Assembly (NCBI GenBank): GCA_024349765.1
Contig: AP026073.1
Coordinates: 6,014,001-6,078,000 of the forward strand
Length of the DNA stretch: 64,000 nt
Origin: Streptomyces nigrescens
GTDB taxonomy: Bacteria; Actinomycetota; Actinomycetes; Streptomycetales; Streptomycetaceae
Direction of reading: 5' to 3'
Positions 1 through 64,000 of this stretch are shown here, in pieces. Numbering within the stretch: position 1 is the stretch's first letter; the number at the start of each line of letters is the position of its first letter. The notes under the pieces were generated by a model. The model was not told the DNA's origin, searched no databases, and saw only the letters and a list, made by a program, of their open reading frames with translations. Made by a program: the position numbers and the translations under genes.

Positions 1-722
1 TCCCGGGCGGCGGCCAGTTCGACGGCGGTACGGGCGACGGGCCCGGCGAGCGGGTACGGGCCGGCGCCCTGCCGGAGACCACCGCGCCGCAGGGGGGCCT
101 CTCGGCGTCCCCCACCGATCGCGCCACCCTCCCGGCCAGCCGCGGCAGCGCCCGCTCCGCGGTTCCCGGCAGCACCGGCCCCACCACCCCGACGACCTCC
201 CCCTCGCCGCACCGCCCCGCCAAGTCCCCCACCCGAAAGGCCGATTCACCGTCCGGCTCCGCCGCGCCAACCGGCCACCCGTCGGCCTCCGCGTCCACGG
301 CTTCCCCGCACCCCACCGTGTCCGCCGCCGGCGGCACCGGCAATGAGTCGTCGGCCGAGGCCCAGGTGCTGGCCCTGGTCAACCAGGAGCGGTCCAAGGC
401 CGGCTGCTCCCCCGTGACCGCCGATCCGGAACTGGCCTCCCTCGCCCAGCGGTTCAGTGACGACATGGCCCGCCGCAACTTCTTCGACCACACCGACCCC
501 GACGGCCACACCCCCTGGGACCGCGCCGAGGCCCAGGGCATCAGCGACCTCGGCGGCGAGAACATCGCCCGCGGCCAGGCCACCGCCCAGGCCGTCATGG
601 ACACCTGGATGCACAGCCCCGGCCACCGCGCCAACATCCTCAACTGCGAGTACAAGACCCTCGGCGTCGGCGCCCACTTCGGACCGGGCGGGCCGTGGTG
701 GACCCAGGACTTCGGCTTCTGA
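1..722 (+). CDS. Secreted CAP/SCP-domain protein, 5' end outside window
   Basis: The reading frame is open from the left edge, so the N-terminus lies outside the window. About the first 115 visible residues are a low-complexity Ser/Thr/Pro/Gly/Ala linker. The last 125 or so form a CAP (SCP/PR-1) domain of the bacterial YkwD type: 'ALVNQERSKAGCSPV' opens it, 'NFFDHTDPDGHTPWDR' carries the conserved His, 'GENIARG' follows, and 'WMHSPGHRANILN' carries the second conserved His near the end. Two Cys (in 'KAGCSPV' and 'ILNCEY') could form the usual disulfide. Such proteins are typically exported or membrane anchored; the signal or anchor would be in the missing part. The biochemical activity of bacterial CAP proteins is not settled. 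The nearest downstream gene starts 150 bp away. Confidence 0.9.
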   Translation, partial: PGGGQFDGGTGDGPGERVRAGALPETTAPQGGLSASPTDRATLPASRGSARSAVPGSTGPTTPTTSPSPHRPAKSPTRKADSPSGSAAPTGHPSASASTASPHPTVSAAGGTGNESSAEAQVLALVNQERSKAGCSPVTADPELASLAQRFSDDMARRNFFDHTDPDGHTPWDRAEAQGISDLGGENIARGQATAQAVMDTWMHSPGHRANILNCEYKTLGVGAHFGPGGPWWTQDFGF

Positions 723-871
723 CCCGCGCGCCGACCGGCCTCCGCAAGGACCCGGCCGCTGACCTGCGCCTGAGGGGCTCCTGACCCGCCCCCGCGCCCC
801 GGGAGGGCGCTCTGGTGCGCCGTTCATGCGCCCTGCATATGCCACCGAGACCCCCGGTAACTTCGCCGTCC

Positions 872-1258
872 ATGAAGGGACTGGGGAAGTACTGGGGATG
901 GGCGGTCTTCGCGGTGCTGATCGCGGCCTGGCTGACCTCGGCGTTCGGACCGGGGGTGCTGCTGACCCTCTCGGCGCTGAGCACCGTGTACTTCTTCTTC
1001 CGCGTCCCGGCGTGGTGTGGCGCCTCGGGGCGGGAGGGGACGTGCCGCAACAACAGCCAGGGCGTCCTGATGGGCTGCCATCTCCGTCAGCACAAGTGGC
1101 AGAAGTTCAAGCTGGTCGTCGTGCGGGAACGGTGGCGCCAGCTGGCGAGGGAACTGTTCCCCAACGCGACGTCCGCCCTGGCGACGATCGGCGGCGTCCT
1201 CGCGGTGCTGTCGGGTGTCGCCTCCGTGCTGCAGCCGTTCTGGGGGAAGGGCTGGTAG
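872..1258 (+). CDS. Small membrane protein with Cys-rich motif, function unknown
   Basis: This 128-residue protein has one or two hydrophobic helices at the N-terminus (about residues 9-47), a basic middle region and a third hydrophobic helix near residues 96-118. Between them sits a Cys-rich stretch, 'CGASGREGTCRNN' followed by 'GVLMGCHLRQHKWQKFK', so C-x8-C-x10-C-H spacing that could bind zinc; this is inference. I place the start at the ATG at 872 because the 19 codons upstream look non-coding and the hydrophobic segment then begins at once. I do not recognise a named family, although the CRNN...GCH..QHKWQ signature looks conserved. A perfect hairpin follows the stop. Confidence 0.65.
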   Translation: MKGLGKYWGWAVFAVLIAAWLTSAFGPGVLLTLSALSTVYFFFRVPAWCGASGREGTCRNNSQGVLMGCHLRQHKWQKFKLVVVRERWRQLARELFPNATSALATIGGVLAVLSGVASVLQPFWGKGW

Positions 1259-1284
1259 CCGCGCGCTGTGGGGACGTGAGCGCG

Positions 1285-1322
1285 CAGGGCCTCTGACCGA
1301 GAGGTGCCGGTCAGAGGCCCTG
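1285..1322. terminator. Bidirectional hairpin terminator
   Basis: This is a perfect 15-bp inverted repeat (1285-1299 and 1308-1322) with an 8-nt loop. It lies between two convergent genes (ends at 1258 and 1396), so it can end transcription from both sides. There is no T-tract, as is usual in Streptomyces. Confidence 0.75.
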
Positions 1323-1395
1323 GTGCCGGCCCGGAGGCCCTTCACGCACCGTAGCGGCCGGGCCTGCGGGGTCGTGATGCCCGGGTCCGTGCCGG

Positions 1396-2001
1396 TCAGG
1401 CGGACAGCGCGGCGCGGCCCGCGAGGGTGACCCGGGCCTGCTCGGCGATACGGCGGCCGAGGTGTTCGGCGGTGGCGACGTCGGCCTTGTGGACGCCCTC
1501 GGGGCCCTGGTCGTTGTTCGACTGGGCGGCGGCGCCCAGGAAGAAGCCCAGCCGGTTCAGGTCGTTCTCGGACGCGGTGGAGGAGTTCCAGCCCGGCAGC
1601 AGGTTCAGGCCCACCCAGGTCATGCCGTGCTGGGCGGCGAGCACCGTGAAGAACTGCAGGGTGTGGAGCTTGTCGCCGCTCTTGGAGGCGGAGTTGGTGA
1701 AGCCCGCCGCGAGCTTGTCCTGCCAGGCGCGGGTCGCCCAGCGCGCGGAGGTCGCCTCGGCGAAGACGTGGAACGCGCCGGAGGCGGTCCCCATGTAGGT
1801 CGGCGAGCCGAAGACGATCGCGTCGGAGGCGTCGAGCTGCTCCCACTGGGCCTCGGTGATCTCGTCGACCTTGATCAGGTGGACGGTGGCACCCGCCTCG
1901 ACGGCGCCGGCCCGGACGGCCTCGGCCAGGACGGCGGTGTGACCGAAACCGGAGTGGTACGCGATCGAGACGACGGGCGCGGGCAGAGCAGGGGTGGTCA
2001 C
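1396..2001 (-). CDS. Flavodoxin-like NAD(P)H:quinone oxidoreductase (WrbA-type)
   Basis: This 201-residue flavodoxin-fold protein probably uses FMN to carry out two-electron reduction of quinones or similar electrophiles. The phosphate-binding loop lies at the N-terminus ('SIAYHSGFGHTAVLAEAV', residues 10-27). 'IVFGSPTYMGTASGAFHVF' is the typical WrbA-family isoalloxazine-contact loop, and 'TLQFFTVLAAQHGMTWVG' is the third conserved segment. I choose the GTG at 2001 because GAGGAG lies 5 nt upstream and the hydrophobic first strand follows directly. The gene is divergent from an HxlR regulator, a common pairing for redox-stress enzymes of this kind, so that regulator probably controls it. Substrate preference cannot be read from the sequence. 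Confidence 0.85.
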   Translation of the reverse strand: MTTPALPAPVVSIAYHSGFGHTAVLAEAVRAGAVEAGATVHLIKVDEITEAQWEQLDASDAIVFGSPTYMGTASGAFHVFAEATSARWATRAWQDKLAAGFTNSASKSGDKLHTLQFFTVLAAQHGMTWVGLNLLPGWNSSTASENDLNRLGFFLGAAAQSNNDQGPEGVHKADVATAEHLGRRIAEQARVTLAGRAALSA

Positions 2002-2063
2002 GGGATCTCCTCGGGGGACGGGGCCCCGGGCGGTCGTCGCCGGGGCGTCTGCACCGAGAAAAG

Positions 2064-2139
2064 CACTAACTTTTCGAAAGTGCAACCCAAGAGATAGCGC
2101 CAGCATCTCAGATAGCGCTTTCCAGCGGTAAGCGCTATC
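2064..2139. promoter_or_regulatory. Divergent promoter/operator region with palindromes
   Basis: Between the flavodoxin gene and the HxlR gene there is a perfect 10-bp inverted repeat, GATAGCGCTT (2111-2120) and AAGCGCTATC (2130-2139), with a 9-nt spacer. An extra direct copy of GATAGCGC lies at 2093-2100. A second imperfect palindrome, ACTTTTCGAAAGT, is centred near 2074. This layout suggests an autoregulatory operator for the HxlR protein controlling both directions. Confidence 0.6.
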
Positions 2140-2151
2140 GCGGAGTATGGT

Positions 2152-2586
2152 GTGAGGATGGCGACGACCGAGACCGCGGACCGGACGAACGGGGAGGCCG
2201 CCGGCGGCTGTCCGGACGACCTGGCCTACGACGTGTTCGCGCGCAACTGCCCCTCCCGCGACACGCTCAAGCACATCACCGACCGCTGGGGCAGCCTGAC
2301 GCTGGGCGCGCTGCTCGACGGGACGTTCCGGTTCAACGAACTGCGCCGCCGGGTCGACGGGGTGAGCGAGAAGATGCTGTCGCAGACCCTGCACGCGCTG
2401 GAGCGCGACGGGCTGGTGCACCGCGAGGCACAGCAGACCAACCCGCCGCGGGTGGACTACGCACTGACCCCGCTGGGGCACCAGGTCGCCCGCCAACTCC
2501 GGGCGCTGATCGACCTGGTGGAGGACCGCATGCCGCAGGTGCTCCGGGCGCAGGAGCGCTACGACGCCGAGCACGCCGCGCGCTGA
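2152..2586 (+). CDS. HxlR-family transcriptional regulator
   Basis: This 144-residue winged-helix protein matches the HxlR (DUF24) family: 'NCPSRDTLKHITDRWGSLTL' is the conserved N-terminal helix with the family Cys, followed by 'LLDGTFRFNELRRRVDGVS' (helix-turn-helix) and the wing 'ERDGLVHREAQQTNPPRVDY'. Many HxlR proteins sense electrophiles or oxidants through the Cys in the NCPSR-type motif (family knowledge). The GTG at 2152 has GGAG 6 nt upstream; an in-frame ATG at 2158 is the alternative. The gene is divergent from the quinone oxidoreductase and is probably its regulator, acting at the palindromes between them. Confidence 0.88.
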   Translation: MRMATTETADRTNGEAAGGCPDDLAYDVFARNCPSRDTLKHITDRWGSLTLGALLDGTFRFNELRRRVDGVSEKMLSQTLHALERDGLVHREAQQTNPPRVDYALTPLGHQVARQLRALIDLVEDRMPQVLRAQERYDAEHAAR

Positions 2587-2629
2587 GCCGCCGGCGGCAA
2601 GGACTTCCCGGGGAAGAGCGCGGACCCGT

Positions 2630-3556
2630 TCAGGGGCGCGGCGGCCGCTGGCAGCGCGGGCAGAAGTAGCTGGAGCGGTTCATCCACGGCCGGCGGCGGA
2701 TCGCCGTACCGCAGCGGCGGCAGGGCTCGTCCTCGCGGCCGTAGGCGTCCAGCGAGCGCTCGAAGTAGCCGGACTCGCCGTTGACGTTGACGTAGAGGCT
2801 GTCGAAGCTGGTGCCGCCGACGGCCAGCGCGGCGCGCATCACGTCCCGTACGTGCCCGAGCAGCTCGGCGGTGCGCGGGCGGGTGAAGGTGGCGGTCGGC
2901 CGCTCGTAGTGCAGCTTGCTGCGCCAGAGCGCCTCGTCGGCGTAGATGTTGCCCACTCCGCTGATCAGGGTCTGGTCGAGCAGCGCCCGCTTGACGGTGG
3001 TCCGGCGGCGGCGCAGCGCGTCGTGGAAGGCGGCGTCGTCGAAGGCCGGGTCGAGCGGGTCGCGGGCGATGTGCGCGATGACGTCGGGCAGTTGGTCGGG
3101 GTCGCCGGGCACGGTGTCGTGCAGCGACAGGCCGCCGAAGGTGCGCTGGTCGACGAAGCGGAGCTCGGTCCCCAGGTCGTCGGCGAACCGCAGCCGGATG
3201 CGCAGGTGCTTCTCGTCCGGCGCGTCGTGCGGCTGGACCAGCAGCTGGCCGCTCATGCCGAGGTGGGCGAGGATCGCCAGGCCGTGGGTCACGTCGGGGG
3301 TGACGAGCGGCGCGATGCCCTCGGCGGCGGTCTGCGCTGCCGGGGTGCCGCCGGTCACCGGGATCCAGAGGTACTTGCCGCGGCGGCGCGCGGTCCCCAG
3401 GCGCAGCCCCGTGAGGCGGGCCGCGAAGTCCTCCGCCCCCGCCGTGTGCCGGCGGATCGCCCGCGGATGCCGCACCTCGACCTCGTCGATGGTGCGGCCG
3501 TCGACCCAGCGCTCCAGTCCACGGCGGACGACCTCGACCTCGGGCAGCTCGGGCAC
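2630..3556 (-). CDS. mutM: Formamidopyrimidine-DNA glycosylase MutM/Fpg
   Basis: This is a bifunctional base-excision-repair enzyme removing oxidised purines such as 8-oxoguanine and nicking the abasic site. The protein is 308 residues, slightly longer than the usual 270-290. It starts MPELPEVE, where Pro2 (after Met removal) is the catalytic nucleophile and Glu3 is essential. 'GRRGKYL'-type sequence ('[11 protein letters not shown]') gives the beta-hairpin Lys, 'LGMSGQLL' the DNA-probing loop, and '[12 protein letters not shown]' the helix-two-turn-helix. The C-terminal zinc finger is C-x2-C-x16-C-x2-C ('CRRCGT' and 'CPRCQ'). It follows rnc on the same strand, but a 20-bp hairpin between them makes read-through less likely. 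Confidence 0.95.
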
Positions 3557-3675
3557 GGCGGACTCCTCGGAACGACGACGGGTGGGAAGGAGGGGAAGAA
3601 CGCGGGGAAGGACGTGGCGGAAGCACTTCGGCGCAAGGTTGCGGCGGAGGGGCTTCGGCGGGCGGGGAAAGACTT

Positions 3676-3720
3676 CTGACCCCGTCCGGGGCGACGCGTG
3701 GTCGCCCCGGACGGGGTCAG
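3676..3720 (-). terminator. Hairpin terminator after rnc
   Basis: This perfect 20-bp stem (3676-3695 and 3701-3720) with a 5-nt loop lies 10 bp after the rnc stop codon. It should end the yceD-rpmF-rnc transcript before mutM. Confidence 0.85.
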
Positions 3721-3730
3721 GAGAGGTGCT

Positions 3731-4600
3731 TCAGTGTGCCGACGACGAGCCGTCGTCGGCGGTGGGAGCCGATCCGTCCGGGCCCGGCGACGCCGCGTCG
3801 CCGGAGGCCGCCGTCTTGGCCGCCTCGTCCGCCGCGGCGCGAATGGCGCGCCACGCGGACTCCGCCGCCTGCTGCTCGGCTTCCTTCTTGCTGCGGCCGG
3901 TGCCGGTGCCGTACGAGACACCACCGACGCGGGCGGCAGCAGTAAAGGTCTTCTCGTGGTCCGGGCCGGTCTCGGTGACCAGGTACTCCGGGACGCCGAG
4001 ACCCTCGGTCGCGGTGAGTTCCTGGAGGCTGGTCTTCCAGTCCAGGCCCGCGCCCAGGCTGGAGGACTTCTCGATGAGCGGGTCGAAGAGCCGGTGCACC
4101 AGCTCGGCGGCCGCGTCGAGACCCTGGTCGAGGTAGACCGCGCCGATCACCGCTTCGAGCGTGTCGGCGAGGATGGAGGCCTTGTCCCGGCCGCCCGTGC
4201 CCTCTTCGCCGCGTCCGAGGCGGATGAAGGCACCGAGGTCGAGGCCGCGCCCCACCTCGGCGAGCGCACGCGAGTTGACCACCGCGGCCCGCAACTTGGC
4301 CAACTGGCCTTCGGGCAGGTCGGGGTGGATGCGGTACAGCGTGTCCGTGACCACCAGGCCGAGCACCGAGTCCCCGAGGAACTCCAGCCGCTCGTTGGTG
4401 GGCAGACCGCCGTTCTCGTATGCGAACGAGCGGTGCGTCAGCGCACGCACCAGAAGGGCGGACTCGAGCTGGTACCCGAGCCGCCCTTCCAGAAGCGTGT
4501 GGGACGAGGCTGTGTCCGCCGGAGTCGTTTCCTCCCCGCGCTTGCGGGATGCCGAATGGGCGTCTTCCGCCTTCTTGGGGCTAGACACAGTGCCTGTCAC
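3731..4600 (-). CDS. rnc: Ribonuclease III (AbsB in Streptomyces)
   Basis: This endonuclease cleaves double-stranded RNA in rRNA maturation and mRNA turnover; the S. coelicolor orthologue AbsB also affects antibiotic production (established). At 289 residues it is longer than E. coli RNase III because of an acidic Ala/Ser/Gly-rich tail. The signature '[14 protein letters not shown]' (about residues 68-81) holds the metal-binding Glu and Asp; '[13 protein letters not shown]' holds the second catalytic Glu. The dsRNA-binding domain follows ('[20 protein letters not shown]' to '[16 protein letters not shown]'). The GTG at 4600 lies 7 bp after the rpmF stop; a second GTG at 4588 is possible. The rpmF-rnc arrangement is conserved in Actinobacteria. 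Confidence 0.95.
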
Positions 4601-4607
4601 CAGCCGC

Positions 4608-4781
4608 TCAGACCTCGAGGACCTGGCGCTTGTTGTAGGTGCCGCAAGCGGGGCACGCGATGTGCTGCTGCTTGGGCTCGTGGCAGCGCTCGCACGCCAC
4701 CAGGGTGGGGACCGCAGCCTTCCACTGCGACCGGCGGTGGCGCGTGTTGCTGCGCGACATCTTCCGCTTCGGAACAGCCAC
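4608..4781 (-). CDS. rpmF: 50S ribosomal protein L32
   Basis: The protein is 57 residues and starts [20 protein letters not shown], the hallmark L32 N-terminus. It contains two CxxC-type pairs ('CERCH' and 'CPACG'), so this is a zinc-binding L32. The GTG start lies two bases after the stop of yceD, and AGGAGA precedes it, so translation is probably coupled. L32 is part of the large ribosomal subunit. The yceD-rpmF pairing is widely conserved in bacteria. Confidence 0.97.
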
Positions 4782-4783
4782 GG

Positions 4784-5410
4784 CTACTTCTCCTGAGGTT
4801 CATCCCCGCCGTCGCGGGGTGCGTTGTCCTTCTCGCCGTCCTTGCTGGTTTCGGCGAGTCCCTGCAGTGCCGCCCAACGGATGTCGACGGCGTCGTGGTG
4901 GTGGTCCGGGTCGTCCGCGAGCCGCACTCCGCAATCGGAACACAGGCCCGGGCAGTCGTCCTGGCACACCGGCTGCATCGGCAGTGCGAGCACCACCGCA
5001 TCGCGCAGCACGGGTTCGAGGTCGAACAGGTCGTCCTCGATGAAGAGGGTGTCCTCCTCATCCTCGGCGTCGTCGCCCGCGTCCTTGTCATGGACCCTGG
5101 CATCGGCGTCGGGGTAGGCGAACAACTCCTGGAAGTCGCTGTCGAGCTCTCGCTCCAGCGGCTCCAGACACCTTACGCACTCCCCCTTGACCGTTGCACG
5201 GGCGGTGCCCGTGACGAGCACCCCGTCCATGACCGATTCGAGGCGGAGGTCGAGCTCGATCGAGGCGCCCTCGGGCACACCGATGACCTCGTTGCCGAGG
5301 TCCCGGGGGGCCTCGACGGAGCGGGAGACCCTCTTGAGCGCACCGGGACGCCGGCCCAGCTCACGCGTATCGAACACGAGAGGGGCGCGGTGGTCGAGGC
5401 GGGCGTTGAT
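4784..5410 (-). CDS. yceD: YceD/DUF177 protein, probably starting at an ATC codon
   Basis: This DUF177 (YceD) family protein has about 208 residues. In other bacteria YceD is linked to ribosome or 23S rRNA biogenesis and is encoded just before rpmF, as here. Recognisable parts are '[20 protein letters not shown]' at the N-terminus, '[20 protein letters not shown]' in the middle, an acidic stretch, and '[20 protein letters not shown]' with paired Cys near the end. There is no ATG, GTG or TTG in frame at the point where family homology begins. The codon in the expected place is ATC (5408-5410), and AGGA lies at suitable spacing before it. The first in-frame GTG downstream would remove the conserved NARLDHR segment. 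I therefore infer ATC initiation; a CTG further upstream is the other option. Confidence 0.85.
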
Positions 5411-5858
5411 GGCTTCCTGCTTTCTACGGGGTTTTCGCGCCGCCCGTGCTTCGCTGGGAAATCCGGGCAGCAGAGATCGCGGAAATACGCGCGACCGAAG
5501 AGCCAGGATACTGGAAGCGCCCCGATAGGCCCAATCCGCCCCCGCTCCCCCGGCCACACCCGGTCCGCGGGCGGGCCGGACACATATGGGCCGCACACCG
5601 GCCTCGTACGGGGACTTCGTACGGGGCGGCTCCGCACGAGCCACGCGCAGGCCGGGCCCGGGGGCCGTTCCGGCTGGGGACGGGCCGCGTGCCGATCGTC
5701 CGGCGGCCGCGTAGGTGGGGGCGAGGCACGGGTCACGCGCCGGGCGGCGGGGCGGCGGGGCGGCGGGGCGGCCACCGGGGGGCGGGAAGCGGGAGCCGAA
5801 GCCCCGGGATTCCGTATCCCGAGCACCACACCTACGCATACCCCCGTGATCCCGTACA
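5411..5858. other. Non-coding region upstream of yceD, now ending at the IS
   Basis: No supported gene lies in this 448-bp stretch. It should contain the promoter of the yceD-rpmF-rnc operon. The visible structure is a G-rich tandem repeat near 5742-5772 and a repeated TCGTACGGGG-like segment near 5613-5636. The IS element begins at 5865, so any more distal control sequence has been separated by about 1.1 kb. Confidence 0.5.
5742..5772. repeat. Tandem GGGGCGGC repeat
   Basis: An 8-bp unit, GGGGCGGC, is repeated about four times without interruption. The regularly spaced runs of at least three G make it a candidate G-quadruplex on the plus strand. It lies upstream of yceD and close to the left end of the IS element. 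Confidence 0.7.
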
Positions 5859-5864
5859 CCTAGG
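5859..5864. repeat. Left target-site duplication CCTAGG
   Basis: CCTAGG directly precedes the left end of the IS and recurs directly after its right end (6944-6949). The sequence fits the NCTAGN target known for IS481-type elements. Confidence 0.85.
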
Positions 5865-6943
5865 TGTATTGATCACGAGCGTTGTTAACAGCCGCTCGGC
5901 TTGATCAATGGCGAAGACCTCCGGTGTGGTGGAGGTGTCGAATCTGCACCGCACGGAGGTCTTCATGTCCCACCGTAATGCCCGGCTGACCGTCTTTGGC
6001 CGGCGGCTGCTGGTCGAACGCATCCGCTCCGGACGTCCCGTCGCTCATGTGGCTGCTGAGATGGGGGTGTCACGGCCCACGGCCCACAAGTGGATGCGAC
6101 GGTGGCTGGCAGAAGGCGACGCCGGCCTGCAAGACCGCTCCAGTCGACCGCACAGGACCCCACACCGCACCGCGCCTGACGTCGAAGACCGCATCTGCAC
6201 GCTGCGACAAACCCGCAAGCTGGGACCGGCCAGGATCGGCCCGATCCTGGGCCTGCCGGCCTCGACCGTGCATCGGGTCCTGACCCGCCGTGGCCTGCAC
6301 CGGCTGGCCTGGCTGGACCGGCCGACCGGCGAGCCGATCCGCCGCTACGAACGAGCCCGGCCCGGCGAGATGGTCCACGTCGACATCAAGAAACTCGGCA
6401 ACATCCCCGCCGGAGGCGGCTGGCGCACGGTCGGCAGGACTGCGGGCGCCCACAACAAGCAGGCCACCACCGACCAGCGCAAGAGCTCCAAGCCGGTGAT
6501 CGGCTACAGCTATATCCACTCCGCCGTCGACGACCACTCGCGCCTGGCCTACAGCGAAGTCCTCCTCGACGAACGCAAGGAAACCGCGATCGCCTTCTGG
6601 CGCCGGGCCCAAGCCTTCTTCGCCTCGCACGGCATCACCGTCGAGCGCGTCCTGACCGACAACGGCTCCTGCTACAAGTCCAAGCTGTTCACCCGGACCC
6701 TCACCGCGGCCGGCATCGCCCACAAGCGCATCCGGCCCTACCGGCCGCAGACCAACGGCAAAGTGGAACGCTTCAACCGCACCCTGCTCGACGAATGGGC
6801 CTACAGCCGGCCCTACACCAGCAACACCGAACGCACCCAAGCCCTGACAGGCTTCCTCCACACCTACAACCACCACCGCAGCCACACCGCACTCGGCGGC
6901 AAGCCACCCATCAGCCGTGTGAACAACGCTCCAGGTCAATACA
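5865..6943 (+). mobile_element. IS481-family insertion sequence, apparently intact
   Basis: The element is 1,079 bp. Its ends are TGTATTGA on the left and TCAATACA on the right; the terminal inverted repeats agree at 22 of about 26 positions (continuing through GAGCGTTGTT). A 6-bp direct repeat CCTAGG flanks it. One transposase gene fills it, with an uninterrupted frame. Exact target duplication, good inverted repeats and an intact frame point to a fairly recent insertion. It sits between sepIVA and yceD, genes that are neighbours in Actinobacteria. Confidence 0.9.
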
Positions 6944-6948
6944 CCTAG
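5965..6948 (+). CDS. IS481-family transposase (DDE)
   Basis: This 327-residue transposase has an N-terminal helix-turn-helix ('VAAEMGVSRPTAHKWMRRWL', about residues 25-44) and a second HTH-like segment ('GPARIGPILGLPASTVHRVL'). An RNase H-like integrase core follows. The catalytic triad is visible: Asp in 'MVHVDIKKLG', Asp in 'VLTDNGSCY' and Glu in 'NGKVERFNRTL', with exactly 35 residues between the second Asp and the Glu. I choose the ATG at 5965; an in-frame ATG at 5908 lies only 44 bp from the IS end. The stop codon TAG (6946-6948) lies outside the element, inside the duplicated target CTAG, so the insertion site completes the gene. Confidence 0.93.
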   Translation: MSHRNARLTVFGRRLLVERIRSGRPVAHVAAEMGVSRPTAHKWMRRWLAEGDAGLQDRSSRPHRTPHRTAPDVEDRICTLRQTRKLGPARIGPILGLPASTVHRVLTRRGLHRLAWLDRPTGEPIRRYERARPGEMVHVDIKKLGNIPAGGGWRTVGRTAGAHNKQATTDQRKSSKPVIGYSYIHSAVDDHSRLAYSEVLLDERKETAIAFWRRAQAFFASHGITVERVLTDNGSCYKSKLFTRTLTAAGIAHKRIRPYRPQTNGKVERFNRTLLDEWAYSRPYTSNTERTQALTGFLHTYNHHRSHTALGGKPPISRVNNAPGQYT

Positions 6949-6949
6949 G
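6944..6949. repeat. Right target-site duplication CCTAGG
   Basis: This is the second copy of the 6-bp direct repeat that flanks the IS481-type element. It supplies the TAG stop codon of the transposase. Confidence 0.85.
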
Positions 6950-7096
6950 GGGCGGGGGAACAGATCCCGTAGGGGACACGAGGCCCCCCTGCGGGGCCAC
7001 AACCAGGCGGAAGGCGGGGGTTATTCCGGCGCGGGGGGGCGCAGCGGAGCGTGGGCGGGGCTGCTCCGGCGGCGGCGCGGCGAGGCGCGGGCAGAG

Positions 7097-7143
7097 TCGT
7101 TCCGGTGGTGGGCTACGGAGCTCGTTCCGGTGGTGGGCTACGG
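7097..7143. repeat. Direct repeat, 22-bp unit, two copies
   Basis: The unit begins TCGTTCCGGTGGTGGG and ends CTACGG. Copies lie at 7097-7118 and 7122-7143, a 25-bp period, and are identical. Confidence 0.7.
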
Positions 7144-7226
7144 GTGGTTCCCTGGCCCGGCGCGGTACGGGGCCGCCGGGCCAGGGCCCGGTGGCGGGCC
7201 TCTCGCACCGACTCGCGGCCGGGCAA

Positions 7227-7284
7227 GCGCCGCCCGAACCACCTCCGGGCGCCCGGTCGAGCGCCGCCCGAACCACCTCCGGGC
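7227..7284. repeat. Direct repeat, 24-bp unit, two copies
   Basis: The unit begins GCGCCGCCCGAACC and ends TCCGGGC. Identical copies lie at 7227-7250 and 7261-7284, a 34-bp period. No coding function is evident. Confidence 0.7.
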
Positions 7285-7377
7285 CCGGTCCAGGGCCACC
7301 AGCACCGCCGGCGACCAACCGAAGGCCACCCGCAGCGCCCGACACCCCCGCGGCCGGCCTCGCCGGGGAGATGCCTC

Positions 7378-8493
7378 CTACTGGCGGCCCTCTTCGTATT
7401 GGCGGAGTTGGTCGAGGTTGATCATGCTCGTGTCGAAGAGGCTGGTTTCGTCCAGGGCGGCGGGCTGGGCGGGCGTGTGCGGGGCGTGCTGGGGCTGCTG
7501 GGGGACCTGGGGCTGGAGGTAGGCGTTCGGGTCGTAGCCGGGCTGCTGGGGCTGCTGCTGCCAGTCGTAGGCGTACGGGTCCTGGTGCTGGGCGTACGCG
7601 GCGGCCTGCTGGGGCTGCTGGTAGCCGTAGACGTCCTGCTGGGGGTAGGCGGCCGGGTCGGTGTAGTAGCCCTGCTGCTGGGGCTGGACCGGCTGCTGGT
7701 GCTCCAGGGGCTGGTGCTCCAGGGGCTGGTCCTGCGGGACCACGGGCGTCTGCGGTTCGCGGTCGGCGCCGATGCCGGCCAGCTCGGCCAGGTACTCCGC
7801 GTCGGCCTGCGGCTGTGCGGTCTGCGGGTCGCCCTGGGCCGCCAGGTGCACGCCGAGTTCGTCGATCGCCCGGGCGCCCTGGAGCTTGTCGCGGCCCCGG
7901 CCGACCGCCTCCAGCGTCTTGGTCAGCACGGCCTGGAAGGCGCCGAACTTGGCGTCCACATAGGCGTCCGCGCGCTGCCTGAGGGTCTCCGGGTCGGCGC
8001 TGCGCTCGGGGGCCTCGGCGTCCTCGTAGCCCTGCTCGTCGAGTCCGGGGCCCCGGCCGAGCAGCTTCTCGCGGCCGCGGTCGACGGATCCGATGGTCTT
8101 GGTGAGGACGACCTCGAAGTTGGCGAGCTTGGAGTCGACGTAGTCGTCGGCCTCGGCGCGGATCTCGGCGGCCTCCTGGGTGGCCTCGGCGAGGATCCGG
8201 TCCGCCTCCTCCTGCGACTGCCGGGCGACCTCGGTGTCGGAGATCAGCGAACCGCGCTGGGCGTGCGCGGACTCGATGATCCGCTCCGCCTCGGCGCGCG
8301 CCTCCTCGACCATCTGCTCCCGGCCGCCGAGCAGCTCCTGTGCCTGGGCGAGCGATCCGGGCAGCGCGGCGCGCACCTCTTCCAGCATGGCGAGCAGCTC
8401 GGCGCGGTTGACCACGCACGAGGCCGACATGGGCATGGACCGGGCGCCGGCGACGGTCGCGACGATGTCGTCGAGCTTCTTCTGCACGTCCAC
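7378..8493 (-). CDS. sepIVA: DivIVA-like septation protein, SepIVA orthologue
   Basis: This is a 371-residue coiled-coil protein. Residues 1-45 form a DivIVA-like N-terminal segment; an Ala/Glu/Gln/Arg-rich coiled coil follows to about residue 220. Two similar segments lie inside it, 'ADDYVDSKLANFEVVLTKT' and 'ADAYVDAKFGAFQAVLTKT', an internal duplication. Residues 230-345 are Gln/Pro/Tyr-rich low complexity, and a conserved-looking tail 'SLFDTSMINLDQLRQYEEGR' ends the protein. In Mycobacterium the orthologue SepIVA is a division protein encoded just upstream of the yceD and rnc genes; the same order is seen here apart from the IS. Such genes are sometimes mislabelled ATP synthase subunit B because of the coiled coil. 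Identification rests on synteny plus architecture. Confidence 0.85.
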   Translation of the reverse strand: MDVQKKLDDIVATVAGARSMPMSASCVVNRAELLAMLEEVRAALPGSLAQAQELLGGREQMVEEARAEAERIIESAHAQRGSLISDTEVARQSQEEADRILAEATQEAAEIRAEADDYVDSKLANFEVVLTKTIGSVDRGREKLLGRGPGLDEQGYEDAEAPERSADPETLRQRADAYVDAKFGAFQAVLTKTLEAVGRGRDKLQGARAIDELGVHLAAQGDPQTAQPQADAEYLAELAGIGADREPQTPVVPQDQPLEHQPLEHQQPVQPQQQGYYTDPAAYPQQDVYGYQQPQQAAAYAQHQDPYAYDWQQQPQQPGYDPNAYLQPQVPQQPQHAPHTPAQPAALDETSLFDTSMINLDQLRQYEEGRQ

Positions 8494-8620
8494 CTAGGAC
8501 TCGCCACTCTCTGAGGGTTGGAACGACGGAACGGGACGACTGTACGTCCACCGGCCCTCCGCCCGACACCAACTGACGGTACGTCAGAAAGTGCCCGCGG
8601 CGGGTGCGCCGGGGCGGTGA

Positions 8621-9133
8621 TCAGCTCTTCTTGCGAAGCCGCTCGGTGAGCGCGTCGAGCACGAACGGCGGGACCAGGTGGGAGACGTCGCCACCCCAGG
8701 CGGCGACCTCCTTGACGAGGCTGGAGGAGAGGAAGCTGTAGGTGGGGTTGGTGGGGACGAACAGGGTCTCCACGCCGGAGAGGCCGTTGTTCATCTGGGC
8801 CATCTGCAGCTCGTAGTCGAAGTCGCTGACCGCGCGCAGGCCCTTGACGATCGCGGGGATGTCGCGCTGCTTGCAGAAGTCGACGAGCAGGCCGTGGAAG
8901 GACTCGACCTGGACGTTGCCGTACTCGGCGGTGGCCCGGCGGATCAGGTCGATCCGCTCGTCGACCGTGAACAGCCCCTGCTTGGACTGGTTGATCATCA
9001 CGGCCACATGGACGACGTCGTACAGCTTGGAGGCACGGGCGATGATGTCCAGGTGCCCATTGGTGATGGGGTCGAACGACCCCGGACAGACGGCGCGGCG
9101 CAACGCGGGTTCCTCGCTCTCCGATGCGGTCAT
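8621..9133 (-). CDS. coaD: Phosphopantetheine adenylyltransferase
   Basis: This enzyme transfers AMP from ATP to 4'-phosphopantetheine, giving dephospho-CoA in coenzyme A synthesis. The protein has 170 residues. The nucleotidyltransferase motif is 'CPGSFDPITNGHLDI' (T/HxGH) near residue 20, and the second signature is 'TYSFLSSSLVKEVA' (ISSxxVKE-like). 'VKGLRAVSDFDYELQMAQMN' is the typical substrate-binding segment. The ATG at 9133 overlaps the stop of rsmD in an ATGA, so the two genes are translationally coupled. The rsmD-coaD pairing is common in bacteria. Confidence 0.96.
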   Translation of the reverse strand: MTASESEEPALRRAVCPGSFDPITNGHLDIIARASKLYDVVHVAVMINQSKQGLFTVDERIDLIRRATAEYGNVQVESFHGLLVDFCKQRDIPAIVKGLRAVSDFDYELQMAQMNNGLSGVETLFVPTNPTYSFLSSSLVKEVAAWGGDVSHLVPPFVLDALTERLRKKS

Positions 9134-9729
9134 GACACGCTTGCTGACGTCGGTTCGGCGGACGTCGAAGCGGCGCGACCGTACCAAAGCGTCCCCTCGC
9201 CGTAACGACGGGCCTTGATCGCGGTGAAGCCGTCCGGCCACGGGAACGCGCCGCCTCTGGTGCTCCGTTCCACGGTGACGAGTGCATCGTCGGTCAGCCA
9301 CCCCTGACCACGGAGTGTGAGCAGGATCTCGCACAGCTCTGCGTCGCTCACCGCGTACGGCGGGTCCAGGAAGACGATGTCGTAGGGCTCGCCGGGGGCC
9401 GGGGCGGCGGCGGTCTGTTCGGCCTTGCCGGGCCGCACCTCGACGCCCGGGAGGCCGACCGTGCGGACGTTGTCGCGGATGGTGCGGACGGCGCGGGCGT
9501 CGGCCTCCACCAGCAGGACGTGTGCCGCGCCGCGGGAGAGCGCCTCCAGGCCGACCGCGCCGGAACCGCCGTACAGATCGAGCACCCGGGCGCCGGTCAG
9601 CGGGCCGTCCAGCGACTCCCAGGTGGAGAACATGCCCTCGCGTGCCCGGTCGGAGGTCGGGCGGGTGCCGTTGCCGGGTGGTACGGCCAGGCGGCGGCCG
9701 CCGGCCGTACCGGCGATCACGCGGGTCAT
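9130..9729 (-). CDS. rsmD: 16S rRNA (guanine966-N2)-methyltransferase RsmD
   Basis: This 199-residue SAM-dependent methyltransferase modifies G966 of 16S rRNA in the 30S subunit. It begins MTRVIAGTAGGRRLAVP, typical of RsmD. The SAM-binding motif is 'VLDLYGGSGAVGLEALSRGA' and the catalytic motif is 'DIVFLDPPYAVSD' (DPPY). The start at 9729 is the first Met that fits the family N-terminus. It overlaps coaD by 4 bp. It lies 188 bp after recG on the same strand. Confidence 0.95.
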   Translation of the reverse strand: MTRVIAGTAGGRRLAVPPGNGTRPTSDRAREGMFSTWESLDGPLTGARVLDLYGGSGAVGLEALSRGAAHVLLVEADARAVRTIRDNVRTVGLPGVEVRPGKAEQTAAAPAPGEPYDIVFLDPPYAVSDAELCEILLTLRGQGWLTDDALVTVERSTRGGAFPWPDGFTAIKARRYGEGTLWYGRAASTSAEPTSASVS

Positions 9730-9916
9730 GGGCCCGTCCTTACGTCGTGCGGGGTGCAGGGGTGGTGGCGGAGCCGCGCGGGCTCCGTCCTCCACGATAT
9801 TCCGTCGTCCGGCGGAGGGCGCCCGCCGGAGGCGTCCGGGCGGCACCCCGGTCCGTGATCGTTCTCACCCGGCCGCGGGCGGCGCACGGACGGCGCGGCC
9901 CGCCGTCCCGGCTCGC

Positions 9917-12877
9917 TCAGCCCTTGTCCAGATACTGCTCCCGTTCCTCGTCCAGCAGGGCGGACAGCGCGATCCGCAGCTCCGGGTAGCCGGTCAGCTC
10001 GGGGTCGTCGCCGACCAGCGCGGTGGCCTCCTCGCGGGCGGCGGCGATGATCTCCTCGTCGTCGATGACCGTGAGCATCCGCAGCGAGGAGCGGACGCCG
10101 GACTGGGCCTGGCCCAGGACGTCGCCCTCGCGCCGCTGTTCCAGGTCGATCCGGGAGAGCTCGAAACCGTCGAGGGTGCCGGCCACCGCGGCGAGCCGGG
10201 CCCGCGCCGGGCTGGCCTCGGGCATCTCGCTGACCAGCAGGCACAGGCCGGGCGCCGATCCACGGCCGACCCGGCCGCGCAGCTGGTGCAGCTGGGAGAC
10301 GCCGAACCGGTCCGCGTCCATGATCACCATGACGGTGGCGTTGGGGACGTTCACCCCGACCTCGATGACCGTCGTCGCGACCAGCACGTCCAGCTCGCCG
10401 GCCGCGAACGAGCGCATCACCTCGTCCTTGTCGTCCGGCGCCATTCTGCCGTGCAGCACTGCCACCCGCAGGCCGGCGAGCGGGCCCTTGGTGAGCTGGT
10501 CGGCGATGTCGAGCACCGCGAGCGGCGGGCGCTTCTCGGCGATGTCCTCCGGCGAACTCGCCGCGGCCGCCGCGTCGTTGCCCCCGGACGCGCCCTTCTT
10601 CCCCGGCTTGGGCGCGTCCTCCTCGTCGCCGATCCGCGGGCAGACCACGTACGCCTGGTGCCCGGCCTCGACCTCTTCGCGGACCCGCTCCCACGTGCGC
10701 GCTAGGAAGTGCGGTTTGTCCTTCGCGGGCACCACGTGGCTGGCGATCGGCGAGCGTCCGGCGGGGAGTTGGTCGAGGACGGAGGTCTCCAGATCGCCGA
10801 AGACGGTCATCGCGACCGTCCGCGGGATCGGGGTCGCGGTCATCACCAACAGGTGCGGCGGCTGTTTGCCCTTGCCGCGCAGGGCGTCGCGCTGCTCGAC
10901 GCCGAAGCGGTGCTGTTCGTCGACGACCACCAGCCCCAGGTCGTGGAACTGCACCTTGTCCTCGATCAGCGCATGCGTGCCGACGACGATGCCGGCCTCG
11001 CCGGTGACCAGGTCGAGCAGCGCCTGCCGGCGGGCCGCGGCGCCCATGGAGCCGGTCAACAGCACCACCTTGGTGCCCTGTTCGGCACCGCCGAGCATCC
11101 CGCCCTCGGCCAGCTCCCCCATCATCTCGGTGATCGAGCGGTGGTGCTGCTGGGCGAGCACCTCGGTGGGCGCCAGCATCGCGGCCTGGCCGCCGCTGTC
11201 GACGACTCCGAGCATGGCGCGCAGCGCGACCATGGTGTTGTGCGTGACGGTGAAGTGGTCGGTCACATAGGCGTGGGAGGGGTGCGCGACGCTGATGCAC
11301 TGGACGGGCTTGCGGCCCACGTGCTCGATCGCGCGGATGGAGCGCCGGAAGCCCGGAGCGTCACCGGCCCCCTCCTCGGGCAGCGCGACATGGACGTCGT
11401 ACCCGCCCGCCCCGGTGTCCTGCAGCTGGGCCGCGCCGCCCAGGGAGCGCACCAGCCAGGCGAGGTCGGCGGCCAGCGGGCCGGACGCGGCGCGGAACAC
11501 GTCCCCGGCGCCGGAAGCCTCTCCCCCGGCGTCCAGCAGACCGCGCAGCACGGCCCGCCGGTCCTTGACGGGGGCGTTGCGGCAGGCGGCCGGCAGGCCG
11601 TCCTCGGGGAGGGACCGGCCCAGGCGGTACGGGTCGAGCGGTCGCTCCCCGCCGTCGTCGAGGTCCACCGGTGTGGCGGGCGCGATGGACCACTTGGGCC
11701 GGCCGTCGGCGCGCAGCAGGTCGGCCCGTAGCTCGCGGGTCGTCAGCACCCGCTCGCCCGTCTCGCGGGATCCGACGATCCACAGGTGCTCGTCGTCGCA
11801 CTCGACGGTGGAGCCGTCCGACAGCACCAGTCGCCACACCTCGCGCTCGCCCTGCGGGAAGACGCCGTCCACCACGGCGCGCTCGCCGCTGGGCACCACC
11901 ACTTCGGTGCCGACGGTCATCTCCCCCATGGGCCGGAAGCCGCTCGGGGTGAGCACCAGGGCGTCCAGCGGCTGGGCCTTGCCGGAGCCGACCTCGCCCT
12001 GGAGGAGGCGGTGCATGGGGTGTTCGGTCGCCAGGTCGTCGAAGATCTCCCGGCTGACCTTCTGCTGGCCTTCGGTGAGCGTGAACGGCAGCTCGGCGTC
12101 GAACGCGTCAAGGATGCCGTCCTTGACCAACTGCCGTGGCACGGCGGGTAGTTGGGTGTCGGTCAGGCGCCTGCGGGCCAGCGCGACCTGCATCACGAAC
12201 GCCTCGTCCCACTTCAGCCGGTCCCGCGCACCGGCGATGTCGGCCTTGCTGTCGGGGCGGTGGATCTTCAGCAGCGCCTCGGTGAGCGGGACCAGCGACC
12301 GGCCCTCGCGCAGTGCCTCGGGAAGCGGGTCGACGGCGTCCTGGGCGCTGGGCAGCACCGCGTCGACCGCCTTGGTGATCTTCCAGGACGCCATCTGCTG
12401 GCAGGCCGGGTAGATCGGGATGAGCTGATTGGCGAAGGCGTCCACGGCGTCGCCGTCGGTGTCGCCGTCCAGGAGCGCGTATTCGGGGTGGGCGAGCTGG
12501 AGTTTGCGGTTGAAGACCGAGACCTTGCCGGCGAACATCGCGCGGCGCCCGGGCAGCAGTTCCTTGTGCGGCTTGTGGATGCCCTTGCCGAAGAAGACGA
12601 GCTGGAGCCGGCCGCTGCCGTCCGTGAGCGTCACTTCCAGGCGCTGTCCCCGGCCGGCGTTGAATTTGTGCACCCGGGCGTCGGCGACCCGGGCGACGAC
12701 CGTGACGTGTTCGTCCAGCGGGAGGTCGGCGAGGCGGGTCAGCTCGCCGCGCTCGGCGTAGCGGCGCGGGTAGTGGTGCAGCAGGTCACCGACCGTGTGC
12801 AGGTCGAGATGCTCGGCCAGCACCTTCGCGGTGGTGCCGCCGAGGATTTTCTTCAGGGGTTCGTCGAGCGCAGCCAC
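9917..12877 (-). CDS. recG: ATP-dependent DNA helicase RecG interrupted by an in-frame intein
   Basis: RecG is a branch-migrating helicase that reverses stalled replication forks and processes Holliday junctions. The frame encodes 986 residues; without the 247-residue intein, 739 remain, normal for RecG. The N-terminal wedge/OB domain includes 'LHHYPRRYAERGELTRLADL'. Walker A is split: 'LLQGEVGSGK' ends at residue 300 and the Thr that completes GKT is residue 548. Then come 'MLAPTEVLAQQH', the DExH-type 'VVVDEQHRFGVEQR', 'MTATPIPRTVAMT', 'VLHGRM', 'TTVIEVGVNVPNAT' and 'QLRGRVGRG'. The GTG at 12877 gives the family start (M)AALDEPLKK. Activity requires protein splicing because ATP binding is destroyed in the precursor. 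The low-complexity insert 'KKGASGGNDAAAAASSPED' is a lineage feature. Confidence 0.95.
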   Translation of the reverse strand: MAALDEPLKKILGGTTAKVLAEHLDLHTVGDLLHHYPRRYAERGELTRLADLPLDEHVTVVARVADARVHKFNAGRGQRLEVTLTDGSGRLQLVFFGKGIHKPHKELLPGRRAMFAGKVSVFNRKLQLAHPEYALLDGDTDGDAVDAFANQLIPIYPACQQMASWKITKAVDAVLPSAQDAVDPLPEALREGRSLVPLTEALLKIHRPDSKADIAGARDRLKWDEAFVMQVALARRRLTDTQLPAVPRQLVKDGILDAFDAELPFTLTEGQQKVSREIFDDLATEHPMHRLLQGEVGSGKAQPLDALVLTPSGFRPMGEMTVGTEVVVPSGERAVVDGVFPQGEREVWRLVLSDGSTVECDDEHLWIVGSRETGERVLTTRELRADLLRADGRPKWSIAPATPVDLDDGGERPLDPYRLGRSLPEDGLPAACRNAPVKDRRAVLRGLLDAGGEASGAGDVFRAASGPLAADLAWLVRSLGGAAQLQDTGAGGYDVHVALPEEGAGDAPGFRRSIRAIEHVGRKPVQCISVAHPSHAYVTDHFTVTHNTMVALRAMLGVVDSGGQAAMLAPTEVLAQQHHRSITEMMGELAEGGMLGGAEQGTKVVLLTGSMGAAARRQALLDLVTGEAGIVVGTHALIEDKVQFHDLGLVVVDEQHRFGVEQRDALRGKGKQPPHLLVMTATPIPRTVAMTVFGDLETSVLDQLPAGRSPIASHVVPAKDKPHFLARTWERVREEVEAGHQAYVVCPRIGDEEDAPKPGKKGASGGNDAAAAASSPEDIAEKRPPLAVLDIADQLTKGPLAGLRVAVLHGRMAPDDKDEVMRSFAAGELDVLVATTVIEVGVNVPNATVMVIMDADRFGVSQLHQLRGRVGRGSAPGLCLLVSEMPEASPARARLAAVAGTLDGFELSRIDLEQRREGDVLGQAQSGVRSSLRMLTVIDDEEIIAAAREEATALVGDDPELTGYPELRIALSALLDEEREQYLDKG
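11237..11977 (-). other. Intein in RecG Walker A, class 3 type, endonuclease decayed
   Basis: This is 247 in-frame codons between Lys300 and Thr548 of RecG. Intein blocks are visible: block A 'AQPLDALVLTPSGFRPMGEM' starting with Ala, not Cys or Ser; block B 'GSTVECDDEHLWIV' with Thr57, His64 and Trp66; block F starting 'PVQCISV' with Cys227; block G 'FTVTHN' with Thr245, His246 and terminal Asn247. The +1 residue is Thr. Ala1 together with Trp at B:12, Cys at F:4 and Thr at G:5 is the published signature of class 3 inteins, which form the branched intermediate on the block F Cys. The middle holds LAGLIDADG-like remnants ('DPYRLGRSLPEDG', 'AVLRGLLDAGGEA'), with the second catalytic acid apparently changed to Gly. 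Confidence 0.9.
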
Positions 12878-12935
12878 GCGTCTATTGCACACCACGCCTC
12901 TGACAATTGCGCCGGTCCCGGCCGCCGGGGCGCCG

Positions 12936-14606
12936 TCACTCCACGCCGATGAGCAGCGGGGCGGTGCGCTGGCCGCCGTCGTAGACGACCGTGTCGACGG
13001 CGAGATGCCGCTCGCGGACGTGCCGTTCCAGCCGCTCGGCGAGGGCGGCGGGCGCCCCCGCGCCGAGGACCAGGGTCACCATTTCCCCGCCCGCGGACAG
13101 CATCCGGTCCAGCACCGTCATGGCGGTGACGGTGAGGTCCGAGCCGATCACCGCGACGTCGCCGTCGATCAGCCCGAGGACGTCGCCGGCCTGGCAGACG
13201 CCCGCCATCGTCCACGACTGCCGTTCGGCGAGGGCGAGCTCGGCGTAGCGGGTGGCGCCGGCGGCGGAGGTCATGGCGACCGCGTCCTCGTCGAAGCTGC
13301 GGTCCGGCTCGTGCACGGCCAGCGCGGCGATGCCCTGGACGGCGGCGCGGGTGGGGATCACCGCGACCCGGACGCCTTCGGTGCGGGCCTGTTCGGCGGC
13401 GGCCGCGGCGGTGTGCCGGAGTTCGGGGTCGTTGGGCAGCAGCATGACCTCGCGGGCGTGGGCCTGCCGGATCGCCTGCACCAGTTCGCCGCTGGCCGGC
13501 GGCTCCCCGGGGCGTACGGTGACGGCCGTCGCACCGGCCCCGGTACACAGGTCGGCGAGCCCGGCGCCCGGCACCACCGCGACCACGGCCCGCGCTGCCA
13601 GGGCCGGCTCCTTGGTGCGGCCGGCGCCGCCGAAGTGCGTGATGCGGATCCGGTACGGGCGGCCGGCCTCGATGCCGGCCTCCACGGCGGCGCCCGCGTC
13701 GTCGACGTGGACGTGGACGTGCCACAGCCCGTCGCCGCCGACCACCACCAGGGAGTCGCCGAGCCCGTCGAGCCGGGTGCGCAGCCTTGCCACGGCCTCG
13801 TCCGACGCCTCCAGCAGGTAGATCACCTCGAAGGCGGGTCCACCGGGCTCTCCGCAGGCGTCGGCCGCCGTGTGGGCGGCGACGTCGCAGCCGGCGGCCT
13901 CGGGGAGCGGGGCGTCGGCCCGTACGGCGACGGGGGTGGCGGTGACCTCTCCGGAGAGCGCGTCGGCGAGCGCGCCCAGCAGCGCGACGAGCCCGCAGCC
14001 GCCGGCGTCCACGACGCCCGCCCTGCCGAGCACGGCCAACTGCCCGGGGGTCTCCTGCAGGGCCGTACGGGCGCCTTCGTGGGCGGCGCGGGCGACCGCG
14101 GCGGCGTCGCCGGCCTCGCCTGCGGCGCGTTCGGCGGCGGCGGTGGCGACGGTCAGGACGGTGCCCTCCACGGGGTGGGCGACGGCCTCGTACGTGGAGG
14201 CGGCGGCCCGGCGCAGGGCCCGGCGCAGCGCCTCGGCCGAGCGGTCACCGGTCGCGGTGTCCGTGCCGTCCGTCCCGCCGCCGGCCGCCAGGACGTCGGT
14301 CATCCCGCGCAGCAGCTGCGCCAGGATGGTGCCGGAGTTCCCGCGCGCTCCTATCAGGGCGCCGTGTGCCATCGCGCCGATCGCGTCGGCGAGGCCGGGG
14401 GCGGTGCCCGCGGAGGCATGGCCGTCGAAGGCGGCCTCGACCGCGCGCGCCGCGGATTCCAGCGTCAGATAGAGGTTGGTGCCGGTGTCGCCGTCGGCCA
14501 CCGGGTAGACGTTGATCGCGTCGATCCGCTCGCGTTCCCGGCCGAGCGCCTCCAGCGCCAGCCCGCACCAGGAGCGGACCGCGGCGGCGTCGAGCGGGTA
14601 CGGCAC
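12936..14606 (-). CDS. DAK2-domain protein, FakA-like kinase
   Basis: This 556-residue protein has an N-terminal DAK2 (DhaL-type) ATP-binding domain: 'DAINVYPVADGDTGTNLYLT' supplies the Asp residues that hold Mg-ATP and 'GALIGARGNSGTILAQLLRG' is the second conserved segment. A central region and a C-terminal DAK1-like/DegV-associated domain follow ('LGAGAPAALAERLERHV'). The closest characterised relative is Staphylococcus FakA, which phosphorylates fatty acids bound to FakB (DegV) proteins. No DegV gene is nearby, so the substrate is uncertain. The GTG at 14606 has a perfect AGGAGG 5 nt upstream; a more upstream GTG exists but has no ribosome-binding site. It is divergent from rpmB and lies just upstream of recG in the direction of transcription, with a 58-bp gap. 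Confidence 0.85.
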   Translation of the reverse strand: MPYPLDAAAVRSWCGLALEALGRERERIDAINVYPVADGDTGTNLYLTLESAARAVEAAFDGHASAGTAPGLADAIGAMAHGALIGARGNSGTILAQLLRGMTDVLAAGGGTDGTDTATGDRSAEALRRALRRAAASTYEAVAHPVEGTVLTVATAAAERAAGEAGDAAAVARAAHEGARTALQETPGQLAVLGRAGVVDAGGCGLVALLGALADALSGEVTATPVAVRADAPLPEAAGCDVAAHTAADACGEPGGPAFEVIYLLEASDEAVARLRTRLDGLGDSLVVVGGDGLWHVHVHVDDAGAAVEAGIEAGRPYRIRITHFGGAGRTKEPALAARAVVAVVPGAGLADLCTGAGATAVTVRPGEPPASGELVQAIRQAHAREVMLLPNDPELRHTAAAAAEQARTEGVRVAVIPTRAAVQGIAALAVHEPDRSFDEDAVAMTSAAGATRYAELALAERQSWTMAGVCQAGDVLGLIDGDVAVIGSDLTVTAMTVLDRMLSAGGEMVTLVLGAGAPAALAERLERHVRERHLAVDTVVYDGGQRTAPLLIGVE

Positions 14607-14840
14607 ATCGTCCTCCTGGGTCACGGGCTGCACCGCACAGTAGCCGCGCCCCGGTGGGGAGGCCGGGGCGGGGGCCGGGAGGTGCGTGATAGTTTCGTTC
14701 TACGGGAGCGGTCGTTGTATGCTGCTCCGGTTGCCCGATGAGAATCGGGCCATTTCCTCTCCTGACGGTCGCCGGTCGGGCAATGCACTCGGCCCGTCGG
14801 GATTTCACCGTAAGTGCATCTGAAGTCTTTGGAGTGACCC

Positions 14841-15026
14841 GTGGCTGCCAACTGCGACGTCTGCGGCAAGGGGCCGGGCTTCGGCAAGAGTGTCTCGCAC
14901 TCGCATCGCCGTACCAACCGTCGTTGGAACCCCAACATCCAGACGGTGCGTGCAGTGATCGGGCGCACGCCGAAGAAGCTGAACGCCTGCACCTCGTGCA
15001 TCAAGGCTGGCAAGGTCTCGCGCTGA
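14841..15026 (+). CDS. rpmB: 50S ribosomal protein L28 (zinc-binding type)
   Basis: This 61-residue protein begins [20 protein letters not shown] and contains the L28 signature '[11 protein letters not shown]'. Two Cys pairs ('CDVC' and 'CTSC') identify the zinc-binding form. The GTG start is preceded by GGAG at 8-9 nt. A strong hairpin with a T-tract follows. Some actinobacteria carry a second, Cys-free L28 under zinc control; none is seen in this window. Confidence 0.96.
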
Positions 15027-15062
15027 CGCCTTAGTCGTAGCGCAGCCGGCCGGTTGCCTGGG

Positions 15063-15096
15063 AAGCCGGTCCACCCGTGGGGTGGACCGGCTTTTT
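15063..15096 (+). terminator. Rho-independent terminator after rpmB
   Basis: A perfect 14-bp stem (15063-15076 and 15080-15093) with a 3-nt loop ends in TTTTT (15092-15096). It lies between convergent rpmB and thiD. Confidence 0.9.
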
Positions 15097-15126
15097 GCCG
15101 TTCCGGTGCCGCCGCGGGCGGGCGGT

Positions 15127-15942
15127 TCACCCCCCGTCGCGCAGCCGCCAGCCGTGGTCGACCGGCCCGATGCCGGCGCCCAGCCGGAAGCCGGCCGCGA
15201 TCGCGCCGGTGACGTAGTCCTTCGCCGCGGCGGCGGCCCGCGGGACGGGGTCGCCCTTGGCCAGCTGCGCGGCGAGCGCGCTGGCGAGGGTGCAGCCGGT
15301 GCCGTGGGTGTGCCGGTTGTCGTGGCGCGGGGCGCGCAGCCAGTGCTCCTCGGTGCCGTCGGTGAGCAGGTCGACGGCGCTGTCACCGGCACCGTCCGCG
15401 GCCGTGAGGTGGCCGCCCTTGATCAGCGCCCAGCGCGGCCCGAAGTCCAGGACGGCGGCGGCCGCCCGGCGCATGTCGGCCTCTCCGTGGACGGCAACGC
15501 CGGTGAGCTGGGCCACCTCGTCGAGGTTGGGGGTGGCGACGGTGGCCGTCGGCAGGAGTTTGGTGCGCACCGCGTCCAGGGCGCTCGCGGCGAGCAGTGC
15601 GTCACCGTGTTTGGAGACGCCCACGGGGTCGACGACGACCGGGACGTCCAGCGCGGCGAGCAGATCGGCGACGGTCTCGACGAGTTCCGCCGAGGAGAGC
15701 ATGCCGGTCTTGACGGCCTGCACGCCGATGTCGTCGACGACGCTGCGGAACTGGGCGCGTACGGCCTCGGCGGGCAGGTCCCACGCGCCCTGCACGCCCA
15801 GGGAGTTCTGGGCGGTGACGGCAGTGAGCACGCTCATGCCGTGGGTGCCGAGCGCCAGCATCGTCTTCAGGTCGGCCTGGATGCCCGCGCCGCCGCCGGA
15901 GTCGGACCCGGCGACGGTCAGGACGCGTGGAGGTATGTGCAT
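15127..15942 (-). CDS. thiD: Hydroxymethylpyrimidine/phosphomethylpyrimidine kinase
   Basis: ThiD phosphorylates HMP and HMP-phosphate to HMP-PP for thiamine synthesis. The 271-residue protein is a ribokinase-fold enzyme: '[20 protein letters not shown]' is the N-terminal signature, '[16 protein letters not shown]' the central one, and '[15 protein letters not shown]' near the C-terminus contains the anion hole and catalytic acid region. I choose the ATG at 15942 since the family fold begins at once; a GTG at 15963 would add seven residues. thiL lies immediately upstream with a gap of under 30 bp, so the two thiamine kinases form an operon. Confidence 0.95.
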
Positions 15943-15969
15943 GCCGGCGAATCTACCCGCCACCAGGGG

Positions 15970-16938
15970 CTACTCGGCGTCGGCGTTGTCCCCGAAGTGG
16001 TCCCAGCCGGCCTTCGCCCAGGGGGCGCCGTCCACCGTCACCTGCGGCAGCGCGGAGGGGTTGAGGACCTCGCCGATGACCTTCCACCGGGCGGGCAGCT
16101 TCACGTCCGGCGGGAAGGTGGCCACGATCGCGTGGTCCTCGCCGCCGTTGAGCACCCACTGCATCGGGTCCACGCCGACCGCGGTGCCGATGTCGGACAT
16201 CTGCGTGGGGATGTCGATCGCCGCGGACCGCAGGTCGATCCGGACCTTGCTGGCCTCCGCGATGTGCCCGAGGTCGGCGACGAGCCCGTCGCTGACGTCG
16301 GTCATGGCGGTGGCGCCGAGCCCGGCGGCCGCGGGACCGGCGTGGTACGGCGGTTCGGGACGGCGGTGCGCCTCCACGAAGGCGCGCGGCGAGCGGAAGC
16401 CGCGGGAGAGGACCGCGTGCCCGGCGGCGGACCAGCCGAGCCAGCCGGTCACCGCGACCACGTCGCCGGGCTGGGCGCCGGCCCGGGTGACCGGCTCCTG
16501 GTTGCGCAGGTCGCCGAGGGCGGTGATGGCGACGGTGATGGTGTCGCCGCGGACCACGTCCCCGCCGACGACGGCGGCGCCGGCCACCTGGCACTCGTCG
16601 CGCAGCCCGTCCATCAGCTCGGTCGGCCAGGTCGCGGGGAGTTCCGCGGGCACGACCAGGCCCAGCAGGATCGCGGTGGGCACCGCGCCCATCGCCGCGA
16701 TGTCGGCGAGGTTCTGTGCGGCGGCCTTGCGGCCGACGTCGTAGGCGGTGGACCAGTCACGGCGGAAGTGCCGGCCCTCCAGGAGGATGTCGGTGCTGGC
16801 GACCACCCTCCGGTCCGGCGCGGTGACCACCGCGGCGTCGTCCCCCGGCCCGATCCGTACCGCCGGAGTGGACGTGAGCCGGGAGGTGAGCTCCCTGATC
16901 AGACCGAACTCCCCCAGCTCGCCCACGGTGCCCTTCAT
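15970..16938 (-). CDS. thiL: Thiamine-monophosphate kinase
   Basis: ThiL phosphorylates thiamine monophosphate to the active cofactor thiamine diphosphate. The 322-residue protein has the AIR synthase-like fold: '[15 protein letters not shown]' is the N-terminal metal/nucleotide loop, '[20 protein letters not shown]' and '[17 protein letters not shown]' follow, and '[17 protein letters not shown]' holds the second Asp cluster. It is the first gene of the thiL-thiD pair and is divergent from a small Lrp-like gene. Confidence 0.95.
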
Positions 16939-16957
16939 GCTGTTGCCCTTCTCATGT

Positions 16958-16986
16958 GTACGGACCGTTGTACGGACGGTCCGTAC
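16958..16986. promoter_or_regulatory. Palindrome in the thiL/Lrp-like divergent promoter
   Basis: GTACGGACCGT (16958-16968) and ACGGTCCGTAC (16976-16986) form a perfect 11-bp inverted repeat with a 7-nt spacer. The centre lies about 35 bp upstream of the thiL start. The size fits a TetR-type operator, but no regulator can be assigned. No TPP riboswitch was recognised here. Confidence 0.5.
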
Positions 16987-17108
16987 GTGGCTGACGGTTG
17001 CGCCGCACCTGCCGTGTTCACCGCGCGGGTCTCCCCGCTCCGCACGGTGACGCGGTACCGTGGCGTCCCTTCTTCCCCCATGATCCTCGTAGCCGCCCTG
17101 GAGGTTCC

Positions 17109-17342
17109 GTGGTACAGGCCTACATCCTGATCCAGACCGAGGTCGGCAAGGCCTCGGCCGTCGCGGAGGTGATCGCGAAGATCCCCGGTGTGCTGCAGGC
17201 CGAGGACGTCACCGGTCCCTACGACGTCATCGTGCGCGCACAGGCCGACACCGTCGATGAGCTGGGCCGCATGGTGGTGGCGAAGGTCCAGCAAGTGGAG
17301 GGCATCACGCGCACCCTCACCTGCCCGGTCGTTCATCTCTAG
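17109..17342 (+). CDS. Stand-alone Lrp/AsnC ligand-binding (RAM) domain protein
   Basis: The 77-residue protein is a single ACT-like RAM domain as found at the C-terminus of Lrp/AsnC regulators: 'VQAYILIQTEVGKASAVAEV', 'GVLQAEDVTGPYDVIVRA' and 'VQQVEGITRTLTCPVV'. There is no DNA-binding domain. Such stand-alone domains may bind amino acids or modulate full-length Lrp proteins (inference). The GTG at 17109 has GGAGG 4-5 nt before it. The next gene begins 9 bp after its stop, so the two may be cotranscribed. Confidence 0.88.
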   Translation: MVQAYILIQTEVGKASAVAEVIAKIPGVLQAEDVTGPYDVIVRAQADTVDELGRMVVAKVQQVEGITRTLTCPVVHL

Positions 17343-17351
17343 CTCCCCCGT

Positions 17352-17852
17352 ATGCTCGGCCGGGTGATCTCTTCGCGTCGCCGGTGCCGCCCGATCCTGG
17401 CCCTTCCCCTGCTCACCGTGGCGTTCGCCGCGGTGAGCTGTTCGTCTTCCGAGGACGTGGCCGTCCCGTCCCCCCGGGGCGAGGCGGCGCGGCACTGCCG
17501 GGCACTCCACGAGGAACTGCCGCGGACCGTCGACGGACTGAAGCGGCGGACCGCCGAGCCCGTCTCCGACTTCACCGCCGTCTGGGGCGACCCCGCCGTG
17601 CAACTGCGCTGCGGGGTGCCGAAGCCGGACGTCCTGAGACACGGGAGTGAACATTACAACCCCAACCCGGAGGCGGCGGAAGTCAACGGCGTCCGGTGGC
17701 TCTTCGAGAAGCAGGACGACGGCTACCGCTTCACGACCGTGCTGCGCAAGGTGTACGTCGAGGTGACCGTGCCCGGGAAGTACGCCCCCGAGGTCAATGT
17801 GCTCCCCGACCTCGCGGGCGCGGTGAAGAAGACCGTCCCCGCGGGCATCTAG
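17352..17852 (+). CDS. DUF3515 family lipoprotein
   Basis: This 166-residue protein has a basic N-terminus, a hydrophobic stretch and the lipobox 'AAVSCSS' (Cys30), so it is probably exported and lipidated. The mature part fits the actinobacterial DUF3515 family ('CRALHEELPRTVDGLKRR', 'AVWGDPAVQLRCGVP', 'GVRWLFEKQDDGYRFTTVLR'), with two Cys likely to form a disulfide. DUF3515 genes are typically found next to thiL and ddl in Actinobacteria, as here. Function is unknown. Confidence 0.85.
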   Translation: MLGRVISSRRRCRPILALPLLTVAFAAVSCSSSEDVAVPSPRGEAARHCRALHEELPRTVDGLKRRTAEPVSDFTAVWGDPAVQLRCGVPKPDVLRHGSEHYNPNPEAAEVNGVRWLFEKQDDGYRFTTVLRKVYVEVTVPGKYAPEVNVLPDLAGAVKKTVPAGI

Positions 17853-17878
17853 CCTCCTGGCGCGGGCCGGCCGCGGTG

Positions 17879-19015
17879 CTAGCGCAGGCCGGTCGAGCGC
17901 TGCAGCGCCGCCTCCAGGAGGCGGTCGATCAGCTCCGGGTAGCTCACTCCGCTCTCCTGCCACATCCGCGGGTACATCGAGATGGGCGTGAAGCCGGGGA
18001 GCGTGTTGATCTCGTTGATCACGAACTCGCCGTTGTCCTGCAGGAAGAAGTCCGCGCGGACCAGGCCCTCGCAGGACGCCGCCTCGAAGGCCGCGACGGC
18101 CAGTTCCTGGACCTTCGCGGTCTGCTCGGCGGTCAGCGGCGCCGGCACGATGCCGGCGGCCGAGTCGATGTACTTGGCCTCGAAGTCGTAGAAGTCGTGC
18201 GCGGTGACCGGCGGGATCTCGGCCGGCACGCTGGCCCGCGGCCCGTCCGCGAACTCCAGCACCCCGCACTCGATCTCGCGGCCGCTCAGCAGCGATTCCA
18301 CGAGGATCTTGGGGTCGTGCCGGCGGGCCTCCTCGATGGCCTCGTCCAGGCCCTCCAGGCCGTCGACCTTGCTGATGCCCATGGACGAGCCGGCCCGGGC
18401 GGGCTTCACGAAGAGCGGCCAGCCGTGTTCGGCGGCGAAGTCCACGATCTTCTTGCGGGCCGCCGTGGGGTCCTTCTCCCACTCCCGGGGGCGGATGACC
18501 TCGTAGGGGCCGACCGGCAGCCCGAAGGAGGTGAACACCCGCTTCATGTAGTCCTTGTCCTGGCCGACCGCGGAGGCCAGCACGCCCGAGCCGACGTAGG
18601 GCACGCCGGAGAGCTCCAGGAGGCCCTGCAGGGTGCCGTCCTCGCCGTACGGGCCGTGCAGGACGGGGAAGACCACGTCGACCTCGCCGAGCGCCTTGGG
18701 CACCGAACCGGGCTCGGTGTAGACCACCTCGCGGTTGGACGGGTCGACGGGGAGCACCACTCCGCCCTCGGTGGACTCGGCGAGCTCGGCCACGCTGGGC
18801 AGCCGCCGGTCCGCGATGGCCATCCGCTCGGGGTCGTCGGCGGTGAGCGCCCAGCGGCCGTCGGTGGTGATGCCGATGGGCAGCACGTCGTACTTGTCGC
18901 GGTCGATGGCGCGCAGTACGGCTCCGGCGGTGACCACGGAGATGGCGTGCTCGGAGCTGCGCCCGCCGAACACGACGGCGACGCGGGGCTTGTGGGAGGA
19001 GGTCTGGCTGCTCAT
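17879..19015 (-). CDS. ddlA: D-alanine--D-alanine ligase
   Basis: This ATP-grasp enzyme joins two D-Ala for peptidoglycan precursor synthesis. The 378-residue protein begins 'KPRVAVVFGGRSSEHAISVV', the ligase N-terminal signature. 'PYVGSGVLASAVGQDKDYMK' and 'GWPLFVKPARAGSSMGISKV' form the ATP-grasp core, 'FYDFEAKYIDSAAGIVPAPL' is the omega-loop segment, and 'FVINEINTLPGFTPISMYP' carries the Mg ligands. The FYDFEAKY loop is the form seen in D-Ala-D-Ala ligases, not in VanA-type D-Ala-D-Lac ligases. It lies downstream of plsC-gpsA on the same strand with a 130-bp gap, so it may have its own promoter. Confidence 0.95.
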   Translation of the reverse strand: MSSQTSSHKPRVAVVFGGRSSEHAISVVTAGAVLRAIDRDKYDVLPIGITTDGRWALTADDPERMAIADRRLPSVAELAESTEGGVVLPVDPSNREVVYTEPGSVPKALGEVDVVFPVLHGPYGEDGTLQGLLELSGVPYVGSGVLASAVGQDKDYMKRVFTSFGLPVGPYEVIRPREWEKDPTAARKKIVDFAAEHGWPLFVKPARAGSSMGISKVDGLEGLDEAIEEARRHDPKILVESLLSGREIECGVLEFADGPRASVPAEIPPVTAHDFYDFEAKYIDSAAGIVPAPLTAEQTAKVQELAVAAFEAASCEGLVRADFFLQDNGEFVINEINTLPGFTPISMYPRMWQESGVSYPELIDRLLEAALQRSTGLR

Positions 19016-19145
19016 ATCGCGTTGAGGGTACCTGCTGACCGGCGCGGCGTCAGTGCGGCGGCCGCCGTTGGTGGCGTGGCGCCGGCGCCCGCCGCGGACG
19101 GCCGGGTTTTCGTCCCGGTTCGGTGCCGTTTCCCGGTGCCGTTGT

Positions 19146-20147
19146 TCAGTGCCGCTCGGATTTGGCGCTGCGCGCCATCAGTTCCTTGAGGGCCACCAGG
19201 GGCGGCTTGCCGTCGTGGACGATGGACACGACCGTCTCGGTGAGCGGCATGTCGACGCCGTGCCTGCGGGCCAGATCCAGAACGGATTCGCAGGACTTGA
19301 CGCCCTCGGCGGTCTGCTTGGTGACCGCGATGGTTTCCTGGAGCGTCATCCCGCGGCCGAGGTTGGTGCCGAAGGTGTTGTTGCGGGACAGCGGCGAGGA
19401 GCAGGTGGCGACGAGGTCGCCCATGCCGGCGAGGCCGGCGAAGGTGTGCGCGTCGGCGCCCATGGCGAGGCCGAGCCGGGTGGTCTCGGCGAGCCCGCGG
19501 GTGATCAGTGAGGCCTTGGCGTTGTCGCCCAGGCCCATGCCGGTGGCGATGCCGACCGCGAGGGCGATGACGTTCTTGACCGCGCCGCCCAGTTCGCAGC
19601 CCACCACGTCGGTGTTGGTGTACGGGCGGAAGTACGAGGTGTGGCAGGCGGTCTGCACCCGGCGGGCGACCGCCTCGTCGGCGCAGGCGACGACCGCGGC
19701 GGCGGGCTGCCGGGCCGCGACCTCCTTGGCGAGGTTGGGGCCGGTGAGCACCGCGACCCTCTCGGCGGGGGCCTTGGCGACCTCCTCGATGACCTCGCTC
19801 ATCCGCTTGGCCGTGCCCAGTTCGACGCCCTTCATCAGGGAGACCAGGATCGTGTCGGCGGGCAGCAGGGGCGCCCATTCGGCGAGGTTTCCGCGCAGCG
19901 TCTGGGACGGCACGGCCAGGACGGTGAACTCCGCGTCGCGGGCCGCCCGTGCCGGGTCGGTGGTGGCCCGTACGGCCTCGGGGAGCTCGACGCCCGGCAG
20001 GTAGTCGGGGTTCGTACGGCCGTTGTTGATGGCGTCGACCAGGGCCGCGCGGCGTCCCCACAGGGTCACCTCGCATCCCGCGTCGGCGAGCACCATCGCG
20101 AATGCGGTGCCCCAGGACCCCGTGCCGTAGACGGCGCAGCGCGTCAC
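19146..20147 (-). CDS. gpsA: Glycerol-3-phosphate dehydrogenase [NAD(P)+]
   Basis: GpsA reduces dihydroxyacetone phosphate to sn-glycerol 3-phosphate, the backbone of phospholipids. The 333-residue protein starts with the Rossmann motif 'AVYGTGSWGTAFA', then 'LTGPNLAKEVAARQPAAAV' and 'GCELGGAVKNVIALAVGIA', which contains the catalytic Lys. 'CESVLDLARRHGVDMPLTE' ends the conserved part. The GTG start overlaps the plsC stop by 4 bp (GTGA), so the acyltransferase and the supply of its acceptor are coupled. Confidence 0.95.
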   Translation of the reverse strand: MTRCAVYGTGSWGTAFAMVLADAGCEVTLWGRRAALVDAINNGRTNPDYLPGVELPEAVRATTDPARAARDAEFTVLAVPSQTLRGNLAEWAPLLPADTILVSLMKGVELGTAKRMSEVIEEVAKAPAERVAVLTGPNLAKEVAARQPAAAVVACADEAVARRVQTACHTSYFRPYTNTDVVGCELGGAVKNVIALAVGIATGMGLGDNAKASLITRGLAETTRLGLAMGADAHTFAGLAGMGDLVATCSSPLSRNNTFGTNLGRGMTLQETIAVTKQTAEGVKSCESVLDLARRHGVDMPLTETVVSIVHDGKPPLVALKELMARSAKSERH

Positions 20148-20983
20148 TTGCCTTCATCCTCCTGTGCCTGCTGGGTGCTTCGGGCCTGCTGCGGGGCGAT
20201 CGCGCCTTCGGTGGCGGGGGCCGGCTCAGCGGCGGCCTTGGCGGCCTCGCGGGCGGCCCGGCGTTCCTGGGCGATGGCCTTGCGCCAGTCGTACGGTGCG
20301 GCCGGTGCGGGCTCGCCGCGCAGCTGGGCCAGCTGCTCGGTGATCGCGCTCATGATGAGGTCGGTGACGGCGCGCAGCACCTCGGCGGTGGGTTCCTGGT
20401 CGTAGTAGGCGCTCAGGTCGACCGGCGGCCCCGCCTTGACCCGCAGCGTCTTGCGCGGGAGGAGCTGGAGCTTCTTCTCCTTGGCGTACGGCGGCATCGC
20501 GTCGTTGGCGCCCCACTGGGCGACCGGGATGACCGGGGCCTTGGTCAGCAGCGCCACCCGCGCGGCTCCGGTCTTGCCCTGCATCGGCCAGAGCTCGGGG
20601 TCCCGGGTGAGGGTGCCCTCGGGGTAGAAGGCGACGCATTCGCCCTTGTGGATGGCGGTGACGGCGGCGCGGAACGCGTTGGCGGCGTCGGTGGTTTCCC
20701 GGTAGACCGGGATCTGTCCGGTGCCGCGCATCATCAGGCCGACAAAGCCGCTCTTGAAGAGTCCGGCCTTGGCGAGGAATCGGGGGACCCGACCGGTGTT
20801 GTACTGATAGTGCGCATAGGAGAGCGGGTCGAGATAGGAGTTGTGGTTGACCGCGGTGATAAATCCACCGTCGGCCGGAATGTGCTCCATTCCCTGCCAG
20901 TCCCGCTTGAACAGAACCAAGAGCGGCGGTTTGCAGATGACCGCGGCCAAGCGGTACCAGAAGCCGATTCTGCGGCGGGACAC
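20144..20983 (-). CDS. plsC: 1-acyl-sn-glycerol-3-phosphate acyltransferase
   Basis: The 279-residue protein belongs to the PlsC family, which acylates lysophosphatidic acid to phosphatidic acid at the membrane. The catalytic HX4D motif is 'NHNSYLD', and the substrate-binding motif is 'VAFYPEGTLTRD'. 'GTGQIPVYRET' is the third block. After about residue 215 the protein has an Ala/Glu/Arg-rich tail with no clear function. The GTG at 20983 is preceded by GGAGGG. It heads the plsC-gpsA operon. Confidence 0.92.
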   Translation of the reverse strand: MSRRRIGFWYRLAAVICKPPLLVLFKRDWQGMEHIPADGGFITAVNHNSYLDPLSYAHYQYNTGRVPRFLAKAGLFKSGFVGLMMRGTGQIPVYRETTDAANAFRAAVTAIHKGECVAFYPEGTLTRDPELWPMQGKTGAARVALLTKAPVIPVAQWGANDAMPPYAKEKKLQLLPRKTLRVKAGPPVDLSAYYDQEPTAEVLRAVTDLIMSAITEQLAQLRGEPAPAAPYDWRKAIAQERRAAREAAKAAAEPAPATEGAIAPQQARSTQQAQEDEGK

Positions 20984-21108
20984 TGGGACACCCTCCTTGT
21001 GGGACCTGCGTAGCTGCTACGGGCCGGCAGCCGCACAAGTGTCGCCCCAGGTACCCGCTATGTCGAGGACACCGTAACCCCGGCGCTCCCCCGGGGCGTC
21101 GGCGGCGG

Positions 21109-21867
21109 GTGAGAATGGCGCGGATGCGAAGAGACGGAGCGGACGGCGAGGCAGCGGCGGCCTGGAGCCTGGTGGTGCCGCTGAAACCGCTGGTGCGGGC
21201 CAAGAGCAGGCTTGCCCGGGCCGCCGGGGAGGAGTTCCGGCCGCGGCTGGCCCTGGCCTTCGCCCTGGACACCGTGGCAGCCGCGCTGGCCTGCGGTGAT
21301 GTGCACGATGTGGTGGTTGTCACGGACGACCGGTCGGCCGCGGAGCGGCTCGCGGCGCTGGGGGCGCGGATCGTGCCCGACACTCCGGCGGGCGGGCTGA
21401 ACGCGGCGCTGGCGCACGGCGCGGCGGCGGTCCGGGAGGGTCGTCCGGGCGCGCCGGTGGCCGCGCTGAACGCGGATCTGCCCGCACTGCGCCCGGCCGA
21501 GCTGGCGCGGGTGCTCCATTCCGCCGCGGTATTTCCCCGTGCATTTCTCGCGGATGCGGCGCATTTCGGGACAACACTTCTGACCGCGAGTTCCGGGGTG
21601 GAATTGGCACCGGCATTCGGGGGCGCCTCGCGGGCCCGTCATCTGGCGTCGGGCGCGCGAGAGATCACCGCACCGGACGTGCCGTCGGTGCGCCGGGACG
21701 TGGACACCGGCGAGGATCTGCTGGCCGCGCTGGCGCTGGGCGTGGGCCCGCACACGGCGCGGCAGGCGCCGCTGGTGGCGCGGACGGCCGCGGGGGCGGG
21801 CGGCGCCGGGGCGGCCGTGGACCCGTCCGGGCCGGTGCCGCCGCAGGTCAGAGCGTCTGGAGCGTGA
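21109..21867 (+). CDS. cofC: Phospholactate/PEP guanylyltransferase for coenzyme F420
   Basis: CofC (FbiD in Mycobacterium) activates 2-phospholactate or phosphoenolpyruvate with GTP for F420 synthesis. The roughly 250-residue protein has 'SLVVPLKPLVRAKSRLA' at the N-terminus (the nucleotide-binding signature with Lys), 'DVVVVTDD', 'ALNADLPALRPAEL' (metal-binding NADLP) and 'FGTTLL', followed by 'RDVDTGEDLLAAL'. Which acceptor is used cannot be told from sequence. Three in-frame starts are close together (GTG 21109, ATG 21115, ATG 21124); I report the first. Its 3' end overlaps the convergent small gene by 20 bp. No other F420 genes are in this window. Confidence 0.88.
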   Translation: MRMARMRRDGADGEAAAAWSLVVPLKPLVRAKSRLARAAGEEFRPRLALAFALDTVAAALACGDVHDVVVVTDDRSAAERLAALGARIVPDTPAGGLNAALAHGAAAVREGRPGAPVAALNADLPALRPAELARVLHSAAVFPRAFLADAAHFGTTLLTASSGVELAPAFGGASRARHLASGAREITAPDVPSVRRDVDTGEDLLAALALGVGPHTARQAPLVARTAAGAGGAGAAVDPSGPVPPQVRASGA

Positions 21868-22051
21868 TCAGGTCGATGTGCCGGGCGTCGTCTTCGCCGG
21901 TGACCTCGATGCGCACCCGCTGACCGGGCCGGAGCAGCAGCAGCCCGCCGGCGTCGAAGGCGGCCGCGTCGAAGGGCAGCGGGGTGCCGTCGTCGAGCAG
22001 CACGCTGCCGGAGCGGGTCTGGGGGTCGTACGTGTACGCGGTGGCCTGCAT
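21848..22051 (-). CDS. Small conserved protein, 67 residues
   Basis: The protein reads MQATAYTYDPQTRSGSVLLD and continues 'DGTPLPFDAAAFDAGG' and 'LRPGQRVRIEVTGED'. This resembles the small OB/cold-shock-like proteins conserved in Streptomyces at this locus, with one short beta-barrel-like domain; the assignment is by pattern only. The start at 22051 is the only Met that fits. It lies between hupS (same strand) and the convergent cofC gene, overlapping the latter by 20 bp. Confidence 0.7.
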   Translation of the reverse strand: MQATAYTYDPQTRSGSVLLDDGTPLPFDAAAFDAGGLLLLRPGQRVRIEVTGEDDARHIDLITLQTL

Positions 22052-22091
22052 GGAAGAGAGCCTAGACGGCGGCCGGGGCCCACAAGCACCG

Positions 22092-22123
22092 CGGGCCGGG
22101 CTCCCCGGAGGGAGACCGGCCCG
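22092..22123 (-). terminator. Hairpin terminator after hupS
   Basis: The stem is CGGGCCGG/CCGGCCCG interrupted by one mismatch and continued by CTCCC/GGGAG around a 4-nt loop. It lies about 25 bp after the hupS stop. Confidence 0.75.
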
Positions 22124-22148
22124 ACGCATGGCGTCGCCGCTGCTGTGG

Positions 22149-22802
22149 TCACCGCTTGCGGGCGGTGGTCTTCTTCGCGGTGGTCTTGCGCGCGGTGGCC
22201 TTCTTGGCGGGAGCCTTCTTCGCCGTCGCCTTCTTCGCGGGCGCGGTCTTCTTGGCCGTCGCCTTCTTCGCGGTGGTCTTCTTGGCCGGGGTCGCCTTCT
22301 TGGCGGCGGCCTTGGCGGGGGCCTTCTTCGCCGCCGTCTTCTTGGCGGTGACCTTCTTCGCGGTGGTGGCCTTCTTCGCCGCGGCCTTCTTCGCCGGAGC
22401 CGCCTTCTTCGCCGCGGCCTTCTTGGCGGTGGCCTTCTTCGCGGCGGCCTTCTTGATGGCCGCGCCACCGGTGAGGCTGCCCTTGGGGGCCTTCTTGACG
22501 GAGACCTCGCCGCCCTTGGGGAGCTTCTTCGAGCCGCTCACCAGGTCCTTGAAGCCCTGACCGGCGCGGAAGCGCGGCACCGAGGTCTTCTTGACCCGCA
22601 CCCGCTCACCCGTCTGCGGGTTGCGGGCGTAACGGGCCGGGCGGTCGACCTTCTCGAACGAGCCGAATCCGGTGACCGAAACGCGGTCGCCGGAGACCAC
22701 TGCACGGACGATCGCGTCGAGTACGGCGTCGACCGCGTCCGCGGCGTTCTGGCGGCCGCCGAGCTTGTCGGCAATGGCTTCTACGAGCTGCGCCTTGTTC
22801 AC
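22149..22802 (-). CDS. hupS: HU-type nucleoid protein with long lysine-rich tail (HupS)
   Basis: Residues 1-92 are a typical HU domain ('[20 protein letters not shown]', '[20 protein letters not shown]' and 'NPQTGERV'), which binds and bends DNA. Residues 95-217 are a histone H1-like tail built from Lys/Ala-rich KKA/AKK repeats that should increase DNA compaction. In Streptomyces HupS is the sporulation-associated HU with this architecture (established). The GTG start fits the family N-terminus. A hairpin ends the gene. The repetitive tail is prone to length variation between strains. Confidence 0.96.
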
Positions 22803-22927
22803 GTCTTCCCCTTCGGAGACATTGCTGGAAGGAAAGTTTCCAAGCTTTTTCGCACGTTAGGCAGATATATACCGCAAATCAAACACGAAACGGGCTAATC
22901 ACCCTTGTGCCGCAACGAACTCGACCT

Positions 22928-23173
22928 TCACGGACTTCCGTCGGCATGCACATCTTCGGGATAACGACCTTCGTCGAGGTCTTCCATGAACCACTCCAGA
23001 CGCCGTGCCGCGTCCGCAAGATCGTGTTTAGCCGCGGCCGTGATGACGAGCAGCTTCCGGGTCAGCGCCATCCGTACGCCCTCCGGGACTTGCAGTGTCC
23101 GCACTCTTGCGTGTGCGCCCTTGAGTCGGTCGGCGACGACGCCGTAGAGCTGGAGTTGGTCGTCGCGTTCCAT
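22928..23173 (-). CDS. Small conserved hypothetical protein, 81 residues
   Basis: The product (starting MERDDQLQLYGVVADRLKGA) is predicted to be largely helical and charged, with no signal peptide or membrane segment. A short gene in this position between hupS and leuD is typical for Streptomyces. I recognise no domain. The acidic C-terminal half ends 'FMEDLDEGRYPEDVHADGSP'. Its stop lies 125 bp from the hupS start, and the leuCD terminator lies upstream of it, so it is probably its own transcription unit or leads into hupS. Confidence 0.72.
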   Translation of the reverse strand: MERDDQLQLYGVVADRLKGAHARVRTLQVPEGVRMALTRKLLVITAAAKHDLADAARRLEWFMEDLDEGRYPEDVHADGSP

Positions 23174-23238
23174 GCGCTAATTGTGCCATCTGCGGCGAGT
23201 TGTCGCTTCACGGGGCCTCAACAGGCGTCTCCACAAGC

Positions 23239-23275
23239 CGATGCGCCCCCTGCCAACTGCACAGGGGGCGCATCG
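23239..23275 (-). terminator. Terminator of the leuCD operon
   Basis: A perfect 14-bp stem (23239-23252 and 23262-23275) with a 9-nt loop lies 34 bp after the leuD stop codon. Confidence 0.85.
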
Positions 23276-23308
23276 TACGCAATAACGCTTTGAGCCAAAA
23301 ACCCGAGG

Positions 23309-23902
23309 TCAGACCTCGATCGTACGCGGCTTGAACGACGGGCGATTCGCCTCGTACGCCACGATTGATGACTCCTCCCGAAGGGTGAGGCTGATGTCGT
23401 CCAGCCCCTCCAGCAGACGCCAACGGGCGTTCTCGTCCAGCTCGAAGTCCGCGCTGATGCCCTCCGCCCGGACCTGCCGGTCCACGAGGTCGACGGTCAC
23501 CTCGGCGGCCGGGTCGGCCTCCACCAGCTTCTGCAGCCGGTCCACCGTCTCCTGCGGCAGGACGACCGTCAGCAGGCCGTTCTTGAGGGAGTTGCCGCGG
23601 AAGATGTCCGCGAACCGCGAGGAGATGACGGCCTTGAAGCCGTAGTTCTGCAGCGCCCAGACGGCGTGCTCACGCGAGGAACCGGTGCCGAAGTCGGGGC
23701 CGGCGACCAGCACCGTGGCGCCTTTGTACTGCGGCTTGTTGAGGACGAACTCGGGGTCCTTGCGCCAGGCCTCGAACAGCCCGTCCTCGAAGCCGTCGCG
23801 GGTGACCTTCTTCAGCCAGTGGGCCGGGATGATCTGGTCGGTGTCGACGTTGCTGCGGCGCAGCGGGACGGCCCGGCCGGTGTGGGTGGTGAAAGCTTCC
23901 AT
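23309..23902 (-). CDS. leuD: 3-isopropylmalate dehydratase small subunit
   Basis: LeuD is the swivelling subunit of isopropylmalate isomerase, converting 2- to 3-isopropylmalate in leucine synthesis. The 197-residue protein contains '[15 protein letters not shown]', '[20 protein letters not shown]' and '[19 protein letters not shown]', the family signatures. It starts 3 bp after the leuC stop, so the two subunits are coupled. Confidence 0.97.
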
Positions 23903-23905
23903 GGT

Positions 23906-25330
23906 TCAGACTCCCGCGGGCGTGGCGACGTCGGACAGGTCGGCCGGTGAGGCCAGATGGCCGAGAACCGCCGTTGCGGCGGCCACCTGCGGCGAGACCA
24001 GGTGCGTACGACCGCCCTTGCCCTGGCGGCCCTCGAAGTTGCGGTTGGAGGTGGACGCCGAGCGCTCACCGGGCGCCAGCTGGTCGGGGTTCATGCCCAG
24101 GCACATCGAGCAGCCCGCGTGCCGCCATTCGGCGCCGGCCGCGGTGAAGACCTTGTCCAGCCCCTCGGCGACCGCCTCCAGGGAGACCCGGACCGAGCCG
24201 GGAACGATCAGCATCCGTACGCCGTCGGCGACCTTGCGGCCCTCCAGGATCGACGCCGCGGAGCGCAGGTCCTCGATGCGGCCGTTGGTGCAGGAACCTA
24301 CGAAGACGGTGTCCACGGTGATCTCGCGCAGCGGCTGACCCGCCGTCAACCCCATGTACTCCAGGGCCTTTTCGGCGGCCAGTCGCTCCGAGGCGTCCTC
24401 GTACGAAGCCGGGTCGGGGACGCGCGCCGAAAGCGGGGCGCCCTGGCCCGGGTTGGTGCCCCAGGTGACGAACGGCGCCAGCTCGGCGGCGTCGATGTGC
24501 ACCTCGGCGTCGAAGACCGCGTCGTCGTCGGTGCGCAGCGTCTTCCAGTACTCGACCGCGGCGTCCCAGTCCGCGCCCTGGGGGGCGTGGTCGCGGCCCT
24601 GGAGGTAGTCGAAGGTGGTCCGGTCCGGGGCGATCATGCCGGCCCGGGCGCCCGCCTCGATCGACATGTTGCAGATGGTCATCCGGGCCTCCATCGAGAG
24701 CTTCTCGATGGCCGGGCCGCGGTATTCGATGACGTATCCCTGGCCGCCGCCGGTGCCGATCCGGGCGATGATCGCCAGGATCAGGTCCTTGGCGGTCACG
24801 CCCTCCGGCAGCTCGCCGTCGACGGTGATCGCCATCGTCTTGAACGGGGCCAGCGGCAGCGTCTGGGTGGCCAGCACGTGCTCGACCTGGCTGGTGCCGA
24901 TACCGAACGCCAGCGCGCCGAAGGCGCCGTGGGTGGACGTGTGGCTGTCACCGCAGACCACGGTGGTACCCGGCTGGGTCAGTCCCAGCTGGGGGCCCAC
25001 GACGTGGACGACACCCTGCTCGACGTCGCCGAGCGGGTGCAGCCGGACGCCGAACTCGGCGCAGTTCTTCCGCAGCGTCTCCAGCTGGGTGCGCGAGACC
25101 GGGTCGGCGATCGGCTTGTCGATGTCGAGGGTCGGGGTGTTGTGATCCTCGGTGGCGATGGTCAGGTCCGTCCGGCGCACCTGGCGGCCGGCCTTGCGGA
25201 GGCCGTCGAACGCCTGCGGGCTGGTGACCTCGTGCAGCAGGTGCAGATCAATGAAGAGGAGGTCGGGCTCGCCTTCCGCGCGCCGGACGACGTGGTCGTC
25301 CCAGACCTTCTCCGCGAGTGTCCGTCCCAT
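23906..25330 (-). CDS. leuC: 3-isopropylmalate dehydratase large subunit
   Basis: LeuC is the aconitase-type catalytic subunit with a [4Fe-4S] cluster. At 474 residues it is full length. The cluster Cys are in '[14 protein letters not shown]' and '[18 protein letters not shown]'. '[20 protein letters not shown]' and '[18 protein letters not shown]' are other family signatures. It is divergent from ndgR, the IclR-type regulator that in S. coelicolor binds this promoter. Confidence 0.97.
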
Positions 25331-25474
25331 CGCTTTCCCTCCGGCCGGCCGCTGTGCCGGCCTTGCTCGTCCATGCGCGATCGCCCGCAGAACTCCCCCT
25401 GCCGGGCCTTACGCCGGGCCCTGGTCGAGGGCCCACACCTACAGACTGACGACTTCCCTGGAAAATTGAACTTG

Positions 25475-25493
25475 CGTTTCACACTGTGAGACG
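25475..25493. promoter_or_regulatory. Candidate NdgR operator between leuC and ndgR
   Basis: CGTTTCACACTGTGAGACG is a near-perfect 19-bp palindrome lying 13 bp upstream of the ndgR start in the divergent leuC/ndgR promoter. NdgR is known in S. coelicolor to bind this intergenic region; the exact site here is inferred from symmetry. Confidence 0.65.
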
Positions 25494-25506
25494 TGAGTAT
25501 CGTTGC

Positions 25507-26223
25507 ATGGACAACTCTAGCGGCGTCGGCGTTCTCGACAAGGCAGCTCTGGTTTTGAGTGCCCTGGAGTCCGGTCCGGCCACCCTCGCCGGGCTGGTCG
25601 CGGCGACAGGGCTTGCACGACCCACGGCCCACCGGCTGGCCGTGGCACTGGAACACCACCGGATGGTGGCGAGGGACATGCAGGGCCGGTTCATCCTGGG
25701 CCCACGGCTCTCCGAGCTGGCCGCGGCGGCCGGCGAGGACCGCCTGCTGGCCACGGCCGGACCGGTACTGACCCACCTGCGCGATGTGACGGGCGAGAGC
25801 GCCCAGCTCTATCGCCGGCAGGGCGACATGCGAATCTGCGTGGCGGCGGCCGAGCGGCTGTCCGGACTGCGGGACACCGTCCCGGTCGGCTCCACGCTCC
25901 CGATGAAGGCCGGCTCGGCCGCGCAGATCCTGATGGCCTGGGAGGAGCCCGAGCGGCTGCACCGCGGCCTCCAGGGCGCCCGCTTCACGGCGACGGCCCT
26001 GTCGGGCGTACGGCGCCGCGGCTGGGCCCAGTCGATCGGCGAGCGGGAGCCCGGCGTGGCCTCGGTCTCCGCGCCCGTACGCGGCCCCTCGAACCGCGTG
26101 GTGGCCGCCGTCTCGGTCTCCGGACCGATCGAGCGGCTGACCCGCCACCCGGGCCGGATGCACGCCCAGGCGGTCATCGACGCGGCCGCCCGGCTCTCCG
26201 AGGGCCTGCGCCGCAACGGCTGA
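25507..26223 (+). CDS. ndgR: IclR-family regulator NdgR
   Basis: This 238-residue regulator has an N-terminal winged helix-turn-helix ('MDNSSGVGVLDKAALVLSAL', 'LAGLVAATGLARPTAHRLAV') and a C-terminal IclR effector domain ('GLRDTVPVGSTLPMKAGSAA', 'APVRGPSNRVVAAVSVSGPI'). The start and position beside leuCD match NdgR (AreB) of S. coelicolor, which controls leucine and other amino acid genes and links growth to antibiotic production. The ATG at 25507 gives the known N-terminus MDNSSG. Confidence 0.94.
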   Translation: MDNSSGVGVLDKAALVLSALESGPATLAGLVAATGLARPTAHRLAVALEHHRMVARDMQGRFILGPRLSELAAAAGEDRLLATAGPVLTHLRDVTGESAQLYRRQGDMRICVAAAERLSGLRDTVPVGSTLPMKAGSAAQILMAWEEPERLHRGLQGARFTATALSGVRRRGWAQSIGEREPGVASVSAPVRGPSNRVVAAVSVSGPIERLTRHPGRMHAQAVIDAAARLSEGLRRNG

Positions 26224-26319
26224 GCGACCCGGCCGGCCCCGGCCCCAACCACGCGGCCCGGCCCCGCTCCCGTACGGCGAGCTCCGTCCGGGACCGGGGC
26301 CGGGCGGCCGCGCCCCGGT

Positions 26320-26799
26320 TCAGGCCGCCAGCCGCTCGGCCGCCCGCTCCCCGCGGCGGGCGACCGGCACCACCCCGCGGGCCGCCCCCAGCCCGTAGGG
26401 CGGCATGTTCGCGTAGACGTTCTCGTACGAGCCCGCCGGGACGGCGTAGGTCTCGTGCCAGATGCCGACGCGCCCCCGCCCCGCCCGTGCCCGCCGGTTG
26501 AAGGCGGCCCAGGCCGGGCGGTGCGCACCGCCCTGGTCGCTCGCGTAGGCCAGCAGCTTCTCCTTCGACTCCCAGTACTGCAGGACCGCGACGTTCCGCA
26601 GTCCGGGCAGGAAGCGGTAGCCGAGCATGCCCCGCTCCGGGTCACGCGCCAGCTCCTTGAGCATGGGCGTCATCGCCCGGAGCACGGGCAGCCAACTGCG
26701 CACCGCCCGCCAGTCGTTGATCCGCACCCCGACGAGGAAGACCACCACCTCCCCGGTACCGTCCGCCGTCATCCGTCCCTGCACCGGCTTGCCGCTCAT
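26320..26799 (-). CDS. DUF4188 family protein
   Basis: This 159-residue protein fits DUF4188: 'VVVFLVGVRINDWRAVRSWL', 'MTPMLKELARDPERGMLGYR', 'VLQYWESKEKLLAYASDQGG', 'HRPAWAAFNRR' and 'VGIWHETYAVPAGSYENVYA'. The fold is probably a dimeric ferredoxin-like (heme-degrading or monooxygenase-like) barrel, and some members are annotated as phenylacetaldoxime dehydratase-like; activity is unproven. The ATG at 26799 has AAGGGGG before it. Palindromes in its promoter suggest tight repression by a regulator not encoded next to it. Confidence 0.82.
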   Translation of the reverse strand: MSGKPVQGRMTADGTGEVVVFLVGVRINDWRAVRSWLPVLRAMTPMLKELARDPERGMLGYRFLPGLRNVAVLQYWESKEKLLAYASDQGGAHRPAWAAFNRRARAGRGRVGIWHETYAVPAGSYENVYANMPPYGLGAARGVVPVARRGERAAERLAA

Positions 26800-26828
26800 C
26801 ACAGCCCCCTTGGTCACACCATGACGCT

Positions 26829-26856
26829 GGATAGCGTCGCTATCCATAATTGGATA
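26829..26856 (-). promoter_or_regulatory. Overlapping palindromes in the DUF4188 promoter
   Basis: GGATAGCG-T-CGCTATCC (26829-26845) and TATCCA-TAAT-TGGATA (26841-26856) share a half site, giving three alternating TATCC/GGATA half sites. They lie 30-57 bp upstream of the DUF4188 start, where the promoter should be, so a repressor binding here would block transcription. Confidence 0.6.
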
Positions 26857-27016
26857 GTGCCACTCCCCAAGAGGGAGTGCAAGTGGTAGGCGACCGGCGC
26901 AGCCCGGGAGCGCGGGAGCGCAGCGGGGTGGGCGCCGCGACGATGTCGAGACCTCAAGGCCTCAAGGCGTCCAACAGGCGCTTCGGAACGGGCCGTTGAG
27001 CCACCGGCACAGCGAG
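26857..27016. other. Short non-coding region upstream of DUF4188 and downstream of the tRNA operon
   Basis: No supported gene is seen in this segment between the DUF4188 promoter and the terminator of the tRNA operon. Confidence 0.4.
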
Positions 27017-27045
27017 AAGGCCCCCCGCATGATGCGGAGGGCCTT
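27017..27045 (-). terminator. Terminator of the tRNA operon
   Basis: AAGGCCCCCCGCAT (27017-27030) pairs with 27032-27045 over 14 positions, with one mismatch read as G-U on the minus strand. It lies about 10 bp past the last tRNA. Confidence 0.7.
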
Positions 27046-27055
27046 CCCTCTTACG

Positions 27056-27128
27056 TACCCCCGACCGGATTCGAACCGGCGCTACCGCCTTGAGAGGGCG
27101 GCGTGCTAGGCCGCTACACAACGGGGGC
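27056..27128 (-). tRNA. tRNA-Glu (CTC)
   Basis: The 73-nt cloverleaf has acceptor stem GCCCCCG/CGGGGGT, T-arm CCGGTTCGAATCCGG and anticodon loop CTCTCAA, giving anticodon CTC (Glu, GAG codons). The CCA end is not encoded. It is the last gene of a five-tRNA array. Confidence 0.95.
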
Positions 27129-27169
27129 AAGATTTCCTGCAGTTGAGCCTGTCATGAGGACACGCTGCG

Positions 27170-27241
27170 CTGGGCTACCAGGACTCGAACCTAGACTAAA
27201 TGAACCAGAATCACTCGTGCTGCCAATTACACCATAGCCCA
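27170..27241 (-). tRNA. tRNA-Gln (CTG), variant copy
   Basis: This 72-nt tRNA has acceptor stem TGGGCTA/TAGCCCA, discriminator G and anticodon loop TTCTGGT, giving anticodon CTG (Gln, CAG codons). It differs from the other copy at the acceptor stem and has a G-U pair in the anticodon stem (AGTGA/TCATT). Confidence 0.93.
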
Positions 27242-27257
27242 TGGTGGTTTAGACCAG

Positions 27258-27330
27258 TACCCCCGACCGGATTCGAACCGGCGCTACCGCCTTGAGAGGG
27301 CGGCGTGCTAGGCCGCTACACAACGGGGGC
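27258..27330 (-). tRNA. tRNA-Glu (CTC)
   Basis: This is identical over 73 nt to the copy at 27056-27128 as far as I can read; anticodon CTC. Confidence 0.95.
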
Positions 27331-27414
27331 CCTAGCGATCCCATCCGGCCGGAGCCGGATGTTGTCACCGCAATACCATCGGGAGCGACCCTGATGATCT
27401 ACGGGATGGATCCG

Positions 27415-27487
27415 TACCCCCGACCGGATTCGAACCGGCGCTACTGCCTTGAGAGGGCAGCGTGCTAGGCCGCTACACAACGGGGGC
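27415..27487 (-). tRNA. tRNA-Glu (CTC), variant anticodon stem
   Basis: It has the same acceptor and T-arm as the other two Glu copies and the same anticodon CTC. The anticodon stem is CTGCC/GGCAG instead of CCGCC/GGCGG, a compensated change that keeps base pairing. Confidence 0.95.
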
Positions 27488-27508
27488 TTTGCAGATGAGC
27501 TCTGCGAG

Positions 27509-27580
27509 CTGGCCTACCAGGACTCGAACCTAGACTAACTGAACCAGAATCAGTCGTGCTGCCAATTACACCATAGGCCA
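27509..27580 (-). tRNA. tRNA-Gln (CTG)
   Basis: This 72-nt tRNA has acceptor stem TGGCCTA/TAGGCCA, anticodon stem ACTGA/TCAGT fully paired and loop TTCTGGT, giving anticodon CTG. It is the first gene of the array in the direction of transcription. Confidence 0.95.
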
Positions 27581-27667
27581 TCAAAACGCAACCCCCTGCG
27601 GGGGTGGTATTTGACTTACGCTTCCCGGCCGGGCCTCTCGGCCCTCTCGGGCGGCGCAGGAAGAACA

Positions 27668-28393
27668 TTACCTGATCGTGGACGGGGCTCCAAAACCGAT
27701 AACTCCGTGCAGCAGCTCGGGCAGCTCCGCCAGGCTCGCGATCCGCCGCACCCCGGCCGGCAGCTCCCCGCCGGCGCCCGTGCGGTCCAGCCAGACGGCG
27801 CCCAGCCCGGCGTCCCGGGCGCCGAGCGCATCGATGTCGAGCCGGTCGCCGACGTAGACCACCTCTTCGGGCCCGAGGCCCAGCGCGGCACAGGCGCCGT
27901 GGAAGGCCTCCGCCGCGGGCTTGGCATGCCCCAGCTCGTCCGCGCACAGCACCGCCTCGAAGTGGGTGCGGATGCCCAGCGTGGCCAGCTTGCGCTCCTG
28001 GTTGGCGACGGAGGAGTTCGACAGCACGGCCTGCCGCACCAGGGGCGCCAGCGCCGTCAGCGCGGGCTCGGAGTCCGGGAAGAGCGCCCAGGACGCCTCG
28101 TAGTGCGCGATGTACCGCGCGAACCAGGCGTCCGCCTCCTCGTCGCTCAGCGCCACGCCCAGGAACGTCCGGGCGCGCTCCCTGCGGTGGTCGAGGAATC
28201 CCAGCTCACCGGCGAGGAAGCGGGCGAACTCGGTCTCCATCGCCGCGCGCCAGCGCGTCAGCGCCGCCTCCTCCCCGCCGTAGGCGGCCAGCAGTCCTTC
28301 GGCGCGCAGGTGCCGCAGCGCACCGGCGCGGTCCGACCCGGTGTAGTCGAAGAGGGTGTCGTCGATGTCCCACAGGACGGCGCGGAGGGGCAT
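27668..28393 (-). CDS. HAD-superfamily hydrolase
   Basis: This 241-residue hydrolase has all four HAD motifs: 'VLWDIDDTLFDYTG' (motif I, nucleophile and acid Asp at residues 9 and 11), 'AVLSNSSVANQERKLATLG' (motif II), the conserved Lys in 'LGHAKPAAEAFHGACAALGL' (motif III), and 'VVYVGDRLDIDALGARDAGL' (motif IV). The cap between motifs I and II is helical (C1 type), typical of small-molecule phosphatases; the substrate cannot be told. It lies downstream of gltX beyond a terminator and upstream of the tRNA array on the same strand. Confidence 0.88.
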   Translation of the reverse strand: MPLRAVLWDIDDTLFDYTGSDRAGALRHLRAEGLLAAYGGEEAALTRWRAAMETEFARFLAGELGFLDHRRERARTFLGVALSDEEADAWFARYIAHYEASWALFPDSEPALTALAPLVRQAVLSNSSVANQERKLATLGIRTHFEAVLCADELGHAKPAAEAFHGACAALGLGPEEVVYVGDRLDIDALGARDAGLGAVWLDRTGAGGELPAGVRRIASLAELPELLHGVIGFGAPSTIR

Positions 28394-28436
28394 GAGGGCA
28401 ATCTAACGCTCCTGGGCGGTGCCGGGAGGAGATATG

Positions 28437-28475
28437 CCGAGGGCCCGGAAGCCGGTGCGGCTTCCGGGCCCTCGG
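28437..28475 (-). terminator. Hairpin terminator after gltX
   Basis: A perfect 17-bp stem (28437-28453 and 28459-28475) with a 5-nt loop lies 14 bp past the gltX stop codon, ending the FAH-gltX operon. Confidence 0.85.
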
Positions 28476-28489
28476 GCGCCCGTCGTGGG

Positions 28490-29971
28490 TCAGCCGGCGA
28501 GCTTGGCCAGCGCGGCGTCGATGCGGGCGAGGGTGCGCTCCTTGCCGAGGACTTCGAGGGACTCGAAGAGCGGCAGGCCGACCGTGCGGCCGGTGACGGC
28601 CACCCGGACGGGGGCCTGGGCCTTGCCGAGCTTGAGGCCGTGCTCCTCGCCGGCGGCCAGGACGGCCTCCTTGAGGGGCTCGGGGCCGGCGTTCCAGTCG
28701 GCGGCGGCGAGCTTGGCCCGGGCGGTGGTGAGCAGGGCGACCGGGTCGCCCTTCATCGCCTTGGTCCAGGACGCCTCGTCCTCCACCGGCTCCTTGCGGA
28801 ACAGGAAGTCGACGTTGGCGGTGATGTCGGACAGGACGGTGAGGCGGGTCTGGGCGTGCGGGGCGATCGCGCGCCAGGCGGCCTCGTCGAAGTCCTCCGG
28901 CTCCCAGTTGGCGAACGGGGCCGCCAGCCAGGGCTCGCACCGCTTGATGAAGTCCTCGACGTCCAGCTGCCGGATGTGGTCGGCGTTGATCGCCTCGGCC
29001 TTCTTCAGGTCGAAGCGGGCCGGGTTGGCGTTGACGTCCGCGATGTCGAACTTCTCGATCAGCTCGGGCACCGAGAAGATGTCCTGGTCGGCGGAGAACG
29101 ACCAGCCGAGCAGCGCGAGGTAGTTGAGCAGGCCCTCGGGCAGGAAGCCGCGCTCGCGGTAGAGGTTGAGCGAGGCCTGCGGGTCGCGCTTGGAGAGCTT
29201 CTTGTTGCCCTCGCCCATGACGTACGGCAGGTGGCCGAACTCGGGGATCGACGAGGCGATGCCCAGCTCGATCAGCGCCTTGTACAGGGCGATCTGGCGG
29301 GGGGTGGAGGAGAGCAGGTCCTCGCCGCGCAGGACGTGGGTGATGCCCATCAGGGCGTCGTCGACCGGGTTGACGAGGGTGTAGAGCGGCGCGCCGTTGG
29401 CCCGGACGATGCCGTAGTCCGGGACGTTGTCCGGGGTGAAGGTCAGCTCGCCGCGGACCAGGTCGGTGAAGGTGATCGGCTCGTCGGGCATCCGGAAGCG
29501 GACGATCGAGCTGCGGCCCTCGGCCTCGTACGCGGCCTTCTGCTCGGCGGTCAGCTCGCGGCAGGTGCCGTCGTAACCGGAGGGCCGGCCGGCCTTGCGG
29601 GCGGCCTCGCGGCGCTCGTCGAGCTCCTCGGTGGTGCAGTAGCAGGGGTACGCGTGGCCGGCGGCGAGCAGCTTCTCGGCGATGTCCTTGTAGCGGTCCA
29701 TCCGCTGGGACTGGCGGTACGGCGCGTGCGGGCCGCCGACCTCGGGGCCCTCGTCCCAGTCGAAGCCGAGCCAGTGGAAGGAGTCCAGCAGCTGGTTGTA
29801 GGACTCCTCGGAGTCGCGGGCCGCGTCGGTGTCCTCGATCCGGAAGACCAGGGTGCCCTTGTGGTGCCGCGCGTAGGCCCAGTTGAACAGGGCGGTGCGG
29901 ATCAGGCCGACATGGGGGTTACCGGTCGGGGAGGGACAGAAACGGACGCGGACGGGGGTCGCGTTAGCCAC
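28490..29971 (-). CDS. gltX: Glutamyl-tRNA synthetase
   Basis: GltX is a class I synthetase charging tRNA-Glu; in bacteria without GlnRS it also charges tRNA-Gln, corrected by GatCAB (established). The 493-residue protein has '[20 protein letters not shown]' (HIGH region), '[17 protein letters not shown]', and the KMSKS-type loop '[11 protein letters not shown]'. The C-terminal anticodon-binding helices follow. It overlaps the upstream FAH-family gene by 8 bp, so the two are coupled. Its tRNA-Glu and tRNA-Gln substrates are encoded about 1 kb downstream. Confidence 0.97.
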
Positions 29972-30737
29972 GCTTGATCACCTTGTTGGTGAGAGTGCCG
30001 ATGCCTTCGATGGTGACGGCGACCTCGTCGCCGACGTTGAGGGGGCCGACCCCGGCCGGGGTGCCCGTGAGGATGACGTCGCCGGGGAGCAGGGTCATGG
30101 CCTCGGTGATGTGCACGATCAGGTCCTCGATCGGGCGGATCATGTCGCTGGTGCGGCCGAGCTGGCGCTGTTCGCCGTTGACCGTGCACTGGATCGCGAG
30201 GCCCGCGGCGACGTCGGCGGGGTCCAGCCCGGTCTCGACCCAGGGACCGAGCGGGCAGGAGCTGTCGAAGCCCTTGGCCCGGGCCCACTGCTTCTCGCGC
30301 TGCTGGACGTCGCGCGCGGTGACGTCGTTGGCGCAGGTGTAGCCGAGGATGACGTCCTTGGCGCGTTCGCGGGGCACCTCGCGGCACATCCGCCCGATGA
30401 CGACGGCGAGCTCCGCCTCGTGGTGCACCTCCTGGGAGAAGGAGGGGTAGGCGATGGGGTCACCGGGGCCGATCACCGAGGTGGACGGCTTGAAGAAGGT
30501 GACCGGCACGTCCGGGACGGCGTTGCCCAGCTCGGCGGCGTGTTCGGCGTAGTTGCGGCCCACGCAGACGACCTTGTTGGGCAGGACGGGAGGCAGCAGC
30601 CGGACCTTGTCGAGGGGAACCTTCTGGCCCGAGCGCTCGAATTCCGCGAAGGGATGACCCTTGATGACGTCGAGTTCGTCGCCTTCGAGGACGCCGAAGC
30701 CGACGTTGCCGTCGATGGAGAATCTGGCGATGCGCAC
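29964..30737 (-). CDS. Fumarylacetoacetate hydrolase-family enzyme
   Basis: This 257-residue FAH-family protein has '[19 protein letters not shown]', '[20 protein letters not shown]' (the His/Glu-rich metal-binding motif), '[20 protein letters not shown]' and '[20 protein letters not shown]'. Members hydrolyse or decarboxylate 2-oxo or acylpyruvate substrates; the residues do not identify which. The stop of this gene overlaps the gltX start by 8 bp, a pairing common in Streptomyces. The ATG at 30737 gives the family start MRIARF. Confidence 0.9.
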
Positions 30738-30861
30738 GGGTGCCGCTGCCCCTCAGTGATCATTGACCGGAGTTGACACTCCAGGCTATCGCCCCTTTTT
30801 GGGCGCGCGCTCACCTATGGGCGCCGAGGCGGTCCGCGGCCGCTGCCCCTTGGCCGCGTGG

Positions 30862-31053
30862 TTACGCGGTGACGGCCTGCTCGGGGGCGTCCATCAGGAC
30901 GGTGCGCCGGGGGTTGGCGGTCTGTGTGGGGAGATCGACGGTGTGCTCCGGAGCCTCGGGGAGGGTGGTGCCGAGCTCGTCGGCGTCCTTGAGGTGGGCC
31001 AGGGTGGTGCGCCGCGGGTTGGCTATGTTGCGGAACATCATCGTCGTCTTCAC
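30862..31053 (-). CDS. Small repeat-containing peptide of unknown function
   Basis: The 63-residue peptide starts MKTTMMFRNIANPRRTTLAH and contains a second copy of the 'ANPRRTxL' motif ('TANPRRTVLMDAPEQAVTA'), so the two ends resemble each other. The middle is acidic ('KDADELGTTLPEAPEHTVDL'). There is no signal peptide or membrane helix. The GTG start has GAGG about 10 nt upstream. It lies alone, 125 bp before the FAH gene and divergent from conservon 1. Small size, duplicated core and no domain leave it open whether it is a peptide precursor or a regulatory factor; no modifying enzyme gene is next to it. Confidence 0.6.
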   Translation of the reverse strand: MKTTMMFRNIANPRRTTLAHLKDADELGTTLPEAPEHTVDLPTQTANPRRTVLMDAPEQAVTA

Positions 31054-31658
31054 TTCGGTATGCCTCGTGTGGTCGAAAGGTGGTGATCGGCCGGTGGAAA
31101 AGCCGTTGCGGAAACCTGTCTTGTCGGTTCCGGCAACTGTGTAAAGCGTCAGGCTATGCGCGCTATTCCCTCCGAAGCGCTGGGGAACTCAACGATCTTC
31201 CTGTGAGTTTGCTCACGAGCCGTGCGACAAAAGCCGCATTTCCCATGATCAACATCCCTGGGCGAATCGGACAATGACGGATTGAAGCGCACGTTCCGCT
31301 CCCGATCACCGCACCTGGGACAGCCGGCAGAGGCGTGCGACTCGCGGGCAAACGTCCGATATCTCCAGCGGCTTCTTCTACAACTCGTGACGTGGTCCGT
31401 ACATTGCGTCATCCACGTCACAGCCACCCGCTCCGCTCTTGTTGGAGATCCGGCACTGTGCTGGAATTCCACGGACCGCCGCACGTTTCAGCCGGCGCGC
31501 AGGGCGCAAGGTGGCGCCGCGCGGTGGTGCCGCTCTCTCGGCCAGAGGGGGCAGCCCGCCGGTCATTTCACGACCGCCCATGGGGGATTCACGGTCCCCT
31601 ATACGACTCGACACCGTCCCGCCGAGGTGGGACGCCTGGTCCAGAGGTTGCGACGCTA
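31054..31658. promoter_or_regulatory. Long upstream region of conservon 1 with a 9-bp inverted repeat
   Basis: This 605-bp region has no supported gene. It contains GTGACGTGG (31387-31395) and CCACGTCAC (31413-31421), a perfect 9-bp inverted repeat with a 17-nt spacer about 240 bp upstream of cvnA, and a smaller GTGAG-TTTG-CTCAC hairpin (31203-31216). Local GC is lower than in the neighbours, typical of a complex promoter region. Confidence 0.5.
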
Positions 31659-34600
31659 GTGCAGGGACGTTTCAAGAGGGATGGCAGCGCTGCGGCGGAA
31701 CCGGAGCTGCGCGGCGGAACCGACCGCGCCTCCTCGCCCCAGCGCGACCGCAACAACCCGGCGGGCGGCCTGACGCCGTCCGACCGCGGCGGCCAGGCGC
31801 CGGGCGGTGACGCCACGGACACCGGTGCGCCCAAGGCCGCGACCGGCCCCGGTTCGCGAATAGCGCTGCGCAACTGGCGCATCAGCACCCGACTGGTCTC
31901 TCTGCTCGCGCTGCCCGTGGTCGCCGCCACCACGCTCGGCGGCATGCGCATCGCCACGCAGCTGGAGAACATCGACCAGCTCGACAAGATGCAGATGCTC
32001 ACCGAGATGACCCGGCAGGCGACCGAGCTCGCCGACGCGCTGCAGGTCGAGCGGGACAAGTCGGCCGGTCCGCTGGCCGGCAGCGGCAACGCCAAGGACG
32101 ACGCGAACGTCGTCGCCCCCCGTGAGGCGACCGACCGCGCCAAGCTGTCCTTCAACCAGGCCACCGGCGACATCCAGGGCCAGGACGCCACGATGGCCGG
32201 CGTCCGGGCGACCATCCTGGAGATCGGCCGCCAGCTCAACACCCTCAACGAGATCCGCGCCAACGCCTACAAGGACGACGGCAACACCGCGCGGACCGTC
32301 ACCAGCTACAACCAGCTGATCAACTCGCTGCTGTCGCTCTCCCAGGACATGGCGCAGGCGACCAGCAACCCGGACATGATCCGCAGTACCCGTGCGCTGG
32401 CGGCGTTCTCGTCGGCCAAGGAGTACGCGTCGATCCAGCGAGCCCTGATCAGTGCCGGTCTCGCCCACAAGGGCGGCCCGGAGCTGTCCGCCAACGACCG
32501 CCAGGCCGGTCACAACGCCGAGATCAGCGAGAAGGCCGCCCGGGACCGGTTCTCGCAGATCTACGCCAACAACGCCGGCGCGCTCACCCGCGGCCTGGAC
32601 GGCAACAACGACGAGATCAAGGCGGCGTCCGCCTTCTCGCACCGCGCCTTCGCCAGCGCCTCCGGCATCCGCAGCCAGGACTACCGCTACCTCGACTGGT
32701 ACGACTCCGACACCGTCAAGATCGATGAGATGTCGCGGATCGAGACCACGCTGCTGTCGGAGATGGAGCAGAAGTCCCGCGAGGCCCGCGACGAGGCCAC
32801 GCAGGACGCCCTCATCAACGGTGCGCTGATCCTGCTCGTCCTCGGCGTCTCGCTGGTCGGCGCGTTCGTCGTGGCCCGCTCCATGGTCCGCTCGCTGCGC
32901 CGGCTGCAGGACACCGCGCAGAAGGTCGCCCAGGACCGGCTGCCCGAGCTGGTCAAGCAGCTGTCCGAGTCCGACCCGCAGGACGTGGACACCTCCGTCG
33001 AGTCGGTCGGTGTGCACAGCCGGGACGAGATCGGCCGGGTGGCCGCGGCCTTCGACGACGTGCACCGCGAGGCGGTCCGCCTCGCCTCCGAGCAGGCGCT
33101 GCTGCGGGGCAACGTCAACGCGATGTTCACCAACCTCTCGCGCCGCTCCCAGGGTCTGATCCAGCGTCAGCTCTCGTTGATCTCCGAACTGGAGTCCCGC
33201 GAGGCCGACCCGGACCAGCTCTCCTCGCTCTTCAAGCTCGACCACCTCGCGACCCGTATGCGCCGTAACGGCGAGAACCTCCTCGTCCTCGCGGGCGAGG
33301 AGCCGGGCCGCCGGTGGACCCGCCCGGTGCCGCTGGTCGACGTGCTCCGTGCCGCCGCCTCCGAGGTGGAGCAGTACGAGCGCATCGAGCTCAACGCCGT
33401 CCCGCAGACCGAGGTCGCCGGCCGGGTCGTCAACGACCTCGTGCACCTGCTCGCCGAGCTGCTGGAGAACGCCACCTCGTTCTCCTCCCCGCAGACCAAG
33501 GTCAAGGTCACCGGCCACGCGCTGCCCGACGGCCGGGTCCTGGTCGAGATCCACGACACCGGTATCGGCCTGTCCCCCGAGGACCTCTCGGCGATCAACG
33601 AGCGGCTGGCCAGCCCGCCGACCGTGGACGTCTCGGTCTCCCGCCGGATGGGTCTGTTCGTGGTCGGCCGGCTGTCCCTGCGGCACGGCATCCGCATCCA
33701 GCTCCGGCCGTCCGACTCCGGCGGCACCACCGCACTGGTCATGCTGCCGGTCGACGTCGCCCAGGGCGGCAAGAAGCCGGCACCCAGCACCGCCAAGAGC
33801 CCGTCCGGCGAGGTCGGCGGTGCGCCGTCCAGCCGGCTCGCCGGGCTCCAGCCGCGCGGCCAGGTCGGTTCCGGCCCGGGTGCCGGCGGCCGTCCCGCGC
33901 TGCCCGGCCGCGGCGGTCCCGGTGGCGCACCGAACGCCTTCGGCGCCCCGTCCGGGCGTCCCGCGCCCGCCGGCGCCGCACCCGGTGCCCCGGCCGCGGG
34001 CGGCGACGCCCGTCCGCCCGCCGCACGCTCCGGCGGTGCGCGCCCCGCGCTGCCCACCCGCGGTGCGGACAACGGCCCCGCCGCGACCGTCGCCCCGCCC
34101 ACCGGCGCGCCCCGCCGCGAGGAGCGCGCGGAGCTGCCGGCCCGCGGTCCGGCGGCCGAACTGCCGGGCGGTACGCCGGCCGGCGGCGGCCGCGGTGGCC
34201 AGGACGCCTTCGGCGGTCAGCAGCAGCCGGGCGGTACGAGCTGGGGTGCCCGCCGCGAGCGCGGCGACGACGACTGGCCGCTGACGCCCCGCGAGGCACA
34301 GGACCGGCCCCGCGGCCACGAGGAGCCGGAGACCACCGGCAGCTTCGAGCGGCCCGCACCGGCCGGCGGCCCCGGTGACACCGCCGCGTTCGCCCGTCCC
34401 GACTTCAACGCCCCGCCGCCCGCGGCGAAGGCCCCGGAGCGCGAGCCGGACCGGTACGACACGGGCCAGTACCCGACGGACCGTTACGACACCGGCGAGT
34501 ACCCCGCGGACCGTTACGACACCGGCGAGTACCCGGCGGACCGCTTCCCGCAGCCCGCCGCCGAGGCCGACCCGTACGAGACCGGGCAGCTCGACGCCCG

Positions 34601-35243
34601 TCAGCTGCAGCAGCCGGACGCGGACCGGGCCGGTTACGCCGACGACCCGCAGAGCACCGGCCAGTTCCCGATGGCCGGGCGGCAGGACGGCCGCGCGCCC
34701 GAGCCGGACGTGCTCGGCGCCGCCGACGCCGGTCCCGGTGACGGCCGCACGCCGATCTTCGACACGATCGAGTCCAACTGGTTCAGCCACCCGGCGGCAG
34801 CCGCTGCCGGTGTGCCGCCGCAGGGCACCGAGGAGCCGGAGGCGCCGCGGCTGCCGCGCCGCGGATCCGCGGCGGCCCCGGGTGCGCCCGCCGAGCCGCA
34901 GGGCAACGGCGCACGCAACCCGGAGCGGGCCGACGCCACGGCGCAGTGGCGCAGTTCGCCGAACGACGAGACCTGGCGGCAGGCGGAGCAGATCCGTCAG
35001 CCGGCCTCGGGCGGTATCACCACCTCCGGGCTGCCGCGCCGGGTCCCGCGCGCCAACCTCGTCGCGGGCACCGCCCAACAGCAGCAGCCCGCCCAGAGCG
35101 GTCCGCAGGTCTCCCGCGCGCCGGGCGATGTGCGCGGCCGGCTGACCAATCTCCGTCGCGGTATCCAGCAGGGCCGGCAGGCCGGGACGTCGTCCACCGG
35201 CAACCACGGCATTGTCGATCCCACACACCAGCAGGAGCGTTAG
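31659..35243 (+). CDS. cvnA: CvnA, sensor kinase-like protein of conservon 1
   Basis: This 1,194-residue membrane protein has a short cytosolic N-terminus, TM1 near residues 80-97, a roughly 285-residue outside region that matches the nitrate/sulfonate-sensing type (NIT), TM2 near 385-410, a HAMP-like linker, a histidine-kinase-like dimerisation helix ('LDHLATRMRRNGENLLVLAG') and a HATPase domain (N box 'HLLAELLENATSF', G1 'DTGIGLSPEDL'). The last 480 residues are Pro/Ala/Gly-rich and disordered, with three tandem 10-residue repeats, and end with a conserved tail ('GLPRRVPRANLVAG', 'DVRGRLTNLRRGIQQGR'). The GTG at 31659 gives the usual MQGRFKRDG start. CvnA proteins head conservons, G-protein-like signalling complexes. 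cvnB begins immediately after its stop. Confidence 0.92.
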   Translation: MQGRFKRDGSAAAEPELRGGTDRASSPQRDRNNPAGGLTPSDRGGQAPGGDATDTGAPKAATGPGSRIALRNWRISTRLVSLLALPVVAATTLGGMRIATQLENIDQLDKMQMLTEMTRQATELADALQVERDKSAGPLAGSGNAKDDANVVAPREATDRAKLSFNQATGDIQGQDATMAGVRATILEIGRQLNTLNEIRANAYKDDGNTARTVTSYNQLINSLLSLSQDMAQATSNPDMIRSTRALAAFSSAKEYASIQRALISAGLAHKGGPELSANDRQAGHNAEISEKAARDRFSQIYANNAGALTRGLDGNNDEIKAASAFSHRAFASASGIRSQDYRYLDWYDSDTVKIDEMSRIETTLLSEMEQKSREARDEATQDALINGALILLVLGVSLVGAFVVARSMVRSLRRLQDTAQKVAQDRLPELVKQLSESDPQDVDTSVESVGVHSRDEIGRVAAAFDDVHREAVRLASEQALLRGNVNAMFTNLSRRSQGLIQRQLSLISELESREADPDQLSSLFKLDHLATRMRRNGENLLVLAGEEPGRRWTRPVPLVDVLRAAASEVEQYERIELNAVPQTEVAGRVVNDLVHLLAELLENATSFSSPQTKVKVTGHALPDGRVLVEIHDTGIGLSPEDLSAINERLASPPTVDVSVSRRMGLFVVGRLSLRHGIRIQLRPSDSGGTTALVMLPVDVAQGGKKPAPSTAKSPSGEVGGAPSSRLAGLQPRGQVGSGPGAGGRPALPGRGGPGGAPNAFGAPSGRPAPAGAAPGAPAAGGDARPPAARSGGARPALPTRGADNGPAATVAPPTGAPRREERAELPARGPAAELPGGTPAGGGRGGQDAFGGQQQPGGTSWGARRERGDDDWPLTPREAQDRPRGHEEPETTGSFERPAPAGGPGDTAAFARPDFNAPPPAAKAPEREPDRYDTGQYPTDRYDTGEYPADRYDTGEYPADRFPQPAAEADPYETGQLDARQLQQPDADRAGYADDPQSTGQFPMAGRQDGRAPEPDVLGAADAGPGDGRTPIFDTIESNWFSHPAAAAAGVPPQGTEEPEAPRLPRRGSAAAPGAPAEPQGNGARNPERADATAQWRSSPNDETWRQAEQIRQPASGGITTSGLPRRVPRANLVAGTAQQQQPAQSGPQVSRAPGDVRGRLTNLRRGIQQGRQAGTSSTGNHGIVDPTHQQER
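34449..34538 (+). repeat. Three 30-bp tandem repeats inside cvnA
   Basis: Units lie at 34449-34478, 34479-34508 and 34509-34538 and encode DRYDTGQYPT, DRYDTGEYPA and DRYDTGEYPA. The second and third differ by one silent base. They lie in the disordered C-terminal tail. Confidence 0.9.
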
Positions 35244-35666
35244 TTGAGTCCGATGAGCCAGGCGGCGCAGAATCTGAACTGGTTGATCACCAACTTCGTG
35301 GACAACACCCCCGGGGTGTCCCACACGGTGGTGGTCTCCGCGGACGGACTGCTCCTCGCGATGTCCGAGGGCTTCCCCCGTGACCGCGCCGACCAGTTGG
35401 CGGCGGTGGCCTCCGGGCTGACCTCGCTGACCTCCGGCGCGTCCCGCATCTTCGAGGGCGGGAGCGTCAACCAGACCGTGGTGGAGATGGAGCGTGGCTT
35501 CCTCTTCATCATGTCCGTCTCCGACGGATCGTCGCTGGCCGTGCTCGCGCACCCCGAGTGCGACATCGGCCTGGTCGGCTACGAGATGGCCCTGCTGGTC
35601 GACCGCGCGGGCACGGTGCTGACGCCCGACCTGCGCGCCGAACTCCAGGGCAGTCTGCTGAACTGA
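35244..35666 (+). CDS. cvnB: CvnB, roadblock/LC7 protein of conservon 1
   Basis: This is a 140-residue roadblock/LC7-domain protein ('NLNWLITNFVDNTPGVSHTV', 'SADGLLLAMSEGFPRDRADQ', 'LVGYEMALLVDRAGTVL'). Roadblock proteins act as GTPase-activating or scaffold partners of small Ras-like GTPases such as CvnD. A TTG start lies directly after the cvnA stop with AGGAG 7 nt before it; the paralogue uses GTG at the matching codon, supporting MSPMSQ over the ATG at 35253. The protein is identical to CvnB of the second conservon. Confidence 0.93.
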   Translation: MSPMSQAAQNLNWLITNFVDNTPGVSHTVVVSADGLLLAMSEGFPRDRADQLAAVASGLTSLTSGASRIFEGGSVNQTVVEMERGFLFIMSVSDGSSLAVLAHPECDIGLVGYEMALLVDRAGTVLTPDLRAELQGSLLN

Positions 35667-35772
35667 CGGCGTCCGCAGCGCCGCCCCGTCCAGCACCACA
35701 CCAACCATTCGTGCCGCACCCCCCACCGGCCCAACCCGACGACAGCGCGCGCTGTCCCGTCCGGAGGACCCC

Positions 35773-36183
35773 ATGACCCCGCCACCTGCCTCGCCCGGCC
35801 CGTACGGCGCCTACAGCCAAGCGCCGTACGGGAGCGAAGGTGACCAGCCGCTGGTGCGCCCGTACGCCATGACCGGAGGCCGGACCCGGCCGCGCTACCA
35901 GCTCGCCATCGAGGCGCTGGTCAGCACGACCGCCGACCCCGCGCAGCTGCCCGGGCTGCTGCCCGAGCACCAGCGGATCTGCCACCTGTGCCGTGAGGTG
36001 AAGTCGGTCGCCGAGGTCTCCGCGCTGCTGCACATCCCGCTGGGCGTGGCGCGGATCCTCGTCGCGGACCTGGCAGAGGCCGGGATGGTGGCGATCCACC
36101 AGCCCGGTGGCAGCGGCGAGGCCGGCGGTACGCCGGACGTGACCTTGCTGGAGAGGGTGCTCAGTGGACTTCGCAAGCTCTGA
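35773..36183 (+). CDS. cvnC: CvnC, DUF742 protein of conservon 1
   Basis: The 136-residue DUF742 protein has a conserved core beginning 'LVRPYAMTGGRTRPRYQLAI', then 'EHQRICHLCREVKSVAEVSA' with a CxxC, and 'LLHIPLGVARILVADLAEAG', a winged-helix-like segment. The first 27 residues are Pro/Gly/Tyr-rich. Function inside conservons is not established; it overlaps cvnD by 20 bp, so the two are coupled. Confidence 0.92.
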   Translation: MTPPPASPGPYGAYSQAPYGSEGDQPLVRPYAMTGGRTRPRYQLAIEALVSTTADPAQLPGLLPEHQRICHLCREVKSVAEVSALLHIPLGVARILVADLAEAGMVAIHQPGGSGEAGGTPDVTLLERVLSGLRKL

Positions 36184-36757
36184 CGGCGGCTTCGCCGCGA
36201 GCCCGGCCCGCGCCACCACGTCCGCGAAGATCGTGGTGGCGGGCGGCTTCGGCGTGGGCAAGACCACGTTCGTCGGCGCGGTCTCGGAGATCAACCCGCT
36301 GCGCACGGAGGCCGTGATGACCTCCGCGTCGGCGGGGATCGACGACCTCAGCCACGTGCAGGACAAGACCACGACGACCGTGGCGATGGACTTCGGCCGC
36401 ATCACGCTGGACCAGGACCTGATCCTGTACCTCTTCGGTACGCCGGGCCAGGACCGCTTCTGGTTCATGTGGGACGACCTGGTCCGCGGTGCCATCGGCG
36501 CGGTCGTGCTGGTGGACACCCGCCGCCTGGCCGACTGCTTCCCGGCCGTCGACTACTTCGAGAACAGCGGCCTGCCGTTCGTCGTCGCCCTCAACGGCTT
36601 CGAGGGACATCAGCCCTACACGCCCGACGAGGTGCGTGAGGCGCTGCAGATCGGTCCCAACACCCCGATCATCACGACCGACGCCCGGCACCGCAGCGAG
36701 GCCAAGAGCGCGCTCATCACGCTCGTCGAGCACGCGCTGATGGCCCGCCTCCAGTAG
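36164..36757 (+). CDS. cvnD: CvnD, Ras-like GTPase of conservon 1
   Basis: This 197-residue GTPase of the conservon/MglA-like group has the P-loop 'GGFGVGKTTFVGAVS', the switch/DxxG-equivalent 'LFGTPGQDRFWFMWDDL' and 'VVLVDTRRLADCFPAVDYFE'. The base-recognition motif reads 'ALNGFEG', so NKxD is replaced by NGFE. The GTG at 36164 overlaps cvnC. It is the output GTPase of the conservon; in S. coelicolor such complexes influence development and antibiotic production. Confidence 0.94.
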   Translation: MDFASSDGGFAASPARATTSAKIVVAGGFGVGKTTFVGAVSEINPLRTEAVMTSASAGIDDLSHVQDKTTTTVAMDFGRITLDQDLILYLFGTPGQDRFWFMWDDLVRGAIGAVVLVDTRRLADCFPAVDYFENSGLPFVVALNGFEGHQPYTPDEVREALQIGPNTPIITTDARHRSEAKSALITLVEHALMARLQ

Positions 36758-37160
36758 GAACCGGCCGGCGCTCCGGTTCGTCATCTGTAGTGGGCGAACC
36801 GGCAGTTGATTCTCATGGGGGGCGCCGCCCTGCCCAGGGCTGCGCCCCACCATCCGCGAAGGGATCTGTGTCCTTCGACACGCCCACAAATTCGCTTCAT
36901 AACGTTTCGACAGTGAATCCCCGAGGTTTCGACACCGCACGCGCATGCCCGGCTTCGCTGCGCTCACGGATCGCCTGTCTTTTGCTGCACCTCGCCCTTA
37001 ACGCCCCTTTTATCTGAGGGCCTTCCGGGCCTGCTCCGGCTTTGCTCAGTGTTTGGAACGCACCGCCCTGACGTGCTGAAATTCGCTGAACTCCGGAGTA
37101 GGAACGCCCAGAAGAAACGGCACAGCAGGTAGTGCCGGCCGCCGAGAGGTTGTTGGTCGA
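36758..37160. promoter_or_regulatory. Intergenic region between the two conservons
   Basis: This 403-bp region has no supported gene. It should hold the promoter of cvnA2. The only repeat I see is GTTTCGACA, twice at 36904-36912 and 36926-36934, with a similar CTTCGACA about 30 bp earlier. No strong terminator hairpin was found after cvnD, so some read-through is possible. Confidence 0.45.
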
Positions 37161-40100
37161 GTGAGGCGAAGCACGTCGAGCCCCGAGCCGCAGGAACCGC
37201 GGCGGGGCAACTTCACCCCGCCACCGAGAGGTGGCGTACCGGCTTCCGACGCGCCCGAGGACACGGTCGCGAAGCCTCCGGTCACCGGTAGCAAGTACTC
37301 CCCGCGCAACTGGCGGGTGGCCACCCGGCTGAACGCGATCCTGCTGATCCCCGTGCTGCTCGCCCTGGTCCTGGGCGGCCTGCGGGTGAACACCTCGTTC
37401 GCCACCTGGCAGGAGGCGCAGGACGCGGAGAACACCGCGAAGCTCGTGCGTGCCGCGCTGTCCTACAGCACCGCCCTGATCGACGAGCGGGACCGCACCG
37501 CGGCGCCGCTGTTGGAGGGCAAGAAGAACGACCCGGTCGTCCAGGAGGCCCGGGACGCCACCGACTCCGCCGCGGACGCGTTCCACAAGGCCGCCAAGGC
37601 CATGCCGGACAAGCCGGGCCTGAAGCGCCGGCTCGCCTCGTTCGAGAAGGTCGAGCCCAAGCTCCAGCAGCTGCGCCAGGCCGCGTACACCTCGAAGCTG
37701 CACGGTGTGCAGACCGAGGAGGGCTACGTCGAGGTCCAGCACCCGCTGATGGAGTTCGCCAACGAGCTCGGCCTGGGCACCGGCAACATCACCTCGTACG
37801 GCCGCACCGTCTACGCCGTGGCGCTGGCCAAGGCGGCCGAGTCGCTGGAGCGCTCGATCGGCACCCATCTGCTGGTCGACCCGGCGACGCCGCAGGGCGG
37901 CAAGGAGCACAAGCTCCAGCTGACCGCCTTCGCGTCGTACCGCTACCTGGAGGGCATCGCCATCGGCGAGTACACCTCCGGCGGCACCCCGGAGGACGTC
38001 GAGCGGCTGCAGAAGGACGCCGCCGCGCTGAAGCAGGCCGCGCAGCAGAAGATCGCACAGGCAAAGGAGCAGGCGCAGGCCGCGAACCGGCCGTTCCGCA
38101 CCCCGCCGTCGATCGACCAGATGTCCACCTTGATCGGGACCGGCGCGGCGCCGGAGACGCTGAGCCTGAAGGGCATCACCTCCGACAGCTACTTCGCGGC
38201 CGCAACCGGCAAGTTCAACATGTACCGGTCCATCGAGAAGGACCTGGCCGACAAGGCCGTGAACGAGGCCGCGCAGATCTCCGCGGACGCCAAGCAGTCC
38301 ACCTTCGTCGACTCCGCGATCGTGCTCGCCGCGCTGATCATCGCGTTCGTCGTGGCCGGTCTGATGGCCCGCCGGATGAGCCGCAACATGCGCCAGCTGC
38401 GCAACGCCGCCTTCGGTGTCGCCGAGCAGCGGCTGCCGATGCTGGTCGACCAGCTCTCCCGGACCGCCCCGGGCCGGGTCGACACCCGCGTCACCCCGAT
38501 CCCGATCGCCACCACCGACGAGATCGGCGAGGTCGCCCGCGCCTTCGACCAGGTGCACCGCGAGGCCGTCCGGCTGGCCGCCGAGCAGGCGCTGCTGCGG
38601 GGCAACGTCAACGCGATCTTCACCAACCTCTCCAGCCGCAACCAGGGCCTGATCGAGCGTCAGCTGGAGCTGATCACCGACCTGGAGAACAACGAGGCGG
38701 ACCCGGACCAGCTGGAGAGCCTCTTCCGGCTCGACCACCTCGCGACCCGTATGCGCCGCAACGGCGAGAACCTCCTCATCCTCGCCGGCGAGGAGCCGGG
38801 CCGCCGCTGGAACCAGCCGGTGCCGCTGGTCGACGTCCTGCGGGCGGCGATCAGTGAGGTCGAGTCGTACGAGCGAATAGACCTCACCGGCGTGCCGGAG
38901 AGCGAGATCCACGGCACCGCCGTGACCGACCTCGTGCACCTGCTCTCCGAGCTGCTGGAGAACGCCACCACCTTCTCCTCGCCGCAGACCAAGGTGCGGG
39001 TGACCGCGACCCGGCTGCCCGACGGCCGGGTGATGATCGAGATCCACGACAAGGGCATCGGGCTGACCCCCGAGGACTTCGCGGACATCAACCACAAGCT
39101 GGCGAACCCGCCGAGCGTGGACGCCGCGATCTCCCAGCGCATGGGCCTGTTCGTGGTCGGCCGGCTGGCCGACCGGCACGGGATCCGGGTGCAGCTGCGC
39201 CCCTCCGGCGAGCAGGCGGGCACCACGTCCCTGGTCATGCTGCCCGAGGCGATCACCCACGGTGGTGGCGGCGACGAGCAGTTCGAGGACGACTTCACGG
39301 TCTCCCGGATCGTCCCCGAGCACCAGCAGGCGGCCTACGAGGGCCACCAGCGCACCGCCGCCGAGCTCGGCTTCGACGACAGCCGCTACGCCCGCACGGA
39401 CGCCGCGGACCTGGACATGGTCGGCCGCTCGCTGATGCGCGAGGAGCGCCGGGCGGCGCTGGAGGCGCAGGCCACTGGTGGCGAGCGCCCGGCCGAGGGG
39501 CCGGAGGCCGGCAATCCGCTCTTCCGCGACCCGGCGACGTCCGCCACCGGCTACCAGGGCCACCCCGCCCCGGGCTATCCGGAAGCTGATCAACCGCTCT
39601 ACGACGACCGGTCGCACGGCAGCCAGGCGTTCGGTGATCCGGGCTTCCCGGAGACCACCGGCCAGCAGCCATACGTCTCGCACGAACCGGTACAGCCGGA
39701 CGAATGGTCCGAACGCCACGCATTCGAGGGCTACTTCGGGACCGAAGCGGAATCTGACCGGAATACAACTGCCGCTCCCGCTGACGCGCCCGAGCGCGTA
39801 CCATTCGAGCGTCCGGGCCCCACACCGAGCGACTCGCACTCGCTGACGGACGCCGGCCTTCCGCGCCGCGGAGGCCGCGACCAGCAGGCACAGCAGGTTC
39901 AGCAGCCGCGGAGCGCGCCGGAGACCGGCCAGGACGGCTCCGACTGGCGCAGCTCGAACGACGAGCGCTGGGAGCGGGCGGAGCGGCTGCGCGAGCCGAA
40001 GGCGGGCGGAGTCACAGCCTCCGGTCTTCCCCGTCGGGTGCCCAAGGCCAACCTGGTCGAGGGTTCCGCGGAGCAGACCCCGCAGGGCGGCCCCCAGGTC

Positions 40101-40250
40101 TCCCGCGCCCCGGAGGACGTCCGCGGCAGGTTGAGCAACCTGCGCCGCGGAGTCCAGCAGGGACGCAGTGTCGGCACGGACCCCTCCGGGGTCCCCCAGA
40201 ATGACCAACAGGGCTTCGGCCCCGGCAGCACCTACGATCAGGAGCGTTAG
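37161..40250 (+). CDS. cvnA2: CvnA2, sensor kinase-like protein of conservon 2
   Basis: This 1,029-residue paralogue of the first CvnA has TM1 near residues 57-76, a 305-residue sensor region different from that of CvnA1, TM2 near 384-406, HAMP-like linker, 'LDHLATRMRRNGENLLILAG', N box 'HLLSELLENATTF' and G1 'DKGIGLTPEDF'. The C-terminal 320 residues are disordered and end with the same tail type ('GLPRRVPKANLVEG', 'DVRGRLSNLRRGVQQGR'). The catalytic core is conserved between the paralogues while the outside sensor and tail have diverged, suggesting different signals with similar outputs. Confidence 0.93.
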   Translation: MRRSTSSPEPQEPRRGNFTPPPRGGVPASDAPEDTVAKPPVTGSKYSPRNWRVATRLNAILLIPVLLALVLGGLRVNTSFATWQEAQDAENTAKLVRAALSYSTALIDERDRTAAPLLEGKKNDPVVQEARDATDSAADAFHKAAKAMPDKPGLKRRLASFEKVEPKLQQLRQAAYTSKLHGVQTEEGYVEVQHPLMEFANELGLGTGNITSYGRTVYAVALAKAAESLERSIGTHLLVDPATPQGGKEHKLQLTAFASYRYLEGIAIGEYTSGGTPEDVERLQKDAAALKQAAQQKIAQAKEQAQAANRPFRTPPSIDQMSTLIGTGAAPETLSLKGITSDSYFAAATGKFNMYRSIEKDLADKAVNEAAQISADAKQSTFVDSAIVLAALIIAFVVAGLMARRMSRNMRQLRNAAFGVAEQRLPMLVDQLSRTAPGRVDTRVTPIPIATTDEIGEVARAFDQVHREAVRLAAEQALLRGNVNAIFTNLSSRNQGLIERQLELITDLENNEADPDQLESLFRLDHLATRMRRNGENLLILAGEEPGRRWNQPVPLVDVLRAAISEVESYERIDLTGVPESEIHGTAVTDLVHLLSELLENATTFSSPQTKVRVTATRLPDGRVMIEIHDKGIGLTPEDFADINHKLANPPSVDAAISQRMGLFVVGRLADRHGIRVQLRPSGEQAGTTSLVMLPEAITHGGGGDEQFEDDFTVSRIVPEHQQAAYEGHQRTAAELGFDDSRYARTDAADLDMVGRSLMREERRAALEAQATGGERPAEGPEAGNPLFRDPATSATGYQGHPAPGYPEADQPLYDDRSHGSQAFGDPGFPETTGQQPYVSHEPVQPDEWSERHAFEGYFGTEAESDRNTTAAPADAPERVPFERPGPTPSDSHSLTDAGLPRRGGRDQQAQQVQQPRSAPETGQDGSDWRSSNDERWERAERLREPKAGGVTASGLPRRVPKANLVEGSAEQTPQGGPQVSRAPEDVRGRLSNLRRGVQQGRSVGTDPSGVPQNDQQGFGPGSTYDQER

Positions 40251-40251
40251 T

Positions 40252-40674
40252 GTGAGCCCGATGAGCCAGGCGGCGCAGAATCTGAACTGGTTGATCACCA
40301 ACTTCGTGGACAACACCCCCGGGGTGTCCCACACGGTCGTGGTCTCCGCGGACGGACTCCTTCTCGCGATGTCCGAGGGCTTCCCCCGTGACCGCGCCGA
40401 CCAGTTGGCGGCGGTGGCCTCCGGGCTGACCTCGCTGACCTCCGGCGCGTCCCGCATCTTCGAGGGCGGGAGCGTCAACCAGACCGTGGTGGAGATGGAG
40501 CGTGGCTTCCTCTTCATCATGTCCGTCTCCGACGGATCGTCGCTGGCCGTGCTCGCGCACCCCGAGTGCGACATCGGCCTGGTCGGCTACGAGATGGCCC
40601 TGCTGGTCGACCGCGCGGGCACGGTGCTGACGCCCGACCTGCGCGCCGAACTCCAGGGCAGTCTTCTCAACTAG
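40252..40674 (+). CDS. cvnB2: CvnB2, roadblock protein of conservon 2
   Basis: The 140-residue roadblock protein has the same sequence as CvnB of conservon 1, residue for residue. The two genes differ at only a few bases, with an unbroken identical stretch of 302 bp (40363-40664 against 35355-35656). The GTG start lies one base after the cvnA2 stop with AGGAG before it. Confidence 0.94.
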   Translation: MSPMSQAAQNLNWLITNFVDNTPGVSHTVVVSADGLLLAMSEGFPRDRADQLAAVASGLTSLTSGASRIFEGGSVNQTVVEMERGFLFIMSVSDGSSLAVLAHPECDIGLVGYEMALLVDRAGTVLTPDLRAELQGSLLN

Positions 40675-40758
40675 CAAACAGGCAGTGCGTTTCCCGCCGC
40701 CGCGTCTTATGGTTCGGTGGCGCGACCGGCGTCAGACAGGCAAGTTGAAGGAGGAGAC

Positions 40759-41346
40759 GTGGCAACGCCCCCTAGCGGATACCCGTACGGTTCCGGGCAG
40801 GAGTCCGGGCCTGTGGGCGAGACCCATCACAACCGCTTCAACTTCCCGTCTGCGCCGAGCCGCCGGCCGCAGCGGCCCCAGCCACCGCAGCCGGGGCCGT
40901 ACGACTCCCAGCCGTACGAGCCGTCGGTGTACGACCAGCCGCAGGCACCGCGCATCCAGCCGGTGCAGCCGCCGCGGAAGCCCGAGCCCGCCCCCTCCGG
41001 GGCGAACAACCCGCTCGTGCGCCCGTACGCCATGACCGGTGGCCGGACCCGGCCGCGCTACCAGCTCGCCATCGAGGCGCTGGTCAGCACGACCGCCGAC
41101 CCGGCCAAGCTGCAGGGCCAGCTGCCGGAGCACCAGCGCATCTGCCACCTCTGCCGCGAGATCAAATCGGTGGCCGAGATCTCGGCCCTCCTCTCCATCC
41201 CCCTCGGCGTCGCCCGAATCCTCGTCGCCGACCTGGCGGAGGCCGGGCTCGTCGCCATCCATCAGCCCGGCGGGGACGAGACCGCCGGCGGACAGCCAGA
41301 TGTGACACTGCTCGAAAGGGTGCTCAGTGGACTTCGCAAGCTCTAG
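40759..41346 (+). CDS. cvnC2: CvnC2, DUF742 protein of conservon 2
   Basis: The 195-residue DUF742 protein is longer than CvnC1 because of an 85-residue Pro/Gln/Tyr-rich N-terminal extension. Its core ('LVRPYAMTGGRTRPRYQLAI', 'EHQRICHLCREIKSVAEISA') is nearly the same as in CvnC1. The GTG at 40759 has GAAGGAGGAG just upstream. It overlaps cvnD2 by 20 bp. Confidence 0.92.
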   Translation: MATPPSGYPYGSGQESGPVGETHHNRFNFPSAPSRRPQRPQPPQPGPYDSQPYEPSVYDQPQAPRIQPVQPPRKPEPAPSGANNPLVRPYAMTGGRTRPRYQLAIEALVSTTADPAKLQGQLPEHQRICHLCREIKSVAEISALLSIPLGVARILVADLAEAGLVAIHQPGGDETAGGQPDVTLLERVLSGLRKL

Positions 41347-41905
41347 CGGTGCAGCCCGCTCCACCACCTCCGCGAAGATCGTGGTGGCGGGCGGCTTCGG
41401 CGTGGGCAAGACCACGTTCGTCGGGGCCGTCTCAGAGATCAATCCGCTGCGTACCGAAGCCGTGATGACCTCCGCCTCCGCGGGGATCGACGACCTCACG
41501 CACGCGCCGGACAAGACGACCACGACCGTGGCGATGGACTTCGGCCGGATCACGCTGGACCAGGACCTGATCCTGTACCTCTTCGGTACGCCGGGCCAGG
41601 ACCGCTTCTGGTTCATGTGGGACGACCTGGTCCGCGGTGCCATCGGTGCCGTCGTCCTGGTGGACACCCGCCGCCTGGCCGACTGCTTCCCGGCCGTCGA
41701 CTACTTCGAGAACAGCGGCCTGCCGTTCGTCATCGCCCTCAACGGCTTCGACGGGCACCAGCCCTACACGCCCGACGAGGTCCGTGAGGCCCTCCAGATC
41801 GGCCCGGACGCCCCGATCATCACCACGGACGCCCGGCACCGCAGCGAGGCCAAGAGCGCGCTCATCACGCTCGTCGAGCACGCCCTGATGGCCCGCCTGC
41901 GCTAG
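41327..41905 (+). CDS. cvnD2: CvnD2, Ras-like GTPase of conservon 2
   Basis: The 192-residue GTPase is nearly identical to CvnD1 beyond the first 20 residues: P-loop 'GGFGVGKTTFVGAVS', 'LFGTPGQDRFWFMWDDL' and 'ALNGFDG' (NGFD in place of NKxD). The main differences from CvnD1 are a shorter N-terminus and a handful of substitutions ('THAPDK' for 'SHVQDK', Val to Ile, Glu to Asp). Confidence 0.94.
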   Translation: MDFASSSGAARSTTSAKIVVAGGFGVGKTTFVGAVSEINPLRTEAVMTSASAGIDDLTHAPDKTTTTVAMDFGRITLDQDLILYLFGTPGQDRFWFMWDDLVRGAIGAVVLVDTRRLADCFPAVDYFENSGLPFVIALNGFDGHQPYTPDEVREALQIGPDAPIITTDARHRSEAKSALITLVEHALMARLR

Positions 41906-41949
41906 CACCGCCGCGTACCGGCCCCCCGTGCCCGTACGCCGCACCAGCC

Positions 41950-41984
41950 GGAAGGCCCCCACATCGCGTGATGCGGGGGCCTTC
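41950..41984. terminator. Terminator after conservon 2
   Basis: GAAGGCCCCC pairs with GGGGGCCTTC, extended by CAT/ATG with one mismatch. It lies between convergent cvnD2 and the DUF4360 gene and may serve both. Confidence 0.75.
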
Positions 41985-42013
41985 GGCGTGTCCGCGGCAC
42001 GAGCCGCGAGCGG

Positions 42014-42670
42014 CTACTTACGCGCCGGGCACTCCTTCCAGGCGAAGTGGTACACGGTGTTGATGCTGCCGTCGGTGGAGTCCATGGCCATGAAGCTGGT
42101 GGCCTTGGGGTCGGCCGACTTGCCGTCCACCCTCAGCTCGGTGTTGATGTTGAAGTAGCGCTCCTCGCCGCAGGGCGCGTAGACGAGCGCGTCGATGTCG
42201 GTCTCGTCCGAGGACTGCCAGTTGTTGTCGTAGGGGCCGGCGAAGCTGTGGCTCTTGCGCGCCGTCTGCTGCTGGCCCTGGAAGTAGTAGTTCGCCTGCT
42301 CCAGGCCCTTGGCGCCGGGGGCCAGCGAGGCGTAACCGCGGTAGTCGGCGCGGGCGATCGCGTAGGTGAAGCCCTGCGGGACGTGGACGTTGAGGGCGAT
42401 CTGGCAGTTCTTGCGGGCGTCGGTGGGCTTGCTGGTGCCGCCCGCCTGGGCGAGGTACTCGCTGTAGGTGACGGTGAAGGCGGTGTTGTCGGGGGCGATG
42501 GCCACCGCGGCGCTGCCGGGTCTGCAGCCCGATCCGTTGACCGTGGCGACGGTAATGGTGATCTTGCCGGTCGGCGGGTCGTCGCCGAACCGCGCTGGTG
42601 TGGTGGGGGATGCCGATCCGGCGAGGAGCAAGGATGCCACTGCGGCACCAGCACTGAGCGTGCTGAGCAT
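42014..42670 (-). CDS. Secreted DUF4360 protein
   Basis: This 218-residue protein starts with a signal peptide (MLSTLSAGAAVASLLLAGSA) followed by a DUF4360 domain: 'ITVATVNGSGCRPGSAAVAI', 'FTVTYSEYLAQAG', 'RKNCQIALNVHVPQGFTYAI' and 'ANYYFQGQQQTA'. Four Cys in the mature part suggest two disulfides. The fold is probably a secreted beta-sandwich; function is unknown. It stands alone between terminators. Confidence 0.85.
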   Translation of the reverse strand: MLSTLSAGAAVASLLLAGSASPTTPARFGDDPPTGKITITVATVNGSGCRPGSAAVAIAPDNTAFTVTYSEYLAQAGGTSKPTDARKNCQIALNVHVPQGFTYAIARADYRGYASLAPGAKGLEQANYYFQGQQQTARKSHSFAGPYDNNWQSSDETDIDALVYAPCGEERYFNINTELRVDGKSADPKATSFMAMDSTDGSINTVYHFAWKECPARK

Positions 42671-42897
42671 GGGCTCTTCCTTCCGGTCGTCCTAGGCCCG
42701 CGGGGCGGGAACACCAGGAGTGAGGATGACGAGCGCATGCCAGCACGGGGATCTCCCCTTGACCAGCTCTGCTCCGCAGGATTGGGGCGAACCTACGCCT
42801 TGATTCGGACGTCGGCTGCCGAATCGGAATACCCGGACGCCGAGGTACTGATGCGACGTCAACTACCTTTGTTCACAAGGAAGTTGAAACGGGAACA
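42671..42897. other. Short non-coding region upstream of the DUF4360 gene
   Basis: No supported gene lies here. It should carry the promoter of the DUF4360 gene; ATTCGGCAGCCGACG-like sequence near 42810-42825 is the only locally A/T-enriched stretch. Confidence 0.35.
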
Positions 42898-42932
42898 GGA
42901 AGGGCCCCGCAGCCGTGCCGCGGGGCCCTTCC
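42898..42932 (-). terminator. Terminator of the accB-accE operon
   Basis: A perfect 13-bp stem (42898-42910 and 42920-42932) with a 9-nt loop lies 12 bp past the accE stop codon. Confidence 0.85.
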
Positions 42933-42944
42933 GTGGGTGTTCGG

Positions 42945-43151
42945 TCAGCGCTGCCAGCTGGTCGCGCCGTGGAAGCCGGTCTGGCGCTCCAGGCGGCGCC
43001 AGCGGGCGGCGGTGGCGCGCGGGCCGGCCGGGGCGGCGGCCGGGCGGTGCGCGGCGCGGGCCAGCAGGACGGCGGTCAGGGCGGCGAGCTCTTCCTCGCT
43101 GGCCTGGCCCTTCTCCACGCGGATCGGGTCGGTGCGGTGGGCAGGATTCAC
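42945..43151 (-). CDS. accE: Acyl-CoA carboxylase epsilon subunit
   Basis: The 68-residue protein resembles the small epsilon subunits of actinobacterial acyl-CoA carboxylases ('IRVEKGQASEEELAALTAVL', 'ARWRRLERQTGFHGATSWQ'), which bind the beta subunit and stimulate the complex. Its position directly downstream of the beta-subunit gene (52-bp gap) supports this. The start is GTG. Confidence 0.88.
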   Translation of the reverse strand: MNPAHRTDPIRVEKGQASEEELAALTAVLLARAAHRPAAAPAGPRATAARWRRLERQTGFHGATSWQR

Positions 43152-43203
43152 GGTGTCTTCTTCTCCGTCGTCGCGTCGTCGGTGAGTCGCGGGTGCGGGA
43201 TGG

Positions 43204-44787
43204 CTACTGGGGCGGGTTGCCGTGCTTGCGGGCCGGGAGGTCGGCGTGCTTGGTGCGCAGCATGTCCAGGGCCCGGATGAGCGTCCGGCGGGTGTCGGCG
43301 GGGTCGATGACGTCGTCGACCAGACCGCGCTCGGCCGCGTAGTACGGGTGCATCAGCTCGGACTTGTACTCCTTGACCATGCGGGTGCGCATGGCCTCGG
43401 AGTCGTCGGCCTCGGCGATCTGCTTGCGGAAGATGACGTTGGCGGCGCCCTCCGCGCCCATCACCGCGATCTCGTTGGTCGGCCAGGCGTAGGTCAGGTC
43501 GGCGCCGATGGACTGGGAGTCCATGACGATGTAGGCGCCGCCGTAGGCCTTGCGCAGCACGATGGAGATGCGCGGCACGGTGGCGTTGCAGTACGCGTAC
43601 AGCAGCTTGGCGCCGTGCCGGATGATGCCGCCGTGCTCCTGGTCGACACCGGGCAGGAAGCCGGGCACGTCGAGCAGGGTGACGATCGGGATGTTGAAGG
43701 CGTCGCACATCTGGACGAAGCGGGCGGCCTTCTCGGACGCCTCGATGTCCAGCACACCGGCCAGCGACTGCGGCTGGTTGGCGATGATGCCGACCACCTT
43801 GCCGTCGAAGCGGCTCAGCGCGCAGATGATGTTGGTCGCCCAGCGCTCGTGGACCTCCAGGTACTCGCCGTCGTCGACGATCTCCTCGATGACCTTGCGC
43901 ATGTCGTACGGGCGGTTGCCGTCGGCCGGCACCAGGTCCAGCAGCGCGTCGCCGGAGCGGTCGGCCGGGTCCTCGCACGGCACCGCCGGCGGGTTCTCGC
44001 GGTTGTTCGCCGGCAGCAGGGAGAGGAGGTAGCGGACCTCCTCCAGGCAGGTCTGCTCGTCGTCGTAGGCGAAGTGGCAGACACCGGACGTCTCGGCGTG
44101 CACATCGGCGCCGCCCAGGCCGTTCTGGGTGATCTCCTCGCCGGTCACCGCACGGACCACGTCCGGGCCGGTGATGAACATCTGGGAGGTCTCGCGGACC
44201 ATGAACACGAAGTCCGTCAGGGCCGGGGAGTAGGCCGCGCCGCCCGCGCACGGGCCGAGCATGACCGAGATCTGCGGGATGACCCCGGAGGCCTTGGTGT
44301 TGCGCTGGAAGATGCCGCCGTAGCCGGCCAGCGCCGAGACGCCCTCCTGGATGCGGGCGCCGGCGCCGTCGTTGAGCGACACCAGCGGGGCACCGGCCTG
44401 GATGGCCATGTCCATGATCTTGTGGATCTTCGTGGCGTGCGCCTCGCCGAGCGCGCCGCCGAAGATCCGGAAGTCGTGTGCGTAGACGAACACCGTGCGG
44501 CCGTGGACCGTGCCCCAGCCGGTGATCACACCGTCGGTGTACGGCTTCTTCGCCTCCAGACCGAAGCCCGTCGCCCGGTGCCGGCGCAGCGGCTCGACCT
44601 CGTTGAACGAGTCCTCGTCCAGCAGCAGCTCGATCCGCTCGCGCGCCGTCAGCTTGCCCTTGGCACGCTGGGCCTCGGTCGCCCGCTCGCTGGGTCCGCG
44701 CCGGACCTGGTCACGGATGGCGTGCAGCTCGGCGACGCGCCCGCGGGCGTCGTTGGCGCCGGCGGGCAGATCTTCGACAGTGGTCAT
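43204..44787 (-). CDS. accB: Acyl-CoA carboxylase beta (carboxyltransferase) subunit
   Basis: This 527-residue carboxyltransferase transfers CO2 from carboxybiotin to acyl-CoA, giving malonyl- or methylmalonyl-CoA for fatty acid and polyketide synthesis. Signatures are 'KGKLTARERIELLLDEDSFN', 'DGAGARIQEGVSALAGYGGI', 'GPCAGGAAYSPALTDFVFMV' and 'LLDVPGFLPGVDQEHGGIIR'. At the substrate-specificity position the sequence reads GGAYIVMD, with Ile at residue 420; S. coelicolor AccB has Ile there and PccB has Asp, so this should be the AccB type accepting acetyl-CoA as well as longer acyl-CoAs. The ATG at 44787 gives a normal length. The biotin-bearing alpha subunit is not in this window. Confidence 0.95.
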   Translation of the reverse strand: MTTVEDLPAGANDARGRVAELHAIRDQVRRGPSERATEAQRAKGKLTARERIELLLDEDSFNEVEPLRRHRATGFGLEAKKPYTDGVITGWGTVHGRTVFVYAHDFRIFGGALGEAHATKIHKIMDMAIQAGAPLVSLNDGAGARIQEGVSALAGYGGIFQRNTKASGVIPQISVMLGPCAGGAAYSPALTDFVFMVRETSQMFITGPDVVRAVTGEEITQNGLGGADVHAETSGVCHFAYDDEQTCLEEVRYLLSLLPANNRENPPAVPCEDPADRSGDALLDLVPADGNRPYDMRKVIEEIVDDGEYLEVHERWATNIICALSRFDGKVVGIIANQPQSLAGVLDIEASEKAARFVQMCDAFNIPIVTLLDVPGFLPGVDQEHGGIIRHGAKLLYAYCNATVPRISIVLRKAYGGAYIVMDSQSIGADLTYAWPTNEIAVMGAEGAANVIFRKQIAEADDSEAMRTRMVKEYKSELMHPYYAAERGLVDDVIDPADTRRTLIRALDMLRTKHADLPARKHGNPPQ

Positions 44788-44800
44788 GTATCGACGGTAC

Positions 44801-44820
44801 GTGTGCGGGGCGCCGCACAC
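44801..44820 (-). promoter_or_regulatory. Palindrome just upstream of accB
   Basis: GTGTGCGG-GGCG-CCGCACAC is a perfect 8-bp inverted repeat, 13 nt upstream of the accB start codon. It could be an operator or a hairpin in the mRNA leader. Carboxylase genes in Streptomyces are known to be controlled by a TetR-type regulator (AccR), but this site has not been tied to it. Confidence 0.5.
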
Positions 44821-45017
44821 CGATGTCGGTTTCGTACAACGTCACATGCGTTTTGGTGGGCAGGCAGTACAGAACCCTCCTGTACGCGGCCCGCGTCCCG
44901 GCCTCCGTTCGGGTGGCCGGGCCCCGGTTCCTCTGTATGAGCCCGACAAACGGCCGCCGAGTGATGTTGTGGTGACCGGTGGTCCGCGGGCCCGGACGAG
45001 CGGCGGTCCGGCGCAGG

Positions 45018-47393
45018 TCAGCGCAGCCGCACCGTGCAGCGGTGGGTGGCGCAGACCGTACCGGGGCGGACCCGCAGCCGCAGGCCCGGGCCGCTCGCCA
45101 GCACCTCGATCGACGGGTCGCGGTCGAGCACCGCCCGCACCGGCCGCGACCAGGTGATCTCCACCGGATCACCGGTCCGCACGGGGGCCGCGACGCACAG
45201 CCGGGCGGTCCGCCCGCCCGGCGCCTTACGCACCAGCACGCTCGCCGGGCCACTGCTGCACAGCGGCCCGGCGCTCCCCGCCCGCCAGAAGTTCGCGGCC
45301 GTTACGCCGAGCGGGTGGACGGCGATCGCCTGGCGGCAGGCGTCGTTGGCGAGCACGGTCAGCCAGTGCGGGTCGGCGGCCCGCGCCGCGACGGCCCGCG
45401 CGGACGCTCCCGGCATCAGGAGATACGCATAACGGGCATCAACCGGATCGAGCCCGTGATCGCACCACAACGTGACATACCGCCTGGTGAACGGTTCCGG
45501 CGACGAGGTGGTGTTGATGTCGTGCCAGGAGCCGGTGCGGGCCTCGCGCAGCGCGTGCAGGGGGGTGCCGCCGGGGAAGACGTAGCCGCCGTGCCCGGCG
45601 AGGTGGGCCCAGCGGGCGCGGCGGAAGGCGGTGCGGCGGCCGAGCGTGCCGGGCTGCCGTACGCCGTCGACGGTGAGCGCGGCCGTGCCGTACTCCCCCA
45701 GGCACCGGTTGTCGACGACGGTCTCGACCGTCACGCCGTCCCGCGCGGCGATCCCGGCGCCCAGGCAGACGACGCAGTCCGCGAGCGCGAACCAGGACTT
45801 CCGGGCGCTCAGCGTCGAGGACAGCCCCCGCAGATGCTGCCCGAGGGCGGCGAATTCCCCGTCGGTGGTCCCCCCGACCCACCGGACGTCGGGCTTCGGC
45901 TCGCCCCAGCCGCCGCCCTCGTTGTCCGCGAGCGGTTTGGTGGAGACGGTCGTGCCGGGCAGCCGGTACGGATCGACGGTCGGCCAGAAGGCATCGGTGT
46001 ACTGGTCCCCGCCGAAGTCCGCACCCCACCAGTACGTCATCCCCGCACCGGTGTGCCAGCCGCGGCGGTTCTCACCGTTGCCGTTCTCGTAGTACGTGAT
46101 CCGGTCCGAGCACATCGCCACGTTCGCGGCCCAGCCGGGGCGGCGGTGCACGGCGCGGTCCATGGCCGCGAAGAGCCGGTGGCCGACGGACTCGGCGGCG
46201 GCGGGCCCGGGCCCGTCGGCGATCTTCCGCAGCCGGGCGAGGTCGGCGACGCCGTACTGCCGGTCGGTGAGCACCGGCAGGGTGCGGTCGCGGGCGATCC
46301 AGCCCTTGACCATCGCGTGCCAACGGTCCCGCTCGGCGGCGCTCGCGCTCTCGCCGAGCAGCGCGATGGCGGCGATCAGCGCATGCCCGTGGTAGTGGTC
46401 GCTGCGCAGCACCCGCCGCTCGTCGTTGCGGAGGTAACCGCGGCTGATCGCACGGCCGTTGACGCTGTCCATCATCAACCCGTTGTGCAGCAGCGGCGCG
46501 TACGCGTGCGCCACGCTGTCCGCGATGATCTGCCGCCCCGGATCGGTGACCTCCCACTCCGACCCGTCGAGCAGCGCGAACAGCCGCCCCAGCCCGTCCA
46601 GCAGAACGTAGCCGTAGGTACCGGAGTAGGCGACCCAGGTGTGCTGCACGAACGAGCCGTCGGCGTAGAGCCCGTCGCCCTCGCTGACGTACGGGAAGAC
46701 CGGCGAGAGGGCGTCCCGGGCCAGTGCGATCTTGGCGGGCGCCCGGCCGAGGATGCCGCGCAGGGCGACCACCCGGCACAGGTCGACGCGGTTGGCTCCG
46801 GTGCTCGTGCCGGTGTAGTCGCCGAGCATCGTGTCCGGCACGAAGTGGTCGACGGCGGCGAGACAGCGCCCGCGCAGTTCCTCGGTCAGCCCGCCCGGCA
46901 GCCGCTCCTCCACGTACACCAGCGTGTCGAGGAGGAGCCTCGGACTCCCGATCTGCCACTCCCACCAGTTGCCGTAACGGGTGGTGCCGGGGTGGTAGAC
47001 GGTGTCGTCCAGATGCGCGAGTCCTTGGCGGACGGCGTCGGCGAGGTCCGGGTCTCCGGTGTGCCCGGTCCCGGCCTGGGCACATGCCTGGGCCATCGTG
47101 TTCAGCCGGCCGTAGCTCTGGGTGATGCCGGAGGGCGGGTCGTACGGGCAGTCCGGCCACAACGAGCCCGCGGCCGGCCGCATGCTCGCCAGGAACCCGG
47201 CGGCGAGTGCGCCGGTCTCCTGAAGCACGGCCGCGTACGGCGGGGCGTCCGGGTCGAACCCGGTCCCGAGCGAGAGCTCGCACCAGCGGCGCCGTAACGG
47301 GGCGTACGGGTCCTCGGCCCCGTACGCGACCGGTCCCGCGAGCCCGCAGGCGCTCACGGCGGACAACGTGAGAAAGCCTCTGCGCTTCAGCAC
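45018..47393 (-). CDS. Secreted polysaccharide lyase family 8 enzyme
   Basis: This 791-residue PL8 lyase (hyaluronate, chondroitin or xanthan lyase family) has a Tat-type signal (MLKRRGFLTLSAVSACGLAG) with KRRGF. The alpha/alpha-barrel domain holds the catalytic residues: Asn in 'GTSTGANRVDLCR', His and Tyr in 'GSFVQHTWVAYSGTYGYVLL', and an Arg/Glu pair further on. 'NGNGENRRGWHTGAGMTYWW' and 'DPYRLPGTTVS' are PL8 signatures. A beta-sandwich C-terminal domain follows. It is secreted and cuts a uronic-acid-containing polysaccharide; which one cannot be told. It appears to be alone, with a long repeat-rich region upstream. Confidence 0.92.
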   Translation of the reverse strand: MLKRRGFLTLSAVSACGLAGPVAYGAEDPYAPLRRRWCELSLGTGFDPDAPPYAAVLQETGALAAGFLASMRPAAGSLWPDCPYDPPSGITQSYGRLNTMAQACAQAGTGHTGDPDLADAVRQGLAHLDDTVYHPGTTRYGNWWEWQIGSPRLLLDTLVYVEERLPGGLTEELRGRCLAAVDHFVPDTMLGDYTGTSTGANRVDLCRVVALRGILGRAPAKIALARDALSPVFPYVSEGDGLYADGSFVQHTWVAYSGTYGYVLLDGLGRLFALLDGSEWEVTDPGRQIIADSVAHAYAPLLHNGLMMDSVNGRAISRGYLRNDERRVLRSDHYHGHALIAAIALLGESASAAERDRWHAMVKGWIARDRTLPVLTDRQYGVADLARLRKIADGPGPAAAESVGHRLFAAMDRAVHRRPGWAANVAMCSDRITYYENGNGENRRGWHTGAGMTYWWGADFGGDQYTDAFWPTVDPYRLPGTTVSTKPLADNEGGGWGEPKPDVRWVGGTTDGEFAALGQHLRGLSSTLSARKSWFALADCVVCLGAGIAARDGVTVETVVDNRCLGEYGTAALTVDGVRQPGTLGRRTAFRRARWAHLAGHGGYVFPGGTPLHALREARTGSWHDINTTSSPEPFTRRYVTLWCDHGLDPVDARYAYLLMPGASARAVAARAADPHWLTVLANDACRQAIAVHPLGVTAANFWRAGSAGPLCSSGPASVLVRKAPGGRTARLCVAAPVRTGDPVEITWSRPVRAVLDRDPSIEVLASGPGLRLRVRPGTVCATHRCTVRLR

Positions 47394-47864
47394 GCTTGTA
47401 GCATCCCCACGTTTTTGCGGGGCCTACCACGTACCCGTCTCTCCCGCCGTCGTTGTTGCTCGCCGTTGCGCGCTTTGCGGCGCCCCGCACGTACCCGGCT
47501 TTCCCGCCGCGGGGCTTGTTCGCCGTTGCGCCTGGCGGCGGGCGTGGTGTTGTCGGGTGCGGTGCCGGCCCTCCAGACTTCGTCCTCCGGTCCACCCCCT
47601 CCCGTGAGTGGGAGTTTCTGAGCTGGTTGGGGGCGGGCCTGATCTGTTGCCTGCGCGCACGTGGGCATTACGTGCACCCCCACCATCGTTCCCTTCCCCC
47701 CAACGGGAGGGGACGGGCCGGAGGGGCCGGTTGTGTGGACGTAAAGCGTCAGCAGTCCACACAACCGGCCCCGGAGGCCCGTCACCGCACCCAACAACAA
47801 CCCAGCCCGCCGCAGGCGCAACGGCGAGAAACCACCGCGGCGGGACAGCCAGGTACGTGGGGAG
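47394..47864. repeat. Repeat-rich intergenic region with inverted copies and a long hairpin
   Basis: This 471-bp region has no supported gene. A roughly 44-bp repeat starting CACGTACCCG and ending TCGCCGTTGCGC occurs at 47428-47471 and 47488-47531, and again in inverted orientation near 47817-47862 (reads CGCAACGGCGAGAAACC...GGTACGTGGGG). Between them, 47723-47740 and 47755-47772 form a perfect 18-bp hairpin with a 14-nt loop, with further pairing (GACGGGCC/GGCCCGTC) outside it. The unit may be a dispersed intergenic repeat family of the genome. Confidence 0.7.
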
Positions 47865-49505
47865 TTATTCCTGCGGCTCGACCCCAGCCCGCAGCAACCC
47901 GTACGCGTACGCGTCGTCCAGTGCCTGCCAGGACGCCGCGATGACGTTTTCCGCTACGCCGACCGTGGACCACTCGCCGCGGCCGTCGCTGGTGGAGACC
48001 AGGACGCGGGTGATGGAGCCGGTGCCGAGGGCGCCTTCCAGGATGCGGACCTTGTAGTCGACGAGTTCCATGTGGGCGAGCTGCGGATAGATCCGCTCCA
48101 GGCCCACCCGCAGCGCGCGGTCGAGCGCGTTGACCGGGCCGTTGCCCTCCGCGGTGGCGACGATCCGCTCGCCCTTGGCCCACAGCTTCACGGTCGCCTC
48201 GTTGGCGTGCGTGCCGTCGGGGCGGTCCTCGACGATCGCCCGCCAGGACTCGACGGTGAAGTAGCGCAGGGCCTTGCCGCGGACCTCCTCGCGCAGCAGC
48301 AGTTCGAAGGAGGCGTCGGCCGCCTCGTACGTGTAGCCGGCCAGTTCGCGTTCCTTGACGCGTTCGACGACCCGGCCGACCAACTCGCGGTCGCCGCCCA
48401 GGTCGATGCCCAGTTCCTTGCCCTTGAGCTCGATGGAGGCGCGGCCGGCCATGTCGGAGACCAGCATCCGCATCGTGTTCCCGACCAGCGCCGGGTCGAT
48501 GTGCTGGTAGAGGTCCGGGTCCACCTTGATCGCGGAGGCGTGCAGACCGGCCTTGTGGGCGAAGGCGGAGACGCCGACGTAGGGCTGGTGGGTGGAGGGG
48601 GTGAGGTTGACGACCTCGGCGATGGCGTGCGAGATCCGGGTGGTCTCGGCGAGCTTGCCCTCGGGCAGCACCTGCCGGCCGTACTTGAGCTGCAGCGCGG
48701 CGACGACCGGGAAGAGGTTGGAGTTGCCGACCCGCTCGCCGTAGCCGTTGGCGGTGCACTGGACGTGGGTGGCGCCGGCGTCCACCGCGGCGAGGGTGTT
48801 GGCGACCGCGCAGCCGGTGTCGTCCTGGGCGTGGATACCGAGCCGGACGCCGGTGTCCGCGAGGACGGTCCGGACGACCGCGGTGACCTGCGCGGGAAGC
48901 ATCCCGCCGTTGGTGTCGCAGAGCACCACGACATCCGCACCGGCCTCCCCGGCCGTGCGGACGACCTGCTTGGCGTAGACCGGGTCCAGCGCGTAGCCGT
49001 CGAAGAAGTGCTCGCAGTCGAGGAAGACCCGGCGGCCCTGCGAACGGAGGTAGGCGACGGTGTCCCGGACCATCGCGAGGTTCTCCTCCGGGGTGGTGCG
49101 CAGCGCCAGTTCGACGTGTCCGACGTGGGACTTGGCGACCAGCGTGATGATCGGGGCCCCGGAGGCCAGCAGGGCGGCGACCTGGGGGTCGTCCTCGACG
49201 CGGACGCCGGCCTTGCGGGTGGCGCCGAACGCGACCAGCTGGGCGTGCCGGAAGTCGATCTCCTCGCGGGCGCGCTGGAAGAACTCGGTGTCCCGGGGGT
49301 TGGCGCCGGGCCAGCCGCCCTCGATGAAGCCGACGCCGTACTCGTCGAGGTGCCGGGCGATGGTCAGCTTGTCGGCGACGGTGAGGTTGATGCCCTCGCG
49401 CTGCGCACCGTCGCGGAGGGTGGTGTCGAAGACGTGGAAGTCGTCGGGCACCGCGCCGGCGGGACGGGGGGCGGGCGACGGGGAGGCTTGGGGTGCGTCC
49501 GTCAT
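47865..49505 (-). CDS. cimA: Citramalate synthase
   Basis: CimA condenses pyruvate and acetyl-CoA to citramalate, a threonine-independent route to 2-oxobutyrate for isoleucine. The 546-residue protein has the DRE-TIM barrel ('VFDTTLRDGAQREGINLTVA', 'GWPGANPRDTEFF', 'VLCDTNGGMLPAQV', 'GIHAQDDTGCAVANTLAAVD') and a C-terminal LeuA-type regulatory dimer domain. The TTLRDGAQ start and the 'GYGERVGNSNL' segment separate this group from ordinary LeuA. The ATG at 49505 has CAGGAG upstream. Transcription probably passes an attenuator-like terminator in the leader. Confidence 0.9.
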   Translation of the reverse strand: MTDAPQASPSPAPRPAGAVPDDFHVFDTTLRDGAQREGINLTVADKLTIARHLDEYGVGFIEGGWPGANPRDTEFFQRAREEIDFRHAQLVAFGATRKAGVRVEDDPQVAALLASGAPIITLVAKSHVGHVELALRTTPEENLAMVRDTVAYLRSQGRRVFLDCEHFFDGYALDPVYAKQVVRTAGEAGADVVVLCDTNGGMLPAQVTAVVRTVLADTGVRLGIHAQDDTGCAVANTLAAVDAGATHVQCTANGYGERVGNSNLFPVVAALQLKYGRQVLPEGKLAETTRISHAIAEVVNLTPSTHQPYVGVSAFAHKAGLHASAIKVDPDLYQHIDPALVGNTMRMLVSDMAGRASIELKGKELGIDLGGDRELVGRVVERVKERELAGYTYEAADASFELLLREEVRGKALRYFTVESWRAIVEDRPDGTHANEATVKLWAKGERIVATAEGNGPVNALDRALRVGLERIYPQLAHMELVDYKVRILEGALGTGSITRVLVSTSDGRGEWSTVGVAENVIAASWQALDDAYAYGLLRAGVEPQE

Positions 49506-49614
49506 GCGGTCTGGCTCCTGTCGGGTTCTCGGTCTACCGGAATAACCGGTGCCACCGCCCCTCCATGCTCCCTCGCGCTCCGCCTCCGGTGGGGTGTGGG
49601 CCGGAAACGAAAAA

Positions 49615-49636
49615 ACCTCTCGCGGGTGCGAGAGGT
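49615..49636 (-). promoter_or_regulatory. Attenuator-like terminator hairpin in the cimA leader
   Basis: ACCTCTCGC (49615-49623) and GCGAGAGGT (49628-49636) form a perfect 9-bp stem with loop GGGT; on the minus strand it is followed by TTTTTT. It lies about 110 nt upstream of the cimA start codon, that is inside the leader, not after a gene. A second hairpin (49669-49674 with 49682-49687) lies between it and the leader ORF. Confidence 0.7.
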
Positions 49637-49692
49637 CTGCGCGCGGGTCTGGGACGACGGTGGCCGCGCCGTACTCGGGTCGTACGGGGCGG

Positions 49693-49728
49693 TCACTGCG
49701 GACCGGCGCGCCTGCTGCCAATAATCAT
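49693..49728 (-). CDS. Putative 11-residue cimA leader peptide
   Basis: The tiny ORF ATG ATT ATT ... TGA encodes MIIGSRRAGPQ, with two Ile codons directly after the start. CACTGCGGACC (49694-49704, over the stop region) is the exact complement of GGTCCGCAGTG (49744-49754) upstream of its start, so the ORF is bracketed by an 11-bp inverted repeat that could form a long RNA stem in the absence of translation. Position, Ile codons and the terminator downstream suggest an isoleucine-sensing attenuator for cimA. No strong Shine-Dalgarno was seen, which lowers confidence. Confidence 0.55.
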   Translation of the reverse strand: MIIGSRRAGPQ

Positions 49729-49790
49729 GGCGAACGAGAGCACGGTCCGCAGTGTGCCATATCGGACGCACTGCGCACTCGGCGGTCTCA

Positions 49791-51182
49791 CTATGCGGGC
49801 GGCGTGTCCACGGCGGCCCAGCGGCGGAGCGCGGCGGTGGCCCGGGCTCGGTCCCCCGGCGACAGCTTGTCGAAGCGCACGTGGTGGCCGGTGTGCGGGG
49901 CCAGGTAGACGTGGGCGTCACGGCTGCCGGGGCCGGTACGGAACGGTTGGGACCGGACGGGGTCGTTCTCGCCGTAGACGAACGTCAGCTCACTGCCGTG
50001 GTGGCGCACCCAGCGGTCGATGTCCGGCATGGCCCGCGGCTGGAAGCGCATCGGGATGTGCCGCGGCACGAGGGTGCGGATCCGCTGGATTCCGGGGTAG
50101 CGCAGCATGCCGGCCAGCTGCGGGGCGGCCCGCTCGGTCATGCCGAGCTGGGTGCCCAGCTGGTAGAAGGACGCGGTGACCAGGGAGACGTAAAGGTCGG
50201 TGTAGCCCTGGAGGCCCATCACCCCGTCGAACCAGGCGTAGAGCGCCGCACCGGTCGCGGAGCGTCCGGGGATGCGGCGGCAGCCCGCCTCGCCCTGCCC
50301 CATCCAGAAGCGCTCCGGCAGCATCAGCGTGGTGAATTCCAGCAGCCGGTCGGCGCTGCCGACGATGTGCAGGGTGTCGCCGTGGGCGGCGGCGGAGCGG
50401 GCGATGCGGCCCGCCGTCTCCGTCCTGCGGGCTCCCAGCAGCTGGCGCTGGACCGCGGTGAGCGCACGGCGGCAGGCGGGGCTGCCGACCCGCTCCAGGA
50501 AGCGGTCCTCGGCGGCGCCGTCCCGGGCGTCGGTGATGTCGGGCGCCGAGTACACCACGGAACCGGCCACGTCGTGCGGGTAGAAGCGCCGGTGGTAGAC
50601 GGTGGCCATACCGCTCTTGCTGCCACCGGTGGAGATCCAGGCGGCGCGGTAGATCGTCTTGAGCGCCCGCACGATCCGGTGGTGGTCGGTGGCCGCCTGC
50701 CAGATGTCGAGCTTGGTCCAGTCGGTGGGATGCGGGGTGGAGGTGCCGAAGTAGCGGTGCTCGACGCTGATCTGGTTGCTGTCGAGGATCTCGGTCGGCT
50801 CGGCGCGCAGGGCGGGGTCCTGGTAGTCGAGGTCGTAGCCGTTGGTGTTCAGCACCATCGGCCGGTCGGTGGCGCGGTGCAGCAGGAACAGCCGCTGCTC
50901 GAAGGTGCCCCGGTCGGGGTGCCGGTGGTCGACCGGCTGGCGGTAGCGCAGTTCAAGCGCGCGGTAGCCGGCCGGGGCGGGGTTCTCCTTGACCACCCGC
51001 ATGCCGGGGATGGCCGAGAGCCGGGCGGAGAGGTCGTCGGCGGCCGGGCGGGCAGCGACCTCACGGGCGGCGGCCGGCCGGCCCTCGGCGGGCCGGGCCA
51101 GCGCTGCGGACGGGGCCGCGGCGCCCGAGGCCAGCAGCCCCGTCAGCAGCAGCGGCATGAGGAGGTACCTGGTCTTCTTCAT
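49791..51182 (-). CDS. Secreted S37-family peptidase (PS-10/tripeptidyl aminopeptidase type)
   Basis: This 463-residue protein has a signal peptide (MKKTRYLLMPLLLTGLLASG followed by an Ala-rich stretch) and an alpha/beta-hydrolase domain of the S37 peptidase family. The nucleophile Ser is in 'ISTGGSKSGMATVYHRRFYP', the Asp in 'FVYGENDPVRSQPF' and the His in 'APHTGHHVRFDK'. Such Streptomyces enzymes release tripeptides from N-termini and digest extracellular peptides or process transglutaminase-type proteins. It stands alone; the cimA leader begins in its 3' flank. Confidence 0.9.
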   Translation of the reverse strand: MKKTRYLLMPLLLTGLLASGAAAPSAALARPAEGRPAAAREVAARPAADDLSARLSAIPGMRVVKENPAPAGYRALELRYRQPVDHRHPDRGTFEQRLFLLHRATDRPMVLNTNGYDLDYQDPALRAEPTEILDSNQISVEHRYFGTSTPHPTDWTKLDIWQAATDHHRIVRALKTIYRAAWISTGGSKSGMATVYHRRFYPHDVAGSVVYSAPDITDARDGAAEDRFLERVGSPACRRALTAVQRQLLGARRTETAGRIARSAAAHGDTLHIVGSADRLLEFTTLMLPERFWMGQGEAGCRRIPGRSATGAALYAWFDGVMGLQGYTDLYVSLVTASFYQLGTQLGMTERAAPQLAGMLRYPGIQRIRTLVPRHIPMRFQPRAMPDIDRWVRHHGSELTFVYGENDPVRSQPFRTGPGSRDAHVYLAPHTGHHVRFDKLSPGDRARATAALRRWAAVDTPPA

Positions 51183-51233
51183 GCCGCCCAGCCAAGCCGC
51201 CGGGGGCCGGGGCGCGGATCCCCCGGAGACGGG

Positions 51234-51263
51234 AACGGCCTCCCCTGGACAGGGGAGGCCGTT
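51234..51263 (-). terminator. Terminator after the MHS transporter
   Basis: AACGGCCTCCCCTG (51234-51247) and CAGGGGAGGCCGTT (51250-51263) form a perfect 14-bp stem. It lies 18 bp past the transporter stop codon. Confidence 0.85.
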
Positions 51264-51281
51264 TTCGGCCGGGAGACCACC

Positions 51282-52613
51282 TCAGTCGGCGGCGGGCGCC
51301 CCCACGGGCGAGCGGTCGGCACCCGTGCCTGCGGCCGGCCTGCCGACCCGGTGCAGATCGATGGTCCGGGTCTCCCGCATGGTGATGTAGACGATCAGCG
51401 AGACCGCGGCGCAGCCCGCCACGTACCAGTAGTAGCCGGACTCGATGCCGCCGTTCTTGAACCACAGGGCGACGTACTCCGCGGTGCCGCCGAACAGCGC
51501 GTTGGCGATCGCGTAGGGCAGGGCGACGCCCAGGGCGCGGATGCCGGTGGGGAACAGCTCGGCCTTCACACAGGCGTTGATCGAGGTGTAGCCGGTGACC
51601 ACGACCAGCGCCAGCAGTGACAGCCCGAGCGCCGGCCAGAAGCTGCCGGCGTGCCTGAGCAGCATCATGATCGGCACGGTCAGGAAGGTCGACCCGACCG
51701 CGAAGGTGATCAGCAGCGGCCGCCGCCCGATCCGGTCCGACAGCTTGCCGGCGAACGGCTGCAGGCACATGAAGAGGAACAGCGCGCAGAAGCTGACCAG
51801 CGAGGCGGTCGGCTTGGCCATACCGGCGCTCTGCGAGAGGTACTTGGTCAGGTAGGTGGTGTACGTGTAGTAGGCGACGGTGCCGCCCATGGTGAGGGCG
51901 ATGACCAGGAACGCCTCGCGCTTGTGGGCCAGCAGCGCCTTGATCGTGCCGCGCTCGGGGTCGGCCTGGGCGCCCTCGTCGTGGGCGTAGACCTCCGTCT
52001 CCAGCATGTTGCGCCGCAGGTAGAAGACGATCCCGGCGCCCAGCGCGCCGACGATGAACGGGACCCGCCAGGCCCAGCTGTGCAGCGCGTCCTCGGACAG
52101 GGTGCGCTGGAGCACGATCTGCAGCCCGAGGCCCAGCAGCTGGCCCGCGGTCATCGACACGTACTGGAAGCTGGAGGCGAAACCGCGCTGCCCTTCGGCG
52201 GACGCCTCGGTCAGGTAGGTGGCGCTGGCCGCGTACTCCCCGCCGACCGAGAGGCCCTGCAGCATCCGGGCGAGGAGCAGTACGGCGACCCCGCCGTAGC
52301 CGGCGGCGGCGTACGTGGGCGCGATCGCGATCAGGATCGCCGAGGCGGACATCAGGGTGACGGTGAGTGTCAGGGCGGCCTTGCGGCCCTTGCGGTCGCC
52401 GATCCGGCCGAGCAGCCAGCCGCCCACCGGCCGCATGAAGAAGCCGACGGCGAAGATCCCCATGGTGTTCATGAGGTTCGCCGTGTCATTCCCCTTGGGG
52501 AAGAACGCATCCGCGAAGTACACCGCGAAGCTGGCGTACACGAACCAGTCGAACCACTCGACCATGTTGCCGGCCGAGCCGACCCAGATCTTCTTCCACT
52601 GCTCTCGTCCCAT
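51282..52613 (-). CDS. MHS-family metabolite:proton symporter
   Basis: The 443-residue protein has about 12 membrane helices and fits the metabolite:H+ symporter family of the major facilitator superfamily ('NMVEWFDWFVYASFAVYFAD', 'PVGGWLLGRIGDRKGRKAAL', 'ARMLQGLSVGGEYAASATYL', 'LSDRIGRRPLLI'). Family members include KgtP and ProP, carrying 2-oxoglutarate, citrate, proline or betaine; substrate cannot be told. A TetR gene lies 128 bp upstream on the same strand. Confidence 0.88.
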   Translation of the reverse strand: MGREQWKKIWVGSAGNMVEWFDWFVYASFAVYFADAFFPKGNDTANLMNTMGIFAVGFFMRPVGGWLLGRIGDRKGRKAALTLTVTLMSASAILIAIAPTYAAAGYGGVAVLLLARMLQGLSVGGEYAASATYLTEASAEGQRGFASSFQYVSMTAGQLLGLGLQIVLQRTLSEDALHSWAWRVPFIVGALGAGIVFYLRRNMLETEVYAHDEGAQADPERGTIKALLAHKREAFLVIALTMGGTVAYYTYTTYLTKYLSQSAGMAKPTASLVSFCALFLFMCLQPFAGKLSDRIGRRPLLITFAVGSTFLTVPIMMLLRHAGSFWPALGLSLLALVVVTGYTSINACVKAELFPTGIRALGVALPYAIANALFGGTAEYVALWFKNGGIESGYYWYVAGCAAVSLIVYITMRETRTIDLHRVGRPAAGTGADRSPVGAPAAD

Positions 52614-52741
52614 AGCCGATCACGGTCGCGGACCGGTCGTCCTTCGGCAAGGGAGCGCACGGCAACGATCGGGCGTATTTACGTGCGTTGTGGTCACGGG
52701 GCGGCGCGCGTCACCGGCCGCGGGTCGCCGTGCGCGGTCGG

Positions 52742-53359
52742 CTACGGGCGCGGGACGCTGAGGGATTCGTCCAGGAAGTCCCGTATGTGGTCGCGGACCT
52801 GTTCGCGGTCGGTGCCGGGCAGGCCGACGACGAGGTGGGTGCCGAAGCCGTCGAGCAGGGCGCGGGTGCGGGTGGCGAAGCGTTCGGCGTCGACGGGGCG
52901 GAACTCGCCCTTGGACGCGCCCTCGACGAGGAGCGCCACCAGGTCGCGGTGCCAGGCGAGTTCGAGTTCCAGCTGGCGTTCGCGGGTCTCGTCGTCGGCG
53001 TTCTGGGAGCGGTTCCAGACCTCCAGCCAGAGGGTCCAGCGCGGGTCGCGGTGGCCCTGGGGGAGGTAGAGGTCGATCAGTGCGTCCAGCCGCTCGCGGG
53101 CCGGGACGCGGCGGGAGAGGGCGGCCCGGCGCTCGGCGCCGAGCTGCTCCTCGCTCCACTGGAGGGTCTGCAGCAGCAGCTCGTCCTTGGTCCCGAAGTA
53201 GTACAGGATGTGGCCGCTGCTCATGCCGACCTCGCGGCCCAGACCCGCCATGGTCAACCGGTCCAGGCCCTCCGCGGCGATGGTGGCCATCGCCGCGGCC
53301 AGGACCTGCTCGCGGGGCTGGTTGAGCCGGCGCCGGGGACGGCGCACGGGACCGGGCAC
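52742..53359 (-). CDS. TetR-family transcriptional regulator
   Basis: This 205-residue regulator has an N-terminal helix-turn-helix ('REQVLAAAMATIAAEGLDRL', 'MAGLGREVGMSSGHILYYFG', 'TKDELLLQTL') and a ligand-binding C-terminal half ('WTLWLEVWNRSQNADDETRE'). The start is ATG at 53359. It lies 36 bp after the aguA gene on the same strand, so it is probably part of the aguA transcript. It is a candidate regulator for the palindromes upstream of ureAB and the permease. Confidence 0.9.
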   Translation of the reverse strand: MPGPVRRPRRRLNQPREQVLAAAMATIAAEGLDRLTMAGLGREVGMSSGHILYYFGTKDELLLQTLQWSEEQLGAERRAALSRRVPARERLDALIDLYLPQGHRDPRWTLWLEVWNRSQNADDETRERQLELELAWHRDLVALLVEGASKGEFRPVDAERFATRTRALLDGFGTHLVVGLPGTDREQVRDHIRDFLDESLSVPRP

Positions 53360-53395
53360 GGGGACCTCCGGGTCGGCTGGTCGGGGCCTTGGGGA

Positions 53396-54436
53396 TCAGG
53401 CCTTGGGCTGCTGCTGGGTGATGCAGTGGATACCGCCACCCGCTGCGAAGATCGTACGGGCGTCCACGAGCGTCACGGTCCGCCCGGGGAACAGCCGGCG
53501 GAAGATCGCGGCCGCCTCCTCGTCCCGCGGGTCGTCGAAGGCGCACAGCACGATGCCGTCGTTGCACTGCAGGTGGTTGATGTACGAGTAGTCCACCAGC
53601 TCGCCGTCCTCCTCGATGACGGTGGGCGCGGGGATCTCCACCACCTCCAGTTGGCGGCCCTTGGCGTCGGTGGCGGCGCTCAGCAGCTTGACGATCTCGT
53701 TGCAGATGGCGTGGTCGGGGTGGTCCGGGTTCGGCTGGGTGTGGACCATGACGACGCCGGGGCGGGCGAAGGCGGCGACGATGTCGACGTGGCCGCGGGT
53801 GCCGAACTGTCCGTAGTCGGCGGCGAGGCCGCGCGGCAGCCAGATCGCCTTGGTGGTGCCGAGGTGGGCGTGGATCTCCGCCTCGACCTCTTCCTTGGTG
53901 CGGTCGGGGTTGCGGCCCGGGTCGAGCTGGACGGTCTCGGTGAGCAGGACCGTGCCCTCGCCGTCGACGTGGATGCCGCCGCCCTCGTTGACCAGGGGGG
54001 TGGCGTAGCGGCGGGCCCCGGCCAGCGCGCCGACCTGCTCGGCGATCTTCTCGTCGAGGTCCCAGCGGGCCCACTCCTGGGCGCCCCAGCCGTTGAAGAC
54101 CCAGTCGGTGGCGGCGAGGTTGCCCTTGCCGTCGGTGAGGAAGGTCGGGCCGATGTCGCGCATCCAGGCGTCGTTCAGCGGCCGTTCGACCAGCTCGATG
54201 TCGTCGCCGAGCAGCTCGCGGGCGCCGGCCAGCTGGCCCGGGCCGGCGACGACGGTGACCGGCTCGTACTGCCGCACCGCGCGGGCGACCGCGGCCCACG
54301 CCCGGCGGGCCTCGGCCAGCGTCTCGCCGCCCTCCTCGCCGAAGGTGAAGTTGGGGCCGGGCCAGGCCATCCAGGTGCGCTCGTGCGGTGCCCACTCCGG
54401 GGGCATGGCGAAGCCGTCGGCGACGGGAGTGTTCAT
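53396..54436 (-). CDS. aguA: Agmatine deiminase
   Basis: AguA converts agmatine to N-carbamoylputrescine and ammonia. The 346-residue protein has 'MPPEWAPHERTWMAWPGPNF', 'NDAWMRDIGPTFLTD', 'LVNEGGGIHVDGEGTVLLTE', 'TRGHVDIVAAFARPG' and the catalytic Cys near the end in 'AGGGIHCITQQQP', the signatures of the agmatine deiminase/PAD group. The ATG at 54436 gives a typical length. It lies 62 bp after ureC on the same strand, so it is probably cotranscribed with the urease genes. Confidence 0.94.
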   Translation of the reverse strand: MNTPVADGFAMPPEWAPHERTWMAWPGPNFTFGEEGGETLAEARRAWAAVARAVRQYEPVTVVAGPGQLAGARELLGDDIELVERPLNDAWMRDIGPTFLTDGKGNLAATDWVFNGWGAQEWARWDLDEKIAEQVGALAGARRYATPLVNEGGGIHVDGEGTVLLTETVQLDPGRNPDRTKEEVEAEIHAHLGTTKAIWLPRGLAADYGQFGTRGHVDIVAAFARPGVVMVHTQPNPDHPDHAICNEIVKLLSAATDAKGRQLEVVEIPAPTVIEEDGELVDYSYINHLQCNDGIVLCAFDDPRDEEAAAIFRRLFPGRTVTLVDARTIFAAGGGIHCITQQQPKA

Positions 54437-54498
54437 GTGGGGTCCTTGGGAGGGAGCCGGTGGGTCAACGGACACCGGTGTGGTCGGGAAGCGGTGGG

Positions 54499-56187
54499 TC
54501 AGAGGAAGTACAGGCGCGAGAGCGAGACGGTGTCGGCCGGCTCGGAGCGCATCGGGTCGCCGTCGAGGGTGACCAGTCCGCTGCGCGCGTCGACCTGGAC
54601 CTGTCCGACCCGGGAGTTGTGGACGAGGCTGCCGGGGCCGATGCCGCGGGTGCCGCGGACCGCGACCCGGCGGCGGCGGGTGGGCATCTTGTCGTTGCCC
54701 TGGTCGACCGCGGCGCCCGCGACGAAGGCGACGGAGATCTCCGCGGGTGTCGCGCCGTGTGCCCCGAACTGCGGGCCCAGCACGAGGGGTTCGCAGGTGT
54801 CGGTGGCGGCGTTGGGGTCGCCGGTGACGCCATAGGCCGGGAAGCCGGACTTCAGCACCAGCTGCGGCTTGGCGCCGAAGAACTGCGGCGTCCAGAGCAC
54901 GATGTCGGCCATCTTGCCGACCCCGATCGACCCGATCTCGTGCGAGAGGCCGTGGGCGATGGCGGGGTTGATGGTGAGCTTGGCGATGTAGCGCAGCACG
55001 CGGGCGTTGTCGTCGTGCGGGCCGTCGCCCTCCATCGGCCCGAGCTCGGCCTTCATCTTGCCGGCCATCGCGAAGGTGCGGCGTACGGTCTCGCCGGCCC
55101 GGCCCATGCCCTGGGCGTCGGAGGAGGTGATGCCGATCGCGCCGAGGTCGTGCAGGACGTCCTCCGCGCCCATGGTCCCGGCGCGGATCCGGTCGCGGGC
55201 CATGGCGGCGTCGCCGGGCAGGTCGGTCTTCAGGTCGTGGACCGAGACGATCATGCCGTAGTGCTCGGCGACCGCGTCCCGCCCGAAGGGGAGGGTGGGG
55301 TTGGTCGAGGAGCCGATGACGTTGGGGACGCCGGCCATCTTCAGGACGTTGGGGACGTGCCCGCCGCCGCAGCCCTCGATGTGGAAGGCGTGGATGGTGC
55401 GGCCGTCCAGGACGCGCAGGGTGTCCTCGACGGTGAGGCATTCGTTCAGGCCGTCGCTGTGCAGCGCGACCTGGACGTCGTGGTCCTCGGCGACCCGCAG
55501 CGCGGTGTCCAGGGCGCGGGCGTGCGCGCCCATGTCCTCGTGCACCTTGAAGCCGCAGGCGCCGCCCTCGGCGAGCGCCTCGACGAGCGGGGCGTCGCCG
55601 GAGGAGGAACCGCGGCCGAGGAAGCCGATGTTGACCGGCCAGGCGTCGAAGGCGTTGAACGCATGGCCCAGCGCCCAGGGGGAGTTGACGCCGACGCCCC
55701 ACACGGGGCCGAATTCCTGGCCGATGATCGTGGTCACGCCGGAGGCCAGCGAGGCCTCCATGACGCGCGGCGAGAGCAGGTGGACGTGGGTGTCCACGGC
55801 GCCGGCGGTGGCGATCATGCCCTCACCGGAGACGATCGAGGTGCCGGTGCCGACGACGACGTCGACGCCGTCGAGGGTGTCGGGGTTGCCGGCCCGGCCG
55901 ATGGCGTGGATGCGGCCCTCGCGGATGCCGATGGACACCTTGCGGATGCCCTGGACCGCGTCGATGACCAGCACGTTGCTGATCACCACGTCGCAGGTCT
56001 CGCGGACCGCGGCGGCCTTGAGCAGCAGCCCGTCCCGGGCGGTCTTGCCGAAGCCGGCCAGGAACTCGTCGCCGGGCTTCTGGGCGTCCGACTCGACCCG
56101 GACGACCAGGCCCGAGTCGCCGAGGACGACCCGGTCGCCGGCGCGCGGGCCGTGCACCGACGCGTACTCGTGGGGATCGATGCTCAT
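54499..56187 (-). CDS. ureC: Urease alpha subunit, atypical active-site flap
   Basis: The 562-residue protein is clearly UreC: nickel ligands in 'AGAVDTHVHLLSP', the Lys that is normally carbamylated in 'ACGFKVHEDMGAHARALDT', His in 'VALHSDGLNECLTVED' and 'IHAFHIEGCGGGHVPNVLKM', and the metal-binding Asp region 'GITSSDAQGMGRAGE'. In the mobile flap, however, standard ureases have Cys-His-His (MVCHHL), and this protein has Val316-His317-Asp318 (VSVHDL); the catalytic His is kept but the Cys is lost. No ureE, ureF, ureG or ureD gene is in this window. It overlaps ureAB in an ATGA. It may act on urea with accessory proteins from another locus, or on a different ureido substrate. Confidence 0.9.
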   Translation of the reverse strand: MSIDPHEYASVHGPRAGDRVVLGDSGLVVRVESDAQKPGDEFLAGFGKTARDGLLLKAAAVRETCDVVISNVLVIDAVQGIRKVSIGIREGRIHAIGRAGNPDTLDGVDVVVGTGTSIVSGEGMIATAGAVDTHVHLLSPRVMEASLASGVTTIIGQEFGPVWGVGVNSPWALGHAFNAFDAWPVNIGFLGRGSSSGDAPLVEALAEGGACGFKVHEDMGAHARALDTALRVAEDHDVQVALHSDGLNECLTVEDTLRVLDGRTIHAFHIEGCGGGHVPNVLKMAGVPNVIGSSTNPTLPFGRDAVAEHYGMIVSVHDLKTDLPGDAAMARDRIRAGTMGAEDVLHDLGAIGITSSDAQGMGRAGETVRRTFAMAGKMKAELGPMEGDGPHDDNARVLRYIAKLTINPAIAHGLSHEIGSIGVGKMADIVLWTPQFFGAKPQLVLKSGFPAYGVTGDPNAATDTCEPLVLGPQFGAHGATPAEISVAFVAGAAVDQGNDKMPTRRRRVAVRGTRGIGPGSLVHNSRVGQVQVDARSGLVTLDGDPMRSEPADTVSLSRLYFL

Positions 56188-56888
56188 GCCTGCTCCTCCG
56201 CTCCCAGGTAGCCGCAGGCGGCGGCCCGCCGCAGCGCTTCTTCCTTCGCGCCCGGTGCGTCCAGCGGGCCGTCCACGAGACCGGCGAAGCCGATCGCGAT
56301 CCGGTCGCCGCCGATCGGCACCAGACCGACCTCCGAGGTGCCGCCGGGGTCGAACCGCACCGACGAGCCGGCCGGCACGCACAGCCGCATGCCGTACCCG
56401 GCCGCGCGGTCGAACTCCAGCCGGGGGTTGGCCTCGAAGAAGTGGAAGTGGGACGTGACGCTGATCGGCACCTCCGCGGTGTTGCGCACGGTCAGCACCA
56501 CCGCGGGCGCCGGCTCCGGGTCGGCCGGGCCGGGGAGCACGGCGCCGGGCGCCGGGGCCGCGGTCTCGTCGCGCTCCCCCGCCGCGGCGCCGATCGGGTC
56601 GGTGACCACCGCGAGCCGGGAGCCGTCGTCGAAGACGGCCTCCACGTGGACCTCGGTGACCACGTCGGCCACGCCCGGCAGGACGTCGTCCGGGCCGAGC
56701 ACGCTGCGTGCCGCCTCGATGGCCTGAGCGAGGCGGCGCCCGTCCCGCGCCGCCTCGCAGACTGTGTCCGCGATCAACGCGGTCGCCTCGGGCACGTTCA
56801 GCTTCAGTCCGCGGGCCCGGCGCGTCCGCGCCAGCTCGGCTGCGCCGAACAGCAGCAGCCGGTCGCGTTCCGTCGGGGTCAACCGCAT
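56184..56888 (-). CDS. ureAB: Urease gamma-beta fusion subunit
   Basis: This 234-residue fusion has a gamma part (residues 1-100, 'MRLTPTERDRLLLFGAAELA', 'LKLNVPEATALIADTVCEAA') and a beta part (about 120-234, 'VRNTAEVPISVTSHFHFFEA', 'RLEFDRAAGYGMRLCVPAGS'). Fused gamma-beta urease subunits occur in some bacteria. The two domains are joined by a roughly 25-residue Pro/Ala-rich linker. It is the first gene of the ureAB-ureC-aguA(-tetR) unit and is divergent from the permease. Confidence 0.92.
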   Translation of the reverse strand: MRLTPTERDRLLLFGAAELARTRRARGLKLNVPEATALIADTVCEAARDGRRLAQAIEAARSVLGPDDVLPGVADVVTEVHVEAVFDDGSRLAVVTDPIGAAAGERDETAAPAPGAVLPGPADPEPAPAVVLTVRNTAEVPISVTSHFHFFEANPRLEFDRAAGYGMRLCVPAGSSVRFDPGGTSEVGLVPIGGDRIAIGFAGLVDGPLDAPGAKEEALRRAAACGYLGAEEQA

Positions 56889-56910
56889 CCCGTCCCACCT
56901 TCCAGCTCGA

Positions 56911-57112
56911 TTAGAGCATCACTCTAACCATGAAAATAGTCAACGCGGAAGCATTGACCTACGGCATAGGCATGAGTCACATTGAGCGCTGTTCTAAATA
57001 AGCGGTGAATAGAGCACCGCTCTAAATGATCTCGCGGCGAACCCGCAGCGCGAGTCCTCGCTCACTCCGAGCACTGTCCACATGACGGAGCACTGCACGC
57101 AGAGCACTGCTC
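56911..57112. promoter_or_regulatory. Four related palindromes in the urease/permease divergent promoter
   Basis: TTAGAGCATCACTCTAA (56911-56927), TTGAGCGCTGTTCTAA (56982-56997), TAGAGCACCGCTCTA (57010-57024) and GAGCACTGCTC (57102-57112) share the pattern TTAGAGC-N3-GCTCTAA. GAGCACTG also recurs at 57069 and 57088. The cluster of dyad sites between ureAB and the permease start fits a repressor of the TetR size class controlling both directions. Confidence 0.75.
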
Positions 57113-57145
57113 ACACACTGCTGTCCGGCCTCTCAGGGGAGCCTC

Positions 57146-58600
57146 ATGCCGATCGAACAACGCGGAGTCGACACCATCCCGGACGAGGAGCGCACCAGCG
57201 GTCCCCGAGATCTCATCTCGATCCTCCTCGGATCGAACCTCGCCCTCGGCGTGGTGATCTTCGGCTGGCTCCCGGTCTCGTTCGGCCTCGGCTTCTGGGG
57301 CTCGATCAGCTCACTGGCCGCCGGCACCCTCGTCGGCGCCGTGCTGACCGCGCCGCTCGCGCTGGTCTCGCTGCGCAGCGCGACCAACCTCTCGACCAGC
57401 AGCGGCGCCCACTTCGGCGTACGCGGCCGGCTGATCGGCTCGATCATCGGCCTGCTGCTCTCGCTCGGCTACACCGCGCTCACGCTGTGGGTGGGCGGCG
57501 ACGCCATGGTCGGCTGTCTGCACCGCCTGCTGGGCCTGCCGGCCGGCGGCGCGTCCTACGCCGTCGTCTACGCCGTCCTGGCGGGCTGTACCGCCGTGGG
57601 CGCGGTCTACGGCTACAAGGTCCTGCTGCGGATGAGCAAGGTGCTCTCCATCGGCCTGACGATCCTGCTCGTGGTCGGCGTCTTCGCCTACGCGCGCCAC
57701 TTCACCACCGGCCCGGTGCACGGCGTCCCGTACGCGCTGGGCGGCTACTGGCAGACCTGGCTGCTCTCCGCGGTCTCCGCCGGTCTGAGCGGCCCGATCG
57801 CCTTCATCACCCTGCTCGGCGACTACAGCCGCTACATCTCGCCGCGCCGCCACTCCTCGAAGAAGGTCTTCGCCGCCACCTACCTCGGCCTGGTGATCGG
57901 CCTGCTGGTGCCGCAGCTGTTCGGTACCTTCAGCGCGCTGGCGGTCGGCGCGGGCGACGACTACGCGGGCCCGCTGGTGGCCGGCGCCCCGGCCTGGTAC
58001 CTGGTCTTCCTGCTGCTCAACGCCTCCGCCGGCTCGGTGGGCAACTCCGGCCTGATGCTCTACAGCATGGGTCTCGACCTCGACGCGATCCTGCCGCGGG
58101 CGACCCGCACCCAGGCCACGTACGTGGTCGCGGGCGTCTCGACCGCGCTGGTCTACGCCGGCCACTTCCTGTGGGCCGCGCAGGACGCCATGACGTCCTT
58201 CGTGCTGCTGATGACCGCGATCGGCACACCCTGGGCAGTCATCACGGTCATGGGCTTCGCGCGCTGCCGCGGCAACTACGACGCCGACTCGCTGCAGGTC
58301 TACAACCGCGGCACCCGCGGCGGCGTGTACTGGTACAAGGCCGGCTGGAACGTCCAGGCCACCGTCGCCTGGGCGCTCGGCTCGGCGGTCGGCCTGCTGG
58401 GCGTGGACACGCCGTTCTACCAGGGCCCACTGCTGGCCCACACCGGCGGCATCGACATCAGCTTCCTGCTGGCCGCGGCCGTCGCCGGGCTCGCCTACCT
58501 GCTGCTCACCGCCCGCCGGCCGCGCCCGGTCCCCGCGCTGCGGACCGTCGCCACTCCCCCGCCGGCCACCGCACCGGAGGCCCCCGCGGAGGTCGGCTGA
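57146..58600 (+). CDS. NCS1-family purine/cytosine-type permease (CodB-like)
   Basis: This 484-residue transporter has about 12 membrane helices and the nucleobase:cation symporter-1 pattern ('LLGSNLALGVVIFGWLPVSF', 'LVSLRSATNLSTSSGAHFGV', 'GLSGPIAFITLLGDYSRYIS', 'NASAGSVGNSGLMLYSMGLD'). NCS1 members import purines, pyrimidines, allantoin, hydantoins or thiamine. Divergence from the urease/agmatine deiminase genes suggests it imports a nitrogen compound, but substrate is not known. The ATG at 57146 begins the conserved N-terminus. It is followed by a 31-bp stem terminator. Confidence 0.9.
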   Translation: MPIEQRGVDTIPDEERTSGPRDLISILLGSNLALGVVIFGWLPVSFGLGFWGSISSLAAGTLVGAVLTAPLALVSLRSATNLSTSSGAHFGVRGRLIGSIIGLLLSLGYTALTLWVGGDAMVGCLHRLLGLPAGGASYAVVYAVLAGCTAVGAVYGYKVLLRMSKVLSIGLTILLVVGVFAYARHFTTGPVHGVPYALGGYWQTWLLSAVSAGLSGPIAFITLLGDYSRYISPRRHSSKKVFAATYLGLVIGLLVPQLFGTFSALAVGAGDDYAGPLVAGAPAWYLVFLLLNASAGSVGNSGLMLYSMGLDLDAILPRATRTQATYVVAGVSTALVYAGHFLWAAQDAMTSFVLLMTAIGTPWAVITVMGFARCRGNYDADSLQVYNRGTRGGVYWYKAGWNVQATVAWALGSAVGLLGVDTPFYQGPLLAHTGGIDISFLLAAAVAGLAYLLLTARRPRPVPALRTVATPPPATAPEAPAEVG

Positions 58601-58601
58601 C

Positions 58602-58668
58602 CCTGCCCGGTACGGCCGAGGCCGCCCCCGACGCACCGTCGGGGGCGGCCTCGGCCGTACCGGGCAGG
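58602..58668. terminator. 31-bp perfect stem terminator
   Basis: 58602-58632 and 58638-58668 are perfectly complementary over 31 bp with a 5-nt loop. It separates the convergent permease and ilvE genes and should stop transcription in both directions. There is no T-tract. Confidence 0.9.
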
Positions 58669-58676
58669 CGCCGGGG

Positions 58677-59765
58677 TCAGCCCAGGGGGTGCATCCAGCC
58701 GTGGGCGTCCTCGGCGACGCCGCGCTGGATGTCCAGCAGCGTCTCGCGCAGCTTCAGCGTGACCTTGCCGGGCTCGCCGTCGGACTGGGTCCACTCGGCA
58801 CCGTCGCGCTTGACCGTGCCGACCGGGGTGATCACCGCGGCCGTACCGCAGGCGAAGACCTCGGTGAGGGTGCCGTTCGCGGTGTCGGCCTGCCACTGGT
58901 CGATGGAGACCCGGGCCTCCTCCGCCTCGAAGCCCAGGTCGCGGGCGACGGACAGCAGCGAGTCACGGGTGATGCCGGCGAGCAGCGAGCCGGTGAGCGT
59001 CGGGGTGACGATCTTGTCCCCGTACACGAAGTACAGGTTCATCCCGCCGAGTTCCTCGACCCACTTGTGCTCCACGGCATCGAGGTAGGCGACCTGGTCG
59101 CAGCCGTGCACCGCGGCCTCGGCCTGGGCCAGCAGCGACGCGGCGTAGTTGCCGCCGGTCTTGGCGTCGCCCACGCCGCCGGGCACCGCGCGCACCCGGT
59201 CCTCGGAGAGCCAGATGGAGACCGGCTTGACGCCACCGGGGAAGTAGGCGCCGGCCGGCGAGGCGATGACCACGAAGAGGTACTCGTTGGCCGGCTTCAC
59301 GCCCAGCCCGACCTCGGTCGCGATCATGAACGGGCGCAGGTAGAGCGACTCCTCGCCGCCGTGCGCCGGCACCCAGCCCTTGTCCTGCCGGACCAGCAGG
59401 TCGCAGGCCTCGATGAAGGTCTCGACGGGCAGCTCCGGCATGGCCAGCCGGCGCGCCGACGCCTGGAAGCGGCGGGCGTTGGCGTCCGGGCGGAAGGTCG
59501 CGACGGAGCCGTCGGGCTGGCGGTACGCCTTGAGGCCCTCGAAGATCTCCTGCGCGTAGTGCAGGACGTTGGTCGCCGGGTCGAGGGAGAGCGGCCCGTA
59601 CGGCACGAGCTGTCCGTCGTGCCAGCCGCGGCCCTCGGTCCACTTGATCGTCACCATGTGGTCGGTGAAGTGGCGCCCGAAGCCCGGGGCGGCCAGGATC
59701 TTCTCCCGCTCCGCGTCGGACAGCGGGTGCGAGGAGGGCTTGAGCTCGATCGTGGGCGTCGTCAT
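58677..59765 (-). CDS. ilvE: Branched-chain amino acid aminotransferase
   Basis: IlvE is a PLP enzyme catalysing the last step of valine, leucine and isoleucine synthesis. The 362-residue protein has '[20 protein letters not shown]', '[15 protein letters not shown]', '[20 protein letters not shown]', and '[16 protein letters not shown]' with the PLP Lys. '[12 protein letters not shown]' follows. The start at 59765 (ATG) gives a standard length. Long non-coding DNA separates it from leuB on the same strand. Confidence 0.95.
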
Positions 59766-60010
59766 GTATGCGTGTCCTTCACTGCGTGGTCCGCGCCGGG
59801 CGGTTGGCGGTGGCCGCGTACGTCGGGATCTTGGCGTACCGGTCGTTACTGGGACGTCCGAGTTTCCCCGCGGGCGGCGGCCCCTCTTCCGATTATCGCT
59901 CGGGGGTGTCCGCCGCCGTACTCGCGTCTGCGGTCTCCGGGTCCGATGGTCGCATCCCGCCCGGCGTTAGCACAGGGTCGACCGGCGGGCGGCAGGCGGC
60001 CGGGAATGCG
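59766..60010. other. Upstream region of ilvE
   Basis: Together with the leuB terminator this makes about 308 bp without a gene. It should contain the ilvE promoter; no regulatory motif was recognised. Confidence 0.4.
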
Positions 60011-60046
60011 GACAGCGCCGGAACCCCGTGGGGGCCCGGCGCTGTC
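60011..60046 (-). terminator. Terminator after leuB
   Basis: GACAGCGCCGG (60011-60021) and CCGGCGCTGTC (60036-60046) form an 11-bp stem, extended by an inner CCCC/GGGG pairing. Confidence 0.8.
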
Positions 60047-60073
60047 GGTGGGTTTCTGCGTGCGCTGCGGGCC

Positions 60074-61114
60074 TCAGCCCGCTACGCGTGCGGCGAGCGC
60101 GTCGCCGATCTCGTCCGTGCTGCGGGCGGTGCCGTCCCGGGCCTCCAGGTCGGTCGCGACGGCCGTCTCGATGCGGGCGGCCTCGGCCTCGTAGCCGAGG
60201 TGGCGCAGCAGCAGCGCGACGGAGAGGATCGTGGCGGTCGGGTCGGCCTTGCCGGTGCCGGCGATGTCCGGGGCGGAGCCGTGCACCGGCTCGAACATGG
60301 ACGGGAACTCACCGGTCGGGTTGATGTTGCCGGAGGCCGCCAGGCCGATGCCGCCGGTGACGGCCGCGGCGAGGTCGGTGAGGATGTCGCCGAAGAGGTT
60401 GTCGGTGACGATCACGTCGAACCGCTCGGGCTGGGTGACGAAGAAGATCGTCGCCGCGTCGACGTGCAGGTAGTCGGTGGTGACCTCGGGGTATTCCTGG
60501 CCGACCTTGTCGAAGATGTTCTTCCACATGTGGCCGGCGTAGACCAGCACGTTGTTCTTGTGGACCAGCGTCAGCTTCTTGCGGGGGCGGGCGTTGGCCC
60601 GCTCGAACGCGTCCCGGACCACGCGCTCGACGCCGTAGGCGGTGTTCACGCTGACCTCGGTGGCGACCTCGGCGGGGGTGCCGGTGCGCAGGCTGCCGCC
60701 GTTGCCGGTGTACGGGCCCTCGGTGCCCTCCCGGACGACGACGAAGTCGATGTCCGGGCGGCCGGCCAGCGGCGTGGTCGTGTTCGGGAAGAGCTTCGAC
60801 GGGCGCAGGTTGACGAAGTGGTCGAAGGCGAAGCGGAGCTTGAGCAGCAGCCCGCGCTCCAGCACGCCGGAGGGGACGGACGGGTCGCCGATCGCGCCGA
60901 GCAGGATCGCGTCGTGCTGCTTGAGCGACTCCAGCTCCGCGTCCGGCAGGGTCTCGCCGGTGGCGTGCCAGCGCCTGGCCCCGAGGTCGTACTCCTTGGT
61001 TTCCAGCTTGACGTCCTGCGGCAGGACGGCGGTCAGGACCTTGAGGCCCTGGGCCACGACTTCCTGGCCGATGCCGTCACCGGGGATCACTGCGAGGCGA
61101 ATGCTGCGAGACAT
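60074..61114 (-). CDS. leuB: 3-isopropylmalate dehydrogenase
   Basis: LeuB oxidises 3-isopropylmalate to 2-ketoisocaproate in leucine synthesis. The 346-residue protein has '[20 protein letters not shown]', '[19 protein letters not shown]', '[17 protein letters not shown]' and '[20 protein letters not shown]', then '[20 protein letters not shown]'. The NAD-binding and metal sites fit the family. The start is ATG at 61114. Confidence 0.96.
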
Positions 61115-61244
61115 GTTTGGACCCTACTCTTCGTCCCATTGATTGACACGTAACGTCCGCCATGCGGACATGCGGGGAAGTCGGTCAGCCGCCGTTCATC
61201 CGGACGACCCGTAACAGTCGGATCATGCTGCCAAATTCGGCCAC

Positions 61245-62846
61245 ATGACTGGTACCCCCCGGGCGTCCACGCCCCCGCCCTCGCACACCCCGCGCGTCGG
61301 TATACCGGAGCGGCTCGCGGCCCGGATGACCATGCCCGAGCAGCACGACTACCTCCGCACCAAGCTGACCCGCCGGGGGCTGCTGCGCACCTCGGCCGTC
61401 ACCGCGGGCGCGGTGGCCGGCTCCGGCCTGCTGGCCGGTTCGGCACAGGCCACCTCCCCCACCCTGCTGGCGTCCTCCGCCGCCGCCACGGTCGACGGCT
61501 CGCTCGTCGCCCCGTTCGGCCGGCACCTGGCCTTCGGTGCCGACCCCAAGTGCCAGATGCGGGTGAGCTGGCAGGTGCCGTTCGCGGTCCGGCGGCCGTA
61601 CGTCCGGGTGGGGCTGAAGCCCTGGGACCTGGGCCGCAAGATCGAGGCCGAGGTGCGGCCGCTGCACACCCCCGCGCTCACCGCCAAGCTGCCGGCCGTC
61701 GACCAGTACTACCTGCACGCGGCGCTCGACGGCCTGCGCCCGGGCACCACGTACTACTACGGCGTCGGCCACGACGGTTTCGACCCCGCCGACCCGCGCC
61801 ACTTCTCCACCGTCGGCACCTTCCGCACCGCCCCGGCCCGCGCCGAGACGTTCGTCTTCACCGCCTTCGGCGACCAGGGCGTCAGCTACCACGCGCTCGC
61901 CAACGACCAGTTGATCCTGGGTCAGAACCCGTCCTTCCACCTGCACGCGGGCGACATCTGCTACGCGGACCCGGACGGCCAGGGCTCGGACCACGACACC
62001 TACGACGCCCGGGTCTGGGACCAGTTCCTCGCGCAGACCGAGTCGGTGGCCAAGTCCGTGCCGTGGATGGTGACCACCGGCAACCACGACATGGAGGCGT
62101 GGTACTCGCCCAACGGCTACGGCGGCCAGAACGCCCGCTGGTCGCTGCCCGGCAACGGCCCCGACGCCGAGAACGCCCCGGGGATCTACTCCTTCACCTA
62201 CGGCAACGTCGCCGTCGTCGCCCTCGACGCCAACGACGTCTCCTACGAGATCCCCGCCAACCAGGGCTACACCGGCGGCAAGCAGACCCGCTGGCTGGAC
62301 CGCCGCCTCGCCGAACTGCGGGCCGCCCGGGGCATCGACTTCATCGTGGTCTTCTTCCACCACTGCGCCTTCTCGACGACCAACTCGCACGCCTCCGACG
62401 GCGGGGTGCGCGACGCCTGGCTGCCGCTCTTCGACAAGCACCAGGTGGACCTGGTCATCAACGGCCACAACCACGTCTACGAGCGGACCGACGCCATCAA
62501 GGGCGGCCGGGTCACGAAGAAGATGCCGATCGGCGAGTCCGTCGACGCCGCGCGCGAGGGCATCGTCTACGTGACGGCCGGCGGCGCGGGCAGGTCCCTC
62601 TACGACTTCCCGGTGCCGGACAGCTACGAGGGCCACGTCAAGGACCTCGACCACGTCGACACGTACCACTGGTCGAAGGGCCAGGTGAAGACCAAGGACA
62701 CCGTGGAGTGGTCCCGGGTCCGCTACACCGGCTACTCGTTCCTCGCGGTCGAGGTCGCCCCGGGCCAGCGCCCGCGGATGACGGTCACCGCCCTCGCCGA
62801 ATCCGGCGAGCGCATCGACCACTTCGAGGTGACCCGCTCCCACTGA
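61245..62846 (+). CDS. Secreted purple acid phosphatase-like metallophosphatase
   Basis: The 533-residue protein begins with a long Tat-type leader ('LRTKLTRRGLLRTSAVTAGA'), then an N-terminal fibronectin-like domain ('PKCQMRVSWQVPFAVRRPYV' to 'GLRPGTTYYYGVGHDGFDP') and a metallophosphoesterase domain. The metal-binding motifs are 'VFTAFGDQGVS', 'LHAGDICYADPDGQ', 'TTGNHDMEAWYSP', 'FFHHCAFSTTNSH' and 'INGHNHVYERTD'. This architecture is that of purple acid phosphatases and phosphodiesterases exported through Tat. It may release phosphate from extracellular organic phosphates (inference). The first ATG in frame is at 61245. Confidence 0.92.
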   Translation: MTGTPRASTPPPSHTPRVGIPERLAARMTMPEQHDYLRTKLTRRGLLRTSAVTAGAVAGSGLLAGSAQATSPTLLASSAAATVDGSLVAPFGRHLAFGADPKCQMRVSWQVPFAVRRPYVRVGLKPWDLGRKIEAEVRPLHTPALTAKLPAVDQYYLHAALDGLRPGTTYYYGVGHDGFDPADPRHFSTVGTFRTAPARAETFVFTAFGDQGVSYHALANDQLILGQNPSFHLHAGDICYADPDGQGSDHDTYDARVWDQFLAQTESVAKSVPWMVTTGNHDMEAWYSPNGYGGQNARWSLPGNGPDAENAPGIYSFTYGNVAVVALDANDVSYEIPANQGYTGGKQTRWLDRRLAELRAARGIDFIVVFFHHCAFSTTNSHASDGGVRDAWLPLFDKHQVDLVINGHNHVYERTDAIKGGRVTKKMPIGESVDAAREGIVYVTAGGAGRSLYDFPVPDSYEGHVKDLDHVDTYHWSKGQVKTKDTVEWSRVRYTGYSFLAVEVAPGQRPRMTVTALAESGERIDHFEVTRSH

Positions 62847-62878
62847 GCGCACCCACCTCGCGTACGCACTCCCGCACG

Positions 62879-62907
62879 CAGGGGCGCCCGCACACCGGGC
62901 GCCCCTG
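62879..62907 (+). terminator. Terminator after the metallophosphatase gene
   Basis: AGGGGCGCCCG (62880-62890) and CGGGCGCCCCT (62896-62906) form an 11-bp stem with a 5-nt loop, plus one outer C-G pair. Confidence 0.8.
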
Positions 62908-63010
62908 TCGGCGTCACGAGGGGCAGATCAGCCGGGCGACGGAGCACCGGAGCCGCCACCAGCAGCGGCACGGCACCGACGCCCGGGCCCCGGCATGCGC
63001 GCGGAGCATC

Positions 63011-63142
63011 TCAGTGTCCGGTGGAGCCGCCGTTGTCCCGGCGGTCGAGGGCACGCTGGAGGGCGGCCGCGGCGTTCCTGCGGTCGGCGTCGTTGGTCGT
63101 ACGCGCGGAGTGGCGGGTCCTGCGGACAGCGGTCTCGGCCAT
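63011..63142 (-). CDS. Small conserved protein, 43 residues
   Basis: The 43-codon gene encodes MAETAVRRTRHSARTTNDAD followed by 'RRNAAAALQRALDRRDNGGS' and 'TGH'. It has GGAG 8-9 nt before the ATG. The Arg-rich N-terminus and the Ala-rich helix with LDRRDNGG resemble a small protein widely annotated in Streptomyces; this is pattern recognition only. Nothing is known of function. Confidence 0.65.
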   Translation of the reverse strand: MAETAVRRTRHSARTTNDADRRNAAAALQRALDRRDNGGSTGH

Positions 63143-63486
63143 GATTCACGTCTCCAATGCCAAAGCCCCGAGAACGGATGGGATGCGTCGATCCAGAAGC
63201 GGGCCGGAAAGGGCGGGGGCTCCGGCGCAACAGGGGTCACCTGCGCACACGCACCGGGCCACATCCGCAGTCGCTCGATGGAGCGTTACGTTCGGCTCCT
63301 ACAAAGCTAGGACAGCCCGGCCGTGATGTCTGCACAATTACTTGGGCTTCCTACTATCTGAGACGGATTCCGTGTACTCGAACGAGTGATCCACGGACAT
63401 CCGCAGCTCACGGGGGGTCGCGCCTGGCTAGCGTCGCGTTGTCGCTCGCGCAGGACGGCCGAGCCCACACCGCACAGGAGGCGCCC
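63143..63486. other. Non-coding region before the Uma2-family gene
   Basis: This 344-bp region between two divergent genes has no supported gene. It has a locally A/T-rich stretch near 63335-63365 that could be promoter DNA and a small ACTCG-AA-CGAGT palindrome at 63376-63387. Confidence 0.45.
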
Positions 63487-64000
63487 GTGACCACAACGCC
63501 CGGCCCCGATCTGGACGAGACCCGGTGGCAGGCATGGAATGCCATGGCACTCCCCGAGGGATTCCACGCCGAGATCGTCGAGGGGTTCATCGAGGTGTCG
63601 CCCACCGGTCACCACCGGCACAGCAAGGTCGGCAACAGGCTGCGCCGGGAACTGAGCCGGTTCCTGGACGGGGAGTCGAAGCCGTACGTGGTCAACAACG
63701 CCCTGAACGTCATCCACGAGCGTCAGAGCTGGATCCCGGACGCCGTCGTCTGCCCGGAGGACGACGACAGGTTCGTCACCGATGACGGGCTCGGCCTGGC
63801 CGCCCGTGGGGTGCGGCTGGTGGCGGAGGTGGTCTCACCTGGCCAGAGCGAGGAGCGCGACCGGGTCCGCAAGCGCCGCGCCTATGCCCGCGCCGGCATC
63901 CCCGTCTATGTGCTGGTCGACGACCAAGACGGTGGCGGCAGCGTCACCGTGCTGGCCCAGCCCGCCCCCGAGGAGGCGGACTACCGCCAGAGCCACCGGG
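63487..64000 (+). CDS. Uma2-family putative restriction endonuclease, 3' end outside window
   Basis: The open frame runs to the window end (171 codons visible). It begins 'TTTPGPDLDETRWQAWNAMA' and fits the Uma2 (DUF820) family: 'EIVEGFIEVSPTGHHRHSKV', 'SWIPDAVVCPEDD', 'RLVAEVVSPGQSEERDRVRK' and 'YARAGIPVYVLVDDQDGGG'. The Asp in WIPDAV and the E-V-x-S segment fit the PD-(D/E)xK nuclease core of this family, which is abundant in Streptomyces but of unknown role. The GTG has AGGAGG 5 nt upstream. Confidence 0.9.
   Translation, partial: MTTTPGPDLDETRWQAWNAMALPEGFHAEIVEGFIEVSPTGHHRHSKVGNRLRRELSRFLDGESKPYVVNNALNVIHERQSWIPDAVVCPEDDDRFVTDDGLGLAARGVRLVAEVVSPGQSEERDRVRKRRAYARAGIPVYVLVDDQDGGGSVTVLAQPAPEEADYRQSHR

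Follow-up and report, generated by a model that had tools for sequence, protein, structure and literature searches.

We conclude with high confidence that the chromosomal recG gene of Streptomyces nigrescens carries an intein of the rarer class 3 at the Lys-Thr bond of its Walker A motif and that its homing endonuclease has decayed; very probably this intein splices to yield native RecG. The gene lies in a stretch of 64,000 nucleotides (contig AP026073.1, positions 6,014,001 to 6,078,000), here called the window, from whose first letter its positions are counted; all window features described below are on the minus strand. RecG is already known as an intein host, and class 3 is the natural assignment. 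Added here are the anatomy of the RecG intein, its spread, a series of stages in the decay of its endonuclease and evidence of selective constraint.

Anatomy and class of the RecG intein

The recG precursor frame (9917..12895) has 992 codons and starts with GTG at either 12895 or 12877. It passes the NCBIfam RecG equivalog model NF008167, with 1120.9 bits against a cut-off of 995 in two stretches, and is the sole RecG-grade match in its own 9.33-Mb genome, where the next match is partial, with 39% identity. Frames around it match rsmD, coaD, a DAK2/YloV protein and thiL, and the neighbourhood is an ordinary chromosomal setting.

As originally predicted, 247 in-frame codons split the Walker A motif. 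In the translation, the N-extein (11978..12895) ends in the Walker A residues GSGK (11978-11989) of ...LLQGEVGSGK, and after 247 stop-free residues the C-extein (9917..11236) resumes with TMVALRAML; its helicase motifs are evident from the translation and a profile search. The intein itself (11237..11977; 247 amino acids), delimited by translation, alignments and predicted fold, runs from Ala1 to His246-Asn247 (11237..11242) and is followed by Thr+1 (11234..11236), again in agreement with the prediction. This Thr, with which GSGKT is complete, is expected to act as the second nucleophile and corresponds to G:8, as that position is defined in PMC5222942. The predicted length of 739 residues for ligated RecG holds if translation starts at the GTG at 12877, and the first GTG (12895) would give 745; the choice between them has no effect on the intein. 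A chance insert or a misread frame was rejected as an explanation, because a homologous insert occupies the identical codon boundary in 24 of the 150 Streptomyces genomes sampled.

The residues proposed as a class 3 Trp-Cys-Thr (WCT) signature align as expected. In phmmer alignments, Trp66 (B:12; 11780..11782), Cys227 (F:4; 11297..11299), which is the expected first nucleophile, and Thr245 (G:5; 11243..11245) pair with W67, C124 and T143 of the M. chimaera DnaB1 intein (6rix), and His64 (B:10; 11786..11788) pairs with H65. These residues of 6rix, H65/W67, C124 and T143, are named as its active site in PMC7664689. Position 1 is Ala, not Cys, Ser or Thr; His246 (G:6), Asn247 (G:7) and Thr+1 are all present, and the predicted structure has the HINT splicing fold. 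Trp at B:12, Cys at F:4, Thr at G:5 and His at G:6 are invariant across all 95 distinct RecG inteins (105 loci). The same count applies to Ala1 and His B:10, with the reservation that conservation of Ala1, Cys60 and His64 in the scanned loci is partly selected, because the patterns of our named-genome scan contained VECDDEH and AQPLD; Trp66, Cys227 and Thr245 lie outside these patterns. The constancy of the final Asn and the following Thr is preset, as our locus parser demanded both.

Phylogeny points the same way. The RecG inteins group with the Msm and M. chimaera (Mch) DnaB1 inteins and viral inteins, with support of 100/99, in a tree of 104 columns whose only class 1 outgroup is long-branched. 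Four rows of this analysis, none of them RecG, had alignment problems: L149 and L150 were left out (block B not found), L155 was flagged for a one-residue shift and L165 was cut at the wrong His. The residue signature and the tree, which includes crystallized class 3 DnaB inteins and phage inteins, thus bear out the class 3 type that had been proposed, and the predicted fold is consistent with it.

The fold does not by itself give the class, because chains of gp41-1, which is class 1 or engineered from it, match equally well. These chains score level with class 3 chains by sequence as well as by predicted fold, which could suggest that a class 1 or class 2 intein has been misread. The best gp41-1 match (6riz), however, is the C1A/F65W/D107C form, engineered to WCT in PMC7664689. 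A class 1 intein requires Cys, Ser or Thr at position 1 (PMC5222942), where all 95 distinct RecG inteins have Ala. Class 2 is so far known solely from KlbA (PMC3196547); the host here is RecG, and a complete WCT triplet speaks against class 2. We therefore consider such a misreading to have almost no chance of being correct.

The Pfam model Intein_splicing (PF14890) yields no match over the S. nigrescens genome, though the intein is present, and the intein alone as a query retrieves no family from the Pfam and NCBIfam libraries. Because both libraries miss the intein, an automated annotation will call the gene simply recG and overlook it.

Distribution, homing and loss of the endonuclease

A whole-protein search of 150 Streptomyces genomes, including that of S. 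nigrescens, gave intein matches in 49; in 24 of these the match is an insert in RecG that shares the codon boundary. Six of the other 25 genomes with matches were inspected (L033-L038), and all six matches are PhoH inteins. When an intein-free RecG was used as the query, 147 of the same 150 genomes matched: 121 are unbroken through the site, 24 are interrupted and 2 were assigned neither way, leaving 3 without a RecG match. The RecG form occurs in at least 14 of 200 genomes in a family-level sample and at least 8 of 394 in a class-level sample. PhoH inteins with the same signature (L036, L194-L213) are spread over several families and were found in at least 21 of those 394 genomes, versus 8 for the RecG form. 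Among the 80 of 161 matches covered in the scan of named genomes, all 80 are in RecG (73 in Streptomyces, 4 in Saccharothrix and 3 in Actinomadura), and the nearest named relative among them is S. endophytica HNM0140 (96%).

Full-length RecG inteins have 338-341 residues and two LAGLIDADG motifs, of the LLLGDGS and LMDTDGT types, the second of which contains a catalytic Asp. A profile of 24 RecG inteins matches PI-SceI with an E-value of about 5e-4. In the window intein, residues 113-212 (11342..11641) are a remnant of this endonuclease, as judged by alignment with relatives of 338-339 residues, the PI-SceI profile, dN/dS and a match of the predicted fold that spans the remnant. Gly151 (11525..11527) replaces the Asp of the second motif, giving DAGG for the DTDG of full-length relatives, and the window copy, the shortest of the 24 in the genus sample, has about 90 residues fewer than those relatives. 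It thus has neither both acidic residues nor the full-length domain of an active LAGLIDADG endonuclease, and it represents the decayed-endonuclease version of an allele that many actinobacteria carry. Both acids and the full length are retained in 11 of the 24; another 2 have the full length but an altered first acid, and 11 are shortened.

In an extein tree of 111 rows, the window gene falls within a clade of 20 (starred in the tree) that contains decayed copies only; over the tree, 28 endonucleases are intact and 53 decayed, with L134 counted as intact since its motifs are whole. The tree also has 30 empty genes, namely the 30 best-scoring intein-free matches, and none of them falls in this clade. 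Synonymous distances of inteins and exteins within it are correlated (Mantel r 0.69; none of 2000 permutations was as high), which speaks for vertical descent. The allele would formerly have spread by means of its LAGLIDADG homing endonuclease. With the endonuclease decayed in S. nigrescens and its 19 relatives in this clade, the intein would now be inherited with the gene, presumably being retained because only a precise loss leaves RecG unharmed.

Some full-length RecG inteins show signs of recent homing in their sequence divergence. For 8 of 2556 pairs among 72 Streptomyces loci (L087 and L095 excluded as short or long-branched), synonymous divergence of the intein is less than 0.8 of that of the extein, and the four strongest pairs, from two species groups, involve full endonuclease copies only. 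For example, S. muensis (L103) and Streptomyces sp. 15-116A (L116) have near-identical inteins (3501-4514 of their loci) in clearly diverged recG genes, with synonymous divergence of 0.046 for the intein and 0.257 for the extein. Divergence is 0.04-0.09 in blocks of about 40 codons flanking this intein, as expected for co-conversion; the block at the very end of the N flank has too few codons to be informative. The flank signal is absent from the second pair shown, L103/L144. The reverse holds for L109/L135, whose exteins are close and inteins distant, so that one of the two inteins was replaced or acquired separately.

The nearest outgroup intein (L193, 1501-2574), from the same taxonomic class, lies at GAGK|T in a very long helicase-like frame. 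Among viral loci whose inteins start with AQPLD, 21 of 25 parsed are inserted right after GK (27 were fetched, some of them near-copies). Both observations agree with the proposal in PMC3196547 that class 3 inteins originated in phages, and with the description of the P-loop in PMC5050341 as a "classic" insertion site.

The LAGLIDADG motifs of L193 look intact, and its host frame resembles by eye an SNF2/DarB-like helicase. A viral contig (L149:352-3222) encodes what appears by eye to be a large terminase with apparently two inteins in one Walker A motif, in the order WGGG, intein, CGK, intein, TFAA; the insertions are three residues apart, and the first intein ends Lys-Asn rather than His-Asn. 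A related intein at L187:1501-2388, found also in L190 and L191, lies between VEGN and TNQTGS (TND in L190 and L191) of a protein without a P-loop at the site, which is an unusual host.

Selective constraint, splicing and possible regulation

We estimated dN/dS of the RecG exteins and intein-free RecG genes by the Nei-Gojobori method pooled over pairs, with a codon bootstrap; the pairs are not independent. For the RecG exteins of the 20-species window clade, in which every endonuclease has decayed, dN/dS is 0.17 (0.15-0.21), as compared with 0.14 (0.12-0.17) in an intein-free clade of 16 and 0.20 (0.17-0.22) over 30 intein-free genes. Constraint should fade in a RecG whose P-loop stayed interrupted, so the low extein value supports use of the protein. 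Judged from these substitution patterns, RecG of the window clade is evidently in use, and its intein very probably splices.

Within the intein, dN/dS is 0.18 (0.10-0.28) for the N-terminal splicing half, 0.42 (0.18-0.78) for the C-terminal half and 0.59 (0.47-0.71) for the endonuclease remnant. By this measure, the N-terminal half is under constraint as strict as that of the host, the C-terminal half less clearly so, and the remnant is relaxed, not free. We had anticipated that neither splicing half would be less constrained than the host, which the C-terminal value, with its wide interval, does not clearly bear out.

The C-terminal value and the decayed endonuclease are also what might be seen if the element were a class 3 relic that no longer splices, with RecG either a pseudogene or working as a fusion; among class 3-like inteins, one without the block F Cys is on record as a pseudogene (PMC3196547). 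The catalytic residues, however, are intact in all 95 distinct sequences, and helicase motifs II, III and VI are present in all 77 occupied loci checked of 105. Extein constraint matches that of intein-free RecG, on which ground a pseudogene is rejected, and a functional fusion would be unlikely with the Lys and Thr of Walker A held apart. Loss of splicing is therefore very improbable.

An intein that does splice would follow the class 3 pathway. After translation, Cys227 would attack the Lys(-1)-Ala1 bond to form the branched intermediate at block F that is specific to this class, the N-extein would be transferred to Thr+1, cyclization of Asn247 would release the intein and an acyl shift would produce native RecG with an intact GSGKT. 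Until it has spliced, the RecG precursor has a divided ATP site and is expected to be inactive as a helicase. It should have no ATPase activity because the Walker A Lys and Thr are separated, and ATPase loss is cited for the RadA P-loop intein in PMC6195587; by analogy, it is a sound inference that the RecG ATPase waits for splicing.

Whether splicing is regulated is a matter for speculation. One hypothesis is a conditional switch, in which oxidation of Cys227, possibly with Cys60 as its partner, restrains splicing and times RecG activation to stress. Cys60 (11798..11800) lies near block B and is a candidate redox partner, present in 91 of the 95 distinct sequences, in 23 of 24 genus sequences and in 18 of 20 members of the window clade. 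H2O2 inhibits the Msm DnaB1 intein, likewise of class 3 and in a P-loop, by way of a disulfide between Cys48 and Cys118 (PMC6195587). However, the position of Cys60 differs from that of Msm Cys48, the partner in that disulfide; two members of the window clade carry Ala there; and a Cys stands at the corresponding position of gp41-1, an indication of a structural role. We consider such a switch unlikely. Conditional splicing of RecG would place it alongside mycobacterial DnaB, as another replication or repair helicase switched by a class 3 intein.

Slightly less likely again is that the intein has been domesticated, acting after the death of its endonuclease as a brake on the repair helicase that is released on reduction of Cys227, with the remnant as a folding or sensing module. 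In keeping with this idea, the remnant has a dN/dS of 0.59, below 1, rather than drifting to nothing. If it were true, the processing of forks and Holliday junctions in streptomycetes would be under a switch timed by stress.

Relation to known inteins

InBase has an entry for a Streptomyces RecG, "Sav-RecG Helicase". Table 1 of PMC5874633 names RecG as an intein-containing protein, which is the same host, and class, site and sequence are absent from that table. The portion of PMC1193525 covered by our search makes no mention of a RecG intein, and none of the open-licence papers that we covered assigns this intein to class 3.

The closest characterized counterparts are the Msm (6bs8) and Mch (6rix) DnaB1 inteins, which share with the RecG intein the WCT triplet and, as predicted for RecG, the HINT fold. 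They also lack the class 1 nucleophile (PMC5222942) and are inserted in a P-loop (PMC6195587). They differ in host and in that the RecG intein holds a 100-residue endonuclease remnant, and identity is 27-31% over aligned residues; moreover, the +1 residue is Thr in RecG but Ser in Msm DnaB1 (PMC6195587).

Actinobacterial PhoH inteins are homologous to the RecG inteins. The W, C and T are present in all 29 used in the tree, they end in THN before Thr (Ser in one case) and they have 37-45% identity to the RecG intein over the N-terminal part. Their site, MRGR|(A/S)(Q/M)P, is not the Walker A Lys-Thr bond, however, and they occupy other branches of the tree. Phage inteins of helicases, terminases and other P-loop proteins (PMC5050341) share the AQPLD start and the THN|T/S end but have other hosts, and identity at the best place is below 60% in all 324 matching phage records.

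Compared with LAGLIDADG inteins of the PI-SceI type, the window RecG copy has no second-motif Asp and a domain shortened by about 90 residues, and it differs in splicing class. RecG inteins as a group provide a natural series at one site, comprising empty genes, full endonuclease copies (some of which look recently mobile), copies that have lost catalytic acids and shortened copies that persist in many species. The class 3 homing cycle can therefore be tested with close relatives of one genus.
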